From Methanooceanicella nereidis (GTDB lineage Archaea; Halobacteriota; Methanocellia; Methanocellales; Methanocellaceae): 64,000 nt of DNA. The notes beneath the pieces were generated by a model that was not told where the DNA came from, made no database searches, and saw only the letters and a program-made list of their open reading frames with translations. The translations under genes were made by a program, and so were the position numbers. The number at the start of each line of letters is the position of its first letter. The stretch's first letter is position 1. Of this stretch, positions 1 through 64,000 are shown piece by piece. Location of the stretch: contig NZ_PGCK01000009.1 in the NCBI RefSeq assembly GCF_021023085.1, positions 62,001 through 126,000 of the forward strand, given 5' to 3'.

Positions 1-102
1 CTCCGATCAATATTAATGGATTGGAAGTAATTGAATATTGGACTTTAGTGACTACGAACCATCCCGAATTATGGACAGGGGAGAGCGAGGCCGATCCGGG
101 GA

Positions 103-789
103 ATGTCAAAAATAAGCACGCTTAACGAAAAGCCGCTTCATGAAGCTTTGAAACGGTGGTATGCACAAACCGGAGACATATTCGAGGTGTCGGTAGACGG
201 ATTTGTGATAGATATCGTGCGCGGCGATCTCCTGGTCGAGATACAGACACGGAATTTCAGTGCCATAAAACGGAAGCTGGAGAAACTCTTGATCGACCAT
301 TCCGTGAGGCTGGTCTATCCGATACCGCGTAAGAAATGGATCATTAAGCTGGCAGATGACGGGAACAGCCCGGTCAGCCGCCGTAAATCACCCAAGCACG
401 GTTCATTTGAACACATCTTCGAGGAACTGATAAGACTGCCTGAACTGCTTAAGGATCCCAACTTCTCGATTGAGTTGCTGCTGATCGAGGAAGAAGAAGT
501 ACGCCGGTACGATGGCGTCCGCGGCTGGAGGCGGAGAGGGTGGGTCACGGATGAGCGCAGGTTACTGCGGGTGGTAGATAAGCTGATATTGAATTCGCCA
601 ACAGATATGCAAGCTTTTATCCCCACGACTCTGACTGAACCTTTTTCAGTCAATGACCTGGCAAGAGCCACAGATAATTCTAGAAGGATGGCCCAGAAAA
701 TGGTCTACTGCCTGCGGATAATGGGTTGTGTGGCCCCGGTAGGGAAAAGGGCTAATGCGATACTGTATGCCCGGCGGACAACTGAGTGA
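103..789 (+). CDS. Conserved hypothetical protein, possible nuclease-like plus winged-helix
   Basis: A 228-residue soluble protein without signal peptide or membrane segment. Residues 1-75 read like a small alpha/beta domain with acidic residues in strands (EVSVDGFVIDIVRG, LLVEIQTRNF), which resembles restriction-endonuclease-like folds, but I cannot prove catalysis. The C-terminal third (about 185-228) looks like a helix-turn-helix tail (FSVNDLARATDNSRRMAQKM). The start at 103 follows a GGGGA stretch, and in-frame stops lie just upstream. It stands alone, with a divergent immunity-like gene downstream on the other strand. I do not recognise a named function. Confidence 0.7.
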   Translation: MSKISTLNEKPLHEALKRWYAQTGDIFEVSVDGFVIDIVRGDLLVEIQTRNFSAIKRKLEKLLIDHSVRLVYPIPRKKWIIKLADDGNSPVSRRKSPKHGSFEHIFEELIRLPELLKDPNFSIELLLIEEEEVRRYDGVRGWRRRGWVTDERRLLRVVDKLILNSPTDMQAFIPTTLTEPFSVNDLARATDNSRRMAQKMVYCLRIMGCVAPVGKRANAILYARRTTE

Positions 790-859
790 GCCTGAGTAAA
801 AACCAAGTGATAAAAGTTATAACATACGCAAAAACATTTTTTGCAGTGAATTATATTTA

Positions 860-1348
860 CTACTCCGGTGATGATCTTTCTCCCAGTCTGAGTAAGTGCT
901 GGTATTGCCATTCTCGTTCTTTGGCTACGGCAGCATCGGCATCCAAAGGGCTGGCGGCCCTATGGATAGCCTGTAAGGCATAATTGGCGGCACCGATAGA
1001 ATGAGTAGGAACATGCGCGGTTGCCACCGCCTGGCCTGCGGCACGGGCAGCAGAGCGGGCAGCATTGTCTTCTCCAACTTCACGAGCGGCTGCATGGGCT
1101 GTAAGCGAAGCCTTGCGTATATCAGACATCTTGAACACCCCTGTATCTATCCACGCATGGAGTGATTCTATAGCGTTTCGAGGGCGATGATCTTCAGGAT
1201 ATTTCTTTTCAAAGTAGGGCAGGACACGCTCTACACAATCAATTGCCCAGATGGCTAAAGTTTTATGGTCAGTTTTTCTCACAAGCTCTACAGTTGCCTC
1301 GTCTTTATGTGTAATTGAGAATTTGGATCTTTCCTTTTTAATCTTCAT
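860..1348 (-). CDS. Putative immunity protein (Imm-5-like family)
   Basis: A 162-residue helical protein with the recognisable body of the Imm-5-like putative immunity family: an early segment on the theme HKTLAIWAIDCVERVLPYFE, then KMSDIRKASLTAHAAARE, then a run of alanine-rich helices ending in HVPTHSIGAANYALQAI. In bacteria such proteins were proposed by genomic association to neutralise polymorphic toxins. No toxin gene is adjacent here, so this copy is an orphan and may have another role. Its start ATG lacks a clear ribosome binding site, which fits leaderless translation. Family assignment is fairly confident, the function is not. Confidence 0.75.
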   Translation of the reverse strand: MKIKKERSKFSITHKDEATVELVRKTDHKTLAIWAIDCVERVLPYFEKKYPEDHRPRNAIESLHAWIDTGVFKMSDIRKASLTAHAAAREVGEDNAARSAARAAGQAVATAHVPTHSIGAANYALQAIHRAASPLDADAAVAKEREWQYQHLLRLGERSSPE

Positions 1349-1506
1349 CTAATTTAGAGAAAAGCTTGAATGTTAATTAAATTTTTGATAATTTAAGTGA
1401 CGGATGTAGACTGGCGACATTAAAATCGTATAAGGTGACCCGTGGAAAGAAAGTTATTGATAAGCTTATTAAACTGGCCGGACGTCCCGAAATATTGGTG
1501 ATTTGG

Positions 1507-2100
1507 ATGGATGAACTAAGAAAGATCGTAGCAGTACTGACACTCTCCGCGATCATGCTGGCTTTCACGGCCCCGGCGCTGGCACGGATGCATGGCGAGA
1601 TGCAGGACGGCATGATGTCCATGGAGCAGTCCAACAAGGACATGATGGCTGCGATGATGGACACGAAAGACATCGGCATAGCTGCGTCAACGATGAAAAC
1701 GGCAGGGATAGAGGGAATGATGATGCCCGAAGGGAGGTACACTTTGTTCGTCGCCTCGGACACGGCTCTGAACACCATGAGCCCGGACATGAAGAACAAG
1801 ATGATGGAAAAGATGAAGGACAGGCAGAAGGCCACAGAGTTTGTCAGAGGCCACATGATAAACAACATGGTCATGCCTGACGATATGACCGACGGCAAGA
1901 CGCTCACATTGATGAACGGGAAGACGATGACTGTCAGGAGGATGGATGGCAGGATGATGGTGGACGATGCCAATATCATCAAGGCCGTCAAAACCAACAA
2001 CGGCATGATATACGTAATGGACAAAATCCCCTCTTCGATAAGGACGATGATGGAGCGGATGGACATGTTGCCCGCCAGCGCTATATCGGTGAGCAGGTGA
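1507..2100 (+). CDS. Secreted methionine-rich fasciclin-domain protein
   Basis: A 197-residue protein with an N-terminal signal peptide (basic start, hydrophobic core, likely cleavage after APALA near residue 26) followed by one fasciclin (FAS1) domain: YTLFVASDTALN is the H1-like box and the C-terminal strand NGMIYVMDKI closes it. About 35 of 197 residues are methionine, many as MM or MxxM. The start is set at the ATG at 1507: it places a classic signal peptide at the N-terminus and has a GGTG motif a few bases upstream, whereas the in-frame GTG at 1435 would add a non-signal extension. It probably acts outside the membrane in adhesion or matrix contacts; metal or oxidant binding by methionine is speculation. 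Confidence 0.8.
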   Translation: MDELRKIVAVLTLSAIMLAFTAPALARMHGEMQDGMMSMEQSNKDMMAAMMDTKDIGIAASTMKTAGIEGMMMPEGRYTLFVASDTALNTMSPDMKNKMMEKMKDRQKATEFVRGHMINNMVMPDDMTDGKTLTLMNGKTMTVRRMDGRMMVDDANIIKAVKTNNGMIYVMDKIPSSIRTMMERMDMLPASAISVSR

Positions 2101-2329
2101 ACATAGGGGGCATATCTCTTCTCAATTCCTTTTTTATCTCCTGCCCGGTAAAATGTTTTTAGGATTTATCCAACCTCTTTTTATTATGTTTTTTCACCAA
2201 TGTTACGTATTTTCACCCGTAATGTTTACCTTGTAGATCATATGACCTTTACCTAAGACATTAGCTAATTTGATCAATATTGCTATGATAAGAGGTGGGT
2301 AAATAATCTCATCTTTCATATAGCATCAT

Positions 2330-3343
2330 TCAAAGGTCCCATAATCTCCTGTGAACCCCTCCCCATGGTAAAGTCTCGTTCAATGATTCGTTAATGGCCT
2401 TATACCTGTTTGGCATTGGCACTACCTTGAACCCATTATCATATTCGGCGATAGTGAACGGGTGACTTACAGGACCTACAGCCCCGCTATCCATCTTGGT
2501 AGTATAATGCATGTTCCAGTACATTCTCTCCAGGCTTGTCATATTACTGATCTCATCCGCTGTGGTCTTTCTAAAAAACTTGCTTGTAGTAATATTACCA
2601 GGTGTTGCATCAGCCCCTAAGTCCCAGAACGGGTTACTAATGAAATTCGGGATCGGGCTGATATTCTCCGAACCGGCTTTCTTTTCCGTTTCCTTCTTTC
2701 CGGTCGCGTTTTTACTCGTCTCATTCTTTGCAGTCTCATTCTTGCTCTTGTTAATTGAGAGGTCAAATGCATCAGGACGGAACAGGTACTTTGTCTTATT
2801 TTTCCCGCTTGCGGTCTTATTACCCATATCCTTGATACTGATCGTAGGAGGCTCATCGAACACAAGATCTTCAGATCCCATGATATCCATGTAGGGGAAC
2901 ATATATTCGCTGCCCAGGGGACCGATTGTCTGGAGAGGGCGAATTAAGCCCAGGTTACCGCTCATACCCCCGAAAAACGGGCAGCTTGGATTATCATAGA
3001 ACGTATAGCTATACGAGCAGGTGAAAAACCCGCAATAATCAGCGATACCGGACTGATCAGATGTCTGGACGATATTGGCCATCGGCGTCGACTGGCCGCA
3101 TACGCTGGCACCAGGTTCTGAAAAATATGTTAAAAAATACTCATTATCGAACTGACATAGATCCCCCTTATGGAATACTGTTGCTCTCGGACTGCCACGT
3201 ATACACGATAATCCGTAATCGATACACCCATCCACGACGATCTCGCCCCTTTGGTCCGTATATGATAAGGCGACCACCGTAGATAAGGATAGCATTAAAT
3301 ATGATATAGCTAAGGCTACAAAAGCCTTTTTTATTCCTCTCAA
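2330..3343 (-). CDS. Secreted hypothetical protein with Lys/Asn/Thr-rich linker
   Basis: About 337 residues with a signal peptide (IKKAFVALAISYLML). The mature part has several cysteines in the first 120 residues (VDGCIDYGLSCIRGS, DLCQFDN, DYCGFFTCSYS), suggesting disulphides, and a low-complexity K/N/E/T linker (KNKTK, KNETAKNETSKN) rich in N-glycosylation sequons. I prefer the TTG at 3343 over the TTG at 3358 because a GAGGTGG Shine-Dalgarno sequence sits 6-7 bases before it. No domain family is recognised; the composition suggests an exported, possibly glycosylated surface protein. Confidence 0.65.
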   Translation of the reverse strand: MRGIKKAFVALAISYLMLSLSTVVALSYTDQRGEIVVDGCIDYGLSCIRGSPRATVFHKGDLCQFDNEYFLTYFSEPGASVCGQSTPMANIVQTSDQSGIADYCGFFTCSYSYTFYDNPSCPFFGGMSGNLGLIRPLQTIGPLGSEYMFPYMDIMGSEDLVFDEPPTISIKDMGNKTASGKNKTKYLFRPDAFDLSINKSKNETAKNETSKNATGKKETEKKAGSENISPIPNFISNPFWDLGADATPGNITTSKFFRKTTADEISNMTSLERMYWNMHYTTKMDSGAVGPVSHPFTIAEYDNGFKVVPMPNRYKAINESLNETLPWGGVHRRLWDL

Positions 3344-3543
3344 GAATACCCACCTCAATGATTTTGAAATATACCCTTATTCACTGGTTTAAGCCCCGAA
3401 TTAATATACATTGGTAACATTTAACATAAAAAATTAAGACTTTAGATTGCGTAATATACCAAATTTATAGAAATTATTTAAAGAAAATGGATTTATTAAT
3501 AAAATCCCGGAAACAAACTATTCTTTTTCATTGTACATACTAA

Positions 3544-3798
3544 ATGATCATAAACAAGTATTTAACAGGAAGAAATGGTAGCAGACCATATAATTTTAGA
3601 TATACTGATCGATATGGGTACATAAAAGCAGCAATTGAAGATGAACTCCTGGTGTTTAAAAAACAAGACACGGATAATAAAACAGATAATAAGGCTTATT
3701 GGATAATGTCATACGATAATTTATTAAAAATACAAAAACTATGCAATTTCGGAATAAAAAAAACCGGTAATGGTGTGTTGATTTGGTCAATTAGCTGA
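3544..3798 (+). CDS. Small hypothetical protein
   Basis: An 84-residue reading frame with a mixed hydrophilic composition (YNFRYTDRYGYIKAAIEDELLVFKK) and a reasonable alpha/beta pattern. It is much more AT-rich than its neighbours and has no strong ribosome binding site. Alone between a divergent secreted protein and the tungstate-type binding protein. It could be a real small gene, a recent acquisition or a chance frame; no family is recognised. Confidence 0.4.
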   Translation: MIINKYLTGRNGSRPYNFRYTDRYGYIKAAIEDELLVFKKQDTDNKTDNKAYWIMSYDNLLKIQKLCNFGIKKTGNGVLIWSIS

Positions 3799-3930
3799 TA
3801 TTTATGCTAATAAGTAAAATTGGAATCCATAAAAAGGATATCGAACAAAAAACTGTATCAATATTATAATATTAAATTATATTTTATATATTTTTATTTA
3901 TAAAATAATCCATCTCAATTAGGGGATGTT

Positions 3931-4785
3931 ATGAATTATAAAAACATTACAAGAACAAGCGTAATAGTATTTGCTATTATGCTGGTATTAATACCCATGT
4001 CGGGCATAACAGCTTCGAACCCGCAGGTTTTAAGATTGGCCACTACGACCAGCATGCAGGACACAGGTTTACTTAATCAGGTAATACCTGCTTTCGAGAA
4101 AGAGCATAATGTTAAGGTTAATGTAATACCGGTCGGTTCTGGTGAAGCCCTGAGAATGGGTGCTAAAGGCGATGTCGACGTTCTGATCGCCCATAGCCCG
4201 AAAGAAGAAAGAACCTTCATGGATGAAGGATATGGCAAGGATACAAAACAGATCGCCCACAACTATTTCGTGATCGTCGGACCGAAGAACGACCCTGCAG
4301 GTATTAAAGGAATGAGCGCTGCAAAGGCGTTCGAAAAGCTCGCACGGTCTAATTCCGAGTTCGTTTCCAGAGGTGACAGGTCCGGTACCCATATGAAAGA
4401 AATGGAGATGTGGGATCAAAGCGGAGCGACAAGACCTTCTACTCTGTCCGCATGGTATATGGAGACCGGTAAGGGAATGGCCGATACCCTCAGGAAGGCA
4501 AGTGATGAGCAGGCATATACGCTCACGGATATAGGTACTTTCCTGAATGAGAGGAAAAACCTGAACCTGGGATTGCTTGTAGATGCCGATAAGACTCTTG
4601 AGAACAAGTATGATATCATAACGGTAAACCCGGCAAAGCATCCGGACGTGAACTATGATATGGCAAAGACGTTCATGGACTATATGGCCAGTCCCGAGGT
4701 CCAGCAAAAGATCGGCGAGTTTGGAAAGAAAGAGTATGGCAGGCCATTGTTCTATCCGGAACTGGTGGCCGTACCGGCTATGTGA
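3931..4785 (+). CDS. Tungstate/molybdate-type ABC substrate-binding protein (TupA-like)
   Basis: A 284-residue periplasmic-binding-type protein with a signal peptide (residues 1-29) and the TupA-type opening LRLATTTSMQDTGLL, the VGSGEALRMGAKGDVDVLIAHSP oxyanion region, and SRGDRSGTHMKE, all typical of tungstate-binding components. It would capture tungstate or molybdate outside the cell for transport; methanogens need both metals for formylmethanofuran dehydrogenase. No permease or ATPase gene lies beside it, so it must borrow a transporter encoded elsewhere or act as a sensor. An AGGGGAT motif just before the ATG supports the start. A T-rich terminator follows. Confidence 0.82.
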   Translation: MNYKNITRTSVIVFAIMLVLIPMSGITASNPQVLRLATTTSMQDTGLLNQVIPAFEKEHNVKVNVIPVGSGEALRMGAKGDVDVLIAHSPKEERTFMDEGYGKDTKQIAHNYFVIVGPKNDPAGIKGMSAAKAFEKLARSNSEFVSRGDRSGTHMKEMEMWDQSGATRPSTLSAWYMETGKGMADTLRKASDEQAYTLTDIGTFLNERKNLNLGLLVDADKTLENKYDIITVNPAKHPDVNYDMAKTFMDYMASPEVQQKIGEFGKKEYGRPLFYPELVAVPAM

Positions 4786-4798
4786 GCTGTATAAGACA

Positions 4799-4818
4799 TT
4801 TTTTATTTTTTTTTCTTT
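4799..4818 (+). terminator. Oligo-T terminator after the TupA-like gene
   Basis: A nearly unbroken run of T residues begins 14 bases after the stop codon of the TupA-like gene. Archaeal RNA polymerase terminates on such oligo-T tracts without needing a hairpin. Confidence 0.6.
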
Positions 4819-4885
4819 CCGTATATGAATTATTCAGTTTTTGTGTATCTCAAGGATACCGTGAGAATGCTTCGACGGCCATAGC

Positions 4886-5515
4886 TTATTTAGCAGCCTT
4901 TGCAGGTTTTGAAGCATTTTCGATCTTAGACGGTTTTTTAGGAACTGACTTTTTAGATTCCTTTTCCCATTTTTCTATCAGTACCTTTGGAGCCTCCAAA
5001 ACGCCAGTATTGAAGTTTCCGAATCCCGGAGAGAACATGCCATTTATGAAGCCGGTTATTGCCAGAATGTTCATCCTCGATAACGGGTTCATGGCCATAA
5101 CGCCCGGCCCGGCATAACCCGGCCCATATCCATATCCGGTAGCAAATCCGCCATAACCATATTGCTGCCCGGGGTCCCCAAACATAAAGCTCGGACCGCT
5201 CATCCCATATTCAATTACAGGTGCGAACTTAGGGCCGGTTACCGCACCAGGCCCCATACCATATATCTGAGAAAAAGGGCCCATCATCGGCGAAGTACCT
5301 GCAGCATTTATCAAACCGATGCCATAAGGATCGAACGAGCCCGGATCTGGCTTCGCTGCGCTTGATAACGCAGTCATGAACATTAAAGCGATACTTATTA
5401 TCGCCATAGTAGACAATATTTTATTTTTTACTTTCGACCTTCTATAATCATTACAAAAATTGAATGTGATTTTTAAAATACTATACCGGCCAGATGATCT
5501 TGAACTGTTGACCAT
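4886..5515 (-). CDS. Secreted Gly/Pro/Tyr-rich hypothetical protein
   Basis: A protein of about 209 residues with a hydrophobic signal segment (MAIISIALMFMTALSSAA) preceded by a long basic N-region, a glycine/tyrosine/proline-rich middle (QQYGYGGFATGYGYGPGY) and a lysine/alanine tail (KKPSKIENASKPAKAAK). Start choice is uncertain: a GAGGGGG ribosome binding site at 5528-5534 abuts an ATG at 5525-5527 and sits 12 bases before the ATG at 5513-5515, which I use. Low-complexity repeats of this type suggest an exported structural or surface protein. No family is recognised. Confidence 0.6.
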   Translation of the reverse strand: MVNSSRSSGRYSILKITFNFCNDYRRSKVKNKILSTMAIISIALMFMTALSSAAKPDPGSFDPYGIGLINAAGTSPMMGPFSQIYGMGPGAVTGPKFAPVIEYGMSGPSFMFGDPGQQYGYGGFATGYGYGPGYAGPGVMAMNPLSRMNILAITGFINGMFSPGFGNFNTGVLEAPKVLIEKWEKESKKSVPKKPSKIENASKPAKAAK

Positions 5516-5851
5516 ACCAGATAACATCCCCCTCAACGATAATTCTTTAATATCCTGCCATATTATCCCTGCGGCTACAGGATATCGATATTATTAACTA
5601 AATCCATAATTCGCAATGCATTATAATTATATATTAATTTCTAAATTTATTTAGAATTATTATATAAAAAATTAATAGACGCATATTAAAATTGGATATT
5701 TATCTGCTGCAGATATACAAAAACGGTCAATATATCCATATAATGAAAGTAATTCTACTCGAAAATATATGACTGGCGCTGGCAGGTCATGATCACCCAA
5801 AAAGTTTGTCCATTTTTATCTTACTCTCCGTTTAAAATTTTTATACTGCCA
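5516..5851. other. AT-rich intergenic stretch, no gene seen
   Basis: This spacer is strongly AT-rich and holds the promoter region of the leftward secreted-protein gene and the 3' end of the leftward flavodoxin operon. Apart from short AT palindromes expected by chance I see no RNA gene or reading frame. Confidence 0.6.
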
Positions 5852-6448
5852 TCATTTTTTAGTATCGGCCATGAGTGTTAATTTACTGGCTTTCCAATCA
5901 ATTCCGGAAGCCAGAGCTTGTAACGATGAAATGATACACATCATGAAAGCGGCCATAAAAAGTACTGTGTTGTAAGGTTCAGGGGATACTAATCCGGCCA
6001 TCAGGAGCATTATCCTTTCCGGCCGTCCGAACATGGCAGCATTTGAATCGAGGCCTTTCCTGTGATTATAAACCCTCGATGCCATGAGAAGAACAGAGCC
6101 TGCCACGACCAGAAAAGCGGAGACTGGTGCGCCTCCGAGGACAGCGCCGGTGACGAGTAAAAGCTCAGAGCACCGGTCAGAGCAGCTATCAAAGTATTTA
6201 CCAAACTCAGTACAGAGGCCGCATGCTCTCGCGAATGATCCGTCAAGGGCGTCAAGACAGGCTCCGGCAAAGAAAAGTATGATAGCGGCATAGAGGTGGC
6301 CTGACATGGCAAGCGCACCTGCAATGCCGGAAATGAGCAAGCCTGACGCGGTTATCATGTTCGGCGTCACTCCTGCTGCAAATAATGCCCGTGATATTGA
6401 GAGCAGGAAACGGTCCTTCTGTGGCTTATACGCGTAAAGCATGCTCAT
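5852..6448 (-). CDS. CDP-alcohol phosphatidyltransferase family protein
   Basis: A 198-residue integral membrane enzyme with the full family signature DG-x2-AR-x8-G-x3-D-x3-D near residues 70-92 (DALDGSFAR, then G, then two Asp), with hydrophobic helices on both sides. Such enzymes move a phospho-alcohol from a CDP-lipid to a polar head such as inositol phosphate, serine or glycerol phosphate, using divalent metal held by the aspartates. The substrate cannot be told from sequence; archaetidylinositol-phosphate synthase-like activity is one option. Last gene of the TetR operon, 12 bases after the membrane flavodoxin-like gene, with a GGGGT ribosome binding site. Confidence 0.85.
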   Translation of the reverse strand: MSMLYAYKPQKDRFLLSISRALFAAGVTPNMITASGLLISGIAGALAMSGHLYAAIILFFAGACLDALDGSFARACGLCTEFGKYFDSCSDRCSELLLVTGAVLGGAPVSAFLVVAGSVLLMASRVYNHRKGLDSNAAMFGRPERIMLLMAGLVSPEPYNTVLFMAAFMMCIISSLQALASGIDWKASKLTLMADTKK

Positions 6449-6460
6449 TTTCGGTTACCC

Positions 6461-7027
6461 CTATTGTAGAAGAGTTGTGACAAACACTGCACATTTACTG
6501 TCCGTATCATCCTGAGGGATCAGCTTTACGACAGCATCTATCATGATCGGGCTATCATCCGGAAGCGGAGCCGCTTCTTTTTGCAATTGTCCTGCATCGG
6601 AGATACTGACCGAGCCGGTAGCGAACACCCCTATTTTCGCGTTTTCCGAAGGCTTCATCGAAGCCAGATATTCCCGGACAGCACTGCTGGCATTACCGGC
6701 ATATATAGGTCCGCCGACAACTATGACGTCGTAACCGGACTGGTCAGCGGCTGTCTGGCTTCGGATGCCCGATAGATCTACCACATATCCATTCGACTTC
6801 AGGTCATTTGCCACTGTCTCGGCAATGTTTTTAGCGCTACCCGAAATGCCCGGGTCATATACTACAAGAGCTTTACCGGTAACATCGCCTGCAGGGTTAA
6901 TTGTTTCAGACCCGGTTGCAGTATAGCTCATAACATCAAATATGACAAAGCCCAGTACGGCAAATACCGCCACGACTGCTAAAATAAGTACTGACCCGGC
7001 AGCCAGTAAGATCTTCTTGATATCCAT
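6461..7027 (-). CDS. Membrane-anchored flavodoxin-like protein
   Basis: About 188 residues: one N-terminal transmembrane helix (residues 5-30), a short linker, then a flavodoxin-like domain with a phosphate-loop-like segment (VYDPGISGSAKNIAETVA) and the middle strand VIVVGGPIYAGNASSAVREYL. Flavodoxin-like domains bind FMN and shuttle electrons or reduce quinone-like acceptors; this one would be held at the membrane. The start ATG at 7027 places the helix at the N-terminus; a TTG at 7045 would add six residues. Second flavodoxin-type gene in the TetR operon, 14 bases after the soluble one. Confidence 0.78.
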   Translation of the reverse strand: MDIKKILLAAGSVLILAVVAVFAVLGFVIFDVMSYTATGSETINPAGDVTGKALVVYDPGISGSAKNIAETVANDLKSNGYVVDLSGIRSQTAADQSGYDVIVVGGPIYAGNASSAVREYLASMKPSENAKIGVFATGSVSISDAGQLQKEAAPLPDDSPIMIDAVVKLIPQDDTDSKCAVFVTTLLQ

Positions 7028-7041
7028 ATTAACGACCTGTC

Positions 7042-7458
7042 TCAATTGCTTTTGATCATCTCTCTTGCGAATTTCCTCACGCCTTCCAGGTCTTCTTTGC
7101 CCGGGTGGCCCATATTAATGACAAGGAAAGCCCGCCCTTTACAATAATAACTTCCCAGGACAACGGCCCCCTTTTGTCTCAAGGCTTCAGACATTGCCCG
7201 GACCTCATTGCCTTCGCCGCTGCCGGAAGTGCCGAAGAGAGCGAACTTCCTCCCGGAAAGATCGTTTTTCTCGATGAACTTCGACATGTCTTCCCCCGGC
7301 TTATTCCCGTAATTCCCGCTTCCCAGGAAAACGACCTCTGCATCCGGCAGCGTAGTCAGCGACTTGATGCTCTCCGCCTCTGCGCCGATCTCATCCGCGA
7401 TAGCCATGGCCAGCTTCTTAGTGTTGCCGGTCATCGAGTAGTATAATACTTTGTACAT
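7042..7458 (-). CDS. Short soluble flavodoxin (TetR-operon copy)
   Basis: A 138-residue flavodoxin: N-terminal strand and FMN phosphate loop SMTGNTKKLA, central FLGSGNYGNKPGEDM and ALFGTSGSGEGNE loops that normally flank the flavin ring, and a C-terminal helix. It likely carries one or two electrons between cytosolic partners. It is clearly paralogous to the protein encoded at 10904-11317, with which it shares almost every motif in order. A GGAGGT ribosome binding site precedes the ATG. It lies 60 bases downstream of the TetR gene in the same direction. Confidence 0.88.
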   Translation of the reverse strand: MYKVLYYSMTGNTKKLAMAIADEIGAEAESIKSLTTLPDAEVVFLGSGNYGNKPGEDMSKFIEKNDLSGRKFALFGTSGSGEGNEVRAMSEALRQKGAVVLGSYYCKGRAFLVINMGHPGKEDLEGVRKFAREMIKSN

Positions 7459-7518
7459 CGTTTACCTCCACTTCCTTCCTGATAGATCCTATAAATGATC
7501 GTTAGCATACAGCCTTCA

Positions 7519-8181
7519 TCAGGCCGCTTTTCGAGCTTTTTTTACGTTTTCGATGGAACGCATCATCATGTCCAGAGTAATATCGAAGAGCCCGTCCTGG
7601 TCCAGCCCGAACTTTTTCATATACATCATGGTGACCGGAGTGAGATTTAGCACGTCATTCGTCGAGAACAACATGACCAGTGTGGCTGCTTCAGGCTGGA
7701 CATCCTTCCTGATCGTCCCGTCCCTGATGCCCTCAAGGACAGCATCCACCACCATGCGGAAACTATCAGCCCGTATACGTCTTAGCTCTTCAAGTTCCGG
7801 GGAATCCTTCTGATCGAACATCCCGGAATGATAATACGCAGAGTAATAGCCAGGGTATTTTTTATAGAACTCATTGTAAGACATAATGAGTGACCTGACC
7901 TTCTCGATCCCGGTCGTTTTCCTCTGAGAGCATTCGGTGAATACCTGATTGACTATTTTCGAGGCGCGGATAGCGATTGAGACATATATATCCTCCTTGT
8001 TCTTGAAATACAGGTATAGAGTCCCCCTTGCCAGTCCCATCTCTTTTGCTATGTCATCCATTTTGACGTTCTCGTAGCCTCTGGAGAAGAACACTTTCTC
8101 TGCGGTATCGATGATCTCGTTTCGCCGCCACTCTTTTTCTCTCTCCTTCCTCTCTGCCTTCGACACTATTAATCGCCCCAT
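7519..8181 (-). CDS. TetR family transcriptional regulator
   Basis: A 220-residue regulator with the N-terminal TetR helix-turn-helix (residues about 15-60: IIDTAEKVFFSRGYENVKMDDIAKEMG split by its turn, then RGTLYLYFKNKEDIY) and an all-helical ligand domain. It heads an operon with two flavodoxin-type genes and a CDP-alcohol transferase, and its own promoter carries four evenly spaced palindromes, so autoregulation is very likely. The ATG lies only six bases from the first palindrome, and a TATA-like sequence about 23 bases upstream suggests a leaderless or nearly leaderless transcript. The inducing ligand is unknown. Confidence 0.9.
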   Translation of the reverse strand: MGRLIVSKAERKEREKEWRRNEIIDTAEKVFFSRGYENVKMDDIAKEMGLARGTLYLYFKNKEDIYVSIAIRASKIVNQVFTECSQRKTTGIEKVRSLIMSYNEFYKKYPGYYSAYYHSGMFDQKDSPELEELRRIRADSFRMVVDAVLEGIRDGTIRKDVQPEAATLVMLFSTNDVLNLTPVTMMYMKKFGLDQDGLFDITLDMMMRSIENVKKARKAA

Positions 8182-8186
8182 TTACG

Positions 8187-8256
8187 TGACACCATGTCAT
8201 AAATATATCATTGTGTCATATTTCTGACAACGTGTCATTATTTTGACGTAATGTCA
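8187..8256. promoter_or_regulatory. Array of four palindromic operators, 19-bp period (TetR)
   Basis: Four 13-bp sites of the form TGACA-N3-TGTCA begin at 8187, 8206, 8225 and 8244, exactly 19 bp apart. The first and third have perfect arms, the fourth has one mismatch (TGACG), the second has a weaker left arm (TATCA). They cover the start region and TATA-like element of the TetR gene and end just before a TATATAA element at 8264-8271 that could drive the divergent acetyltransferase gene. The TetR protein is the obvious binder. Confidence 0.8.
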
Positions 8257-8401
8257 TGATAAGTATATAAGGTTTTGCATAAGCAGAGTTATTACCCAAT
8301 TTGATTCTGGTCTAATTGCAACTGGAATTACAAATCATGGTACTTTATGAAAGAACAAGAGATGGTAAGTATTATAACAGGTCAGCAATGAAGGTTTATC
8401 G

Positions 8402-8860
8402 ATGAGTAACATCGTTTTTTCAAGCGTATCGGAAAGCCCGGAAGTCCAGGGCATTGTCGCCCAATGGTTATGGAGTTTCTGGGGCAATACTCGAAACTAT
8501 GAATTTTACAGGAGCCTTGTGGCGCATTGTAAAGCCGACGATATCCCCATGATGTACGTCGCATATCATGACGGTATGCCAGTCGGCACTGTCGCGCTGT
8601 TAAGGGCGGACCTTTTCTCCAGACAGGATCTTTTCCCATGGATGGCGGATCTCTACGTTCTACCCGAATATAGATCCAAAGGTATTGGCTCTGCCCTTCA
8701 GGACTTTGTGTTAAAAAAAGCAAAAGAGCTGGGATATGGGACGATATACCTTTACACGCCCCTGACCGGCTATTATGAAAAGAAAGGCTGGGAATATATG
8801 GGAAATGAAATGGAGAGGGATGGCGAGATCGTACGGATATATAAAAAGAAGATCGTATGA
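8402..8860 (+). CDS. GNAT family N-acetyltransferase
   Basis: A 152-residue protein with the GNAT fold: strand MMYVAYHDGMPVGTVAL, the acetyl-CoA loop motif A (YVLPEYRSKGIGSALQDFV), and the C-terminal YEKKGWEYMG segment found in many small-molecule or peptide acetyltransferases. It would move an acetyl group from acetyl-CoA to an amine; the substrate is unknown. Transcribed divergently from the TetR operon with the operator array between them, so it may share the same control. Its ATG lacks a strong ribosome binding site. Confidence 0.85.
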   Translation: MSNIVFSSVSESPEVQGIVAQWLWSFWGNTRNYEFYRSLVAHCKADDIPMMYVAYHDGMPVGTVALLRADLFSRQDLFPWMADLYVLPEYRSKGIGSALQDFVLKKAKELGYGTIYLYTPLTGYYEKKGWEYMGNEMERDGEIVRIYKKKIV

Positions 8861-9026
8861 TAACTGTGACATATTAAAACCTATAGTCATGAGCTGGTGT
8901 CGTTATCCATTAATTTTCAGTGTGCTTGCCAAAAGATAATATCGCACTGGCATCGTTTTATAGATCATCGAAATCCATACATGGCGTTATTGTATCAGAG
9001 GCCATGGATACCAGGGGTGTGTGATA

Positions 9027-9830
9027 TTGCCGGAATTACCCGAGATTTTCAATCTGGCTGGCCAGATGGGCAAAGAGCTTGAGGGAAAGACAGTACAGGA
9101 TGTAGAGATACGACAGCACAAATGCCTGAACGTGACACCTGAAGAATTCAAACTCCTTGTGTGCGGTAAAAAGTTAAGTAAGGTCACATCTAAAGGAAAG
9201 TGGATATTAGTTAAGCTATATCCGGATGCTTATTTCCTGTTAAGCCTGGGCATGGGAGGCAACCTGCTATACCATGAACCCGGACAGAGCTTGCCCGATA
9301 AATACCAGCTGTCATTCTCGTTCGACGATGGGAGCCATCTTTCAATCGGTTTCTGGTGGTTTGGCTATGCACATGCGGTTAATGCGCTTGACAGCCATAA
9401 AATGACCTCAAAGCTGGGAATGTCGCCCGTCAGCGATGAGTTCACTTACGATCGTTTTAATTCTATGCTAAGATCAAAAAAGGGTGCTATCAAATCGGTC
9501 CTGATGGACCAGTCTTCCATCGCCGGCATAGGGAATGTGTATGTCCAGGACATATTGTTCAAGGCAAGGCTGCATCCGGAGAGAAAAGTGCCGGAGATGA
9601 CAGAAAAAGAGAAAACGGTCCTGTATGATGCAATAAAGGATAATTTACTCAGGGCAGTATCGCTGGGCGGGATCGCTCCTGAAAAGGACCTGTACGGCAA
9701 TCCCGGAAGATTCACAGAATTCATGGTAGGATACCGGGAAGGCAAGCCCTGCCCGGAATGCGGTACGACCATAGAGAAGATCAAGACCGGGAGTACGTCA
9801 TCGTACATATGCCCGGCATGCCAGCGCTAA
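9027..9830 (+). CDS. Fpg/Nei-type DNA glycosylase, TTG start
   Basis: A 267-residue base-excision repair enzyme. The start must be the TTG at 9027: it gives M-PELPE, so the mature protein begins with the catalytic Pro1 and Glu2, and a GGGGTG ribosome binding site lies seven bases upstream. Lys57 (mature numbering, in SKGKW) is the conserved lysine. The helix-two-turn-helix region DQSSIAGIGNVYVQDI and the C-terminal zinc finger (CPEC and CPAC) are complete. The family excises oxidised bases by glycosylase/AP-lyase chemistry. Fpg-type enzymes are patchy in archaea, so acquisition from bacteria is plausible. Substrate preference (8-oxoguanine or pyrimidines) is open. Confidence 0.88.
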   Translation: MPELPEIFNLAGQMGKELEGKTVQDVEIRQHKCLNVTPEEFKLLVCGKKLSKVTSKGKWILVKLYPDAYFLLSLGMGGNLLYHEPGQSLPDKYQLSFSFDDGSHLSIGFWWFGYAHAVNALDSHKMTSKLGMSPVSDEFTYDRFNSMLRSKKGAIKSVLMDQSSIAGIGNVYVQDILFKARLHPERKVPEMTEKEKTVLYDAIKDNLLRAVSLGGIAPEKDLYGNPGRFTEFMVGYREGKPCPECGTTIEKIKTGSTSSYICPACQR

Positions 9831-9985
9831 GCCCGGCCATATCGTTCCATAAGTGCTGCTGTCAAGTAAAAAATCATATTTTTTATCCGCGATTAGCGGA
9901 TATATTGCTTATGAAGAGTCAAAAAAGCCGTTAATTTCATATAAAACCGGTCGATGTACTTATTTTTTAAACCATTGTTTAACAG

Positions 9986-10059
9986 GTAATATATTACATA
10001 AACAAAAAGCTTAAATACTAACAGGTAATATGTTACATATAATAAGGTAACATATTACC
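9986..10059 (+). promoter_or_regulatory. Three GTAAYATRTTAC-type operators before the MarR operon
   Basis: Palindromes occur at 9986-9997 (perfect GTAATATATTAC), 10025-10036 and 10046-10059 (GGTAACATATTACC, one internal mismatch). The first two share a longer direct repeat (TAACAGGTAATAT) 39 bp apart. A TATA-like TTAAATACT at 10011-10019 lies between sites one and two, so sites two and three would cover the initiation region. The MarR encoded as third gene of the operon is the likely repressor. GGAG at 10066-10069 is the ribosome binding site. Confidence 0.75.
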
Positions 10060-10078
10060 AATAAAGGAGAAATTGAAT

Positions 10079-10888
10079 ATGGACAAAAAGATCATCATTA
10101 TAACATCAGCGCTTATCGCCATTCTCGCAGCCATCGCCTCCGGCGCAGGGCTGCTCTGGGAAGACCTGTATAAGAACGATACCGTATCAGGAGCAGCACA
10201 GATGACAGGCAACGACCTGGTCACGTTCGTATTTTGCGTACCGCTTCTGCTTGTGTCGGCATATTATGCGGCAAGAGGCTCGCTACGTGGCCGGCTTATC
10301 TGGACGGGCACGATATTCTTCTTCCTGTATACGTATGCGTCGATGTCGTTCCTTGCCACCTACAATCAGATGTTCCTGGCATACGTGGCCATCTTCTCGC
10401 TCTCGCTGTACACTTTCGCGGCCAGCATACTTACCCTTGACGTCAACAAGGTCAGGGAAAGCCTTACGGGCGCACCGGTTAAAGTCACCGCAGGGTTCAT
10501 GTTTTTCATCGGTATCGCCATTTTGCTTATGTGGCTCGGCGTGATCATCCCCTCACTGGTATCGGGCGAGGCCCCGGCATTGCTGGAAACATACACTACG
10601 CTTGTCATCCAGGCACTGGACCTGGGCGTAGTGGTGCCGCTTGCATTCATTACTGGAGTTTTACTGCTGAAGAATGACGCCTGGGGATACGCGCTTGCGT
10701 CAATAGTCCTCATCAAAGGGATCACGCTGGGGACCGGTATACTATCTATGGTACTGTTCATGATCCTGAACGGCGTGGAAGTCGTCGCTGCCCAGGCGCT
10801 GTTATTCATAGTGCTGGTGGCTTGCTCGCTCATACTGGCCGTGGCATTCTACGGAAAGATGAAAGATAAGACTATGGTTCCCGCTTGA
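10079..10888 (+). CDS. Polytopic membrane protein of the MarR operon
   Basis: A 269-residue protein with roughly seven to eight hydrophobic helices and short loops, no extended soluble domain and no recognisable transporter signature. ATG at 10079 is chosen because GGAG lies nine bases upstream; a TTG two codons earlier is the alternative. First gene in an operon with a short flavodoxin (15 bases downstream) and a MarR regulator. The context suggests a membrane partner for flavodoxin-linked redox chemistry or an efflux or stress function, but the sequence alone does not decide this. Confidence 0.75.
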   Translation: MDKKIIIITSALIAILAAIASGAGLLWEDLYKNDTVSGAAQMTGNDLVTFVFCVPLLLVSAYYAARGSLRGRLIWTGTIFFFLYTYASMSFLATYNQMFLAYVAIFSLSLYTFAASILTLDVNKVRESLTGAPVKVTAGFMFFIGIAILLMWLGVIIPSLVSGEAPALLETYTTLVIQALDLGVVVPLAFITGVLLLKNDAWGYALASIVLIKGITLGTGILSMVLFMILNGVEVVAAQALLFIVLVACSLILAVAFYGKMKDKTMVPA

Positions 10889-10903
10889 AACGGAGGCTAA
10901 ACA

Positions 10904-11317
10904 ATGTGCGAAGTATTATATTATACAATGGGCGGAAGCACCAGGAAGCTGGCTGACGCTATAGCCGGAGAGCTTGGCGTCACGGCGAAGAGCATCAAGT
11001 CGCTCTCTACGTTGCCGGAAGCTGAAATTTTATTCCTGGGCTCCGGCTGCTACGGAGGTAAACCGGCTGATGACATGATGAAGTTCATTGAAGGGAATGA
11101 TTTCACGGGCAGGAAGACGGCACTATTCGGCGCATCTGGAAAAGGAGAGGGAAAAGAGGTGGATGCTATGGAAGAGGCGCTGAGTAGAAAAGGTGCGGTC
11201 GTAATCGGAAAATATAACTGCAAGGGAAGGGCTTTTCTTATTATGAACATTGGCTTCCCGGGGAAGGAAGACTTCGATGCAGCGAAGAGATTCGCAAGGG
11301 AGATGGTAAAGGCTTGA
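10904..11317 (+). CDS. Short soluble flavodoxin (MarR-operon copy)
   Basis: A 137-residue flavodoxin with the FMN phosphate loop TMGGSTRKLADAIA, flavin-flanking loops FLGSGCYGGKPADDM and ALFGASGKGEGKE, and the same C-terminal KGRAF and PGKEDF elements as its paralogue at 7042-7458. It likely exchanges electrons with cytosolic or membrane partners. A GGAGG site lies seven bases before the ATG, and the stop codon overlaps the TTG start of the MarR gene, indicating translational coupling. Confidence 0.88.
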   Translation: MCEVLYYTMGGSTRKLADAIAGELGVTAKSIKSLSTLPEAEILFLGSGCYGGKPADDMMKFIEGNDFTGRKTALFGASGKGEGKEVDAMEEALSRKGAVVIGKYNCKGRAFLIMNIGFPGKEDFDAAKRFAREMVKA

Positions 11318-11856
11318 CGGATATAGATGAAGTAAAAGACATGATGGGCTCCAGCCGGCTCGACATGGCAAGATTCATCCTCATCATGTTCTTTATGATA
11401 GAGCAGCGATGGAGGTATATTATCGAAAAGGAACTGGAACCGGACGGTATCACCACGAAACAGTGGCTCATGCTCATAATCATAGGCGCCGGTTTCAGGC
11501 ATGCTCCGTCCATACAGGAAGTCGCGGACGCCATGAGCACGACACACCAGAACGTCAAGCAGATCGCTGCCAGCATGGAGCGGCGCGGTTTCATGACCCT
11601 GGAAAGGGACGAAAAGAACAAGCGTATAATCAGGCTTAAGGTTACCGACCAGTGCCATGACCTGTTTAAAAGGCGTGAGGATAATGACATTAAGGCGATG
11701 CTCAACCTGTTCGAGAACCTGACCGATGAAGAGATGAGATCGCTGTTCGAGATAATAGCCCGGCTTGAAAAGAGAGCAGAGTACCTGTATGAAGAGGCAA
11801 GGACGACAAGGTTAAGCCAGGCAAATGAGAATTCGGGAATGGAATATAAAGAATAG
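11314..11856 (+). CDS. MarR family transcriptional regulator
   Basis: A 180-residue winged-helix regulator: helix TTKQWLMLIIIGAG, recognition helix region MSTTHQNVKQIAASME, and wing RDEKNKRIIRLKVT, as in MarR proteins that bind palindromes as dimers and release DNA on binding small aromatic or oxidising ligands. The start is probably the TTG at 11314, overlapping the flavodoxin stop by four bases with GGGAG upstream; ATG 11341 is an alternative that would lose nine residues. It most likely controls its own operon through the three palindromes upstream of 10079. Confidence 0.88.
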   Translation: MTDIDEVKDMMGSSRLDMARFILIMFFMIEQRWRYIIEKELEPDGITTKQWLMLIIIGAGFRHAPSIQEVADAMSTTHQNVKQIAASMERRGFMTLERDEKNKRIIRLKVTDQCHDLFKRREDNDIKAMLNLFENLTDEEMRSLFEIIARLEKRAEYLYEEARTTRLSQANENSGMEYKE

Positions 11857-11927
11857 CTAGACTGTCATATCAATGATCAGTCTGGGATTTTCCCATTATT
11901 CCATTAATAAAATTAGTAGAAAAAACA

Positions 11928-11970
11928 ATTCTTCAACCTGGATTGAAGAATGATTTCCTTTTTTATTTTT
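11928..11970 (+). terminator. Hairpin terminator after the MarR operon
   Basis: A perfect 9-bp stem (ATTCTTCAA at 11928-11936, TTGAAGAAT at 11943-11951) with a six-base loop is followed within a few bases by a T-rich tract. It lies 70 bases after the MarR stop codon. Confidence 0.65.
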
Positions 11971-12118
11971 GACAATTCGGATTAACATCTAATTTTTAAT
12001 AAGATAAATCCCGGATTCCGGATATACTCTAATTTACCTTTAAGTCATTTGGTAAATATAGTAAGGATACCACGGTATTTAAAAAAAGAGATGATGTACC
12101 CATTTAGCAGGAATCATC

Positions 12119-13510
12119 TCAAAGCGTTATATGTATATCGACCCGGGCACTTAAACTGTTAATCTCAGCCCTTATAGTATTAGTCGCCTCAACAGTTGCC
12201 CATCCGAACTTCACACTTGCATAACCGTTTCTTGTAGTAGCGGTGACAGTACTGCCATCTGGAGAGCTTGATGAGACAGGGGCCAGCAATCCTGCCCCGG
12301 CAGAAGTGTTAGTCTGACTAAAGGTTATAGTATACCCATCTATTACTGGATTGCCCATCGAATCTGTAACATATGCAGTAATGGTCGCTGTGCTGGTGCC
12401 ATCGGCTTGAATATTTTGGTTATCTGCAGAAAGTGCAATATTGGCCGGCAATGTGAGTATTACTACGTTGGTATTTGTTGTGTATCCTTCATGCACAGCG
12501 ATCGCATAGGAATATCCTTCCCCATAAGAACCATGTTGTGCATATAACTTATAGGATAACTGACTGCCAGTGGCATTAACACAAGGGAACTCGAAAAAAC
12601 CATTACCATCAGCCGTAGTTTCATAAAATTTATGATTCGTATCATATGCGCTCACTATAGCCACAGAAGCATATGGAATACCGATATTATTATGAGTAGT
12701 GACCTGGCCTGTCACTGTGCCTGTAGGGGTCGGAGGCGGCGTATTCGGGGTTAATACTACACGAACCCAAAATACCATATTAGGTTCTATCAGGAATGAT
12801 TGAGAATAACCTTCAATGTATGATTCATGATACGCATAGACCATATACGATCTCTTACCACCGGTCTCATTCACGCCATTGATAACATAATTACCTTGGT
12901 TATCGGCCGTAGTTTCGTAATAGATAATATCCGGATCATTTGAGTCCACAATAGCCACATAGGCTCCGCCTATGCCTGCATTCGTAAGATAAGCTGTAAC
13001 CTTACCGGTAACAGTTCCGGTAGGCCTGGAAGTAGGAGTTGGCGTCGGTATCGGTGTTTGTGTCGGGGCCGGTGTGGGAGATGACGTCGGTGCAGGCGTA
13101 GGCGTCGGAGTAATCGTCACGACAGCCGTAGGAGTCGGCGTGTAAGTTGAATTCGGGTATGGAGTCGGAGTAGGCGTTATGCTCACGATGGGAGATGCTG
13201 TGGGAGTTGTAGTCGAATTCGCTGACGGCATAGTGCTAACTGAAGGAATAGGAGTAGATCCTGGATCAGTTGTTACAGAAGGGCCGGGAGTTGCCGAAGC
13301 ATCTGGATCGCTGGCCAGTACATTCGTATGGATCGGTATAGACACGTCCTGCCTCGGAGAAAATAATGATAAAATACCCTGTACAGTAGCCGAGTTGATT
13401 ATATCGGACCTGGTGCCCGGGTTTGCATATACAATTGCGCCTGAGACGGCTACCAATATAAAAACAACCGCTATGGCCGCTAAAAATAACTGACCCCGTT
13501 TCAACATCAT
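12119..13510 (-). CDS. Secreted adhesin-like protein with Pro/Thr linker and Ig-like domains
   Basis: A 463-residue exported protein. Residues 8-30 form a signal or anchor helix. Residues about 70-165 are a Ser/Thr/Pro stalk of TPTPTP repeats. Two homologous domains follow (about 167-258 and 263-353), both starting GTVTG, with ETTAD and SY motifs, of the carboxypeptidase regulatory-like beta-sandwich type. The last 105 residues are a bacterial Ig-like (invasin type) domain beginning NIALSADNQNI. Such stalked proteins sit at the cell surface. The start is uncertain among adjacent ATG, ATG and TTG codons behind a GAGGT site; the difference is one or two residues. Confidence 0.78.
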   Translation of the reverse strand: MMLKRGQLFLAAIAVVFILVAVSGAIVYANPGTRSDIINSATVQGILSLFSPRQDVSIPIHTNVLASDPDASATPGPSVTTDPGSTPIPSVSTMPSANSTTTPTASPIVSITPTPTPYPNSTYTPTPTAVVTITPTPTPAPTSSPTPAPTQTPIPTPTPTSRPTGTVTGKVTAYLTNAGIGGAYVAIVDSNDPDIIYYETTADNQGNYVINGVNETGGKRSYMVYAYHESYIEGYSQSFLIEPNMVFWVRVVLTPNTPPPTPTGTVTGQVTTHNNIGIPYASVAIVSAYDTNHKFYETTADGNGFFEFPCVNATGSQLSYKLYAQHGSYGEGYSYAIAVHEGYTTNTNVVILTLPANIALSADNQNIQADGTSTATITAYVTDSMGNPVIDGYTITFSQTNTSAGAGLLAPVSSSSPDGSTVTATTRNGYASVKFGWATVEATNTIRAEINSLSARVDIHITL

Positions 13511-13720
13511 ACCTCTAATAATTAAAATCGTTAAATAATCGACTATTTCTATAAATGATACTATATTATTTAGTTAACGGTCGTACCGCCATAACTTAAC
13601 GCTTTACATTGAACTCTTTTTTAAATTAGATATGTGTTTTCCAGCCAATTATTTACAAAATATCCTATTAAAAAAGAAAAGTTATATATACCTATTTAAT
13701 CTATAGTACCTATTACTCAT

Positions 13721-13745
13721 ATGTACATAAATTGATTATGTACAT
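13721..13745 (+). promoter_or_regulatory. Perfect 10-bp inverted repeat in the ABC operon leader
   Basis: ATGTACATAA and its exact complement TTATGTACAT are separated by five bases, starting about 35 bp downstream of a TTATATATA box at 13682-13690. This is where a repressor dimer would block initiation. It lies 65 bp before the ABC ATPase ATG. The regulator is not encoded next to it. Confidence 0.55.
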
Positions 13746-13809
13746 CATAAGGATATATTGATGATCCGGAAAATATCAAAAGACTCTATGACAATGGCAG
13801 TGATCAAAC

Positions 13810-14769
13810 ATGGATAATAACGATCTTGTGATAAGCACAAACGGCCTGACAAAAGCGTATAATGGCGTACAGGCCCTCAAGTCCCTCGATCTAAAGGTAA
13901 GGAAGAATTCTATCTTCGGGTTCCTTGGACCCAACGGGGCTGGAAAAAGCACGACCATAAAACTCCTTTTAGGGCTGATCAAGCCTACTGCGGGCTCAGG
14001 CAATGTTTTTGGAATGGATATAGTAAAGGAAAGCACACTAATACGAAAGCGAATAGGTTACCTGGCGCAGGACCCGAGATATTACGATTATATGTCCGCC
14101 AGGGAAACATTACGGTTTACAGCGAGATTTTTTTACAGCGGCCCTAAAAATGAGATAGAGAATAAGATAGATGATACTCTTGAGCTGGTGGGGCTCGATG
14201 ACAAAGCTGACAGGCCCATCAAAGGATTCTCCGGCGGAGAGCGGCAGCGCCTCGGGATAGCCCAGGCACAGATAAACGATCCTGACCTGCTTATCCTGGA
14301 TGAGCCTGCAGCATCGCTGGACCCCATGGGAAGGAGAGACGTGCTTGAGATCATGGAGAAGCTCAGAGAAAAGACCACGATATTCTATTCGACCCATATA
14401 CTGTCCGACGTCCAGAGAGTAAGCGATACGGTCGCAATACTGAACCGCGGGGAACTGGTGGCGCAAGCCCCGATCGAGGAACTACTTCAGGGTAACGGCA
14501 ACGCGGTATACAGCCTGGTCCTTAAAGGGGATGCGGCTAACGCACGTTCCGTACTGACAGGTCAGCCCTGGGTGTCTTTAGTAAATACGGTCTCGTCCAA
14601 CGGAAGCACTTCGATCAACGTGACCGTCACGGATGACAGTATTGCTGAAGATCGATTATTGCGGCTGGTGCTCGAAGATAAGAGCGTGCAGGTGAAAGAA
14701 TTCGGCAAGAAGAGGTACGAGCTTGAAGAGATATTCATGAATATCGTGGGAGGGAAAAACAATGTCTGA
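13810..14769 (+). CDS. ABC transporter ATP-binding protein (ABC-2 exporter type)
   Basis: A 319-residue ATPase with Walker A GPNGAGKST (residues 40-48), signature FSGGERQRLG near 140, Walker B LLILDEP near 160 and the H-loop STHILSDVQ. The C-terminal 90-residue extension is typical of ABC-2 exporters for drugs, sodium or lipids. It energises the permease encoded by the next gene, whose start overlaps its end by eight bases. A hairpin-forming operator lies in its leader. Confidence 0.9.
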   Translation: MDNNDLVISTNGLTKAYNGVQALKSLDLKVRKNSIFGFLGPNGAGKSTTIKLLLGLIKPTAGSGNVFGMDIVKESTLIRKRIGYLAQDPRYYDYMSARETLRFTARFFYSGPKNEIENKIDDTLELVGLDDKADRPIKGFSGGERQRLGIAQAQINDPDLLILDEPAASLDPMGRRDVLEIMEKLREKTTIFYSTHILSDVQRVSDTVAILNRGELVAQAPIEELLQGNGNAVYSLVLKGDAANARSVLTGQPWVSLVNTVSSNGSTSINVTVTDDSIAEDRLLRLVLEDKSVQVKEFGKKRYELEEIFMNIVGGKNNV

Positions 14770-15571
14770 AAACGGATTACAGCTTATAAAAGAAAACGGA
14801 TGGCGATGCGGCCTTTCCAATATGCTCAGAAAAGAGAATGGCAGATGGTGGGGGACTAAAAAATGGATCATACAGGCGATACTATGGACGTTTATCGTGA
14901 ACGGGATGCTTGCGATGATATTATTCCTGGTCGCCGGTACAGTAGCTACGCAGACAGGAACTGTGCTTACGACCGGTGAAAAAATAGAGATGGGAATGCA
15001 AGGCTTTTTCAACGTGGCCGGTTTAGGTTTCGCGATGGGAGCGGCGATCCTTACCCATGATATAATTATCAGTGAAAGAGAGACCGGTACGGCGGCATGG
15101 ATAATGTCGAAGCCCGTATCCAGAAAAGCTTTCATAATATCCAAGTTCGCCGCGAACGCGATAGCCTTACTTTCAATACTCATATTCCTGCAGGGAGCTA
15201 TCGCATACGGGCAATTCTCTATAGTGAATGGAGCGCCAATGCCGGTGATACCGTTCATCACAGCTATGGGAGTACTGGCACTAATATGCCTCTTTTACGT
15301 GGCATTGATGTTCATGGTGGGAACGCTGACGACATCCAGAGGATTGGCTCTTGGAGTTTCACTGGGGATAATATTTGCCGGGCAGATAATACCGAGCATT
15401 ATTAAAGAAACGGTATATGTTACGCCATGGGCGCTTTCCAATATCGCCAATGCGATCATGGCTGGCTCACCTTTACCGGCGGAACTGCTGGCTCCCATAT
15501 TTGTCACAATGGCACTGTCAGTGATCTTTCTGGGATATTCCATGTGGAAGTTCGAAATAATTGAACTATGA
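14762..15571 (+). CDS. ABC-2 type permease
   Basis: A 269-residue membrane protein with about six transmembrane helices and the segment SERETGTAAWIMSKPVSRKAF, the cytosolic coupling motif typical of ABC-2 permeases. With the overlapping ATPase gene it forms a two-gene exporter operon. The substrate is unknown. GGGAGGG inside the end of the ATPase gene serves as ribosome binding site. Confidence 0.85.
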   Translation: MSENGLQLIKENGWRCGLSNMLRKENGRWWGTKKWIIQAILWTFIVNGMLAMILFLVAGTVATQTGTVLTTGEKIEMGMQGFFNVAGLGFAMGAAILTHDIIISERETGTAAWIMSKPVSRKAFIISKFAANAIALLSILIFLQGAIAYGQFSIVNGAPMPVIPFITAMGVLALICLFYVALMFMVGTLTTSRGLALGVSLGIIFAGQIIPSIIKETVYVTPWALSNIANAIMAGSPLPAELLAPIFVTMALSVIFLGYSMWKFEIIEL

Positions 15572-15682
15572 GCAGGACTGACTGTGTTAACTGCATAAAA
15601 TAAAAACAGAGAAGATGGCCGGAGATTTCGCATTCGCTGAAAAAATCGATGCTAAATCACGGGCCTTTTTAATTTTTAGATA

Positions 15683-15705
15683 AAAAATCGGGGCGTATAA
15701 GCCCC
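15683..15705 (-). terminator. Hairpin plus T-tract terminator for the double-fasciclin gene
   Basis: Read leftward, a GGGGC/GCCCC stem with six-base loop (15690-15705) is followed by GATTTTTTATC. It sits 31 bases past the stop of the leftward gene at 15737. Confidence 0.6.
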
Positions 15706-15736
15706 ATAAGACGGCCGAAACACCATTATTTTTTAT

Positions 15737-17203
15737 TTATGCCCCCGTTATCAGTTTACTCAAGTCCTCCGTCCTCGCCCCCGCAGCACGGTATTTTTCC
15801 ATCAATTCCCTATCCTTCGTATATATCGTGGCGTTTTTCTCCAGCGCCAGTTCAAGGGTACTGGAATTGAATGGATTCAAAGAGTATTTTTCTGAAAGCC
15901 TTCTCGCTGAGTCCATATCTCTGACATGGATAAGGTCCATATGAGCGTCGCGTACAAGGTCGACCATGTCCTTAAAGTTATTGTAGGAGCCTATGATGTA
16001 TTTACGGATGCCTGCGAGCTTACTTTTATCAATGCTCTTTAGCTCGTTAACGGCCGATTCGTCAAATGTTATATTTTCAGCTTCGCCGTAAACGGCGGCA
16101 GCAGGAGCCCTGCGTTTTTCCAGTTCCATGGCTTCTTCATACCTTGATTCTCCCCTCTTTTTCATTATCCATGGGAGCAGGACGAACAAGATTCCTGCTA
16201 TTAAAAGGCCTGCCAGAAGCAATCCGATCCAATCCAATAAAGTGCCTGTCCCCCTCGTGACCTGTCCGGGTGCCAGAAGAGCCTTTTCATCTTCAGGTAT
16301 CAAAACGGTGTCTACCTTATGTATGATACCGTTCGAACATTCGAGGTCAGGGCCGGTCACTTTTGCATCGCCGACCATAATTTCCTCACCCTTGACACGG
16401 ACCGGGAGTGTCTTTCCATCTTTGGTCTTGATCTGCTTCATATCCTTCAGGTCTTCGGCGGAATATTTCCCCGGCACAACATGATACCTTAGAACATTGC
16501 CAAGCCTCACTTTATCTCCGAGCCATGCCCGGACAGTGCCGAAAGGTAATTTATCAAATGCGGAATCATCCGGGGCGAACAGCGTATAAGGACCGGTGCT
16601 GTTAAAAAGATCTCCCATATCTGCCGCTTTCACAGCGCTGGACAATGTCGTCAGATCGTTCGCCGCTGAAAGCGTTTCGAATATCGTTTTTTGTGATGCC
16701 GCTGTCTGCTGGGGTATTAGCACTTTGTCTACCTTAAATATGATACCGTTCTTTGAATCGATGGGGGACCCGATCACTCTTGCACCGTCGACCATTATGT
16801 CCCCGTCGATAGTCTTTATTTTAAGAGACCTTCCATCGATAGTCTTGACCTCTTTCATCTTTTTCAGGTCTTCTGCAGTGTATTTGCCGGGCACGACATG
16901 ATACTTTAAAACGTCTGTCATCATTTCCTTATCATCGGTCAGGGCTTTGACAGTCCCGATAGATAGTTTATCAAATGCCACATTGTCAGGAGCGAAAACC
17001 GTAAAAGGCCCCGGGTCGCTAAGAGTGCTTTCCATGCCGGCGGTATTTACCGCTTTTAGCATCGTGGAAAATTCACCCTTATTAAGTAACGTGTTATAAA
17101 TAGACCTGTCTGCCATGTTATTTGCAGATTGGACGCTGATTGCCGTAAATAGCAATAACATTGTTAATAACAGTATAATTAGCGCTTTTTTCAATCCGTT
17201 CAT
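15737..17203 (-). CDS. Double fasciclin membrane protein with PIN-like C-terminal region
   Basis: A 488-residue protein. A signal helix (residues 5-25) is followed by two tandem fasciclin (FAS1) domains (about 33-170 and 173-310), each with the FTVFAPD or YTLFAPD box and the YHVVPGKY box. A transmembrane helix (about 325-350) and a basic stop-transfer KKRGESR lead into a tail of about 125 residues that resembles a PIN domain (LELALEKNATIYTKDRELMEKYRAAG), with several of the usual acidic positions replaced. The fasciclin part should be outside the cell and the tail inside. Start at 17203 (MNGLKK) gives a clean signal peptide; a start 14 codons earlier would precede it with more hydrophobic residues. 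Confidence 0.8.
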   Translation of the reverse strand: MNGLKKALIILLLTMLLLFTAISVQSANNMADRSIYNTLLNKGEFSTMLKAVNTAGMESTLSDPGPFTVFAPDNVAFDKLSIGTVKALTDDKEMMTDVLKYHVVPGKYTAEDLKKMKEVKTIDGRSLKIKTIDGDIMVDGARVIGSPIDSKNGIIFKVDKVLIPQQTAASQKTIFETLSAANDLTTLSSAVKAADMGDLFNSTGPYTLFAPDDSAFDKLPFGTVRAWLGDKVRLGNVLRYHVVPGKYSAEDLKDMKQIKTKDGKTLPVRVKGEEIMVGDAKVTGPDLECSNGIIHKVDTVLIPEDEKALLAPGQVTRGTGTLLDWIGLLLAGLLIAGILFVLLPWIMKKRGESRYEEAMELEKRRAPAAAVYGEAENITFDESAVNELKSIDKSKLAGIRKYIIGSYNNFKDMVDLVRDAHMDLIHVRDMDSARRLSEKYSLNPFNSSTLELALEKNATIYTKDRELMEKYRAAGARTEDLSKLITGA

Positions 17204-17401
17204 CCCATACACCAAAAATATGATTACGCTGTAAAAAATAAACATTAATTGTGTTTAATAGTGAGAAATAGGGTTTTACTAAGGTTTTTAATAAATATTT
17301 TCTAGATTTTTCAAACATTAAAATTGATATCTCTTATTAAACATGATAATGCGATTTAATAGATAACTTTAAGCGCATAAATAATAACTATTGACTTTAG
17401 G

Positions 17402-17824
17402 ATGACAATTACGAATAAAAAATGCTTATCATTGCTTTTTACCATAGCAGTGCTCACATTTATGTGCGGATGCATAGGCTCAGGCATAGCCAGGGGAGAA
17501 TGGGGTGAGGTGGACGGCATAAAATGTAAAGTGGTAAATGTCGATACAGAGACCATAAAAGATAACAAGAATACGATAACGGTGATGCTCCAAAACACAC
17601 GTCAGGATCCGGTCGAGTTTGGTACGGACTGTTTTAGGCTGAACGGAAAGGTCCAGGGCCAGCATTATACCCCGAAATCAGGCTCGATTAAGCTAAACCC
17701 CGGCGAGACTAAAGAGTATGAGCTGGATTTTTCAATGGTCCTGTTCGGAAAGGGAGCATACGAGTCGCTGGAGTTCCTCGGGCCTGATAAGGACGGGTCA
17801 GCGAAATATAATTTAGACCAATGA
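17402..17824 (+). CDS. Putative lipoprotein with Ig-like (DUF4352-like) fold
   Basis: A 140-residue exported protein. The signal peptide ends in FMCGCIGSG, where Cys24 after Gly fits a lipobox, so it is probably lipid-anchored. The mature part has a beta-sandwich pattern (ITVMLQNTRQDPVEFGTDCF, then KLNPGETKEYELDFSM) close to the DUF4352/telomeric-repeat-like extracellular family, often found in small surface lipoproteins. Single gene, with no clear operon partners. Function unknown. Confidence 0.72.
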   Translation: MTITNKKCLSLLFTIAVLTFMCGCIGSGIARGEWGEVDGIKCKVVNVDTETIKDNKNTITVMLQNTRQDPVEFGTDCFRLNGKVQGQHYTPKSGSIKLNPGETKEYELDFSMVLFGKGAYESLEFLGPDKDGSAKYNLDQ

Positions 17825-17988
17825 TATCCGGATATGGCCAGTATTGGATCATAAGATAAATTTAATTATGGTCATTCTCTTAAAAATTTTTTACATATGA
17901 TTATAATATTGACAGAAAACAATTTAATGTAATTGTTTAATTTATTAACAATAAAAAACCAATATATAGTAAAAACGGCTATTAATTC

Positions 17989-19869
17989 GTGATATTTGTG
18001 TTCCAGGAAAAACAGGGCGGCACCGTTAAGGACGATGAAAAAACCAGGGATGAGCTGATCGGGGAGATCAGGGTTCTCCGGGAACAGATAAAGAACCTGA
18101 GCGAACTTAATGAAAAAAGCAGACAGGTAGAGGAAGAGTTAAAAAGTTCTGAAGAAAAATTTAAGGCCCTTTTCGAATATGCCCCTGACGCTTACTATAT
18201 TAACGACTTGAAGGGTAACTTTCTCGACGGCAACAGGGCGGCGGAGAAGCTGATAGGATATGACAGGAGCGAGCTTATCGGCAAGAATATGCTGGGACTG
18301 AGAATATTGCCGTTCAATCAGATCCTTAAAGTCTCGGGCATTTTGGCCAAAAACGTAATGGGAATCTCTACGGGGCCGGATGAGATCGACCTTTACAGAA
18401 AAGATGGGGCGCATGTTACAATCGAGGTCAGGGCCATTCCCATAAAAATGAAAGGACAGCTTGTGGTCCTGGGTATTGCAAGAGACATTACTGAACGCAG
18501 AAGCTCGGAATATGCCCTTCGAGAGAGCGAGGAAAAGTTCAGGGTGCTATCCGAGACGTCGATATCAGCCATATTTTTACACAGGGGCGAAAAACTGATA
18601 TACGCCAATCCTGCCGCCGAAAAGATGACCGGATATTCTAAAGAAGAGCTTCTGAACATGAAATTTTCGGATATTGTGCACCCGGACTTTAAAAAGCTCG
18701 TGGAGGATAGAGCATATTCCAGGCTGCAGGGAAAAAGCGTACCGTCAAGGTATGAATTCAAGATCCTCACAAAGAGCGGGGAAGGAAGATGGGCGGACGT
18801 CACTGCCAGCATCATAGAATATAAGGGTAAGCCTTCGGTAATGGCGACGATATTCGACAATACGGAGCGTAAAAAGGACGAGGAGGAACTGCAGCTCACG
18901 CAGTTCGCCATTGACAGGTTCAAGGACGCAGCCCTTTGGATAGCTCCTGATGCCAGCATATTGAACGTGAATATAAGGGCCTGCGAGATGCTGGGTTATT
19001 CACGCGATGAACTGTTAAAGATGAAAATTTTTGATATAGATAAAAGTACCAAAGAAAAGAGCTGGAATAAATGCTGGAACCATTTGAAGAAAATAAGATC
19101 ATCGACAAAAGAGCTGGAGTACATAACAAAGGATGGTGTAATATTCCCGGCAGAGGTAACGGCCAATTTCCTTGATTTCAACGGCAGGGAACTTAATTTT
19201 GCCATAGTAAGAGATATAACGGAGCGTAAGCGGGCGGAAATCCAGATCTTAAAGTCGCTTAACGAAAAAGAGGTGCTCCTTAAGGAGATCCATCACCGCG
19301 TCAAGAACAATCTTCAGATCATTTCAAGCCTGCTGAACCTGCAAAAAGAATATATCAAAGATAAGGAAGCTCTCGACATCTTTATCGAAAGCCAGAACAG
19401 GGTCAAGACAATGGCATTGATACATGAAAAACTATACCAGTCCAATGACCTTGCCAGGATAGACTTCAATGAGTATCTAAAGGGACTGACAGCATATATG
19501 TTCAGATCTTATGGCATTGATAAAACTGTTATTGGATTGGACATCAGTGTAAAGAATATTTTCTTAAACATTGATATGGCAGTGCCTTGTGCCCTGATAA
19601 TCAACGAGCTTATCTCGAACAGCCTAAAGCATGCATTTCCCGAAGACATGAAAGGCGAAATAAACATCGAGATGTCGATGAATGGCAGTATGAGCCTGGT
19701 CTTCAGCGATAATGGAATAGGTTTGCCGGATGGGTTTGATTTCCGGAATACGACATCACTGGGTTTTCAGCTTGTGAACGTTTTGACTGAACAGCTAAAC
19801 GGGTCGATAGAGCTGGATGGCCGGAACGGCACTAAATTCACGATAGAGTTCCCGGCTTTTATCGAGTAA
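17989..19869 (+). CDS. Soluble PAS-PAS-PAS sensor histidine kinase (HisKA_2 type)
   Basis: A 626-residue cytosolic kinase: an N-terminal coiled coil (about 15-50), three PAS domains (about 53-175, 178-298, 303-422), each ending in an ITERK/NTERK-like motif, then a HisKA_2 phosphoacceptor domain with EIHHRVKNN (His435 by this start) and a HATPase domain with NELISNSLKHAF and DNGIGLP. It senses a small ligand or redox signal and autophosphorylates. No response regulator lies nearby. The GTG at 17989 is used; a GTG three codons later is equally possible, and an AATATATAG box about 25 bases upstream hints at a leaderless message. Confidence 0.88.
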   Translation: MIFVFQEKQGGTVKDDEKTRDELIGEIRVLREQIKNLSELNEKSRQVEEELKSSEEKFKALFEYAPDAYYINDLKGNFLDGNRAAEKLIGYDRSELIGKNMLGLRILPFNQILKVSGILAKNVMGISTGPDEIDLYRKDGAHVTIEVRAIPIKMKGQLVVLGIARDITERRSSEYALRESEEKFRVLSETSISAIFLHRGEKLIYANPAAEKMTGYSKEELLNMKFSDIVHPDFKKLVEDRAYSRLQGKSVPSRYEFKILTKSGEGRWADVTASIIEYKGKPSVMATIFDNTERKKDEEELQLTQFAIDRFKDAALWIAPDASILNVNIRACEMLGYSRDELLKMKIFDIDKSTKEKSWNKCWNHLKKIRSSTKELEYITKDGVIFPAEVTANFLDFNGRELNFAIVRDITERKRAEIQILKSLNEKEVLLKEIHHRVKNNLQIISSLLNLQKEYIKDKEALDIFIESQNRVKTMALIHEKLYQSNDLARIDFNEYLKGLTAYMFRSYGIDKTVIGLDISVKNIFLNIDMAVPCALIINELISNSLKHAFPEDMKGEINIEMSMNGSMSLVFSDNGIGLPDGFDFRNTTSLGFQLVNVLTEQLNGSIELDGRNGTKFTIEFPAFIE

Positions 19870-20047
19870 AGGATTAGCAGTCATTTCGAAAGTTATCGTG
19901 TTTTATAGCGTCTTAATTCAGGATGCGAATGATGCGAGGTCAATCTCATTTTTCCACTACAAAATCTTTGATGAGCGGGGTCTTGCTCAGGTTTTAAGAA
20001 TGAAAAATGTGTCTTACTAAACGGTCTTTGAGATGAAGTTTTTATGG

Positions 20048-20584
20048 TTGTGCCTGTCGGATGGCAGGTAAACACATAACCTCACAGAAACACGGAAACA
20101 CAAAATTTTTTTATGATCTTTTAAGTGCACAAAAAGCACTAAGAATTTACTCACTAAACCTCTAAGGCTCTAGTATCACCGTCAACGCTCTAACACCTCT
20201 AACGCTCGGCTCAACGCACTAACCTCTCTAATTCACCAACGCTAAAACAAGACCCGAACATTCCCCAAACCACAAAAGTTCAATATCCCGGTTTGTGTTC
20301 CCCTTGACCTGTAGCAGGGATATATTTGTCGTGTAAGCGTCAACCGTGCAGTTAAAATTTAGTGTTTTTGGAGAATGTTCGGGTCTTGTTTTAGCGTTGG
20401 TGACTTAGAGCACTTCGAGCATTAAGCCGTGCATTAGAGACTTTAGTGCGTTGACGGTGATACTAGAGCCATTTGTGGTTTGGTGAGTGAACCTTTGGGT
20501 TTTCGTGACCTTAAATTCTAAAAAAAATTTGTGGTTCTGTGTTTCTGTGAGGTTACGTGTCTGCCTGCCATCCGACAGGCACAA
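20048..20584. repeat. 537-bp imperfect inverted repeat, non-coding
   Basis: Two arms of about 220 bp face each other around a core of roughly 95 bp. Exactly matching inverted segments include 20048-20068 with 20564-20584, 20166-20188 with 20448-20470 and the 30-bp pair 20234-20263 with 20373-20402. The arms are rich in short CTCTAACGC-like units and contain no credible gene. No transposase or target duplication was found. It may be a non-autonomous mobile relic (MITE-like), two convergent copies of a dispersed repeat, or a source of a long hairpin RNA. The flanks 19870-20047 and 20585-20722 show nothing further. Confidence 0.8.
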
Positions 20585-20722
20585 CGGCAGAACATCGATC
20601 CCATAATAGATGTTACATGCAAATTTTTACAGAGACCATTAAAAAGTTTTTCATGGGAATGCACAATGACGACAAAGGTCATTAAGAATCCTTAAAAATG
20701 ATATGCATCCCGGAACATCTCA

Positions 20723-21652
20723 TCAGGTTTTTGCCTGTACTTCTCGACGTAATTCTTTTTCTATGCCGGAGCAGATATCTTCTGCATCCTTATTTACCGG
20801 TATGATTTCCATATCATTGTATCCCCGGGCTCCGATACCCAGATCGGCGGCTCTTTTGATCTGCTCTAGCTGGAAGACACTTCCGCCGGATATCTCAGGA
20901 GTGGTCCCAAATGATCTTAGTACTGCAACCCCTGTGGCATCAATAGCTACTCTATCGACGCTGCCGATCATTATTCCCGGCTCTATCAATTTCCCGGCTT
21001 CAGGGCCGCCATTCGAGAATGCTTTAATGCCGTCCATAATGACAAATGCGGACTTATAGGCAGTATTGATCTCGGCTATCATCAGCCTTTGATATTTTGA
21101 GCTATGAAGCTCGCCCATATAATTGTAACCGTCATCGGGGTCATATTTTGCGACCATGCCTACGCTGTTCTTAAGGGACATGGTAAAATTGCCACCGAAC
21201 CTGTGTGTTTTCAGGCAGCAGGTCTGTACGATCGCGTCGGCTTCCTTAAAGACGCGGGGAAATAAAAAACCTCTTGCCCAGTGGCTTCCTTCAGGGTTTT
21301 CCTTGATCCAGTCGCCGCTTTTAAGCTCGTCCAGTATCACTATGTCGAAACCTTGCTTTTTCGCAAGATCTGTCACACCCATTTCCCGAAGGACTACCCG
21401 CGTGATACCCATGCCGCTGCGTTCCGGCATAACGATGCCGGCCGCATTATCTTTTAAAGCATCGATAATTGCTGAAAGAGTATCCAAATGAGTCGAAGCG
21501 GGAAAAGGGTCTGCGCTGTTAAAATTAGCTTTTATGGCGACACGTTTACCGGATAGCGCATCGAGGCTAAAATATTTTAGTAACAAATTTACCCCTTTTG
21601 CCCGATCATCTGTCTTTATGACATAGACTTTTGACCTGTTACCCGCAGGCAG
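20723..21652 (-). CDS. DUF362 domain protein, apparent CTG start
   Basis: About 309 residues of the DUF362 family: VAIKANFNSADPFPASTH, the conserved CLKTHRFGGNFTMSLKNSVG core and IMDGIKAFSNGGPEAGK. Its biochemical role is unknown; relatives are often fused to ferredoxins. The ATG/GTG/TTG-initiated frame would begin only at the TTG at 21586, cutting off a conserved N-terminal strand (SKVYVIKTDDRAKGVNL) encoded in frame upstream. A perfect GAGGAGG site at 21661-21667 lies eight bases before an in-frame CTG at 21650-21652, and no ATG, GTG or TTG exists between the upstream stop and that point, so I take CTG as start. The same leader sequence precedes the UbiD gene. Confidence 0.8.
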   Translation of the reverse strand: MPAGNRSKVYVIKTDDRAKGVNLLLKYFSLDALSGKRVAIKANFNSADPFPASTHLDTLSAIIDALKDNAAGIVMPERSGMGITRVVLREMGVTDLAKKQGFDIVILDELKSGDWIKENPEGSHWARGFLFPRVFKEADAIVQTCCLKTHRFGGNFTMSLKNSVGMVAKYDPDDGYNYMGELHSSKYQRLMIAEINTAYKSAFVIMDGIKAFSNGGPEAGKLIEPGIMIGSVDRVAIDATGVAVLRSFGTTPEISGGSVFQLEQIKRAADLGIGARGYNDMEIIPVNKDAEDICSGIEKELRREVQAKT

Positions 21653-22077
21653 AAGTAATACCTCCTCTTCTATATCGGTCTTTTCTTATGACACCGGATC
21701 AATAGATAGAGATTTACATTACATAGTTAAAATCATCATGGAAAAAAATAGCGTACGAGACCATACAATATGCTTAGATAATGCCCCATGTCGTTAAGCC
21801 AATACAAACACGCTTATTTAAGAAGTCTTTACGGACCTTATTTATTATAGAATTAAGCATTCAGGCATTAATGCCTTAACAATTAACAGCATGTTGATCC
21901 ATAAAAAAAGTCCATGACATAAGACTATTTTTGTATGGCTAAGACTCTGGCGGAACAACAGGACGAAATGATATGGTCGGGGACCGAGTTCAGGGAGACT
22001 ATACAGGGGTTACTGGTTCGTAGTTGTATCGCCGGCAATTCGTAGTCAGTATAAGTAAAGCTAATTAAAACCGGCCC
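21653..22077. other. Intergenic stretch with one doubtful short frame
   Basis: This spacer holds the leader of the leftward DUF362 gene and one possible 36-codon frame listed separately. I see no RNA gene or repeat in it. Confidence 0.5.
21935..22045 (+). CDS. Doubtful 36-codon small protein or gene remnant
   Basis: A frame opening MAKTLAEQQDEM and ending in CIAGNS. Its codon composition is closer to coding DNA than to the AT-rich surroundings, but no ribosome binding site is clear and no family is recognised. It might be a fragment of a lost gene. Confidence 0.2.
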   Translation: MAKTLAEQQDEMIWSGTEFRETIQGLLVRSCIAGNS

Positions 22078-22647
22078 TTATTTAATTATTACAGGCTTAT
22101 CTTCTTTCTCCAGTATGACCCTCAGTTTCGAATAATCCTCTTTTATGTCGGCTTTTACACCTATACCGTCAAAGGTTTCTTCCAGGAACTCTTTTATGAA
22201 ACGGCGCTGAGACCCGGGGCCCGTAAGTAAAGTATATTCATGGTCCGAGCCGTTAGACCTGCTGATCTTGTAAAAGTTACAGGTCTCAAGCCTCTTCATT
22301 ATCTCTTCCGGCGTCATGCTTTTTTTAGAGAACTGCTCAGCATGGGACTGCGCGATCTCTTTATGCGTTTTCCAGAATGTATCATTGTCAGCAAGGTTAT
22401 CCACGAGGTTGAGGAAAAGCATCCAGTGGTCAACGTCCAGTATAACATGTTCGCCTTCGCCGAGAAGGTTTACGTACTGATTTACTTTTATACGGTCATC
22501 CTTATCGATAGCCCTGTTATCATAATAGAACCTGACGGCCCGTCTTATGAGCTCGCTTTGAGAGACCTGCTGCTCGTCTTTCAGGTCTTCGAAATACTGG
22601 TATGTTCGTTCATCAAAAGAAATTGTAACCCTTATAGGAGACTTCAT
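22078..22647 (-). CDS. Ribbon-helix-helix DNA-binding regulator
   Basis: A 189-residue protein. Residues 1-45 are a CopG/MetJ-type ribbon-helix-helix: the strand PIRVTISFDER followed by two helices with QVSQSELIRRAVRFYYD. The remaining 140 residues form an unassigned alpha/beta domain that could bind a ligand or a second protein (FLNLVDNLADNDTFWKTHKE, SNGSDHEYTLLTGPGSQRRF). Dimers of such proteins bind short palindromes. It is divergent from the downstream ammonium transport operon but 470 bases away, so it is a possible but unproven regulator of it. Confidence 0.8.
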   Translation of the reverse strand: MKSPIRVTISFDERTYQYFEDLKDEQQVSQSELIRRAVRFYYDNRAIDKDDRIKVNQYVNLLGEGEHVILDVDHWMLFLNLVDNLADNDTFWKTHKEIAQSHAEQFSKKSMTPEEIMKRLETCNFYKISRSNGSDHEYTLLTGPGSQRRFIKEFLEETFDGIGVKADIKEDYSKLRVILEKEDKPVIIK

Positions 22648-23116
22648 TGGAAGTATATTGCCTTCTTCAAGTATATTAACTTTATTAATTAGGGGTGTAT
22701 TTTTGATCCCGAAAGGTCAAATTTTATGATATTATAACAGGTAGATTATGAAATTCGCTTAAAATTATTAAAATAATATATGCCGACATTTAAACAAATT
22801 CCAGAAAAATAAGTGTTTGTAGGCACGCCACATACAAATTCTTAATTTGAGTGTTTTTTCCTTAAGATACGTGAAATTGATAAAAAGTAATGTGATAATA
22901 ATAAATATTATATTCCAAATTTATCTTTTATAACAATATTAACTTATAAAAACACTATAAAATAACAAAATAATTTAAAATTATACCACATTGATAAAAT
23001 AAATTAAAATTATGACGAATATTAAAAAATCATACGTTTTATGAACGTTTATGAAATCAAAATTATGAGTTAATATTATATATGAGTTATAGGAATTTCT
23101 TATCCTATGGTGATGC
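22648..23116. other. Very AT-rich intergenic region before amt
   Basis: About 470 bases with long A and T runs. It must hold the promoters of the leftward RHH gene and the rightward Amt operon. No gene, tRNA or clear operator palindrome stands out. Confidence 0.55.
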
Positions 23117-23119
23117 TTG

Positions 23120-24829
23120 GTGCATAATTATAAAGCTCATAAACCCATCATGTTCGGATTATTACTTTTTGTTCTCATGGTATTGCTTGTCCAGCCCGCA
23201 TCTGCGGGATCTGATGCAGGCGTCTCACAGGAACAATTCTCGATGCTCACAATGCTCGTAGGAGTTATTTTCTGGGCAATAATGTTCGCGATCATATTCT
23301 TTATGCAGTCCGGTTTCATGCTGCTCGAGGCAGGCTCGGTAAGGTCGAAGACCGCAGCACACATCGGTGCTAAAGTAATGATCCAGATAGGTATCGGCAT
23401 TATAGTATTCTTCTTCGTAGGGTTCGCAATAAAGGGATTCGCATGGCCTGTTGCGTATATTCTACCCTATTCGGCGACACTGGCGGATGGCTCAAGCTGG
23501 AGCGGTGTGCTGGCGAACCTGCCAGGAGATGCGATAACAGGAGCGGTCGGCTGGGCCCTCAGCTCTACCTCGGCCCTCCCGTGGACGTTCATGGCAACTC
23601 CCGACATGTACATCTGGGCGTTCCTGGGTTCGCTCGTGTTCATGCTCACTTCCCTTGCAATACCGGGAACAGTTTTTTCCGAAAGGATGACTTTAAAGGG
23701 TCACGTATTATTCGTGATCGTTTATGCTGCATTAATATACCCGGTATTAGCCTGGCTGATATGGGGCGGCCTTGCCGGAAGCCCGCTGATAGATCCCAAT
23801 AGCGGTATCCTGCAGACGGTAAACTCGATTTTTACGCCCGCGGTTGATTCGGAGCTGGGACAGAAGCTTATAGAGTACGGAATGGTAGCGGACGCGACCG
23901 GTAAACACTTCTATGCGCCATTGACCGATTATGCAGGCAGTATGATCCATATACTGGGAGGTATCGTCGGCCTTATCGGAGCATGGTACCTCGGCCCCAG
24001 AATAGGAAAGTTCATAGACGGCAGGGCTCAGGCGATACCCGGTCACAACATCCCCCTGGCAGTATTTGGAGCGCTACTTCTCGCGTTCTGTTTCTTTGCG
24101 TTCAACGGAGGTTCGGCCATAGCCAACTACTTCAGCGGACCATTAGGCGAAGGTGCCGGTGTAAGGGGATTGTATATAGCGGATTATATTTTCAGCGACC
24201 TCTGGTGGGTAGTGATCGTCACTACAATGTCAATGGCGGGCGGCGTGGTCGGATCGATGCTGGGCTCATCAGTATTAAAGCTTAAGCCTGATCCGCTGGT
24301 AATAGCAAACGGAATGCTTGCAGGCCTCGTCGCCATATGTGCAGGCACCGGTTTCGTGCACCCCGTCTATGGGCTCGTTATAGGCCTGGTCGCCGGATTC
24401 CAGTTCCCTCTAGTGTTGAGGTTCGTGGAAGAAACGCTGAAGATAGACGATGCGATCGGTACGATACCTTGTCACACGATGTCCGGCATAGTAGGCGTAT
24501 TAATGGCAGGGATCTGGGGCCAGTTATTCTGGTGGGGAATCATCCCGATGGACTGGGTACACCCGGGAGGGAGCATGATAGGAGGCTCGTTCATACCAAC
24601 CATAGGCATCCAGATAATCGGCATACTGATATTATTGATATGGGCCATCCCAATCGGACTGGCCGCGTTCTGGGTAATAGACAGGCTTGTCGGCGCAAGG
24701 GTAAGCAAGCAGGATGAATTGTGCGGCCTGGACATAGCGGAACATGGTGTGACCGCATATCCTGAGTTCAACAGCAAGCAGACGGACACTTGCCCGAAAA
24801 CGGTAGAATTTGATTCAGAGGAGGCGTGA
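23120..24829 (+). CDS. amt: Ammonium transporter Amt
   Basis: A 569-residue Amt/Mep/Rh channel with a signal-like first helix and eleven core transmembrane helices. Key family segments are FFMQSGFMLLEAGSVRSK, the first pore histidine in AGSMIHILGG and the second in IPCHTMSGIVGVL. It passes ammonium/ammonia into the cell. The protein is longer than the usual 400-450 residues, mainly through extracellular loops (about 115-160 and 225-270) and a soluble C-terminal tail. GTG at 23120 follows a GGTGA motif by six bases; TTG 23117 and ATG 23150 are alternatives. A GlnK gene follows directly, the usual regulatory partner that blocks the pore. Confidence 0.92.
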   Translation: MHNYKAHKPIMFGLLLFVLMVLLVQPASAGSDAGVSQEQFSMLTMLVGVIFWAIMFAIIFFMQSGFMLLEAGSVRSKTAAHIGAKVMIQIGIGIIVFFFVGFAIKGFAWPVAYILPYSATLADGSSWSGVLANLPGDAITGAVGWALSSTSALPWTFMATPDMYIWAFLGSLVFMLTSLAIPGTVFSERMTLKGHVLFVIVYAALIYPVLAWLIWGGLAGSPLIDPNSGILQTVNSIFTPAVDSELGQKLIEYGMVADATGKHFYAPLTDYAGSMIHILGGIVGLIGAWYLGPRIGKFIDGRAQAIPGHNIPLAVFGALLLAFCFFAFNGGSAIANYFSGPLGEGAGVRGLYIADYIFSDLWWVVIVTTMSMAGGVVGSMLGSSVLKLKPDPLVIANGMLAGLVAICAGTGFVHPVYGLVIGLVAGFQFPLVLRFVEETLKIDDAIGTIPCHTMSGIVGVLMAGIWGQLFWWGIIPMDWVHPGGSMIGGSFIPTIGIQIIGILILLIWAIPIGLAAFWVIDRLVGARVSKQDELCGLDIAEHGVTAYPEFNSKQTDTCPKTVEFDSEEA

Positions 24830-24831
24830 TC

Positions 24832-25170
24832 ATGAAGAAGGTCGAAGCGATAATCAGACCAACTAAGTTTGAGGACCTTAAGAGGGCTCTTGAAGCGGCC
24901 GGATTCCATAGCATGACCGTTACGGAGGTCAAAGGAAGAGGCAGGCAAAAAGGCATCGTACAGCAGTGGAGAGGCCAGGAATACAGGGTCGACATGATCT
25001 CAAAAATAAAAGTAGAGATCATTGTCGATGATGACCGGGTGGAAAGTCTGGTATCCACAATAGTCGATAACACCAGGACTGGCAATATCGGGGACGGTAA
25101 GATCTTTATCATACCCGTAGATAATGTCGTACGCATACGTACCGGAGAAAAGGATGGAGAGGCTCTTTAA
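24832..25170 (+). CDS. glnK: PII nitrogen regulatory protein GlnK
   Basis: A 112-residue PII protein: MKKVEAIIRPTKFEDL, the T-loop with Tyr51 in RGQEYRVDM, the B-loop TGNIGDGKIFI and the C-loop VRIRTGE. It binds ATP/ADP and 2-oxoglutarate and, when nitrogen is sufficient, plugs the Amt channel. ATG 24832 follows a GAGGAGG site; it begins just after the amt stop, so the two are cotranscribed. Transcription is probably raised under nitrogen limitation, but I could not identify the operator. Confidence 0.94.
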   Translation: MKKVEAIIRPTKFEDLKRALEAAGFHSMTVTEVKGRGRQKGIVQQWRGQEYRVDMISKIKVEIIVDDDRVESLVSTIVDNTRTGNIGDGKIFIIPVDNVVRIRTGEKDGEAL

Positions 25171-25190
25171 TGAGCCATCCTTATTTTTTA
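25152..25190 (+). terminator. Hairpin terminator after glnK
   Basis: Nested stems GGATGG/CCATCC (25152-25157, 25175-25180) and GGCTC/GAGCC (25161-25165, 25172-25176) are alternatives that overlap the glnK stop and are followed by TTATTTTTTA. Confidence 0.7.
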
Positions 25191-25242
25191 CAGGTGGTCA
25201 AATCAGGAAAATATAAGTATCCTACGTCATATCTCAGTTATC

Positions 25243-25413
25243 ATGAGCTATGATATTAACCGGATAGTCCAGATATTTTACATTATAGGCTTTATACTGT
25301 TGATGGTAGGCAGTGTATGGTTTTATTCCAGAGGGGATAATGTTGGAATGATGATCAATATTATCGCTGCGATATTAATTCTGATAGCTTCATATTTTAG
25401 ATTCAAAAAATGA
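25243..25413 (+). CDS. Small two-helix membrane protein
   Basis: A 56-residue frame beginning MSYDINRIVQ with two hydrophobic segments (IFYIIGFILLMVGSVWFY and MMINIIAAILILIASYF), a short polar turn (SRGDN) and a basic end (RFKK). The composition is that of a genuine small membrane protein. No strong ribosome binding site is visible, so leaderless translation is possible. Function unknown; it follows the Amt-GlnK terminator and is likely a separate unit. Confidence 0.55.
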   Translation: MSYDINRIVQIFYIIGFILLMVGSVWFYSRGDNVGMMINIIAAILILIASYFRFKK

Positions 25414-25772
25414 TCCACTTTTTCACACCATTTAATTTTTTATACATGGCGACAAATGAGATCGCTCAAGTAAACAGCAAAGCATGCAAAGGCGACAAAG
25501 TAACATTAATATTTCACCACAAAGCGCACAAAGACGAACAAGATTGAAATATCTTAAATTATAAATCTAAAATACGTTATTAATTAAATATTGCCATATT
25601 AATAAATTAAATCATTAATAATAAGTCCATTTATCGATATAGTAATTTATTCTAATTAAAAGAGCCTCGAATCCTCTTTGTATACATCTTTTCATTTAAG
25701 TAGGCAATTATACTATTTTCGCAAGATAATTTGATTAATATATAGTCTAAAGTTGGAAATTAGGTGATACCA
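25414..25772. other. Intergenic region with CACAAAG-type repeat
   Basis: Contains a degenerate GCAAAG/CACAAAG repeat cluster at about 25485-25540 followed by AT-rich DNA that should hold the promoter of the KGG-repeat gene. No other gene seen. Confidence 0.5.
25485..25540 (+). repeat. CACAAAG-type dispersed repeat
   Basis: Units such as GCAAAGGCGACAAAG and the 16-mer TTTCACCACAAAGCGC (25512-25527) recur here. The exact 16-mer is found again at 26768-26783 and, inverted, at 26952-26967. It belongs to the family of intergenic ACCACAAAG repeats seen in many genomes. Confidence 0.65.
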
Positions 25773-25943
25773 ATGGCTAAAAGAGAAGAACGTGGAGAGA
25801 TGACAGTAAGAGAAGCCGGAAGAAGAGGCGGGGAGACCACAAAGAGGACTCACGGGCACGAATTCTATGTTCAGATCGGCCACAAAGGAGGTCAAAAGGT
25901 AAGAGAGCTCATAGAAAGGGGGAAGGAACAGCAGCGCGAATAA
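25773..25943 (+). CDS. Small KGG-repeat stress protein (Em/GsiB-like)
   Basis: A 56-residue, highly charged hydrophilic protein beginning MAKREERGEMTVREAG with the repeated KGG-type motif: REAGRRGGETTKRTHG then QIGHKGGQKVRELIERG. This matches the stress-induced KGG family related to GsiB and plant Em proteins, thought to act as desiccation or stress protectants. A GGTGA site lies five bases before the ATG. A GC-rich hairpin (25963-25982) follows. It is a single-gene unit. Confidence 0.82.
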   Translation: MAKREERGEMTVREAGRRGGETTKRTHGHEFYVQIGHKGGQKVRELIERGKEQQRE

Positions 25944-26198
25944 AGATAAAGCGCTGATATAAGGCGGTCCAAAAGGGCCGCCATAAACTCCCGATATATT
26001 CGATCGATCAAAAACGAACCATATAACAATAAAAAGATATCTCGATAATGAAGATCAGGCTTTTTTGTATTCATCAAAGAGATACAGTCATTATGCAAGG
26101 CCATCATGACCTTATTTTTACCCAATTATGCAATTTAAATCTTGAGATACCAGAATAAAAAGAAATGTTTAAGTACATATGCCCCTACTAGAAAGCCG

Positions 26199-26642
26199 AT
26201 GGACGACAGGCAACTGGCAGGTATTTGCGGCTTATATTGCGGCTGCTGTATAATCTATAGAGCTTATCACGACGATGATACGGAACTGACAAAGACGATC
26301 GCCGCAGGCCTTGGCATAGAAACCGGCAAGGTCAGGTGCGATGGATGCAGGTCGGAAAATAATAACTGCTGGACGGGTGAATGCGAATTCAAATCCTGCT
26401 CGGCGAAAAAAGGGGTCGAGTCATGCGCTTTTTGTGATGAGTTCCCCTGTAAGACCCTGAAAAAGTTCAACAAGAATAAATCGCCACACCACCATACATC
26501 CATAGAGAACCTTAAAGAGCTAAAAGAAAAAGGCATGGATAAATGGCTCGCGGACCAGGAAAGGAAATGGCTTTGCCCGTCATGCGGTATCACGCATACT
26601 TTCTATGATACTGAATGCAGATACTGCGGCCACAACTTCTAA
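26199..26642 (+). CDS. DUF3795 cysteine-rich protein
   Basis: A 147-residue protein with many cysteines: GICGLYCGCC near the N-terminus, CDGCRSENNNCWTGEC, SCAFCDEFPC, and a C-terminal zinc-ribbon CPSC...CRYC. The first part is the DUF3795 signature, whose function is unknown but which is common in methanogens and clostridia. The cysteine sets suggest bound zinc or an iron-sulphur centre. The ATG at 26199 starts right at the family N-terminus (MDDRQLAGICG), so upstream in-frame starts are not used. A T-tract follows the stop. Confidence 0.8.
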   Translation: MDDRQLAGICGLYCGCCIIYRAYHDDDTELTKTIAAGLGIETGKVRCDGCRSENNNCWTGECEFKSCSAKKGVESCAFCDEFPCKTLKKFNKNKSPHHHTSIENLKELKEKGMDKWLADQERKWLCPSCGITHTFYDTECRYCGHNF

Positions 26643-27281
26643 TTTTTTTATACCTGCGACAAATGTTTTTGCGTATGTGATCACTTTTGTCTCAGGGCTT
26701 TATTACTGCCTGTATACAATCCATAATTGGTCAAAATTAACACAAAGGCAACTAAGGGCACGGCTTTTTTCACCACAAAGCGCTCGAAGGGCTTAAGGGT
26801 CCGCATTTTTTTTTAAAATATGATAACATTTAAAAAGAAGTCCTTTGTGTACCCTTGAGCCCCTTATGCGCTTAGTGGTGGAAATTGGTGTACCTTGTTC
26901 GCCTTCCTGCGCTTCGTGGTTAACAAATTAGTGTACCTTAATCGCCTTCGTGCGCTTTGTGGTGAAAAAATTAGTCGACCTTTGAGCCCTTTGTGGTTAA
27001 ATTGTGTAATCTTTTGTAGCCTTGTATAACAATTTATTTGGAACAAATCCTAAAAAACAGGGCCCTGTGCGATGTGATAATCCATATCACGATTACTTCA
27101 TATACATAGAAGCGTTTCTAGTTAACTGGATAGACCTTAATCGTCGATCAAAAGACCTTAAATGCCATAACGATGGCGTATAGGCAGAACCGCCTGACGA
27201 ATACTTTTGCAGAGCACTCTCATTTGCTTTAATTGCAAATATCACAAGATCGATAATAAACGATCTCAAGCTGGCGATCAT
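26643..27281. other. Repeat-filled intergenic region
   Basis: No gene is credible here. The stretch carries CACAAAG-type repeats in both orientations and a tandem array, listed separately, then the leader of the MFS gene. Confidence 0.6.
26740..27012. repeat. Inverted CACAAAG repeats with 41-43-bp tandem array
   Basis: The left part (26740-26800) carries ACACAAAGG and TTTCACCACAAAGCGC. The right part holds at least four tandem copies of a degenerate unit starting GTGTACC or GTCGACC at 26847, 26888, 26931 and 26974, spaced 41, 43 and 43 bp, each with a CGCTTNGTGGT core. The two parts are in opposite orientation, so a transcript could fold back. No reading frame here is credible. Confidence 0.7.
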
Positions 27282-28589
27282 ATGGTAAACATAATATCAA
27301 GCTTTAAAGACCTGAGGACAAAGTTTGACAGGCAGGTATGGCTGCTGTTCGCAGGTATGATAATCAACGTATTGGGAACATCGCTGGTGATGCCCTTCCT
27401 GTCCATCTACATGTATGAGAAGATGAACATATCAATGACTGAGATAGGTATCGCGTTCTTCATCGCGACGGTGATGGGGGCCATATCGGCATACATAGGC
27501 GGAGCCCTGTGCGACAGATATGGAAGAAAGCGATTATTCATGATAGGGCTGATATTCCAGATACTGGCATATCTGCTCATTAGCGTCTCGATAGACTTTA
27601 AAGTGTCATATATCGGCATGGTCATGGTATTGACCGTGGCGTTTTTCATAGACGGGCTATACCGTTCGGTCCCGGAAGTGATGGTCGCTGACGTGGTACC
27701 TCCTGGCGACAGGGTAGAAGCATACGGCTTGCTAAGGATCGGAGCCAACCTCGGCTGGGTCATAGGCCCCATGCTAGGCGGAGCTCTCGCATTGTTCGCC
27801 ATGTCATATTCTAGCATGTTCTATGTGACGGCATTCACGACATTCGTATATTTGCTCCTGGTCGTGTTCATGCTAAGGGATACTAAGCCGTCGTCGTCTG
27901 ATAGCCGCTTGAGCTTCAGTGATGTGAAGAGGATAGTCCGGGATACGCCTTTCCTGTTATTTTGCATAATATCGCTGCTGATAGTCATCCCGTACTCCCA
28001 GATGTATTCGCTGCTATCGGTATACTCGTCAGCTTATATCGGGATGACAGAATTTGAGATCGGCCTGTTCTTCTCACTAAGCGGGATAATGGTCGCGACG
28101 ATGCAATACCCGCTATCGCTGGTCGTGAAAAGATACAGGATGACGATGGCGCTGGCATTGTGCTGCGTAGTCTTCGCCCTGGGGTTCGGGATACTGGCGC
28201 TGGCGAAAATAAACCTGCTGGTCTATTTTAGCGTAGCAATTATTACGGTGGCGGAGATGATATGGTCCCCGGCATCGGCCACATTGCAGGCGAACATGTC
28301 GCCGGAAGACCGCAGAGGCAGGTACTTTGGGTTCAGCGGACTGGTATTTACGATGGGCTTTGCGATAGGTCCGTTGTTCGGAGGAGTTCTAAAGGACTCG
28401 TTCGAATATAATACCCAGTATATGTGGCTGGCAATATCCGGCATATTTATTGTCGGCTTGCTGCTATTCATGGGTTTGAACAGATATATACCCAAAGATA
28501 AGAATGTCGCAATGGTAGCCGTAAAAGATGAGGAGGCCGTCATTAAGGAAAAAGGAATTCCGCAGATAGAGGTCCCGAAGGCTGAATGA
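27282..28589 (+). CDS. Major facilitator superfamily transporter
   Basis: A 435-residue protein with twelve predicted membrane helices. Between helices 2 and 3 lies GGALCDRYGRKRLF, the MFS motif, with a related segment in the second half. It is probably an efflux carrier for a drug or metabolite by proton antiport; the substrate is unknown. The start at 27282 (MVNIISSFKDL) follows a GGCGATC motif; the frame could be extended 25 codons but that part looks non-coding. A hairpin terminator overlaps its stop codon. Confidence 0.86.
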   Translation: MVNIISSFKDLRTKFDRQVWLLFAGMIINVLGTSLVMPFLSIYMYEKMNISMTEIGIAFFIATVMGAISAYIGGALCDRYGRKRLFMIGLIFQILAYLLISVSIDFKVSYIGMVMVLTVAFFIDGLYRSVPEVMVADVVPPGDRVEAYGLLRIGANLGWVIGPMLGGALALFAMSYSSMFYVTAFTTFVYLLLVVFMLRDTKPSSSDSRLSFSDVKRIVRDTPFLLFCIISLLIVIPYSQMYSLLSVYSSAYIGMTEFEIGLFFSLSGIMVATMQYPLSLVVKRYRMTMALALCCVVFALGFGILALAKINLLVYFSVAIITVAEMIWSPASATLQANMSPEDRRGRYFGFSGLVFTMGFAIGPLFGGVLKDSFEYNTQYMWLAISGIFIVGLLLFMGLNRYIPKDKNVAMVAVKDEEAVIKEKGIPQIEVPKAE

Positions 28590-28608
28590 CACACTATTCA
28601 GCCTTTTT
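28578..28608 (+). terminator. Perfect hairpin terminator of the MFS gene
   Basis: AAGGCTGAAT (28578-28587) pairs exactly with ATTCAGCCTT (28596-28605) across an eight-base loop that begins inside the stop codon, followed by further T. Confidence 0.75.
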
Positions 28609-28698
28609 GACCATACAATCTGTCCGGTATCCTGAAAAGGCTTTATTGTAAGGCTAAAAATAAATATCGGTATAAAAGCCAAATTTTAATCGGTGTCT

Positions 28699-29043
28699 TT
28701 AATAATTATTTTCGGTCGGATTCCCCTTTTCTGCCCACTCTTTAATGCCGCCCCGATATATCATGACATTCTTGAATCCCTTTTCAATGAACTTTTTAGC
28801 AGCGATCGTGCTTGCGGAACAATCATATCCGCCGCAATAGATTATTACCTCCAGGTCTTTGTCAAAGCTATTGATAAGCTCTTCAACCTCATTCGCAGGT
28901 ATCGGCACAGCGCCCGGAATATGTCTTTCTGTGAAGTTGGTTAGACTGCGTGCGTCGGCAAGCAAATAAGGCTTTCTGGTCTTCATTCTCTTCTTTAGCT
29001 CATCGATGGCTATAGTACGCATCTGTTGTTCATACAAATCCAT
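28699..29043 (-). CDS. Rhodanese-like domain protein
   Basis: A protein of about 114 residues with one rhodanese domain: LADARSLTNFTERHIPGAVPIP, active-site loop IIYCGGYDCSAS and GFKNVMIYRGGIKEW. The active cysteine is present, so sulphur transfer is possible; the loop differs from the CxxxxR of true thiosulphate sulphurtransferases. The start is uncertain: ATG 29043 (MDLYEQQ) next to an AGGTG motif is used, and ATG 29022 is possible. It is a single gene with a promoter region upstream. Confidence 0.8.
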   Translation of the reverse strand: MDLYEQQMRTIAIDELKKRMKTRKPYLLADARSLTNFTERHIPGAVPIPANEVEELINSFDKDLEVIIYCGGYDCSASTIAAKKFIEKGFKNVMIYRGGIKEWAEKGNPTENNY

Positions 29044-29276
29044 CACCTGATGAAATCTTGATTGGATGATAACGTTAAAAATATCATGTCGATTAATGTC
29101 GGTTATTTTAATAATAAACAAAATGTGAACGGCTTTAATTATCGTAGAAAATTGATCAGTATATGATAGCCTGCCATGTGCATATGATCGTTTAAGGTTT
29201 TTTAGTTCCAGTTATGCATGCGCATAGAATTATATATTTTAAACAAAATAATTAATATAAATGGTTGGGTGACACG

Positions 29277-29504
29277 ATGTTCGTCGAGAATAGCGAGAAA
29301 AACAGGAATATATGCCGGTCATATTGCGGTACATGCCCCAGTTATGACAAAGAATGCGGGAAACTACTCTTCTGCTCATTAGGGAACATCAATACGGAAA
29401 TAGCGAAAAAAGGATGTAAATGCGGCATGTGTCCGGTAGCGATAGAACATAAGCTTGACGGGAGCTATTATTGTATACATGGAAACCTGGATACGTTCGG
29501 TTAA
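29277..29504 (+). CDS. Small cysteine-rich protein (DUF2769-like)
   Basis: A 75-residue protein with eight cysteines in the arrangement CRSYCGTCPSY, CGKLLFCSLG, CKCGMCPV and YYCIHG, matching the DUF2769 family of methanogen proteins of unknown role. The cysteines suggest one or two metal clusters. The ATG at 29277 follows a GGGTGA site by four bases. It stands alone between divergent and convergent genes. Confidence 0.78.
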   Translation: MFVENSEKNRNICRSYCGTCPSYDKECGKLLFCSLGNINTEIAKKGCKCGMCPVAIEHKLDGSYYCIHGNLDTFG

Positions 29505-29531
29505 ATATATCCTTGATTTCCATATTTTTAT

Positions 29532-30359
29532 TTAATAGTTAAACTCGCACGGCATATCCAGTTTCTCACAAATAAGTCTCATATCATCTTTTATGGATAA
29601 AAAGAAGCCGCTATCCCCGAATAAAGCTGACCTGCAGGCATCCAGCACTCCTATATCTTTATCCTTAAGATGATCCTCCAGTGCATTCCACATACCGGGC
29701 CGTAACCTCAGACGGTCGAACATGACTCTTTTTGCCCCGGCTTCTTTCGCGGAAAGTATGATGCTTTCAAGTCTATCCCTGTCAATTATCCCGGGCACTG
29801 CAGGGCCGATGAACGCCCATGTGTCTATATTTTCATCCGCCAGGACCCTCATCGCCTTTAATCTTCTGCTCACTGGCGGTGCCCCCGGCTCTATCAAAGA
29901 GCTTGATATATCGTCAGCAGCAGTTATTGTAAAACCGACTTCTTTTTCGCTAAACTCTTTAATGATATCCATGTCCCTTAATATAAGGTCCGATTTAGTC
30001 TGTATGCAGATAGGAAAGTCTTTAGGTAAAAGCACGTCAAGACATTTTCTTGTCAATTCCAGCTTTTTTTCCAGCTTTTGATACGGATCGACTACGGTGC
30101 TTATGCCGATAACTCCCCTGGGGGCCTTTCTTATCTCACGCTCAAGCACTACGGGAATATTCATCCTGGCCGCCGTAAACGTGCCCCATGGCTCACTGCC
30201 CTGGTAATGTAACGTGTATGGCGCATAACAATAGATACACGCATGCTCGCAGCCCATATACGGGTTTAATGAATAATCAAGCCCTTTGAGGGTTGACGGG
30301 CTTAGAGCTTTTTTACAGGTTATCTCAGTATACCTGACGCTCAAGTTCAGCCACTCCAA
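29532..30359 (-). CDS. SPL-family radical SAM protein
   Basis: A 275-residue radical SAM enzyme with the cluster motif CEHACIYCY (Cys37, 41, 44) after GLDYSLNPYMG, the sequence context of spore-photoproduct-lyase relatives. These use a 4Fe-4S cluster to cleave SAM to a 5'-deoxyadenosyl radical; true SPL repairs a UV thymine lesion, but many relatives have other substrates. The gene overlaps the end of the Nre repair gene by 13 bases, which supports a role in nucleic-acid repair. TTG at 30359 is the start; no better codon precedes the conserved part. Confidence 0.85.
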   Translation of the reverse strand: MEWLNLSVRYTEITCKKALSPSTLKGLDYSLNPYMGCEHACIYCYAPYTLHYQGSEPWGTFTAARMNIPVVLEREIRKAPRGVIGISTVVDPYQKLEKKLELTRKCLDVLLPKDFPICIQTKSDLILRDMDIIKEFSEKEVGFTITAADDISSSLIEPGAPPVSRRLKAMRVLADENIDTWAFIGPAVPGIIDRDRLESIILSAKEAGAKRVMFDRLRLRPGMWNALEDHLKDKDIGVLDACRSALFGDSGFFLSIKDDMRLICEKLDMPCEFNY

Positions 30360-31639
30360 AAATCCGTCAGCCGTTTCTGGAAACGGGAATCCTTCAACAC
30401 CGCGCTGTTAAGGGTCCATCGTTTGATAGGAATGTCGAATCTTGTCTGTATGTACATAAGCGCCCCCTCCAGCGTGTTGAATGATGAGTACGGGCCTTTC
30501 AGGGCGTTCCTTACATTCTCGCGGACGTTCCAGACACCTACAGGCATGATATATCCCGAATGGGCCTCACGCAATATGACGACTTTTGCCTGTCTCTTTT
30601 CTTTTAACAGATATTCTGAAGTTGCCAGCCTGGCAGCATAGTAGCATCCGCCTATCGAAGCATAAGTGTTCCTTCCTTCGTAGCCCTCATGGTCCGATAT
30701 GATCATTATTTCCCGGCCCGCGGGATTCCAGACGGTGTCGGGATACCATGCCTCCACGAGCTCATAGCTCCACGGTTCCGGTGTCATAAGGACGATAAAA
30801 CGGTTATCCAGCTGCCAGCTTTCAAAAACGCGATATTCGTTGATCAGAGGAAGCTGCCTTACCTCATCCATCAGCGTTTCGGATATGATGCTGTCAACAG
30901 CCGTAATGCTCTGTCTCGTAGGCACGATCTTTCGTGATCGCTTATGGCCGAAGGCGCCCATGCTGAACGCTTTCTGTATCCGTGTCACGAGAGTGTCATT
31001 ATCATACATTTCCAGTACTGCATCCCTTGACCCCAGGTCCGTGTCATAATGGGCTTTCTCTATACGTTGATCCAGCCGGAAATTACCTATCTCGACGCTT
31101 TTCAGAGGGGCCGAAGGGCCGAAGGGCTGTACCTCGTCATCAAGCTCTATCCTGCCATACGGCTTTTTATAGAACCGGGCGTCGGTATCCACCGGGTCGG
31201 AAGACATCGATAAAAGAAGCATGTCATCCACTATCTTCCCGAATTTTTCAGGGCGCTTAACGTTGACCTTGAACAGCCCCCTTACGAGCGAGCTCCTGAA
31301 ACCGACTATGTCATCGATGGTCTTCCCTATCCATCTCTCAGGCGTATCCATCTCGCTGGTATCGCCGATGACCGGCGGGACGAGCGGCCCTATAGATACC
31401 TGCGGATAACCATGCCTGCCGACAAAAACTCCCGGAGCGGAGCCGTAAATGGAGGAAGAGTCTATCTTCGGCATATTTTTTAGCTTCGCATAAAACTTTA
31501 CAAGTATGGGACATCTTTCTTTTGCGCACAGCATTTTCGTGCCTTTACACGCGACACATAAAGAGCCCTCACGCTCTCCCAGGAGGTTCTTAGAATGACA
31601 TTCTTTGAATATATGCTGTGTCTGGCCTGGATCTAACAT
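30347..31639 (-). CDS. Nre-family DNA repair protein with PCNA-binding tail
   Basis: A 430-residue archaeal Nre protein: an N-terminal zinc finger with Cys28, 31, 38 and 43, the PGVFVGRHGYPQVSIGPLVPP block, the central GPSAPLKSVEIGNF block and the C-terminal WNPAGREIMIISDHEGYEGRNTYASIGG block. The last ten residues contain QKRLTDFW (421-428), a PIP motif through which Nre proteins bind the PCNA sliding clamp in archaea. Deletion of nreA in Haloferax increases mitomycin C sensitivity, so a role in lesion repair is established for relatives. The downstream radical SAM gene overlaps it. Confidence 0.88.
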   Translation of the reverse strand: MLDPGQTQHIFKECHSKNLLGEREGSLCVACKGTKMLCAKERCPILVKFYAKLKNMPKIDSSSIYGSAPGVFVGRHGYPQVSIGPLVPPVIGDTSEMDTPERWIGKTIDDIVGFRSSLVRGLFKVNVKRPEKFGKIVDDMLLLSMSSDPVDTDARFYKKPYGRIELDDEVQPFGPSAPLKSVEIGNFRLDQRIEKAHYDTDLGSRDAVLEMYDNDTLVTRIQKAFSMGAFGHKRSRKIVPTRQSITAVDSIISETLMDEVRQLPLINEYRVFESWQLDNRFIVLMTPEPWSYELVEAWYPDTVWNPAGREIMIISDHEGYEGRNTYASIGGCYYAARLATSEYLLKEKRQAKVVILREAHSGYIMPVGVWNVRENVRNALKGPYSSFNTLEGALMYIQTRFDIPIKRWTLNSAVLKDSRFQKRLTDFWSG

Positions 31640-31822
31640 AAGCTGATAAGGATTTAGTTTCGGATGATATAAAGGATATCAGTGAGGATTGAAAGTATTC
31701 CCTTTTTATTAATGATATTCTCTACTGCGTTTTTAACAGGATGTTAACAGCGTCTATCTTCTCCCAAAAGATAACCTCAAATAAAACTTTCTTAAAACGA
31801 ATAATAGATATGATGTTAAAGA

Positions 31823-32806
31823 TCAAGAGCTCGCTTTTACGATCTCTTTCATTACCAGAGGGTTTTTCATTATGGCCTCTGCTTCCTTCAATGTTATTTT
31901 TAAGGCTTCGGACAGGTCATTTTTAAGCTCGTCTTTCGAGAAGCCGCCGTTATGGCGCTTAAGTTTAACGACCTTTACTGCCTGTTTGATCTTATGCTCC
32001 TTTTCACGGATCTGGTAGGTGCGGATAGCCCTCAGGAAATCGATCTTCCTGAATTCCGGCCAGAACGGGGCGCAAATATATATCCCGCATTCATTACCGC
32101 TTGACTGCCAGGGGAGGAAATTCGACGTGCGCTCGTCTCCGCCTGTCCTGATGATGAGATCGACCTTTGACTTTGGAGTCTTATCAAGGTACAGGTAGTC
32201 GTCCACCATATCCTCGTTAACGTCCGCAGGCTCGATCACGTCCGACTGTATATCCCTCGCCATCTTTTTAGCGCCGTCTACGAGCTCCTGCCTTCCGCCA
32301 TAGGCTATAGCGACGTTAAGGAACATGTTATCATACTCCGATGTTACCTCATCGGTCAGTAGGACCTCTTTCTTGACGTCCTCGGGCAACATTTCTATGT
32401 CACCCATATATCTTACCCTGAGCCTTGACTTATGGGTCCTCGGGTTCTCGCGCGTTTCCTTGAACTTGGCCTTCATGAGATCGAATATCGCCTTCTTCTC
32501 ACCTTCCGGCCTGTTGAAGTTCTCCGTAGAGAAAGAATAAAGAGTAAGCTGCTTAACTCCGAGCTCTTCACACCAGTTCAGTACCCTTTCTGTCGCATCG
32601 GCGCCATATTTATGGCCTTTCTCGGTGGATTCACCGATCATCTTTGCGAACCGACGGTTTCCGTCCTGGATTATAGCTATATGCTGAGGTATCGGGTTTT
32701 TAAGGACCTCTTTCATGATGGAATGCTCATACCATGCATACAGGATGGGTATGCGCTCGTACCATCTTGACAACAGGAGGTTCCTTAAAACAGATTTTAG
32801 CTTCAT
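31823..32806 (-). CDS. uppS: Undecaprenyl diphosphate synthase family (cis-prenyltransferase)
   Basis: A 327-residue cis-prenyltransferase that makes long polyprenyl diphosphate, the precursor of the lipid carrier for surface glycans. The catalytic Asp48 lies in IIQDGNRRFAK; further conserved parts are TLYSFSTENFNRP and the C-terminal LIIRTGGDERTSNFLPWQ. It is longer than the usual 240-260 residues through an N-terminal extension of about 37 residues and a C-terminal helical tail, typical of archaeal members. A DUF2551-like gene lies five bases upstream in the same direction. Confidence 0.9.
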   Translation of the reverse strand: MKLKSVLRNLLLSRWYERIPILYAWYEHSIMKEVLKNPIPQHIAIIQDGNRRFAKMIGESTEKGHKYGADATERVLNWCEELGVKQLTLYSFSTENFNRPEGEKKAIFDLMKAKFKETRENPRTHKSRLRVRYMGDIEMLPEDVKKEVLLTDEVTSEYDNMFLNVAIAYGGRQELVDGAKKMARDIQSDVIEPADVNEDMVDDYLYLDKTPKSKVDLIIRTGGDERTSNFLPWQSSGNECGIYICAPFWPEFRKIDFLRAIRTYQIREKEHKIKQAVKVVKLKRHNGGFSKDELKNDLSEALKITLKEAEAIMKNPLVMKEIVKASS

Positions 32807-32811
32807 AGACT

Positions 32812-33135
32812 TTACTGTGTGTCTTCCAGCGCCTCTTTGACGAGGTGCTTGTATTTTTCCTTTATGGAATACATGTTATGGTCGCCGGTGACATCAACGC
32901 TCAAAATACCGGTCTTGGACCCCATCAGGCCGACCATGGCCGGCGTGCCTTTGTTCTTAACGTCAAAGTTCTGTTCCCTGAGCTTTTCATCGATGTCCCT
33001 GGTCTCGTACGGTCCGCCCACCAGGAACATAGAAAGAACTGCCCGTCTGCGCCCGTCCTTATCCCTGCTTAAGTATTCTTTGATACGGCCCAGTACCATT
33101 TCGTCTTCAGAGCTATTCAGAGTCACCACTTCCAA
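32812..33135 (-). CDS. Small archaeal protein, possibly DUF2551
   Basis: A 107-residue protein with a winged-helix-like pattern (MVLGRIKEYLSRDKDGRRRAV split, then GGPYETRDIDEKLREQNF and GTPAMVGLMGSKTGILSV). I believe it belongs to the archaeal DUF2551 family, from the look of the sequence and its place before uppS, but this is not certain. It sits five bases before uppS and is surely cotranscribed; a regulatory role for the operon is an inference. Confidence 0.65.
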   Translation of the reverse strand: MEVVTLNSSEDEMVLGRIKEYLSRDKDGRRRAVLSMFLVGGPYETRDIDEKLREQNFDVKNKGTPAMVGLMGSKTGILSVDVTGDHNMYSIKEKYKHLVKEALEDTQ

Positions 33136-33186
33136 AAAGTAAATAATGATCGGTATATACGGTTATGCTTAAATTATTTTTATCAT

Positions 33187-34242
33187 TCATAAAGGTATTC
33201 TCTCCACGACCAGTCCATTCTCGAACGGATACCGCTCAACGATCGATCTTTCTATCCCGCCGCCCAGATCTTCCGCGATATCCTCTAATATCCACCAGGC
33301 GATCTCGATCCTGCCGGTGTCTTCATTATACTCGTACATGCCGGATGGAACTTCAACTTCCATTATTAATTTCAGCGCTGCAGCGATATTTCCGGTTATT
33401 TCTCCGTATATTATAGTTCCGTCATCGCTGATTTCATCAAACGGCCTTGCAACATTACGCGCTATCCGTTTTAGCCTTTCACGAAGCTGGATGGCGTCTT
33501 TAAAGCGAGAGGAACAATACCTAGTATTTGCTATGGTATTTAAAACTATCTCGTATCCTGTCTGTTCACTGCCCCTGACGGCATTAGATATATCATCCCT
33601 TAGCTCATATCCCCTTGCCCTCATCGCATCGCAGTTAGTGTCCGAAAATTCCAGCTCATTAAGGTTAAGGAACCCGCCAACATCCTTTACTGCTTTTTCG
33701 ATCTCGGGAACGCTCTTTATGGCAGGTATCTCGATACCTGCGTCCATTCCGGCCTCTTTTGCGGCCTTTAAAGATGCATAATATCTCGTGTTCCGGAAGT
33801 CATCCCATTCATCTTCAGGTGGATGGAAACGGATCTCATCCAGCCCCGCATTTTTAAGCTTCTCCAGAACATCTATGTCCGGAGCCGTGCTCGTATAAAG
33901 ATGAATATGATGCTGCTTGCCGAAAGCGTTTTTTAAGAGGCGGATATAATGAATAGTCCTGTCAAGCCTGATAAGAGGCTCGCCGCCAGTTATCCCGGTC
34001 CCCAGCGCATCCATCTGCCTGGCCTCGGCGATAACATCGGCGTCAGATCTCACAACCTTTTCGTTGGCATAAACTACATCTTTACCTTTTCTTTCCTCGG
34101 AGAGCGGACAATAAAAACAATCCCTGCTGCATATTCCGGTAATAAAAAGTACCATTTTTGCGCCCTGATGGCATAAACGGCAGCCTTCGCATAGTTTTGT
34201 ATGGGCTGAGCCGGTGCCGTCCTCTTCCAGCTTGTTTATCAT
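33187..34242 (-). CDS. Radical SAM protein (COG2108-type)
   Basis: A 351-residue radical SAM enzyme. The canonical motif is CSRDCFYC (Cys38, 42, 45), and CEGCRLC (Cys18, 21, 24) just before it may hold an extra metal site. ITGGEPLI is the SAM-binding GGE motif. This archaeal family is annotated as related to pyruvate formate-lyase activators, but its substrate is unknown. It lies downstream of UbiD in the same direction with about 100 bases between, so joint transcription with the isoprenoid genes is possible. A short A/T spacer separates it from the DUF2551-like gene. Confidence 0.83.
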   Translation of the reverse strand: MINKLEEDGTGSAHTKLCEGCRLCHQGAKMVLFITGICSRDCFYCPLSEERKGKDVVYANEKVVRSDADVIAEARQMDALGTGITGGEPLIRLDRTIHYIRLLKNAFGKQHHIHLYTSTAPDIDVLEKLKNAGLDEIRFHPPEDEWDDFRNTRYYASLKAAKEAGMDAGIEIPAIKSVPEIEKAVKDVGGFLNLNELEFSDTNCDAMRARGYELRDDISNAVRGSEQTGYEIVLNTIANTRYCSSRFKDAIQLRERLKRIARNVARPFDEISDDGTIIYGEITGNIAAALKLIMEVEVPSGMYEYNEDTGRIEIAWWILEDIAEDLGGGIERSIVERYPFENGLVVERIPL

Positions 34243-34349
34243 CTTAAGACCTGACGTTTGGACTTAATTGTTACCTTATGTTAAATATATTTTTATGTAG
34301 AAGACCTAAAAAAATTAAGTAAAAGAACAAAAAAGATATTGCAGGCTTT

Positions 34350-35603
34350 TTAGATCTTAGCCCGCTCAAACTTTTCACTGGCCTTTAATGGCTTCGTAGC
34401 ATCTATACCCATTTTTGAAGTCACGTTATCTTCCGATACGGGATCCAGCGAACTTCCCCGGACATTGGATATTATCATAACGTCCCTGTCGGCTTTTACC
34501 CTTGTGGCCAGGGCGTATTCCACATCCATCGGGTCGAAGATGTTAATGTCGGAATCAACGACCACGACGTGCTTTAAGCTCGTATGCGCCGCGAATGCTG
34601 CCATGATGGCGTTCTTTCCATCCCCTTCGGTCTGCTTCTCTATCTGGACTATAGCATGAAGGTAGCAGCAGCCCCCTTCTGTGAGTACCACGTTCCTGAC
34701 CTTGGTCACGCCACCGACCGCCTTATATATTAACGGCTCGTACGGGACACCCATTAAAAGCTTATGCTCGCTGCCGCCCGGGAGTATTCCGTGATATATC
34801 GGGTCCTTTCTGGTATACATGTTTGTCAGATTAATTATCGGCTCCGGCCGGATATGGTCGTATGAGCCGGTAATGTCTACGAACGGCCCTTCTTTAACCT
34901 TCTCTACCGGATCGATGCTGCCCTCCAGAACTATCTCTCCGTGCGGCACTTCAACGCCGTTATCAAGGGTGACCAGCTCGACGGGCTCTCCCTTCAGGGA
35001 GGACGCATATTCCCACTCCTTTCCTTCCGGGACTCTTGTGGACGCCGCGAACACGGTAACAGGGTCGACGCCTATGACAATACCCACCTGAAGAGGCTCG
35101 TTATGCTTTGCCGCCTCCCTGTGCATCACATATGTGTGCCTGGGCGGTACCAGCCTGGCTGCCAGAGTGGTATCGTTAACGACCATGAGCCGGTGAATCG
35201 AAGCGTTGACATTATCCTTATACTTCGATACGACTATGCCCGCCGTGATATAGGCCCCGCCGTCCTTTTTAAAATGCTTCATTATGGGCAGTTTTGACAG
35301 GTTTGCCTTTGACCTGACCTCGAACATCGGCGAATTATCGACATGTTTTACCTCGCCATCAAAAGAAGTTCCTGAGAGCTTATTGATGATATTTTCCGGG
35401 GTTACGCCCAGGGCTTTAGCAAATGACTCCCTGGAGTTCATAACGTTCATTGCAGCCCTGCGGCCCATACAGTCCTGGAACAGTATCGGGCGCTTATCCT
35501 GAAAAGCCATTTTCGGCGCCTCAAAAATGGGCGACACGGGCTTCGTGATCTCCAGGAGTTCGCCATCTTTCTTTAATTTTTCGATGAATTCTCTAAAACC
35601 CAA
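34350..35603 (-). CDS. UbiD family prenyl-FMN decarboxylase
   Basis: A 417-residue UbiD-type decarboxylase with PVTVFAASTRVPEGKEWEYA, EIVLEGSIDP and GPFVDITGSYDHIRPEP, the last bearing the catalytic Glu/Asp region. In archaea with the modified mevalonate pathway a UbiD homologue decarboxylates trans-anhydromevalonate 5-phosphate to isopentenyl phosphate using prenylated FMN; UbiX and an LpdD-like protein nearby supply or help that cofactor. The start is TTG at 35603, seven bases after a perfect GAGGAGG, with the same leader as the DUF362 gene. A tRNA-Cys gene lies upstream. Confidence 0.88.
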   Translation of the reverse strand: MGFREFIEKLKKDGELLEITKPVSPIFEAPKMAFQDKRPILFQDCMGRRAAMNVMNSRESFAKALGVTPENIINKLSGTSFDGEVKHVDNSPMFEVRSKANLSKLPIMKHFKKDGGAYITAGIVVSKYKDNVNASIHRLMVVNDTTLAARLVPPRHTYVMHREAAKHNEPLQVGIVIGVDPVTVFAASTRVPEGKEWEYASSLKGEPVELVTLDNGVEVPHGEIVLEGSIDPVEKVKEGPFVDITGSYDHIRPEPIINLTNMYTRKDPIYHGILPGGSEHKLLMGVPYEPLIYKAVGGVTKVRNVVLTEGGCCYLHAIVQIEKQTEGDGKNAIMAAFAAHTSLKHVVVVDSDINIFDPMDVEYALATRVKADRDVMIISNVRGSSLDPVSEDNVTSKMGIDATKPLKASEKFERAKI

Positions 35604-36126
35604 CGTAATACCTCCTCAAGGAAGTGAGATGATCATGATTATCATCAGCCGGTGAATCAATACCCGCTATACTTGAAATATTTTTTTATCAAAGCGCATA
35701 TGGCCAAAAAATAATAGTCCGTGAGCACTTTAAGACATTTATATAACGAATATGATAAATAGATAAACTTATCGGTGTTATTGAAATCAAAAGAAAAGGA
35801 AGCCAACGTCCGGACTCGAACCGGAATTACAACGCTCTGCAGGCGTTTGCGTAGCCACTCCGCCACGTTGGCATGTTAGTATGTTACATACCCCTTAAAG
35901 CATGTTTTGATATATAAGATTGTTGCTTAGAGAGGGGCATTTATATACATTTATTAGCCCACTGGATTATATTTTATTGCATGATTAAGGAATCACTACT
36001 ATAAAATATCAATGAATAATATAATAATACTAATATATATAAATTTTTAATGGTTAACAAATAACTATCGTGACTTCCACCATATGAAAAATTATGTATT
36101 AGCAGATTACAATATAACTGGTTACC
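35604..36126. other. Spacer holding tRNA-Cys and AT-rich promoter DNA
   Basis: Apart from the tRNA gene listed separately, this stretch is AT-rich. The frame that runs across the tRNA on the same strand is not a protein gene. Nothing else is seen. Confidence 0.6.
35801..35872 (-). tRNA. tRNA-Cys (anticodon GCA)
   Basis: A 72-nt gene without intron. Seven-base acceptor stem GCCAACG/CGTTGGC, D arm, anticodon stem AACGC/GCGTT with loop CTGCAGA (anticodon GCA), short variable loop, T stem TCCGG/CCGGA with loop TTCGAGT, and discriminator T (U73), which is the usual cysteine identity base. The CCA end is not encoded. Confidence 0.95.
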
Positions 36127-36870
36127 ATGCAGGCCGGGGAATTATCAGGTAAAGAGATAAAGAGATATGACCGCCAGATCATCATGAGAGGATTCGGCGA
36201 AGAAGGGCAAAAAAAGCTTAAAAATACAAAAGTATTCGTGGCCGGATGCGGTGGCCTGGGCAGCCCCATAGCCGAATACATGGCCGTCGCAGGGTTCGGC
36301 AATATCGTCATAGCGGACATGGACACCGTGGATCTCTCAAACCTTAACAGGCAGATACTGCACTGGGAGAAAGATGTAGGGGTCTCTAAAGTCGTTAGCG
36401 GGCATGAGAAGCTCACACAGATGAACAGGGATATAAATATCGAGGCCTTTAACGGCAGGATCGATGAGAATAATGTCTACGACCTTACCCGGGACTGCGA
36501 TATAATAATGGACGCCATGGATAATTTTGAGACAAGGTATCTCCTGAACAGGGCGTCCATAGAGCACGACATACCTTTGATATACGCCTCCGTATGGGGC
36601 ATGGAAGGCAGGCTGACGACGATCATACCCGGCAGCACCCCCTGTATTGAATGTATTTTTCCGAAAGCCCCGCCGAACGAGATCTTTCCGATACTTGGCG
36701 CCACCGCGGGCGTGATAGGCGCACTGCAGGTGACAGAGGCGGTAAAGGTCATTCTCGGCATCGGTGAACCGCTGGCGGGAAGGCTGCTCGTGTATGACGG
36801 GGAATACATGGAATTCCATGAACTAAAGATCTGTAAGAACCCCGTCTGTCCCGTATGCGGTAAAAAGTAA
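36127..36870 (+). CDS. ThiF/MoeB/HesA-type E1-like adenylyltransferase
   Basis: A 247-residue E1-like enzyme with RYDRQIIMRGFGEEGQ, the nucleotide loop VAGCGGLGSP, DLSNLNRQI and zinc-binding pairs CIEC and CPVC. It would adenylate the C-terminus of a small ubiquitin-like sulphur carrier (MoaD/ThiS/SAMP type) for molybdopterin, thiamine or tRNA thiolation. No carrier gene is adjacent, so the partner is unknown. It is divergent from the UbiD side and followed by a convergent membrane protein gene. Confidence 0.9.
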   Translation: MQAGELSGKEIKRYDRQIIMRGFGEEGQKKLKNTKVFVAGCGGLGSPIAEYMAVAGFGNIVIADMDTVDLSNLNRQILHWEKDVGVSKVVSGHEKLTQMNRDINIEAFNGRIDENNVYDLTRDCDIIMDAMDNFETRYLLNRASIEHDIPLIYASVWGMEGRLTTIIPGSTPCIECIFPKAPPNEIFPILGATAGVIGALQVTEAVKVILGIGEPLAGRLLVYDGEYMEFHELKICKNPVCPVCGKK

Positions 36871-36920
36871 ATACTGGCCGGCCCATATCAGGCGTTTTTC
36901 TACAGATCTTTTTTACAGGC

Positions 36921-37448
36921 CTACTTTCCGGCACTCTTAAGCTCTTTGTATCTTACGTAGAGATAATATCGCCTGACAAGAATAGTGCCCAGTGATACCA
37001 TTAGAAAGAACGAAATAAGGAGACCCGTGTCAAGCAGGTGAGAACCTTTCAGCAGGTCTTTCCCATACATCTTGACGATCAGGATACCCATCCAGACAGC
37101 GGTCCCGATCAGCGATCCTTTTACCAGGATATTGCCGTTGTCATCCGATCTCACCTTCATGAACTTTGAGATCGCATACCCTAAACCGCTTCCTATTGCA
37201 AGCCCGAACATTAGTATGATGATATTGAGCCATCCGCCCAGGATGTCGTTTAAGGAGACCATCAGCGTTAACGGGATCATGAATAAGGGCAGTAAAATAA
37301 ATTTCTGTAATCTTAACTTTCGTTCTCTTAACTGTAACAATAAAACTATCCCTACTATCAGCAGGATAAAGGATGATGGCATCTGGTAGTCCTGTGCTCC
37401 GCCGGCAGTGATATTAGTGAATATCCCGGAATATTCGATAAGTAACAT
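36921..37448 (-). CDS. Membrane protein, CcdC/DUF1453-like
   Basis: A 175-residue protein with about five hydrophobic helices and a cytosolic basic C-terminus. The pattern (ILLLIVGIVLLLQLRERKLRLQ split by its turn, then GLAIGSGLGYAISKFMKVR) resembles the CcdC/DUF1453 family of unknown function. It follows UbiX in the same direction with 22 bases between, so it may be the last gene of that operon. Confidence 0.68.
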   Translation of the reverse strand: MLLIEYSGIFTNITAGGAQDYQMPSSFILLIVGIVLLLQLRERKLRLQKFILLPLFMIPLTLMVSLNDILGGWLNIIILMFGLAIGSGLGYAISKFMKVRSDDNGNILVKGSLIGTAVWMGILIVKMYGKDLLKGSHLLDTGLLISFFLMVSLGTILVRRYYLYVRYKELKSAGK

Positions 37449-37470
37449 ATTATATCATTTCACAATCCAC

Positions 37471-38073
37471 TCATTTCTTTTTAGATGAGCTTTTTGGAGA
37501 CGACCTTCTCTTTTTCGGTTCTCCCCATCTTTCAAAAATGTCGTTCTCGATGCCTATCTGGTCGAGTATTCTTCCCACGACGTTATCTATAAGATCGTCT
37601 ATGGTCTTCGGCCTGTTATAAAATCCCGGACATGCCGGCATTATCGAGCCGCCCGCCTGTTTCACTTTTACCATGTTCTCAAGGTGGATAAGGTTCAGCG
37701 GCATCTCACGAGGCACCAGCACAAGCTTTCTGCCCTCCTTTAAGGCGACATCGGCAGTCCTGGCTATAAGCGTCTCCGCATACCCTGTGGCGATCGCGGA
37801 TAAAGTTTTCATGGTGCACGGGACTATCACCACCGCGTCAAACTTGTACGAGCCGCTGGCTATGGGTGCCATAAAATCTTCTTCATCATAATGATAGGAA
37901 GCCATTTTTATCAGGTCTTCGACCTTAATGTCAGATTCGAACTCGATAAGCTCTTTAGCGTGCTTTGACATGACAAGATGGGTCTCGGCCTTTCCCTGTA
38001 AGACCTCCACAAGCCTGATGCCATACTGCACGCCGCTTGCGCCCGTCATTGCGATAACTATTCTTTTTTGCAT
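37471..38073 (-). CDS. ubiX: UbiX-type flavin prenyltransferase
   Basis: A 200-residue flavoprotein with IAMTGASGVQYGIRL (FMN-binding), the SGSYKFDAVVIVPCTMKTLSAIATGYAETLIAR core and LVLVPREMPLNLIHLENM. UbiX enzymes attach a dimethylallyl group to FMN, making the prenyl-FMN cofactor that UbiD decarboxylases need. A Lys/Ser-rich tail (KKRRSSPKSSSKKK) is a local addition. Its start lies inside the preceding LpdD-like gene, a 16-base overlap. Confidence 0.92.
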   Translation of the reverse strand: MQKRIVIAMTGASGVQYGIRLVEVLQGKAETHLVMSKHAKELIEFESDIKVEDLIKMASYHYDEEDFMAPIASGSYKFDAVVIVPCTMKTLSAIATGYAETLIARTADVALKEGRKLVLVPREMPLNLIHLENMVKVKQAGGSIMPACPGFYNRPKTIDDLIDNVVGRILDQIGIENDIFERWGEPKKRRSSPKSSSKKK

Positions 38074-38417
38074 AGCTTTTCCACCAGTTCTACGATAAGC
38101 TCTTCACAAATTCTGATCGCCGACGTTATCTCATCGGGCGTCATATTATCATAATGTATCCCGGCAACGACCACTACGTTCGATCTCAGGCTTTTTGAGA
38201 GCTTTTCAGCAGCATCCTTGGCAACACGGTCGTCCCTGTGCGATGGCACTGTTATCACTGAAGAGCTGGCAAGGCCGCCGGTGAAAGTTCCCACTGCGGC
38301 GGCGCCGATATGCGCATCGCCGCCCGTGATATACACAAGCGTGTCAGGGCCAAGCCTTACAGCGTTCAATATTATCGATACCCTTCCCCGAGACCCTTCC
38401 AGTACTATCCGGCCCAT
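38058..38417 (-). CDS. LpdD-like protein (prenyl-FMN chaperone family)
   Basis: A 119-residue protein with LVYITGGDAHIGAAAVGTF, SSVITVPSHRDDRVAKDAAE and NVVVVAGIHYDNMTPDEI, which match the LpdD family known from bacterial hydroxybenzoate/gallate decarboxylase operons, where LpdD sits with UbiX and UbiD homologues and is thought to help load or protect prenylated flavin. Here it overlaps ubiX by 16 bases, and a UbiD gene is close by, so the same role in cofactor delivery is inferred. Confidence 0.8.
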   Translation of the reverse strand: MGRIVLEGSRGRVSIILNAVRLGPDTLVYITGGDAHIGAAAVGTFTGGLASSSVITVPSHRDDRVAKDAAEKLSKSLRSNVVVVAGIHYDNMTPDEITSAIRICEELIVELVEKLCKKE

Positions 38418-39608
38418 TTATGCGACCTCTAGCTTTGCCTGTTTTGCCACTTTTTCCACGTTGAAATAATCTCTGGCGATACCGGCCACTTTCTCGCGAT
38501 GCTCAGGTAGCGTGTATACGCCCATACGCCAGTCACTGGCATAAGACTGCTCTATTATCCTGACGAGTTCGGATACGTTGTCCACGTATTTCAGCTGTTC
38601 GTTTTCCATCAGGACTTTCACGTTCTTCTCTTTGAACTCCGGCACCTTAGGTATGTCGACGAGCACATAGCCGCTGTCGATACCGGCAAGCCTGGCTATC
38701 TCGCTCTCGATCTCCTTATGCGCTTTGGCATATTTTACAATGCTTTTATCGACAAGGTCAAAGCCCACGTAGATGGCCCTCTTGAAAAGGTTCCTGTTAT
38801 TAAGCCGGTCGATCATCTCGGAAGAGTACTTGTTGTAACCCCTCATCAGGACGTTCAGTTCGTAATCATCTATTAACTGCAGGTGCGTCGGGTCAAGATC
38901 GTTCTCCTGGATCGCCACGTCAAGGGCGTTCACGAACATCGCACCGGCTATTCGGCCGACATGATGGTTATAGACTGAAGGGTACATCAGGAACCTTGAC
39001 ATAAGGAGCGATTCCGCGGATTTTAGTCCCCTGTGGAAAAGCACGATATTATCGTCGTGGAACTTGAAGTTACGTAAAAGATGAGAATAATCGACCATCC
39101 CGTATGCGACGCCGGTGTAGTATGAGTCGCGTATAAGGTAATCCATCCGGTCTACATCCAGCGTTCCATTCACTATCTGCCCTATTTTCGTCTTTCCCAT
39201 TATATGGCTGGAAATAGCTGAAGCCGATATGCCGTATTTATCAAGTATTGTGGAGATCTCCTCTTTTTCAAGAAGGAACTTTACGTCCATGTGTTTCCTT
39301 CTCGTATAAAACTCGATGATGTCCTCGGAATCATGTGAATACGGACCGTGGCCGATGTCGTGCAAAAGAGCCGCGATCTCGATCTCCATGCGCTCTTCCC
39401 GGGAAAGCTCTGCCGAGACCTTGCTCGCGAGATAATATGTGCCCAGCGAATGCTCGAACCTTGTATGATTCGCCCCGGGATAAACAAGGTTGGTCCAGCC
39501 CAGCTGCTTCACGTTCCTGAGCCTCTGCATAGTTCTTGTATCCAGCAGCTCTTCGATATAAGGGCTGATCTCTATATAACCGTGAATGGGGTCTCTTATG
39601 GGGCTCAT
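38418..39608 (-). CDS. HD-domain phosphohydrolase (dNTPase-like)
   Basis: A 396-residue HD-superfamily hydrolase of the COG1078 type: RDPIHGYIEI at the N-terminus, His53 in TRFEHSLGTYYLA, the HD pair His83-Asp84 in ALLHDIGHGPYSHDSE, and a late Asp in NGTLDVDRMDYL. Such proteins remove triphosphate from deoxynucleotides or act on related nucleotides; the real substrate here is unknown. It ends directly before the LpdD-like gene (no gap), so it heads the UbiX operon. Confidence 0.87.
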   Translation of the reverse strand: MSPIRDPIHGYIEISPYIEELLDTRTMQRLRNVKQLGWTNLVYPGANHTRFEHSLGTYYLASKVSAELSREERMEIEIAALLHDIGHGPYSHDSEDIIEFYTRRKHMDVKFLLEKEEISTILDKYGISASAISSHIMGKTKIGQIVNGTLDVDRMDYLIRDSYYTGVAYGMVDYSHLLRNFKFHDDNIVLFHRGLKSAESLLMSRFLMYPSVYNHHVGRIAGAMFVNALDVAIQENDLDPTHLQLIDDYELNVLMRGYNKYSSEMIDRLNNRNLFKRAIYVGFDLVDKSIVKYAKAHKEIESEIARLAGIDSGYVLVDIPKVPEFKEKNVKVLMENEQLKYVDNVSELVRIIEQSYASDWRMGVYTLPEHREKVAGIARDYFNVEKVAKQAKLEVA

Positions 39609-39646
39609 AGATGTAAAATTGACACTGATACTATATTTTCTTTCTG

Positions 39647-40891
39647 TCAGATGAATTTTTTAAGGGAAAATACCTGTGATGGATAGACGCTCCTGGGACC
39701 GCTTATAATGAAGCTTATTATGCATGCGATGGCTGCGTATGGCCCTATATGCGGACCGAAAATCTCTATCGACATGATGCTCGATGCGATCGGGGATTTT
39801 GTCGCGCCGGAGAGCACGCTGACCAGCCCTATCGCCGCGAACGTGGCAATGTCAAGCCCGAATACCTCCGCAAAGAATACGCCTGCTGTCGACCCTATGA
39901 AAAATATTGGCGTCAGTATGCCGCCGCTGCCGCCAAAGCTCAATGTTATGCCGGTAAACACCATCTTAAGGAGGAAGGCATACCATTCGACAGTGTTTCC
40001 CTGTACTGTCGATTCGACGGTATCCATTCCAAGCCCGAGGTACATCGGGGAGAATATCAGTGCCAGCACCACAAGCGAGAAACCGCCCACCAGAGCCTTC
40101 ACATGCTCGCTGGCATTTATTTTTCCTGACAGCTTTTTAAAATAGTTCATACACTCGATGAGAACGAGCGAGCAGATGCCGAAGAACACGCCTGAAACGA
40201 TAACTTTCAACAGGAACATCTCGCTCAGGTCCGGCACAAAAGGAAGGGGGCTGTACAAATAAGTGATCCCTAGCAGCGTGGTAACATAGAAGCTTACCAT
40301 GCCCGCGATAAAAGAAGGTAACAGTACCCCGTATAGCAGGTTCCCTACGAAAAGCACCTCGACGCCGAATATCGCGCCTGCTATCGGAGTCCCGAAAACG
40401 GATGAAAAACCTGCGCTTATGCCGCATATGACGAATTTTTTACGGTCCTCGTCGCTGAACTTGAAGATGTCCGCGAACAGTGAAGACAGTCCTGCGCCGA
40501 TCTGAGCGCACGGCCCTTCCTTACCCGCAGACCCGCCGAAAGCTATCGTGAGGACTGTCGCGACCAGTTTCACGGGAATTACCATCGGGTTTATTTTCCC
40601 GGAGCGAAGGTGCACGGCCTCGATGACCTTATCGGTTCCGTGGCCTTCCGCCTCAGACGCCAGTTTTTTTATAAGCCATGAGCTCGAAAAAAAAGCCAGT
40701 GGCAATAGTAAGAAATAATAATTATATTGATGAGTGTACTGGGTGCTCCATCCCAGAGCTTTTAGGAATATAGTTGTCGATACGCCCACCATTATTCCGA
40801 TGAACGCTGCATATAATATCCATTTTAATACTCCGATGAACAGATCAGTCTCTTGCTGTATTATGCTTTCCTCTTTAAACTCAAATGCCAT
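39647..40891 (-). CDS. ClC-type chloride channel/antiporter
   Basis: A 414-residue integral membrane protein with the ClC signatures GGSAGKEGPCAQIG (gating Glu125), SAGFSSVFGTPIAGAIFGVEVL and GGSGGILTPIFFIG. Bacterial and archaeal members exchange two Cl- for one H+ and help acid tolerance. No regulatory CBS domain follows. It is a single gene transcribed leftward, 38 bases upstream of the HD gene, which may be cotranscribed. Confidence 0.9.
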   Translation of the reverse strand: MAFEFKEESIIQQETDLFIGVLKWILYAAFIGIMVGVSTTIFLKALGWSTQYTHQYNYYFLLLPLAFFSSSWLIKKLASEAEGHGTDKVIEAVHLRSGKINPMVIPVKLVATVLTIAFGGSAGKEGPCAQIGAGLSSLFADIFKFSDEDRKKFVICGISAGFSSVFGTPIAGAIFGVEVLFVGNLLYGVLLPSFIAGMVSFYVTTLLGITYLYSPLPFVPDLSEMFLLKVIVSGVFFGICSLVLIECMNYFKKLSGKINASEHVKALVGGFSLVVLALIFSPMYLGLGMDTVESTVQGNTVEWYAFLLKMVFTGITLSFGGSGGILTPIFFIGSTAGVFFAEVFGLDIATFAAIGLVSVLSGATKSPIASSIMSIEIFGPHIGPYAAIACIISFIISGPRSVYPSQVFSLKKFI

Positions 40892-41254
40892 TACGCAAGC
40901 GCCTCTATGCTATTGGTCCGGATTCGTATCACCTGTTCCTGAAGGAATGGGAATAAGGTATATTCATCATGTGTTATGTACTCTTCGTCTAAAACGGGGA
41001 TCATTATAAAATTATAAAAGTTTTTTAGCTCCCGATCGGTTTACATGGATAGAATAAGAGTACTGCGCCGTGTCGGTAAGTCAGATGGTTTAACCGGCAT
41101 TATCGAATAAGATTGCCCGATATCCGGGTACGGCATGCTGTACGCCGTATATAAGGCATTTTCATGTGGCCGGTACAAAAAGCTAGTGGGACATGCAGGA
41201 TGGTGATTATTAAGTTTTAAGATGATTGACCGCATACAGAGTATCGGTATTATA
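40892..41254. other. Intergenic region between clc and cofD
   Basis: Divergent promoter region of about 360 bases. The first half still looks codon-like but no frame is convincing; no operator or RNA was seen. Confidence 0.45.
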
Positions 41255-42148
41255 ATGTTTTCAGTTTTATCAGGCGGTACTGGTACTCCGAAATTACTCC
41301 GGGGTTTTGAGGATAGCGAGGATCTGAACGTTATTGTGAACACGGCCGAGGACATATGGGTCTCCGGCAATATGGTAAGCCCCGACGTTGACTCGGTCAT
41401 ATACACCCTGGCAGGCATCATAGATGACGGTAAATGGTGGGGAATAAAGGGAGACACGTTCCACACCCATGAGGCATTAAAAGCGATAGGCCATTATGAG
41501 GAGCTGATGATAGGGGACAGGGACAGGGCGACGCAGATACGCCGCGCCGAGCTGATAAGGAACGGCAATACCCTGACCGAGGCCACAATGGAGCTTTGCA
41601 GCTCCTATAAGATAAGATCGAGAGTCCTTCCGATGAGCGAATATGATATCACTTCGGTCATAAGCACCACTGAAGGCGATATGCACTTCCAGGACTTCTG
41701 GGTGACCTGCCGCGGAGAGCCGGAAGTGACAGAAGCCAGGCTCTTCGGAACCCTGAAACCTACGGACGAGGTGATGGAAGCGTTGAACGCCTCCGAGAAT
41801 ATTATCATAGGCCCGAGTAACCCTATAACGAGCATAGGCCCGATACTCGCGCTGGAAGGAGTGGCTGATGCCTTGAAGATAAAGTTCGTAGTCGCTGTAA
41901 GCCCGTTCATCGGGGATAAGCCTGTCAGCGGGCCTGCCGCGAAGCTCATGAAAGCTAAAGGCCTTGAGGCATCGACCAGAGGCGTCGCCGAGTTCTATAA
42001 GGATGTCGTCGACGTGTTCATAATGGATGAAAGGGATAACACCGACTTATCGATGTATGACTTCGAGGTTGACAGGTTCGACACCCTGATGACGGGCAAG
42101 GAAAAAAGCAAGGCTCTGGCAGATTTCGTCTTAAGCAAATGTGTGTGA
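41255..42148 (+). CDS. cofD: 2-phospho-L-lactate transferase CofD (F420 biosynthesis)
   Basis: A 297-residue enzyme that joins the lactyl phosphate moiety to Fo, making F420-0. It has the family N-terminus VLSGGTGTPKLLRG, the NTAEDIWVSGNMVSPDVD block and GPSNPITSIGPIL. F420 is the hydride carrier of methanogenesis. I use the ATG at 41255 because relatives begin only a few residues before VLSGGTG; an in-frame ATG at 41222 would add 11 residues. It is followed by a hairpin terminator shared with the convergent zinc-ribbon gene. Confidence 0.93.
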   Translation: MFSVLSGGTGTPKLLRGFEDSEDLNVIVNTAEDIWVSGNMVSPDVDSVIYTLAGIIDDGKWWGIKGDTFHTHEALKAIGHYEELMIGDRDRATQIRRAELIRNGNTLTEATMELCSSYKIRSRVLPMSEYDITSVISTTEGDMHFQDFWVTCRGEPEVTEARLFGTLKPTDEVMEALNASENIIIGPSNPITSIGPILALEGVADALKIKFVVAVSPFIGDKPVSGPAAKLMKAKGLEASTRGVAEFYKDVVDVFIMDERDNTDLSMYDFEVDRFDTLMTGKEKSKALADFVLSKCV

Positions 42149-42184
42149 AAGATCAGAGCGCTTTCGCACACATGTATTTTTTAT
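42141..42184 (+). terminator. Hairpin terminator after cofD
   Basis: An 11-bp stem with one G-T pair (42141-42151 with 42161-42171) overlaps the cofD stop codon and is followed by ATGTATTTTTTA. Confidence 0.72.
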
Positions 42185-42357
42185 TCATTTGATTTTAATA
42201 GGTCATTCATCATCGTTATTAGCTCTTTTACACGGGGATTGTCCTGGCCGCAGGCAGGGCACCTCACCTTATCGCAATCCCGGCTCTCGCCGCAGCTGCC
42301 GCATGTCGATCTTATTCCCTCCAGAGTGAATTCTTCTCCGCAAAATATACACTTCAT
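42181..42357 (-). CDS. Small zinc-ribbon protein
   Basis: A 58-residue protein starting MKCIFCGEEF with cysteine pairs CIFC, CGSC, CDKVRCPAC that would hold one or two zinc ions, and a helical tail (PRVKELITMMNDLL). ATG 42357 is chosen; an upstream in-frame ATG adds four residues. The fold resembles small archaeal zinc-ribbon adaptor proteins; no specific function is known. Confidence 0.7.
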   Translation of the reverse strand: MKCIFCGEEFTLEGIRSTCGSCGESRDCDKVRCPACGQDNPRVKELITMMNDLLKSNE

Positions 42358-42466
42358 TTTTTTACCCACATATTTCGTATATTTACGAACATAAAATGTT
42401 TTTGGCTGAATAACTTTCAGAGTACGATACTAATATTTTTATACCATCTCACGCCAGTCTATCACT

Positions 42467-43003
42467 ATGCACAGATATGCCGTAGTAGTTTGTCCGCAAT
42501 GCAGGAACCCCTTCATAATCGAGACGGGGCCGAAGACGATCTCATGCAGGAACTGTAATAAAAAGCATGAGACTTCGAAGCTGAGGGTATTCTTTACTAC
42601 GGACGATCTTAAAGAAGCCCAGACAGCCAGGGGTGGCATAAACGCCAGTATGTCGGGAGATACGGCCGCATTCGATGAGATCAAGGCCAGTGGTGCGCTG
42701 TCCGGTGTTTCAGCCGGGAACATCCCGGAAGATATTCATGATGAGCGGTTTCTGGAAGATAAACGTAAAGTCGACGAAATTATGAAACTGGAAGCCAGAA
42801 AGACGAAAAAGGCCGGACAGCAGACAGTGCTTAAAGATACTTTCGAAGAGCTTTCGCTAAGAGGCGATGTGTCCGTCGAAGAGTACTGGAACAAGGTATC
42901 TTTTCATAATATATCCAGGGAAAAATTTGAAGAATGGGTAGAGAAGATGATACAGTCCGGAATGGCATTTTCGCCTAAATACGGATACCTGAGAAAATCA
43001 TAA
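42467..43003 (+). CDS. Zinc-finger protein, DUF5817-like
   Basis: A 178-residue protein: the N-terminal zinc ribbon YAVVVCPQCRNPFIIETG...CRNCNKK, followed by a helix-rich linker and a C-terminal winged-helix-like segment (VSVEEYWNKVSFHNISREKF). The opening matches the archaeal DUF5817 type. It may bind nucleic acid or be a subunit of a larger complex. Divergent from the small zinc-ribbon gene and probably monocistronic. Confidence 0.72.
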   Translation: MHRYAVVVCPQCRNPFIIETGPKTISCRNCNKKHETSKLRVFFTTDDLKEAQTARGGINASMSGDTAAFDEIKASGALSGVSAGNIPEDIHDERFLEDKRKVDEIMKLEARKTKKAGQQTVLKDTFEELSLRGDVSVEEYWNKVSFHNISREKFEEWVEKMIQSGMAFSPKYGYLRKS

Positions 43004-43168
43004 GCGCTCATAAAAAAGGCTATATAGACAACATGATCCATAGATGAAAATAATCGACAAGGATTTATATTGATAATGGTATCTTTACATTCTAGCTTTA
43101 TCGTTTATCCAGCAAGCTCAGAACTCTGACAATCCTGTCATATCATCCTGTTATTATAGAGGTATATT

Positions 43169-44449
43169 ATGGAAGTCGCACCTGTCATATTTTTAATAGG
43201 CCTTCTGGTATTCCTGGCGCACATTTTCGCTGCGCTATTCAGCAAGACAAAGATACCTGATGTGCTCCTATTAATGATAATAGGGTTATTCCTGGGCCCC
43301 ATACTGGGCTTGATACCCCCGGAGGAATTCGGGGCATTCGGGCCGGTGTTCGCGACGGTTACGCTGATAGTGATACTGTTCCAGAGCGGTATCGACCTGC
43401 GGCTGGACGTATTGAGAAAGGCGTTACGTGGAGCTATGGCCTTAACGGTGTTGAACTTCCTTATCACGATGGCCATCGTAAGCGCCATCGGCGTAATGCT
43501 TCTGGAAATGAGCGTTTTTAGCGCGCTGCTCCTCGGTTCTATAGTGGGAGGCACTGCGGCGACTGTGATCATACCTCTTGTTTCGCAGCTTAAGATGCAC
43601 GATAAAAGTAAGATCGTGCTCAGCCTGGAATCGGCCCTTGGCGACGTCATCTGTATAGTCGTGGCCATATCATTCATCGAGGCTCTTAAGTTTGGGGAGA
43701 TAAACCCCGGCCTTATCATCGGAAAAATGCTGGCTTCTTTCATTCTGGCCGGTGTGATCGGCATCATAGGTGCTTTAAGCTGGTCCATATTCCTGAATAA
43801 GGTAAGAGGGATCCAGAACTCGATATTTACCACGCCTGCTTTCGTTTTTATCATATATGCGATAGCTGAAATGCTTGGATACAGCGGGGCCATAGCTTCG
43901 CTGGCATTCGGCATAACGCTGGGCAATATTGAGATATTTAAAGAGCCGCTGCATAAGAGGCACGTCGACCTTCGCCCCATATCACTCAACGAGACCGAGA
44001 AATTATTCTTCTCGGAGCTTGTGTTCCTGCTAAAGACATTCTTCTTCGTCTACATAGGGCTGTCAATACACCTCACGGACGTATCGGTGCTATACATCGG
44101 GCTGCTTATGACAATTATCCTATTGATCCTTCGTATACCGACAGTATGGATATCCATCCCGAAGACCACGCCGAAATATGACGCTTCGATAATGGCGATA
44201 ATGATCCCGAGAGGTCTCGCTGCCGCAGTTCTGGCATCGATCCCCATACAGCAGGGCATAGCGGGCGGTGACCTGATCCAGAGCGTCACCTATTCAATAA
44301 TCCTGTTCAGCATCATAATGAACGCGCTCATGATATTCATTATTGAGACAGGCCCGGTATCGGCCATATTCAATAAGATCTTCTCAAGTTTCGGGAAAAC
44401 GGCAAAAGAGTCATTTGAGGACAGGGATAAGTACCTGCAGAATACCTGA
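43169..44449 (+). CDS. Cation:proton antiporter (CPA1/NhaP type)
   Basis: A 426-residue antiporter with about twelve membrane helices (KTKIPDVLLLMIIGLFLGP split by its turn, QSGIDLRLDVL, GGTAATVIIPLV and ESALGDVICIVVAI). The Glu/Asp pair region SLESALGDV corresponds to the ion-binding helix. It exports Na+ or K+ in exchange for protons. The GAGGT site seven bases before the ATG at 43169 supports the start. It precedes the KamA-family gene in the same direction by 130 bases. Confidence 0.87.
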   Translation: MEVAPVIFLIGLLVFLAHIFAALFSKTKIPDVLLLMIIGLFLGPILGLIPPEEFGAFGPVFATVTLIVILFQSGIDLRLDVLRKALRGAMALTVLNFLITMAIVSAIGVMLLEMSVFSALLLGSIVGGTAATVIIPLVSQLKMHDKSKIVLSLESALGDVICIVVAISFIEALKFGEINPGLIIGKMLASFILAGVIGIIGALSWSIFLNKVRGIQNSIFTTPAFVFIIYAIAEMLGYSGAIASLAFGITLGNIEIFKEPLHKRHVDLRPISLNETEKLFFSELVFLLKTFFFVYIGLSIHLTDVSVLYIGLLMTIILLILRIPTVWISIPKTTPKYDASIMAIMIPRGLAAAVLASIPIQQGIAGGDLIQSVTYSIILFSIIMNALMIFIIETGPVSAIFNKIFSSFGKTAKESFEDRDKYLQNT

Positions 44450-44578
44450 CGGGATATGATCATATTTTTATTTTAGTATGAAACAATATTAATATTTTAA
44501 AGAAATTTATTACGTAATAGATATATTATAAATGTTTTATCACAAGATATATAATGGGTTAATTTAAAACCTACTTTT

Positions 44579-46486
44579 ATGCACGATACGGATACAAATA
44601 GTGAGACTAAAGGCTCACCTAACATGGCGTCCGATATTTCCCGTGATAATAGGGAGCAGGCGCCTTTAAAAAATTTACAGGAAATAATGCAGCTCTCCAA
44701 AAATGAGCTTGTAGAGGAACTGTGGGATTCTGATCCCCGGATAAAGAAGATAATGAAAAGTTCGAGCAGCCTTAAAGAGGCCAGGGATAGATTCTTTGAT
44801 TATCTTAATGACCTGGAAAGAGATTACTTCAACATATACTCGGATAATCCTTTAAGGGACCTGCACATTCTTGAGAAGAATAATGCAAAAGAGTGCATAA
44901 GGGTCTTAAAGAACGTGATCAGGACAGAGAACGAGGAATTGACAGGGTATTCCGCGCTGAACATCATCTATGACCTCGCAAGGTACAAGAATGTCCTTAA
45001 CGAGATCGACAAGGGCTTTTTAGTCGAGTTCATTTACCTGATACGCGGCATTAACGGTCAATCCGGACACGTCACTGAGACTTATTACGATCCCAGCCTC
45101 GAGATGGACGGCCGTCAGGCAGCCATAAACCGCTCATTGTATCTTGACACCTACTCCATGAAAATGAAAGAATATTTTAAAAAATATGCCAGCGGATTAG
45201 ACCCGAAGATCATTGAAAAGACGATTGAGCTTAAAAATGATATCATGGCATATTTCGGTGCCACGGAATCAGACTGGAACGATTACACATGGCATATGGA
45301 GCATATATTCAAGGACGTAAAGACGATATCAGACCTGGTCAGGCTCGAGGACGACGAGATCGAAGGCCTCGAGTACGCAGAACGGCATAATATACCCTTC
45401 CAGATAACCCCGTTCTATCTCTCATTGTTCAACAAAGAAGGCAGGTCCGAGCGCGACAGGGCCATCAGGGCGCAGGTAATACCGAGCGTCAGGTATTGTA
45501 AGAACGTGGTCAACAACCGCCTTTCAGGCCTGGACCTGGACTTTATGGGTGAGAAGTCGACCAGTCCCATAGAGGGCATAACGAGAAGATACCCGCAGAT
45601 ATTGATACTTAAGCCATATGACTCCTGTCCGCAGATATGCGTATACTGCCAGAGGAACTGGGAGATCAAGAGCATTGACGATGCTAAGGTCACTAAGGGC
45701 ACCGTCGAAAAAGCGATACAGTGGATAAAGGATAACGAGAGTATCACGGAAGTGCTCGTGACAGGCGGAGACCCGTTCACACTAAACAACCAGTATATAA
45801 ACTGGCTGCTGGGGGAGATCTGTGCCATCGATCATGTAGAAAGGATAAGGATAGGCACAAGAACTATCATCACGATGCCTTTCAGGATAAATGATGAATT
45901 GATAGAGATCCTGAAAAAGTGCCAGGTACCGGGCAAGAGGGAAGTCTGCATAGTCACCCACTTTGAGCACCCCACCGAAGTTACGCCGGAAACGATGGAA
46001 GCGGTGCAGAAGATAAGAAGGGCTGGCATTAGCGTATACAACCAGCAGGTGTTCACGTATTATAATAGCAGGAAGTTTGAATCCGCACTGCTTCGTAAGG
46101 TCTTGAAAATATCGGGCGTGGATCCGTACTACTCGTTCAACACCAAGGGCAAGGAAGAGACCATTGATTTCAGGGTCCCGATAGCCAGGATAGAGCAAGA
46201 AAGGAAAGAGGAGGCCAGGCTTCTTCCCGGCCTGGAAAGGACCGATGAAGCCGTCTTCAACGTGCCTAAGCTGGGAAAGTCCCACCTGAGGGCGTGGCAG
46301 GACCATGAGGTCATAATGATCACGCCCGACGGAATGAGGGCCTACAGGTTCTATCCATGGGAGTCAAAGCTTGCCGTGTGTGACGCGTATGTCTACACGG
46401 ACGTCTCGATATATGAGTACCTGAAGAGGCTTATGGCCGATAACGAAGACATCAATGAATACAAGTATATCTGGTACTATTTCTAA
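44579..46486 (+). CDS. Long KamA-family radical SAM protein
   Basis: A 635-residue protein. Residues 1-300 are a helical extension without clear homology. The radical SAM core follows with the cluster motif CPQICVYC (Cys350, 354, 357), VTGGDPFTLN (SAM-binding GGD) and RIGTRTIITMPFRI. In lysine 2,3-aminomutases the PLP lysine lies in a glycine-rich segment near the C-terminus; here the comparable place reads VPKLGKSHL (Lys567), so PLP binding is plausible but altered. Typical KamA proteins have about 400-470 residues. No AblB acetyltransferase gene is near, so a role in acetyl-beta-lysine synthesis is not supported. Flanked by antiporters. Confidence 0.85.
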   Translation: MHDTDTNSETKGSPNMASDISRDNREQAPLKNLQEIMQLSKNELVEELWDSDPRIKKIMKSSSSLKEARDRFFDYLNDLERDYFNIYSDNPLRDLHILEKNNAKECIRVLKNVIRTENEELTGYSALNIIYDLARYKNVLNEIDKGFLVEFIYLIRGINGQSGHVTETYYDPSLEMDGRQAAINRSLYLDTYSMKMKEYFKKYASGLDPKIIEKTIELKNDIMAYFGATESDWNDYTWHMEHIFKDVKTISDLVRLEDDEIEGLEYAERHNIPFQITPFYLSLFNKEGRSERDRAIRAQVIPSVRYCKNVVNNRLSGLDLDFMGEKSTSPIEGITRRYPQILILKPYDSCPQICVYCQRNWEIKSIDDAKVTKGTVEKAIQWIKDNESITEVLVTGGDPFTLNNQYINWLLGEICAIDHVERIRIGTRTIITMPFRINDELIEILKKCQVPGKREVCIVTHFEHPTEVTPETMEAVQKIRRAGISVYNQQVFTYYNSRKFESALLRKVLKISGVDPYYSFNTKGKEETIDFRVPIARIEQERKEEARLLPGLERTDEAVFNVPKLGKSHLRAWQDHEVIMITPDGMRAYRFYPWESKLAVCDAYVYTDVSIYEYLKRLMADNEDINEYKYIWYYF

Positions 46487-46496
46487 AAAGGCTAAA

Positions 46497-46530
46497 AGGT
46501 GCATCCTGTGATGCACCTGAAAAATTTTTA
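46497..46530. terminator. Bidirectional hairpin terminator
   Basis: AGGTGCATC (46497-46505) and GATGCACCT (46510-46518) form a perfect 9-bp stem with a four-base loop between two convergent genes, followed by AAAAATTTTTATCC, so it can serve both strands. Confidence 0.75.
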
Positions 46531-46532
46531 TC

Positions 46533-47873
46533 CTATTTTTTGGACTTTTTTGGTTCCTTCGCACATTCTTCGTCAAGCAGTTCAGGCTGAGGCTCGGTGT
46601 GCTTGAAATTTAAGCGCTTATAGGATTCCGTTAAAGCTATCGGTGTTACCACAGTGGTAACAACAACCATCAGGACGACCGCTGAGAACACATCAGGGGA
46701 AAACACGCCGGATGTCGCGCCGATACCGGCAATGATGAGACCGACTTCGCCTCTTGACATCATCCCGAGGCCCACTATGACCGCTTCAGGGAAGCTCTTA
46801 TTTAACAGATATACGGGAATGCTGCAGCCGATGATCTTGCCCAGCATTGCCAGCACTATCAGGCATATCGCGAATATCAAAGAGTTCATCGTGAGGCCGG
46901 TCAGGTCCACATAAGTACCGATCACTACGAAGAACAGTGGGGCCATTATGAAGTTGATCTTCTCCGTGACCTCCTGCACTGTCGGAAGCACTTTTGTCTC
47001 TGCGATCGACATACCCGCCGCGAACGCCCCTAATATCGGCGCCAGCCCTGCGATACCTGCGGCATATGCAAATCCGAAGCACATTGCTATGGCAGAGGCT
47101 TCCTGCGGGCCGTGGCATTTTATGACACAATGTGTACCTTCTCCGGTCGGACCTTCGAGGAGTTCGGACATGTCAGTCATATGATAACATTGTGTTCTCG
47201 GACATAGCCTGTCGATGATCTTTGCCAGTATGAACACTCCGACAAGCGTCAGCGCAAGCCAGAATCCTACCGACTTCACCGCGATGATGCCCACTTCGAC
47301 AAGGTCAAGGGTTCCGCCGTTCACCAGGCCAAGCACTATCGCAAGCACTATCAAGCCTAAAACGTCGTCTATCACCGCAGCGCTGATAAGGATCGTACTT
47401 TCTTTCGTCTGGCATCTTCCTATGTCCTTCAAGACCTTTACGGTTATCGCGATACTTGTCGCTGTCAGGGCCGCGCCCACCAGCATCGCCTCTGTTGCCG
47501 GGTATCCCCATGCTATAACAAGGCCGTATCCAAGCACGAAAGGTACGACTACACCGCCTATCGCCACTATCGTGGCCACAAGGCCGCTTCTCTTGAAGTC
47601 CGCGAACCTCGTCTCGAGACCTACGAGGAACAGAAGTAATATCGCACCCAGTTCTGCGAACATCTTCACTTCTTCGTTAACAACGATGAGCTGCATATCA
47701 AGTATGTGTATGCCGCCCAGAAGAGTGGGCGCTAAAATTATACCGGCGAACAGTTCGCCCACTACCGCGGCGACGCCGAACCTCTTTGCCACCTCTCCGC
47801 CGATCTTTGCGGCGAACAGGAGAAGACATAGCGTAAGCAATGTTTCAAGTACGTAATTTTCAACGCCAGACAT
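46533..47873 (-). CDS. Cation:proton antiporter (CPA2/KefB-like)
   Basis: A 446-residue antiporter with twelve or thirteen helices: FGVAAVVGELFAGIILAPTLL, LFLVGLETRF, ATSIAITVKVLKD, and SAAVIDDVLGLIVLAIV with the Asp pair of the ion site. No TrkA-N or C domain is attached. It probably moves K+ or Na+ against H+. The central stretch RLCPRTQCYHMTDMS (Cys and His) is an unusual loop. ATG 47873 is used; a TTG three codons upstream is possible. Convergent with the KamA gene. Confidence 0.87.
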   Translation of the reverse strand: MSGVENYVLETLLTLCLLLFAAKIGGEVAKRFGVAAVVGELFAGIILAPTLLGGIHILDMQLIVVNEEVKMFAELGAILLLFLVGLETRFADFKRSGLVATIVAIGGVVVPFVLGYGLVIAWGYPATEAMLVGAALTATSIAITVKVLKDIGRCQTKESTILISAAVIDDVLGLIVLAIVLGLVNGGTLDLVEVGIIAVKSVGFWLALTLVGVFILAKIIDRLCPRTQCYHMTDMSELLEGPTGEGTHCVIKCHGPQEASAIAMCFGFAYAAGIAGLAPILGAFAAGMSIAETKVLPTVQEVTEKINFIMAPLFFVVIGTYVDLTGLTMNSLIFAICLIVLAMLGKIIGCSIPVYLLNKSFPEAVIVGLGMMSRGEVGLIIAGIGATSGVFSPDVFSAVVLMVVVTTVVTPIALTESYKRLNFKHTEPQPELLDEECAKEPKKSKK

Positions 47874-47882
47874 CAGGATCAA

Positions 47883-48221
47883 TCTCGTTATTTTAATAAT
47901 CTTAATGTTTTTAAATCAAATATCAGTTGCATTATTTAAGTATTTTGTAGGTGCTTTTTCATACAACGGTTAGAACGATACAAGTGAACATACTGACCAT
48001 TATAAAGCACAGGCAGCCATTATCATGCCGGCATGACCGGGACGTAATGATCAACTGATCGTAATATATGATGCGATATATAGTGCCTGAATGTAATGCC
48101 TGCAGGATTATGGCCATTAACGACCTGTCCGAGAATGATCTATAGGATCAGTGTTGACACGCACTTGACCGTAATCTACACAGTAAAAAGAAATAGTATC
48201 GTATGAGTATAGTCGCTAAAA
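47883..48221. other. Intergenic region, nothing recognised
   Basis: About 340 bases of mixed composition with no credible reading frame, tRNA or terminator. It holds the promoter of the leftward antiporter gene. Confidence 0.5.
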
Positions 48222-48452
48222 CTATAACTCGGCGCCAATAATGGTCTTGGTCGCAGTGACGCCCTTGATCTCCCTGATAGTATCAACGGTCTTATTTATT
48301 TCTGAAAGCCCGTTTACGTCAATGATGACTATAAAGTCATATTCTCCGAATACATGGAAAACATCCCTTACACCATCTATTTTCAAAATTTCGTTATAGG
48401 ACGAGCGCTCCTCGCCCGGCACGACGTTAATCATCGTCACTCCGATAACCAT
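48222..48452 (-). CDS. Stand-alone RAM (Lrp/AsnC ligand-binding) domain protein
   Basis: A 76-residue protein matching only the RAM domain of Lrp/AsnC regulators ([19 protein letters not shown] and TIIGAEL). There is no DNA-binding part. Such stand-alone domains in archaea form ring-like oligomers that bind amino acids and may modulate full-length Lrp proteins. It is single-gene and transcribed away from proS, whose ATG is 117 bases off. Confidence 0.86.
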
Positions 48453-48568
48453 GTTTTCACCGAATTTAAATATACATGTGATTATTTAAGGATATCCGTC
48501 ATATCAGATAAAAAATTGTATAACCTATTTACCATGGCATAGTAAACTTTAATAATAGACAGCCTATT

Positions 48569-50020
48569 ATGCCTAAACGTATATCGGGTGATATCGTGGA
48601 ACAAGAATCTAAATCGTTACCCACAAAGGATAATTTCAGCGAATGGTACAACGAGCTACTGATGATGGCGCAGATCATGGACGTGCGCTATCCGATCAAA
48701 GGAGTCTACGTATGGTACCCGTTCGGCTTCCAGATAAGGAAAAAGGTCTATAACATGCTTAGGGACCTGATGGATGTCGACCACCAGGAGACTTACTTCC
48801 CGATGCTCATCCCGAAACCGGAACTTCTCAAGGAATCGGAACATATCAAAGGTTTCGAAGACGAGGTCTACTGGGTCACTCACGGCGGATTGACAGAGCT
48901 GGAGATACCGCTGGCCCTGAGGCCGACGAGCGAGACCGCGATCTACCCGATGTTCAAGCTGTGGATCAGGTCTCACGCGGACCTCCCGCTGAAGGTCTAC
49001 CAGATAGTGAACACTTTCAGATATGAGACCAAGCATACACGCCCCCTGATACGCCTCAGGGAGATAACGTCGTTCAAAGAGGCACACACCGCCCACACGA
49101 CATGGGAAGATGCGGAGAAGCAGGTATTTGAGGCGATGGGCGTCTATAGCGAGTTCTTCACAAAGCTTGCGGTGCCGTTCATTGTAAATAAGCGCCCTGA
49201 ATGGGACAAGTTCCCGGGGGCTGACTACACGATGGCGTTCGACACTATGATGCCGGACGGCAAGTCATTACAGATAGGGACTGTCCACCACCTGGGGACA
49301 AGATTCGCAAAGACATACGAAATAACTTACGAAGACGCTTCCGGAGAGCAGAAACTGATAAACCAGACCTGCTACGGCATATCCGAGCGCTGCATAGCTG
49401 CCGTGATAGGCATTCACGGAGATAATAAGGGCCTCGTCCTGCCGCCGAACACAACCCCGACACAAATAGTCATCATCCCGATAGTGTTCAAGAAGGAGGA
49501 AGAGACCGTTAAGGAAGTATGCAGAAAGGCAGGATCGCTCCTTAACGATTCGGGCATTAAGACGGTGATAGATGATGCGGATGAAAGGCCGGGAGCCAAA
49601 TACTATAAGTGGGAAATGAAAGGAGTCCCGTTCCGCATCGAGATAGGCCCGAGGGATATCAAGAACAATTCCGTCATGCTGGTCAGGAGAGACGGCAAGA
49701 AGGAATCCATATCAATGGACGGCCTGTCAGAAACTGTCAGGAACAAGCTGATGGACTACCAGTCCGAGCTTCTGGAAACGGCAAGAGTATCTATGCTCTC
49801 AAGAATAAAGGAATGCGCCACTATTGACGAGGCAAAGGAGCATGTCGAGTCCGGCTGGGTAAAATTATACTGGTGCGGAGAGGAGTCCTGCGGACATGCG
49901 CTGGAAGACGCCATCAACTGTAAGCTGTTAGGTACGCCGCATGGAATGACCGGCGCGGGAACCTGCCCGGTCTGCGGAAAACCCACGGATAAGATAATCA
50001 TAATGGCAAGGTCATATTGA
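48569..50020 (+). CDS. proS: Prolyl-tRNA synthetase, archaeal type
   Basis: A 483-residue class II synthetase of the archaeal/eukaryotic ProRS branch, without the editing insert of bacterial enzymes. Motif 2 is [17 protein letters not shown], the anticodon-binding domain spans about 280-390, and the C-terminal zinc-binding extension ([17 protein letters not shown]) ends in the IIMARSY tail typical of the branch. It attaches proline to tRNA-Pro. The ATG at 48569 is the first in-frame start; a hairpin terminator overlaps its stop. Confidence 0.95.
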
Positions 50021-50036
50021 CCTTGTTAATTTTTTT
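50007..50036 (+). terminator. Hairpin terminator of proS
   Basis: CAAGGTCA (50007-50014) pairs exactly with TGACCTTG (50018-50025) over a three-base loop, with TTAATTTTTTT right after; the stem contains the stop codon. Confidence 0.75.
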
Positions 50037-50103
50037 AAACGGTATAATTAAAATTCAACTCTATAAGATTTTTATTGAGCCCAATCAACTATTTCTAAAA
50101 GGC

Positions 50104-50475
50104 CTAAAGATGCACAGGTTTTGAGATGCCTTCCCTGTTATCTCCTTTGCTATAGACCTCATCCTCCGGCCGTATATCGCCGACGATCTTTTCCATCAGT
50201 TTTTTTAACGGCCTCTCATATTCATCCCAGCATTCATCGCAGAGAACTGCAAATCCTCTGTAGCCTTTTATTACCCGCAGGTTGAAAAAGTTCAACTCGT
50301 CGTCGGGAAACTCTTTATGTGAATTCAAGTATAACCTGACACCGCTGTATGTATCGCACTTACACATCTCGCACTGATAGCTGGTTATGTCACAAAACCT
50401 TACCGCGCTGAATAAAAGGTCTTCCAGCACTTCGGCGTCGCCCGGTAAAGATTCATTGAGTATATCCAATGTCAA
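50104..50475 (-). CDS. Hypothetical cysteine-containing protein
   Basis: A 123-residue protein with CEMCKC near residue 35 and CDEC near residue 80, a four-cysteine set that would bind zinc, framed by helices (AEVLEDLLFSAVRFCD; EYERPLKKLMEKIVGD). No family is recognised. It is a single gene on the opposite strand from proS. Confidence 0.68.
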   Translation of the reverse strand: MTLDILNESLPGDAEVLEDLLFSAVRFCDITSYQCEMCKCDTYSGVRLYLNSHKEFPDDELNFFNLRVIKGYRGFAVLCDECWDEYERPLKKLMEKIVGDIRPEDEVYSKGDNREGISKPVHL

Positions 50476-50803
50476 GCCCCTCTTATGATATCATTTTTTG
50501 ATATTTTTTTAAGGTAGCTATATTGGTTTATATTTATCCTATGCGGATAATAAATTCAAATTTGAAATTTATTAATATTAATAGGCCGGACAGCGAAGAT
50601 AAAGCAGTTACAGCGCACTTTTTTGCTTATTTTTAAAAAATATAGATATTTTGAGCTTTTTTAATTTCATTTTTTTGGGAATCAAGATTTATTGTTGATA
50701 GTATCATTCTACGGCCATATTGATGGATACAATGAGGATATTCATAATTCATAACTTTCTAAAATTGTAAATATTTCCTTTCAAAATATTATATTTATCA
50801 GCA
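50476..50803. other. AT-rich intergenic region, no gene seen
   Basis: This spacer is AT-rich, carries the promoter of the leftward cysteine-rich gene, and has no RNA gene or repeat I can support. Confidence 0.5.
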
Positions 50804-51334
50804 TTATTTTTTGTTCGCATGATCTTTTAACATTGACAGGTAGAATTTTGCCTGCTCGAAATCGGGCTTTAATCTTATCGCTTCCTCATATTCATCCCTC
50901 GCATCCTCATAAAGCCCGACGGACTCCAGTGTATATGCGAGATTATAATGGAGGACGGGATTAGAAGGGTCGATCGATATCGCTTTTTTATATTCTTCTA
51001 TTGCCCCGGCATGATCGCCGGTTATCGTCAGCACGGCAGCGAGGTTACTATGGAACTCCATCTTATCCGGGCCCATCCGGATAGCTTCCCTGTACTCATT
51101 TATTGCGTCCCGGTTTTTACCGACCCTGCGGTATACGATTCCCAGATCATAATGTACGGACCCGTTATCCGGTTCTATGTTTATGGCTTTTTTAAATTCA
51201 CTGATAGCCCCTTCGACGTCTCCCGACGATAACAGGATATGAGCCTTATAGACATGATAACCTGCATCATCGTTTTTTATGGATAGACCTCCGGCAGTGT
51301 TTTTATTGTTCGATAGATCATCCGATCCTTTCAT
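50804..51334 (-). CDS. TPR-repeat protein
   Basis: A 176-residue protein with four tandem tetratricopeptide repeats covering residues about 25-170 (GDVEGAISEFKKAINIEPDN, GKNRDAINEYREAIRMGPDK, GDHAGAIEEYKKAISIDPSN and the like). TPRs form a curved scaffold for protein-protein contact. No catalytic domain is present. The ATG at 51334 follows a GGTCAGG motif; a TTG four codons upstream is possible. It follows the LysE-type exporter gene in the reverse orientation of the operon. Confidence 0.86.
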   Translation of the reverse strand: MKGSDDLSNNKNTAGGLSIKNDDAGYHVYKAHILLSSGDVEGAISEFKKAINIEPDNGSVHYDLGIVYRRVGKNRDAINEYREAIRMGPDKMEFHSNLAAVLTITGDHAGAIEEYKKAISIDPSNPVLHYNLAYTLESVGLYEDARDEYEEAIRLKPDFEQAKFYLSMLKDHANKK

Positions 51335-51360
51335 CCTGACCCGCAATAATTATAATATGA

Positions 51361-51972
51361 TCATAACATCACTAAAAAACTATATCCCAGTAATAAGCCG
51401 TAAAACACTATGATCACGCCACAGATCAGGTTTACGTAATGCAATGTCTTTTCATCCAGGACCTTTTTAAACTGCGACGTCACAGTGGTAAGTCCCATAA
51501 ACCAGGTAAAGGAAGATAGTACGACACCAAGGATGAAAAAGTCCGATGCGACGGCCGGCAGAGATGCGCGGAACCCGCCAAGCAGTATCGAGCCGTCGAT
51601 TATTGCCTGAGGGTTAAGCCATGTGACGGCAAAGCAGATAGCGATCACCTTCAGCGTGGATGCCTCGACATTCACGTCACTTTTCAAGGAAGGTTTGGCC
51701 ATAATAAGCTTTATCCCAAAATATATGACTGCTATACAACCAATGACAAGTATAGCCCCTTTTAATGCCGGAAACGCCTCAAGGAGGACCCCGATGCCAA
51801 AAAAACATGCAATAGCCAGGGATATGTCAAAAAGCACGGTGATAAGCGCTACCTTATAGGCACCGATACGGTCCATTTTTATTGCGGAATTTATTATGTA
51901 AAGATTTTGCATTCCGATCGGTGCCACGTATGCTATGCCAAGGATAAAGCCCTGTAATATATATTCGATCAT
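51361..51972 (-). CDS. LysE/ArgO-type amino acid exporter
   Basis: A 203-residue membrane protein with six predicted helices and the LysE opening APIGMQNLYIINSAIKMDRIG split by its turn, then VTWLNPQAIIDG, the loop shared by lysine and arginine exporters. It probably exports a basic amino acid by proton antiport. It is transcribed leftward; the kinase gene at 52020 is 47 bases upstream in the same direction. Confidence 0.85.
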   Translation of the reverse strand: MIEYILQGFILGIAYVAPIGMQNLYIINSAIKMDRIGAYKVALITVLFDISLAIACFFGIGVLLEAFPALKGAILVIGCIAVIYFGIKLIMAKPSLKSDVNVEASTLKVIAICFAVTWLNPQAIIDGSILLGGFRASLPAVASDFFILGVVLSSFTWFMGLTTVTSQFKKVLDEKTLHYVNLICGVIIVFYGLLLGYSFLVML

Positions 51973-52019
51973 TTTAATATCGCCTGACTGCCGGAAGAAA
52001 ATTATAAAAAGGGTTTACA

Positions 52020-53969
52020 TTACTCGCCCTTTTGCTCCGCATTGGAGCACGTGAGCGTATAACAGGTACCGTTCGACCTTTCGACTTTCATTGAACAATT
52101 AAGTTCCTCGGCCAGAATATGAACAAGCTGTAGCCCGAGCGATGTCGTATTGTAAATATCCAGGCTTTCCGGAAGGCCTATCCCGTCATCCCTGACTTTC
52201 AGCACATACTGGCAATTGCCATTGGAGTGGAATTCCACGCAGATCTCGCCTCTTCGGCCGTCAGGAAAAGCGTGTTTATACGAGTTGGACACGAGCTCGT
52301 TTATGATGAGTCCCCAGGGGATAGCGGAGTCGATATTCAGGGAGACTTCATCTATGTTTGTCACAATGCTTATACCGGACGCTTCTGACCGGTACGAATG
52401 GCTGAGATAAGTTGTAAGGCTTCGCAGGTACTCCGCAAAGTCCACCCTCGCCAGGTCCTTTGACTGATATAGCTTTTCATGTATAAGGGCCATCGAGCGG
52501 ATACGGTTCTGGCTTTCTCTGAACATGTCCTGATAGTGTTTATCCTTAATGTTCGAAGACTGCAGGTTAAGCAGGCTCGAGACTATCTGGAGGTTATTCT
52601 TGACCCTGTGATGGATCTCCTTTAACAGCACCTCTTTTTCCTTTAAGGATGCTTTGATCTTTTCTTCATCTGCTTTATGTTCCAGTATCTCTTTCTGTAG
52701 CGCCTCGTTAGTGATGCCGAGTTCCGCAGTGCGTTCCTTTACACGCATCTCAAGCTCGTCATATGCCCTCTTAAGCGCTTCCTCGCTGCGCTTACGCTCC
52801 GTTATATCCTCGACCATGGTGATATAGCTGGATACCATCCCTTCCGAGTCATAAGTCGGGAACATCTTTATCGTAACATAACGGGCATCATCGTTGACCA
52901 TCAGGTCAAGCTTCACTTCATTTATGATGGCCGTTTCGCCGTCCTTGACTTTCAATATCTTCGACCGGATGCCGTCGTCCATACGGAACATATGCTCAAA
53001 GATATTAAATTTCCCGATAACATCATCCTTATTTAAATAGAACAGGTCATAAAAGGCTGCGTTTGCCCTTACTATGACACCGCCGGTGTCATGTATACAC
53101 ATCGCGTCCGGGGACTGGGTTATGAGGTCATCCATCAGCAGGCGGGTATCGGAAAGTTTCTTATTGACCTCTTCCACCGTTATGGTCTTGATATTGCTAA
53201 GTGAGTACACGAGCAAGGCGACGGACATGAATATGAGCATCACATCGTAGAAGAACTGGGAACCGCCCACGTTTTCGTATAATCCTAAATAATCGATAAG
53301 AGTTAATGAATCGCCGGCGAAGCTGAGTATGAAATAGATGAACGTTATGGAAAAAATATACCTGAGCTGGGTCGGCATATAGGCAAGTATGAGTATCGCG
53401 GACATTGCCAGGATCACAACATCGGCAAGCGTACAAAGCGTGTAGATGATAATGTTGAAAGTATTGCTGCTTCCCCACTGTATATTGGCTAAGACAAAAT
53501 ACAGTATCAGGAGCGCGGATGTGATGTTTATGAAAATGATGAATATTTTCATATATGGCTCTATCTTCTCATGCTGGGCCTTGAACAGGACGAAGAAAGT
53601 GTAAATGATGGGTAAATATGCCAGGACCATCGCTGTCTTCCCTGCTGTCACCAGCCAGGAGAAATCAAACGATAGCGGTAATATGTACCAGAGGAAGCCG
53701 GAGATCGAGAGCAGCGTGAAGTTCGCCATCAATCCGAAAAATATGGCCTTCAGGGTCCCGTCTGTGCTCGACTTATAGAGCAATACGGATAACGGAAGGC
53801 TCAGCAGTAGCAATAGAGCGTAGGATATGACAGATAAGATCGAGAAAATATCGATGACCAGGGAGAACATCAGGATTACGGCAACGCCCATGAGTATGGC
53901 GAACTGAACTGCAATAAGGAAGAATAGGAATATGTTAAAACTTTTTACCCGCCTTATTTGCATGTCCAT
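52020..53969 (-). CDS. Membrane sensor histidine kinase (7TM-PAS-HisKA_2)
   Basis: A 649-residue kinase. The N-terminal 240 residues hold about seven or eight membrane helices. A PAS domain (about 265-390) ending in VEDITERKRSEE is followed by a coiled coil (about 390-445), then a HisKA_2 domain with EIHHRVKNNLQ (His453 by this start) and a HATPase domain with NELVSNSYKHAF and DDGIGLP. The kinase core is very similar to that of the kinase at 17989-19869. No response regulator is adjacent. ATG 53969 is used; TTG 53981 and ATG 53963 are options. Confidence 0.88.
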   Translation of the reverse strand: MDMQIRRVKSFNIFLFFLIAVQFAILMGVAVILMFSLVIDIFSILSVISYALLLLLSLPLSVLLYKSSTDGTLKAIFFGLMANFTLLSISGFLWYILPLSFDFSWLVTAGKTAMVLAYLPIIYTFFVLFKAQHEKIEPYMKIFIIFINITSALLILYFVLANIQWGSSNTFNIIIYTLCTLADVVILAMSAILILAYMPTQLRYIFSITFIYFILSFAGDSLTLIDYLGLYENVGGSQFFYDVMLIFMSVALLVYSLSNIKTITVEEVNKKLSDTRLLMDDLITQSPDAMCIHDTGGVIVRANAAFYDLFYLNKDDVIGKFNIFEHMFRMDDGIRSKILKVKDGETAIINEVKLDLMVNDDARYVTIKMFPTYDSEGMVSSYITMVEDITERKRSEEALKRAYDELEMRVKERTAELGITNEALQKEILEHKADEEKIKASLKEKEVLLKEIHHRVKNNLQIVSSLLNLQSSNIKDKHYQDMFRESQNRIRSMALIHEKLYQSKDLARVDFAEYLRSLTTYLSHSYRSEASGISIVTNIDEVSLNIDSAIPWGLIINELVSNSYKHAFPDGRRGEICVEFHSNGNCQYVLKVRDDGIGLPESLDIYNTTSLGLQLVHILAEELNCSMKVERSNGTCYTLTCSNAEQKGE

Positions 53970-54171
53970 AATTCTCAACAACCAGATTAGTATATATATG
54001 CCGGATAAACCTATTTTTTAAATTGTTTGTATTTCCTGGCTATATTTCTACTTTTTTCTATACAGGAGTAACTATTAGTTATTATACAGGTAAAAGCCTT
54101 TGCGTTCCCCCATAATATAAAAATGTCAAAATTATTTAATTTTTTAGTTAGAACTATTTTTAGAAAAATAA

Positions 54172-55650
54172 TTAAAATTTTATAATATTCTTAGGCGGAA
54201 GAAAATCTCCTGTGATCTTCGCTATCTCCTTTGCCACGGATAAAATATCCATATCCATCCAGCGGCGCCCGACGATCTGCACCCCCAGCGGTAAACCGTC
54301 GCTTGTCGATGACATCGGCAAAACGACGACAGGATTTCCCGAAAGGTTAAAAGGATTAGTGTATGCAAAAGTGCCAAGGTCATAAGGTATTTTTTTACCG
54401 TCCACATCGATGGAAGCCAGCATTTCCTCGAAATGGTTTCGTATGCCGGGATGAGGAGGGGCCGGCACCGAAGCGACAGGACAGAGCCATGCGTCACGGC
54501 CTGCTAAGAAAGTTTCCATAATTTTTATATGTCTATCACGTCTTGAAAGCGCCTTTGAATAAGTGCCCAATGTCGACCCCGCCCCCTTAAGATACCCGCT
54601 AATGAACGCGTCATCCCTGATATTAAGCCCTGACAGCCAGCGAAGAAAAGCCCGTGGCAAATGTAAAGGCGTAGACCCGGTATGCATCGCAGTTGACTCG
54701 ATCTCGGTTCTTGTTCGTATGGCCTCGGCAAGATCAAATCCGGGCGGGTTAAGCTTCTCTACCTGGCATCCCTGCCGGGCTAATTCGCCGGCAAGTCTTT
54801 CCATTGAGGACCGTGTTTCCTCCGTGACGGGAACTCCACCGAGTTCATCAGTCCATGCCAGTCTCAACCCCTTCAGCTCTTTTTTTAATGGTAAAGATAA
54901 GGTAACAGGCGGCACTTCCCACTGCCTCCCGTCCGGTCCGGCGATCAGAGTCAATGCCAGCTCAAGGTCCTCTACTGAGCGTGCCAGAGGGCCGACTGAT
55001 ATCAGGTACCTAAGAAGACCCCGGGGAGTTCCCGGCACATGGCCCGCGAATGATACCAGATGATCGGTCGGCTTCATACCAAATACTCCGCAGAAATGTG
55101 CAGGTACCCTTATAGAGCCGCTGATGTCACTGCCAATGTCTAGCGGCGTCATACATGATGCCACAGCAGCGGCACTGCCCCCGCTACTTCCTCCCGGGGT
55201 CCTTGAAAGGTCCCGGGGATTATTTGTACGCCCGAAAAGCGGGCTGTCACAATGACAGCCGGAGGCCATTTCGGGCAGGTTGGTCTTGCCCATTATGACG
55301 GCGCCTGCAGCCTTCAGGCGTGCCACGACCGTAGCATCTTTTTTGGGGATATGATCCGCCAGGGCAGGATTGCTGCTCGTGGTGCGTAATCCCGCGGTCT
55401 CAAAAGAGTCTTTGATAGTCATAGGCACCCCGTGAAGCGGGCCCCATACCTCCCCGCGGGCCAAAGCTTTATCTGCCTCTTTTGCCCGCCTGAGAGCATT
55501 TTCCGCATCTAACGTGACTATAGCGTTAATGTAAGGATCATATTCCCGAATATGGCCCAGGTGAGCTTCTAGCACCTCGACCGCGGATAGCTCTCCGGAA
55601 AGGATGGCTTTTGATAGGTCAGCTGCTGTCCGAAAGACAATATCGGTCAT
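54172..55650 (-). CDS. Amidase signature family enzyme
   Basis: A 492-residue amidase with the Ser-cisSer-Lys triad: Lys in GVPMTIKDSF (residue 80 by this start), the cis-serine in PGGSSGGSAAAVA and the nucleophile in SGSIRVPAHFCG. It hydrolyses an amide to acid and ammonia. It resembles GatA, but no GatB or GatC lies near and the C-terminal part is that of general amidases, so I keep a generic name. ATG 55650 is chosen over an upstream GTG at 55659. Confidence 0.88.
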   Translation of the reverse strand: MTDIVFRTAADLSKAILSGELSAVEVLEAHLGHIREYDPYINAIVTLDAENALRRAKEADKALARGEVWGPLHGVPMTIKDSFETAGLRTTSSNPALADHIPKKDATVVARLKAAGAVIMGKTNLPEMASGCHCDSPLFGRTNNPRDLSRTPGGSSGGSAAAVASCMTPLDIGSDISGSIRVPAHFCGVFGMKPTDHLVSFAGHVPGTPRGLLRYLISVGPLARSVEDLELALTLIAGPDGRQWEVPPVTLSLPLKKELKGLRLAWTDELGGVPVTEETRSSMERLAGELARQGCQVEKLNPPGFDLAEAIRTRTEIESTAMHTGSTPLHLPRAFLRWLSGLNIRDDAFISGYLKGAGSTLGTYSKALSRRDRHIKIMETFLAGRDAWLCPVASVPAPPHPGIRNHFEEMLASIDVDGKKIPYDLGTFAYTNPFNLSGNPVVVLPMSSTSDGLPLGVQIVGRRWMDMDILSVAKEIAKITGDFLPPKNIIKF

Positions 55651-55861
55651 AAATATCACGCAATACTCTGGCTGATTAAATATATAATAATAAATATTAT
55701 ATCAAAAATATTTTGTCCGATGTCGTATCTTTTTTATTGCCCGGTATTACCAAAGTATTGAAAATATAGAATACGAAGCCGTTTTAAAAATAATAGATCA
55801 CTGGATGTAGCTTTTTTATTAAGCTGTTGATGGAAAAATAGTATTTCGACTTTCAAGATCA

Positions 55862-55887
55862 AAGAAAATACCGGATCGGTGATCCGG
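55862..55887 (-). terminator. Hairpin terminator of the MTH865 gene
   Basis: Read leftward, CCGGATC/GATCCGG with a three-base loop (55871-55887) is followed by TATTTTCTTT just past the MTH865 stop codon. Confidence 0.65.
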
Positions 55888-55890
55888 CAT

Positions 55891-56193
55891 TCACAGAGGA
55901 CATCTTGCAGTAAGTAATGATGCGGCGTCCCCTGCGCTCTTTATCGGGAAATCATTATTATCGAGGTTGCATATGAGGTCATACATCGTCAACAGCCGGT
56001 CGCCTTTTTGACAGGCCATCGGAGTTGCCTTAGGAAATACTTTTAACAGTTCCTCCCTCGTGTCTATAGGGAACCGGACATTGGCGCCGGTCATCAGGGA
56101 CACTATTTCCAGTTTCATCATCTCCAGCTCTTTTATTGACGTAGCGCCGGGAGCCTCAGCATGTTCGCTATAGTTTGGCTTCTCTATTGACAT
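55891..56193 (-). CDS. MTH865-like protein
   Basis: A 100-residue protein with an N-terminal tail and a domain matching the MTH865 family (NVRFPIDTREELLKVFP, DFPIKSAGDAASLL). MTH865 is a small, structurally characterised EF-hand-like helical fold of unknown function, frequent in methanogens. ATG 56193 (MSIEKPN) is chosen over an in-frame ATG three codons upstream. A frameshifted second copy lies at 57634-57859 beyond the SAP-domain gene. Confidence 0.82.
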   Translation of the reverse strand: MSIEKPNYSEHAEAPGATSIKELEMMKLEIVSLMTGANVRFPIDTREELLKVFPKATPMACQKGDRLLTMYDLICNLDNNDFPIKSAGDAASLLTARCPL

Positions 56194-56366
56194 ATGGTTC
56201 ACCAGATATGTTTTTGTAACCGGCGCTTAATAACTTTTCCCTTAACCGATAGATCTCGTTGATTTCATGATAATGTAAATATATGCGATTAATATGCAAC
56301 CAAATATAAAATAAGAGCAAAAAGAATAAGTGCTTATATTTTTCAATATGTTATGGGGATGGTAAA

Positions 56367-57413
56367 TTGAGTATACTCGGATTGTTAGGCTACCGTAGCT
56401 CCAGGGATAAAAATGAAGGTCTCTCTACGGACCAGAAGGAACTATTGTTGTGTCTGGTCGGTCAGTTGATCGACAGGGACATGGAACGGACATGGACTCC
56501 CATCGTGGGCAACTTTGAAGCGAGCATCGCAAATATGATAAGCATGGGCTTACTGGAAGATGCACCGCTTGAAGATAAGCTGGATAAAAAATATCGCGTG
56601 TCTGACCTGAAAGAGCTCCTTGAAGGGCGCGATATAAAGGCAAAAGGCAAAAAATCAGAGCTGATCAGCGCCGCGATAGAGAACACGGACCAGCAGAGCA
56701 TCTCGGACATGGTCGCCGACGTGAGGCTTTATGTAGCCAGCGAATCAGGTAAAAAATTCATAGAGACATACAAGACAGATAAAGAAAAAGAATATTCTTC
56801 AATGGAAAGGGACGCGCTGGGATATTTATCGAAAGGGGACGCAAGAAGGGCGGCACAAAGGATCTCGCAGTACAGGGCACTTCAGAACTACCCGGGAAGC
56901 CAGTGGCTAAACAGGCCGTATAACGTACCGGAGACATATATAAAAGCCGCTTCCAGCCTGATAAAATATTCATACGATGACCTGCCTCTGAACGAATCCC
57001 ATAGAAAGGATATCGGAATGCAGCTGGCCCTATCGATCATGTTAGGGGAAACGGTAAAAGAGTCTGCCAGCCGCCTTCTCAGTGAATCATATGACGTATT
57101 TTCATGGGGCCCGCTCGTAGATCACCTCAAAGAGACATCATATTGTAAATGCTCGGGGCTAGAGAATATCAAGAAGGAAGAGGTCGTCGAACTTTACACG
57201 GAAAAACAGATATTGCAGGCATTCGCCGAAAACGACCTTGAGTGCTTATCGGCCACACATATCGGCAAAGGCATAAGGATATTGCCTGCACGGGGCAACT
57301 CATGCATATCCTGCTACAGCGGGAAGAACGAGTACCAGTGGTCGGAGATAGACAAGATACCAAAGATGCCCAGGCACCTTGGATGCCATTGTAAATACGT
57401 GGCATGGATCTGA
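56367..57413 (+). CDS. SAP-domain protein with Cys/His C-terminal module
   Basis: A 348-residue protein. Residues about 76-106 are a SAP motif (YRVSDLKELLEGRDIKAKGKK split by its turn), which in other proteins binds AT-rich DNA. The middle is helical. The last 45 residues hold CISCYSGKNEY and HLGCHCKYVAW, a Cys/His set that could be a zinc site and resembles the ends of some phage head-assembly proteins. No phage genes surround it. TTG at 56367 follows a GGGGATGG site. Function unknown. Confidence 0.72.
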   Translation: MSILGLLGYRSSRDKNEGLSTDQKELLLCLVGQLIDRDMERTWTPIVGNFEASIANMISMGLLEDAPLEDKLDKKYRVSDLKELLEGRDIKAKGKKSELISAAIENTDQQSISDMVADVRLYVASESGKKFIETYKTDKEKEYSSMERDALGYLSKGDARRAAQRISQYRALQNYPGSQWLNRPYNVPETYIKAASSLIKYSYDDLPLNESHRKDIGMQLALSIMLGETVKESASRLLSESYDVFSWGPLVDHLKETSYCKCSGLENIKKEEVVELYTEKQILQAFAENDLECLSATHIGKGIRILPARGNSCISCYSGKNEYQWSEIDKIPKMPRHLGCHCKYVAWI

Positions 57414-57633
57414 TCATTTGATCATAACGGGAAGCGGGAACTTCTTAAAAACGGAAAAACGCTTTTTATTTTTTTAATGATATCAAAACTGAGATCGTTA
57501 ATCTGTACCTGCACATTAGAGCAATATTATTTTCAGGGCACATGTGATCATTTAATTGACATGAACATTGAAAAATTGGCTTCATCATTAAAAACACTAT
57601 TACCAAAAAATAAGAATGAGACCGTAATTAATG

Positions 57634-57859
57634 TCAGGCCTTTTTTAATATAATATCTGCGACCTGATCGCCGCTCTTGAGTGGGAGAACGGAAGGAGTG
57701 AGCGATTTACCGGCATTGCCTGCCGTCATTTTTATGTTGCCGTACTGGGACGTTGTATTTGCCCAATGGGGAAAGCGGTTAACAGCCCTTCAGATCGTTT
57801 ACCGGGAATCTGGCCTCTGCCAGTGCTCCGGCGATCTGTGCGCGTATTTCATCCTTCAC
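57634..57859 (-). pseudogene. Frameshifted MTH865-family paralogue
   Basis: Starting at GTG 57857-57859, a reading frame gives KDEIRAQIAGALAEARFPVN, then the match continues in a second frame as SEGLLTAFPIG, then in a third as ANTTSQYGNIKMTAGNAGK and LKSGDQVADIILKKA ending at a TGA at 57634-57636. In that order the pieces rebuild a whole MTH865-type domain (FPIN-type helix, TT-type turn, DFPFKS-like region). Two single-base shifts (near 57795 and 57765) break it. It is a second, decayed copy beside the intact gene at 55891-56193. Confidence 0.78.
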
Positions 57860-57974
57860 TCATTTTTATGCACCGGGCATTCATTGATTGTCCCTGCGGC
57901 TTCAGCAGGGGGACAGTCTTCACTATGCTTATCGCGGACGATAAAACACCGATGGATAAAAATGAATAAAAGGC

Positions 57975-58334
57975 TTAAAAAGAGAACACATCGGCTGACA
58001 CTTTCCTTATACCCTCTAATTTTGACAGCCGGTAATCATGCTCTTTATCCCGGCTCCTGTAGCCCTTATTATATTTTTTTATCGTAGCCAGGAACTCAAG
58101 CGTGTCGTAAGGCCTTAGCTCGATATTCTCGAACCCGTCCCCGAAGTCAAACCACATGTGGTCGCACATCAATTCGCCTTCATCATCCCTGATGTCGGCC
58201 ACCAGCACGGTCAGGGTCCTCCCTTTACGGTAATTGCATTTCGACCCGTACCGTAAGAAGACTCCCTTAAATTTTTGTCTGCCTTTGCACTGTATAGCCT
58301 CAAGTTTCTTCCTCAAATTTTCCACCGCCGGCAT
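57975..58334 (-). CDS. Hypothetical protein, possible OB-like fold
   Basis: A 119-residue basic protein with beta-rich segments (FKGVFLRYGSKCNYRKGRTLTV split by its turn, then LMCDHMWFDFGDGFENIEL and DTLEFLATIKKYNKGYR). The arrangement of strands and basic patches suggests a small OB-type fold that might bind nucleic acid, though no family is recognised. ATG 58334 is chosen. It lies upstream of, and divergent from, pheA. Confidence 0.65.
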   Translation of the reverse strand: MPAVENLRKKLEAIQCKGRQKFKGVFLRYGSKCNYRKGRTLTVLVADIRDDEGELMCDHMWFDFGDGFENIELRPYDTLEFLATIKKYNKGYRSRDKEHDYRLSKLEGIRKVSADVFSF

Positions 58335-58497
58335 TTTCAAATGCTAAAAATCATAATAAAGTAATATGTAATAAAATTTATTGTTATGTAACAAAATATC
58401 AACTAATATGAAATAAATGTCAAATAAAACAATTGATCATATATCCGGCATCCAGCCTTGAATATCATTAAATACGTATTTAGCCCATTATCATTTA

Positions 58498-59310
58498 ATG
58501 AAACTAGGATTACTCGGTCCGGAAGGCACTTTCTCTGAAATGGCGGCAAAAAAATGGAAACCTGATGCCGGGCTGATCTTTTTCGATGATATGGAATCCG
58601 CGGTAAGATGCGTGGATGAAGGCATATGCGACGAGTCCATCGTCCCGGTCGAAAACTCAGTCGAGGGAGCCGTAGGGATAGTGCTAGACGTTCTCCTTGA
58701 GATAAAGTCGCCCATCATCGGCGAAGTGATTTTACCGGTAAAGCAATGCCTTATGTCAAAGGGAGGCATTTCGGACATCAAGGTCATAGTCTCGCACCCG
58801 CAGGCTCTCGGGCAATGCAGGAGATATATCCGCGAGCATTTCCCGAACGCCGAGGTCAGGACTACCGGAAGCACGGCACATGCCGGCAAACTGGCACAGG
58901 AATTCACGGAAATGGCCGCGATAGGATGCTCCGAGTCGGCGAACCGCTACGGGCTTAAAGTACTAAAGGAAGGTATACAGGATTACCAGTCTAATTATAC
59001 AAGATTTTTCGTATTCGGTAAAAAGATGCATGCCCCTACGGGAAACGATAAGACCTCTCTTGCCGTCTACCTGGAAAAGGACATGCCGGGCGCATTATAT
59101 GAGTTCCTTGGAGAGTTCGCGAACAGGTCCATCAATATGACGAGAATAGAGTCCCGGCCCTCGAAAAAAATGCTGGGCGAGTACTGGTTCTTTATCGATG
59201 TGGAAGGACACGCTGAGGACCTGGTATTACAGGAAGCTATATCTGCTTTAAAGGATAAGTGTACCACACTCAAGGTGTTAGGTTCATATCCTAAGGCAGA
59301 GACTTTATGA
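58498..59310 (+). CDS. pheA: Prephenate dehydratase PheA
   Basis: A 270-residue enzyme turning prephenate into phenylpyruvate for phenylalanine. The periplasmic-binding-like catalytic domain begins LGLLGPEGTFSEMAAKKW and includes the conserved TRFFVFG near residue 168; an ACT domain (about 185-265: LAVYLEKDMPGALYEFLGEF and ESRPSKKMLGEYWFFID) gives feedback control by phenylalanine. The ATG at 58498 has no Shine-Dalgarno sequence, as is common here. The transporter gene starts within its last codon. Confidence 0.94.
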   Translation: MKLGLLGPEGTFSEMAAKKWKPDAGLIFFDDMESAVRCVDEGICDESIVPVENSVEGAVGIVLDVLLEIKSPIIGEVILPVKQCLMSKGGISDIKVIVSHPQALGQCRRYIREHFPNAEVRTTGSTAHAGKLAQEFTEMAAIGCSESANRYGLKVLKEGIQDYQSNYTRFFVFGKKMHAPTGNDKTSLAVYLEKDMPGALYEFLGEFANRSINMTRIESRPSKKMLGEYWFFIDVEGHAEDLVLQEAISALKDKCTTLKVLGSYPKAETL

Positions 59311-60593
59311 TCGGCGAGATACTCGTCTTTATATTAACATATTTTCTAATAATGGTAAGACCCTGGAAATTAAACGAAGCTACCGGGGCACTTCTTGGCG
59401 CTTTACTGATGATGGTGTTCCTTCAGCCGCACCACATACTGGAGGCGCTGGGCTTTCCAGCGGAGTACGGCACCCCGCTTGTGACCACGTGGAACGTCGT
59501 AATAATACTGATAGAGCTGATGGTCATAAGCACTTTTCTGGACGACTACGGGTTTTTCGAGTACTGCGCGGTCAAAGCAATGCAATTCGCAAGAGGTGAC
59601 GCGCTTAAGCTGTTCAGCTACACATATATCATAACATGCTTTATAACCGCCTTCACGTCCAACGACCTGGCAATACTTACCCTGACTCCGATAATATTGA
59701 AGTTCTGCAGGAGAGCTGGCCTGGACGCGAAGCCTTTCATGTTCGCGTTCTTCTTTGCGGCGAACATTGCGTCGATGTTCCTGTATATCGGCAACCTGAC
59801 CAATATCCTTATAGGCGACGCTTTTAACCTGGGCTATTTTGACTTTACCGCATATATGTTCCTCCCGACCATGGCGGCGATCATAGTGAATTATTTTATT
59901 TTCCGCCGCATGTTCAGGGATTCCCTGCCCCGGTCTTACCCGGTATCTGAGCATGAAGACACGAGAGGCCTGATAAAAGATAAACGGATGGTCGCGGCAG
60001 GCATCGCCGTCCTCATATTCGTACTTATAGGATGCGGATTTGCCAATAATCTCAGCCTGCCGCTGTCGGTCGTGACTACGATAGGCATGATATGCATCTA
60101 CCTCATAGAAAGAAAACCGATCTTAAGGACTAAAAGAGTGTCATGGAGAGTCGTGATCTTCGTCATTTCGCTGTTCATCGTCGTAAAAGGCCTGGAGGTA
60201 TGCGGAGTTAACGCTTTGCTCGGCTCATTTATACTATCGCTCGTAGGCCAGAACCCGGTCATCGCCACGTTCTTCATTTCCATCACTTCGGCGTTCATGT
60301 GCAACCTGGTGAATAACATACCGATGACAGCCATGATGGTCCCGATAACGTCTTCCATCGCGGCGACTCCGGACATGTCACTCGCAATGGCTTATTCCCT
60401 TGTCATAGGAAGTAACCTGGGGGCCAATATCACGATAACGGGCGCACTGGCAGGTATCCTGTGGCTCGAATGTGCGAGAGTGGAAAAATGGAGTACCGGG
60501 GTCACAGAATTTCTCAGGATAGGGCTGACGGTAACGCCGCTTGTGATCCTGGCATCGTCGGCCGTTCTGGCCCTGGAGATCATTCTTTTTTAG
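59307..60593 (+). CDS. ArsB/NhaD-type ion transporter
   Basis: A 428-residue membrane protein with about ten to eleven helices, beginning VFILTYFLIMVRPWKLNEATGALLGALL split by its turn and containing FTSNDLAILTLTPIIL and NNIPMTAMMVPITSS, the paired conserved loops of the ArsB/NhaD/DASS superfamily. Substrate may be arsenite, sodium or a small anion. The start overlaps the pheA stop by four bases, so the two genes are cotranscribed; the functional link is unclear. Confidence 0.83.
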   Translation: MIGEILVFILTYFLIMVRPWKLNEATGALLGALLMMVFLQPHHILEALGFPAEYGTPLVTTWNVVIILIELMVISTFLDDYGFFEYCAVKAMQFARGDALKLFSYTYIITCFITAFTSNDLAILTLTPIILKFCRRAGLDAKPFMFAFFFAANIASMFLYIGNLTNILIGDAFNLGYFDFTAYMFLPTMAAIIVNYFIFRRMFRDSLPRSYPVSEHEDTRGLIKDKRMVAAGIAVLIFVLIGCGFANNLSLPLSVVTTIGMICIYLIERKPILRTKRVSWRVVIFVISLFIVVKGLEVCGVNALLGSFILSLVGQNPVIATFFISITSAFMCNLVNNIPMTAMMVPITSSIAATPDMSLAMAYSLVIGSNLGANITITGALAGILWLECARVEKWSTGVTEFLRIGLTVTPLVILASSAVLALEIILF

Positions 60594-61188
60594 GCTTTGA
60601 GCCGTCTATGGCGAGAGCGGCCTTTTTCCGGATCAGCTCCGCACGCTTCTCGATCTCTCTTGCATCGGCCAGCTTATTCCTTAGTTTTTCCGTTGCCTCG
60701 CGCCATGAACGTTCCTCGAAAGCATCGTGATCCTTAAAATATTCTTTAGTAGCCTCAAAATGCACGTCTCTGGCCGCAAGAAGCTCCATATCGGTCCGGA
60801 GCATCTGATCGCCGTCGGGAAGGTCTGCCAGCCCGCAACTCTTTATCCCGCTGACGCTGACCTTAAGCTTTGTCAGCGAAAGCAGGGAGGATTCCGGAAA
60901 TACCCAGCAGCCGATCGGCTTTACGAAATGGATGCTGCACAGGTTTTCTTTCAGGAAAGGACAGCCGTCATCGGCGAGTATTACAGAGTACCTGAAACTC
61001 CCCGCGGTTTCGACGACGTCGCAATAACGATCAAAAAAATCCGCCGGGCTCATGCCAAGCCACGAGCTTATGTTCTGGATATCGATAAGAGATACCGCAT
61101 AGTAAGGGTACCTGAGACAGCAAGTACCGCAGCATTTACACTCGAACTTCACTCCGTCTATGATCGATACGTCATTATCGCCAGGCAT
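60580..61188 (-). CDS. YkgJ-type cysteine cluster protein
   Basis: A 202-residue protein with the YkgJ signature CKCCGTCCLRYPYY, a later DDGCPFL and CSIHFVKPIGCWVFP, together the Fe/Zn-binding set of the family. Its biological role is unknown. It is convergent with the transporter gene and their ends overlap by 14 bases. Confidence 0.85.
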   Translation of the reverse strand: MPGDNDVSIIDGVKFECKCCGTCCLRYPYYAVSLIDIQNISSWLGMSPADFFDRYCDVVETAGSFRYSVILADDGCPFLKENLCSIHFVKPIGCWVFPESSLLSLTKLKVSVSGIKSCGLADLPDGDQMLRTDMELLAARDVHFEATKEYFKDHDAFEERSWREATEKLRNKLADAREIEKRAELIRKKAALAIDGSKPKKE

Positions 61189-61319
61189 AGCATCAAATTA
61201 TCTCGCATCTCAAGACATAAAACATCTCTGGTCAAGAGATTATCAAAAAATTATTAGATTGCTAAAAAAATCCCCAAATATATTATAGATTGGGCTCGAA
61301 AAATCATATGGTGTCTTGA

Positions 61320-62264
61320 ATGCTGCCCGTATTTGAAGAAGAGATCATATCCACTATAGAGAAAGTAAGCCCGTCGGTCGTTAACGTAAACACGGTAAAG
61401 CTCGTCCACGACTATTATATGAACGTAGTACCGCTAAGGGGAATGGGCTCGGGCACGATAATCGACGGCAAGAACGGATACATACTTACAAATAACCATA
61501 TCATCGCTGCCGCGGACCAGATAGAAGTGACGACGTTTGACGGGAGAAGGTTCCATGGAAAACTTCTTGGAGCGGACCCGACATCCGACATCGCGGTAGT
61601 AAAAGTCCCGCAGGATGGGCTTCAGCAGGTAAAGTTTTGCGAAAAGCCGGTCAGGATCGGGCAGATCGCAATAGCCATAGGAAACCCGTTCGGATTTGTC
61701 CTGAGGGGGCCGACAGTGACCGTGGGCGTCGTCAGCGCCCTTAACAGGACCGTTCAGGCAGAGCAGGGAATATTTGAAAATCTCATACAGACAGACGCGC
61801 ATATCAATCCCGGCAACAGCGGAGGTCCCCTGGTCGACCTCAAAGGAGAGGTCATAGGCATTAACTCGGCGACGATACCGTATGCACAGGGGATCGGATT
61901 TTCTATCCCGATAAGTGTCGCAGGCAAGGTGGCGAATGAAATAATAAAGTACGGGCGCGTCGTAAGGCCCTGGATCGGCATACTTGGCATAGGCGTGAAC
62001 GACCAGATCGCAAATTACTATAACCTTCCCTCGGACAAGGGCGTTTTAATAACAAGAGTATACATGAACAGCCCCGCTCAGGAAGCAGGCCTTTCACCGG
62101 GAGACATGATAATCACGGCTGAAAATAAGGAAATGGCCGACATGGAAGAATTGCAAAAGGAAGTGCGGTCAAAGAACGTAGGCGACAGATTATCCCTGAT
62201 AGTGCAGAGAGGAGCGCGAAAAGACGAGGTCGACCTGAGGCTGACAGAGATACCGTCAAGATAA
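61320..62264 (+). CDS. HtrA/DegP-like serine protease without signal peptide
   Basis: A 314-residue trypsin-like protease with the complete triad His60 (TNNHIIAA), Asp90 (SDIAVVKV) and Ser167 (NPGNSGGPL), followed by one PDZ domain (about 212-310: PWIGILGIGVN, DKGVLITRVYMNSPAQEAGL). It lacks a signal peptide or membrane helix, so it should act in the cytoplasm, unlike the periplasmic DegP of bacteria. It would degrade or refold damaged proteins. Confidence 0.9.
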   Translation: MLPVFEEEIISTIEKVSPSVVNVNTVKLVHDYYMNVVPLRGMGSGTIIDGKNGYILTNNHIIAAADQIEVTTFDGRRFHGKLLGADPTSDIAVVKVPQDGLQQVKFCEKPVRIGQIAIAIGNPFGFVLRGPTVTVGVVSALNRTVQAEQGIFENLIQTDAHINPGNSGGPLVDLKGEVIGINSATIPYAQGIGFSIPISVAGKVANEIIKYGRVVRPWIGILGIGVNDQIANYYNLPSDKGVLITRVYMNSPAQEAGLSPGDMIITAENKEMADMEELQKEVRSKNVGDRLSLIVQRGARKDEVDLRLTEIPSR

Positions 62265-62404
62265 AACCCCGGACCCTATCCCTTTAAAATATACTATCTT
62301 AAAAAGTCCTGACCGACAATACTCATGTCCCGACTATTTTTCTATGCATTTTATTTATTTACTAATAAGATGATTAATCCCAATGTTCAGTAAATATCGG
62401 ACAC

Positions 62405-63433
62405 TCATAAATTCTTTATCATAAGATTAGCGTCGCCGCCATCTGAATAATACTTCGGAAGAACTTCCTTTGTCTCGAAACCCAGCTTTTTATATAACGA
62501 TATTGCTCCTATATTGTCGGATTTCACTTCTAAATAACATTCCTTGCAACCATAGGTTTTAAATCCCTCCATGGTCGATATCAGTAAATACCTGGCAATC
62601 CCTTTTCGCCGATGGTTTTCATCCGTGATCAGCAGGTTAATATACCCATAGGGCCCGTGGATGCCGAACTTTACTAACCCGATAAGGAATCCTATGAATT
62701 CTCCTTTTTCTTCAGCGATAAAAAAATCAGACATCCTGTTGTTGAATAGTTTTAATAAATAGTGTAGAGGGAAAATTTGAAAATATATGTATTTTTTTGT
62801 CATCCGGTAGATGTCCAGTATATCGCCATAATTTGCTTTTCTTATGCATATATCGTTATTAGATATAAAAGATATTTCACCAGAGTCTTTTTTAAATAAT
62901 AGAGAGGACAGCACGATATTATCCCTGATCTGGACCAGCAGATCAAAAATAGATCTCTTTTTCCGATCAATACAATCTGATCTGGCGATACTTGATATCT
63001 CATTATTGATCTCGAAAAGTATCTCATCATTTTTTAATTTGTCAAAAACTCCGGTTGTAGCGACCATGACCATCCTGTCTTTGTTAAACCCCTCAACGTA
63101 AATATCGGGCACAACATTTTTGGTAATGATCAGTTTTGGCGCCTTAATGTCATTTTTAACGCTCAATACATTCACTATCTTGCGGAAATCTTCGATCTCC
63201 GGAGTTGAGCCCGTAGATGACGGATTTTTATAAGGCATAGTTAGTGACAGGAAAAATACTATATTATAAAAATTATATATAATATAGATAATAGTAGAAA
63301 ATGTCCCCAGGATCAACGTTATGAATATTAAGTCATACCCAGATATAAAAAAGATGACACTAATAAATATTAGTATAAATGCAAATAATAATAAAGTATT
63401 TTGACAAATAACATTATTTTTAATTGGTTTCAT
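62405..63433 (-). CDS. Membrane-bound GNAT fused to a degenerate M48-like region
   Basis: A 342-residue protein. Two transmembrane helices (residues about 12-65) precede a segment (about 85-150) that follows the HtpX/M48 peptidase pattern (KAPKLIITKNVVPDIYVEGF, VATTGVFDKLKNDEIL), but the HExxH zinc motif reads N144-E145-x-x-S148, so it cannot bind zinc normally. Residues 195-342 are a GNAT acetyltransferase with ENHRRKGIARYLL as acetyl-CoA loop and GFETKEVL. The acetyltransferase is probably active, the peptidase part structural. A RimI-like target is one guess. Confidence 0.8.
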   Translation of the reverse strand: MKPIKNNVICQNTLLLFAFILIFISVIFFISGYDLIFITLILGTFSTIIYIIYNFYNIVFFLSLTMPYKNPSSTGSTPEIEDFRKIVNVLSVKNDIKAPKLIITKNVVPDIYVEGFNKDRMVMVATTGVFDKLKNDEILFEINNEISSIARSDCIDRKKRSIFDLLVQIRDNIVLSSLLFKKDSGEISFISNNDICIRKANYGDILDIYRMTKKYIYFQIFPLHYLLKLFNNRMSDFFIAEEKGEFIGFLIGLVKFGIHGPYGYINLLITDENHRRKGIARYLLISTMEGFKTYGCKECYLEVKSDNIGAISLYKKLGFETKEVLPKYYSDGGDANLMIKNL

Positions 63434-63629
63434 ATATATAAATTATAATATAATTGCTCATAATTATATACTTTATCCTTTATCCCTTATAGAATAATCG
63501 AAATATGACATTTTGAATAAGTATCATCATAAAAGTATCTCTTTCCAGACTCTTCATCGGACTTACATTATATTATAAACAGAAGAACCTGAAATAAAAA
63601 CATCTCCGGAAAGTTGCCGGTATCCGGTA

Positions 63630-64000
63630 TCAGTGTACCTTATCGGTCACCAGGGACAGTACCCTTCCGACACCTTTGCTTTTTCCTTCGCGGAAAATGA
63701 ACTTTTGTCCGGGCTCTACCACATATGGCCTGAACTTGAACCTGAGCCGCGCCTTACCGCTCTGGCCGGCCATCATATACTCCGATTCAAGGCCCACGAC
63801 CTCAATTGCCTCTGAGATCGTCTCAAGGTGGACGACGGGCTCATATCCCAGCCCTATACGGGTGGGATGGTTCAGTATCATTATCTCGGCGTCGAATTCC
63901 CTAATCGCTTCAGGCTCCTTTTTAGACAGGATCATGCCTCTCTGGACATCCGAAGCTTTAACGCCTTTTATGGCTACGCCGACGATGTCCCCGGCCTTCG
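63630..64000 (-). CDS. EF-Tu-like GTPase, C-terminal part, cut at window edge
   Basis: The reading frame is open to the window end and ends at 63630. The visible 123 residues are the end of the beta-barrel domain 2 (KAGDIVGVAIKGVKASDVQRG split at its turn) and all of domain 3 (FDAEIMILNHPTRIGLGYEPV split at its turn, AGQSGKARLRFKFRP, GVGRVLSLV) of an EF-1alpha/EF-Tu-like translation GTPase of the GTPBP1-like archaeal type. The nucleotide domain lies outside the window, so the exact paralogue is unknown. A start inside this part would be false. Confidence 0.78.
   Translation of the reverse strand, partial: KAGDIVGVAIKGVKASDVQRGMILSKKEPEAIREFDAEIMILNHPTRIGLGYEPVVHLETISEAIEVVGLESEYMMAGQSGKARLRFKFRPYVVEPGQKFIFREGKSKGVGRVLSLVTDKVH

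Follow-up and report, generated by a model that had tools for sequence, protein, structure and literature searches.

A four-site array in exact 19-bp register downstream of a TetR promoter in Methanooceanicella nereidis: a predicted autoregulatory operator

The question raised by this locus is whether four regularly spaced inverted repeats upstream of a TetR-family gene in Methanooceanicella nereidis, a methanogenic archaeon of the family Methanocellaceae, form an operator and, if they do, which protein would bind there and which genes it would control. The window, by which we mean the whole stretch of DNA analysed, is 64,000 nucleotides long (contig NZ_PGCK01000009.1, positions 62,001 to 126,000 of the forward strand). 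The features of the locus, in window coordinates and in the order in which a leftward-moving polymerase would meet them, are as follows.

8402–8860, plus strand: GNAT acetyltransferase, the divergent neighbour; its control by the array is not supported
8264–8277, minus strand: BRE-like CAAAAC (8277–8272) and TATA box CTTATATA (8271–8264) of the tetR operon, assigned from sequence, BRE/TATA score and relatives
8244–8256, minus strand: putative operator 1, the closest of the four to the tetR TATA box; reads TGACATTACGTCA on the tetR strand and starts 15 bp after the TATA start
8225–8237, minus strand: putative operator 2; TGACACGTTGTCA on the tetR strand, an exact TGACA-N3-TGTCA
8206–8218, minus strand: putative operator 3; TGACACAATGATA on the tetR strand, with one degenerate arm and two mismatches
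8187–8199, minus strand: putative operator 4; TGACATGGTGTCA, exact, ending 20 bp before the likely tetR GTG codon
7519–8166, minus strand: TetR-family regulator (Pfam PF00440), its start placed by orthologue starts
7042–7458, minus strand: flavodoxin (Pfam Flavodoxin_3), gene 2 of the presumed tetR operon, on the same strand after a 60-bp gap
6461–7045, minus strand: flavodoxin-like protein with an N-terminal hydrophobic segment, gene 3; a 48% identical gene lies in the operon of the relative G003
5852–6448, minus strand: CDP-alcohol phosphatidyltransferase, gene 4; a 61% identical gene lies in the G003 operon

The dyads start at 8187, 8206, 8225 and 8244. Each is 13 bp long and stands 6 bp from the next without overlap, so that every interval is exactly 19 bp, as a preliminary description of this DNA had reported. 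That description had also given all four as TGACA-N3-TGTCA; the four dyads do exist, but only those at 8187 (TGACACCATGTCA) and 8225 (TGACAACGTGTCA) fit the consensus exactly, with one mismatch at 8244 (TGACGTAATGTCA) and two at 8206 (TATCATTGTGTCA). Over the four sites, 37 of the 40 arm bases match. The poor arm of operator 3 counts against a uniform four-site reading.

The array is real and is not a chance arrangement. The analytic probability of three or fewer mismatches in 40 was 3.9e-19 per position and about 5e-13 when the whole window and 19 registers are counted, figures that give an order of magnitude only because the consensus was picked after the sites had been seen. The window contains 26 copies of TGTCAT, whose sole fixed-period run of at least three is formed by the four array copies at 19 bp. 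When four related genomes were searched for a 19-bp tandem motif pair with no more than three mismatches, only the three overlapping pairs of the array itself were recovered, and the reversed-pattern control gave zero matches. Identity between units was 85% in the arms (10 columns) vs 35% in the spacers (9 columns; column-permutation p = 0.0003), and Tandem Repeats Finder detected no 19-bp repeat at the array. Taken with the pair-search and chance results, the contrast between arms and spacers and the missing tandem repeat argue that the array is neither a recent duplication nor an accident. The tandem-pair pattern had no other match of comparable quality in the organism's own genome, which fits a local autoregulator. 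Among the own-genome candidates set aside were single exact copies of the motif (L001, L002 and L004), which lie in coding sequence or between convergent gene ends, and an 18-bp pair with three mismatches (C6:145346), which appears to sit within a coding region and was taken as chance.

On the tetR strand the order of elements is CAAAAC-CTTATATA-CTTATCA-TGACATTACGTCA, the last being operator 1. The BRE/TATA element at 8277–8264 had the highest score of the whole tetR upstream region. Its TATA element scored 8.6 when read leftward vs 6.2–6.8 when read rightward, and the BRE-like AAAAC flanks the box on the side that fits a leftward promoter. The box was assigned to tetR because it is conserved and tetR-facing in related promoters, and we read the element as the one that faces and drives tetR. 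Two parts of the preliminary description had to be given up at this point: the "rightward TATATAA box" is better taken, from its score and flank, as the leftward tetR promoter, and the array does not cover the tetR TATA element, since it begins just downstream of it; the other tetR TATA element that the description placed within the array is not the conserved one. Translation of tetR probably begins at the GTG at 8166 rather than at the ATG at 8181, because the resulting VSKAERKERE aligns with the orthologue starts MSRAERKERE and MSTAERKERE. Archaeal initiation generally lies about 29 bp from the TATA start; by that rule tetR transcription would begin near 8242, immediately beyond operator 1, with the array lying between about −15 and +55. 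In the TetR paralogues L113, L127, L099 and L106, the first ATG of several frames falls within or upstream of the operator array; the automatic starts of these genes are probably too early, the true start being an M or V about 17 residues before the helix-turn-helix domain.

The protein belongs to the TetR family by its TetR_N helix-turn-helix (PF00440, 60 bits against a cut-off of 24, residues 23–67). Its score with the FadR equivalog NCBIfam NF053878, a model of bacterial FadR, was 62.7 against a cut-off of 200 bits. The G003 operon runs tetR, MFS transporter, flavodoxin-like protein, CDP-alcohol phosphatidyltransferase; an MFS transporter thus replaces the first flavodoxin of the window operon and the remaining order is kept. 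The own-genome paralogue L113 has a flavodoxin next downstream, and downstream of L100 lie genes for FMN reductase and an MFS pump. Judged from this gene content, the regulator is likely to repress its own operon, one of a stress or efflux type, until a small molecule relieves the repression. About 2.7 kb from the tetR-flavodoxin operon, a second flavodoxin (10904–11317, plus strand) overlaps a MarR-type regulator gene (11314–11856, plus strand), so that a flavodoxin beside a one-component regulator recurs in this stretch.

The association of the motif with this TetR protein was examined in 41 TetR genes, gathered by domain search from four Methanocellaceae genomes. When the 220 bp preceding the domain were scanned blind for a pair of similar dyads with constant spacing, 14 of the 41 promoters gave an uncorrected p of 0.05 or less, where about two were expected, and the commonest period was 18 bp. 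Tandem dyads are thus common upstream of the TetR genes of this family, contrary to the earlier supposition that regular spacing is rare for a single repressor. A matrix was then made solely from the four window sites and run over all 41 promoters. Among the other 40, it ranked L120 (G003; 64% identical to the window TetR) first and L111 (G002, which we take to be Methanocella arvoryzae MRE50; 45–50% identical) second, with L099 close behind. The protein tree grouped the window TetR with L120 and L111 (support 98/95) and placed L099 in the next clade. The core also appears to follow the class of recognition helix: cores of the TGACCATNGGTCA type occur in the LAKG clade, whose TGACCAT-type sites are spaced at 18 bp, and cores of the TGACTNNNNGTCA type in the VAQG clade. 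The sites of L108 (MNKA) are of the TAACCAT type and spaced at 19 bp, those of L093 (LSKP) of the TTACT type and spaced at 18 bp. With four dyads beside the gene and a motif that tracks its orthologues, the array has the marks of a palindromic operator next to its own regulator gene, and the sites are, as first proposed, TetR-type operators, most likely those of the adjacent TetR. LNKA-clade orthologues in other families of the phylum (L072–L088) had no comparable arrays before the gene, and a related-locus search of genome contigs found distant bacterial TetR proteins only.

The spacing comparison suggested at the outset was favourable. L120 has site spacings of 20 and 19 bp, the third site being poor, and L111 has two sites at 19 bp, the first of them poor, before tetR itself. 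In all eight TetR-clade promoters compared (the window and seven relatives) the distance from the TATA start to operator 1 was 14–15 bp, an agreement whose weight is limited by the hand-picking of operator 1 in the seven relatives; operator-to-operator spacing was 18–20 bp, and in seven of the eight the TATA box in question was the best or joint best of its upstream region. Because the promoters and genes of the relatives share ancestry, conservation of motif and geometry is partly dependent evidence.

A homologous four-site array was found in G002, and no other single comparison is as strong. Its pair-search match, 1.2 kb before L111, is the promoter of an operon encoding a PEMT-like methyltransferase, a small protein and TetR. 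There GATGCAAACCCTTATATACTTATAG is followed by four TGACA-core sites at exact 18-bp steps (4576, 4594, 4612 and 4630 in L123; 1, 1, 2 and 1 mismatches), the first of them 15 bp from the TATA start; the promoter element reads CCCTTATATACTTATAG vs ACCTTATATACTTATCA in the window. By sequence comparison the four-site array is shared with G002, with the pitch shifted by one base in all three intervals together. An 18-bp pair pattern run over the four family genomes returned this array and one weak site apparently in a coding region. Over 394 genomes of the phylum the pair pattern occurred at five places, as did the reversed control, so the count itself is uninformative; four of the five places are at TetR promoters and the fifth is at the G002 tetR operon. 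Operator number varies, which counts against the autoregulatory reading: the window has four, G003 has two plus a poor third, and G002 has one plus a poor second directly before tetR, though four before its operon. In L123 (4669–5734) a PEMT/ICMT-like membrane methyltransferase and a small lipoprotein-like protein use the four-operator promoter together with tetR, and this methyltransferase/lipoprotein-like/tetR operon is a predicted target.

Several other arrangements of sites came to light. In another family of the phylum, L090 and L091 (G152 and G129) belong to a TetR clade in which TGACC...GGTCA-like sites occur in pairs at the TATA box, about 16 bp from each other, and paired operators thus extend beyond Methanocellaceae. 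Upstream of the TetR gene L097 (G003:C26) are five near-identical GACTAAG(A)GTCAGTCAAACT units of about 20–22 bp, and upstream of L102 (G003:C161) are three near-identical ACCGAAACGGTTGTGACA units at 18 bp; both suggest how arrays of this sort may arise by duplication. In the own genome (G000:C4:214383-214493; L003 1487–1597), a TrmB-like gene and the TetR gene L110 converge, and the DNA between their 3' ends carries six TGAYA-N3-TGTCR-like dyads grouped in three pairs, with 14 bp from dyad to dyad in each pair and 42 bp from pair to pair. They are preceded by a minus-strand CCCTTTTATAG box, antisense into the TrmB gene, for which no convincing ORF accounts.

We consider it very probable, from the comparisons above, that the array is the autoregulatory operator of the TetR encoded at 7519–8166 on the minus strand, with dimers bound side by side over the start site. 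In this mechanism one dimer would occupy each dyad and neighbours would follow at 19-bp steps, beginning just past the TATA box and covering both the start site near 8242 and nearly all of the leader. Occupancy from about −15 to about +55 would block recruitment of RNA polymerase or initiation, and a ligand would free the dimers and derepress the operon of tetR, two flavodoxin genes and the CDP-alcohol phosphatidyltransferase gene. What we infer here is that the adjacent TetR binds and that it represses instead of activating, together with the position of the start site and the involvement of a ligand. Steps of 18 and 19 bp amount to roughly 1.7 and 1.8 turns of the helix, which would put adjacent dimers on different faces; cooperative binding at the array is plausible, and both it and the stacked dimers of the preliminary description are hypotheses.

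Other readings of the array were weighed against this one. That it is a non-functional tandem duplication, or minisatellite, has next to no likelihood: near-identical units in other TetR promoters (L097 and L102) allow that operator arrays may originate by duplication, but here the arms are far better conserved than the spacers, no tandem repeat was detected, and relatives keep the geometry. The sites might instead belong to another regulator, such as the MarR protein at 11314 or a TetR paralogue, that controls tetR. The own-genome TetR L110, of a different clade, has TGAYA-N3-TGTCR dyads nearby, so half-sites overlap and cross-talk is possible; yet the window motif scores best before orthologues of the adjacent TetR and the core differs from one TetR clade to another, and we regard ownership by another regulator as very unlikely.

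An arrangement of the tetR/tetA kind, in which the array would repress both tetR and the divergent acetyltransferase, the latter from a rightward TATATAAG box at 8264, seems to us unlikely, though less so than a foreign owner. The TATA element is nearly symmetrical, a rightward GATAAG-TATATAAG can be read, and such a box would lie 8 bp from the end of operator 1. The rightward reading nevertheless scores lower and implies a leader of about 110 nt. Orthologues of the acetyltransferase (63–71% identical) lie away from TetR and lack the sites in three relatives, so that the suggested control of this gene found no support, and at the closest orthologous tetR the operators are present with no convincing divergent neighbour. 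The gap between tetR and the acetyltransferase gene is 220 bp, and in Streptomyces a divergent gene was not repressed by TetR-type regulators when more than 200 bp lay between them (PMC3511530). Somewhat less improbable, but still not expected, is a binding unit other than one dimer per 13-bp dyad, namely alternate-phase dyads (TGTCA-N6-TGACA) or the half-sites of a filament, with a stoichiometry other than four dimers. Half-sites alternate along the array, so that dyads exist between units too, and a dimer-of-dimers mode of binding is known for the archaeal TetR protein FadRSa (PMC6449355); against this, the symmetry in the LAKG clade passes through the centre of the 13-mer (TGACCATTGGTCA), which favours the 13-bp unit.

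TetR operators with multiple sites are already known. The window places four in-register sites downstream of a TATA box, 15 bp from its start and at 19-bp steps, an arrangement of the EthR or MDR1 kind. MDR1 of Archaeoglobus fulgidus, a metal-dependent repressor that is DtxR-like and so of another family than the window TetR, binds several operators downstream of its TATA box cooperatively, and the multi-operator mechanism proposed for the window array is similar. EthR of Mycobacterium tuberculosis is a TetR protein with an operator of roughly 55 bp that, to our knowledge, lacks four clear dyads in exact register; its promoter, unlike that of the window, is bacterial. According to the title cited in PMC5895659, EthR octamerizes cooperatively on its operator, and several dimers per operator region is the stoichiometry expected of the array. 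For MDR1, as cited in PMC2995911, TBP and TFB stay bound, so that on release only RNA polymerase must bind. FadRSa of Sulfolobus acidocaldarius, like the window protein an archaeal TetR-family member, is an autoregulator whose site lies shortly past the start of transcription; it can bind cooperatively, and once bound it promotes the binding of TBP/TFB and does not prevent it, repression being thought to act afterwards (PMC6449355). Its control region differs from the array in having a single semi-palindromic motif, to which a dimer of dimers binds, and not four in-register dyads, and the window TetR falls below the cut-off of the bacterial FadR model. ActR and SCO7222 of Streptomyces are TetR-type proteins with three repeated sites and three protein–DNA complexes each (PMC3511530); unlike the window TetR they repress a divergent target, and they have no TATA-anchored register. 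Ss-LrpB of Sulfolobus solfataricus binds three targets cooperatively in its own control region, its interacting dimers wrapping about 100 bp (PMC2995911), and differs in being an Lrp-family protein that both activates and represses. The array, with its separate 13-bp dyads, also differs from a QacR-type operator, in which two dimers on opposite faces share an overlapping palindrome. The literature searched, which was partial in coverage, contained no match to an exact-register array anchored to an archaeal TATA box and reused by paralogues with differing cores.

We raise, tentatively and with more doubt than belief, a geometric rule for the TetR proteins of Methanocellaceae, in which a dimer pitch of 18–19 bp and a TATA anchor of 14–15 bp are held while the letters and the pitch of the whole array evolve; the possible example is the G002 operon, where all intervals are 18 bp against 19 bp in the window and the anchor is kept. 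If the rule were true, the TATA complex or dimer–dimer contacts would form part of operator recognition. Very few archaeal TetR regulators have been studied, and a set of paralogous promoters with fixed TATA–operator distance and pitch and a changing core offers a natural experiment on how archaeal initiation is blocked; the same set bears on whether dimer–dimer packing matters. The geometry offers a simple prediction of TetR operators and true start codons in these methanogens, and the array is a candidate multi-operator switch for methanogen genetics.
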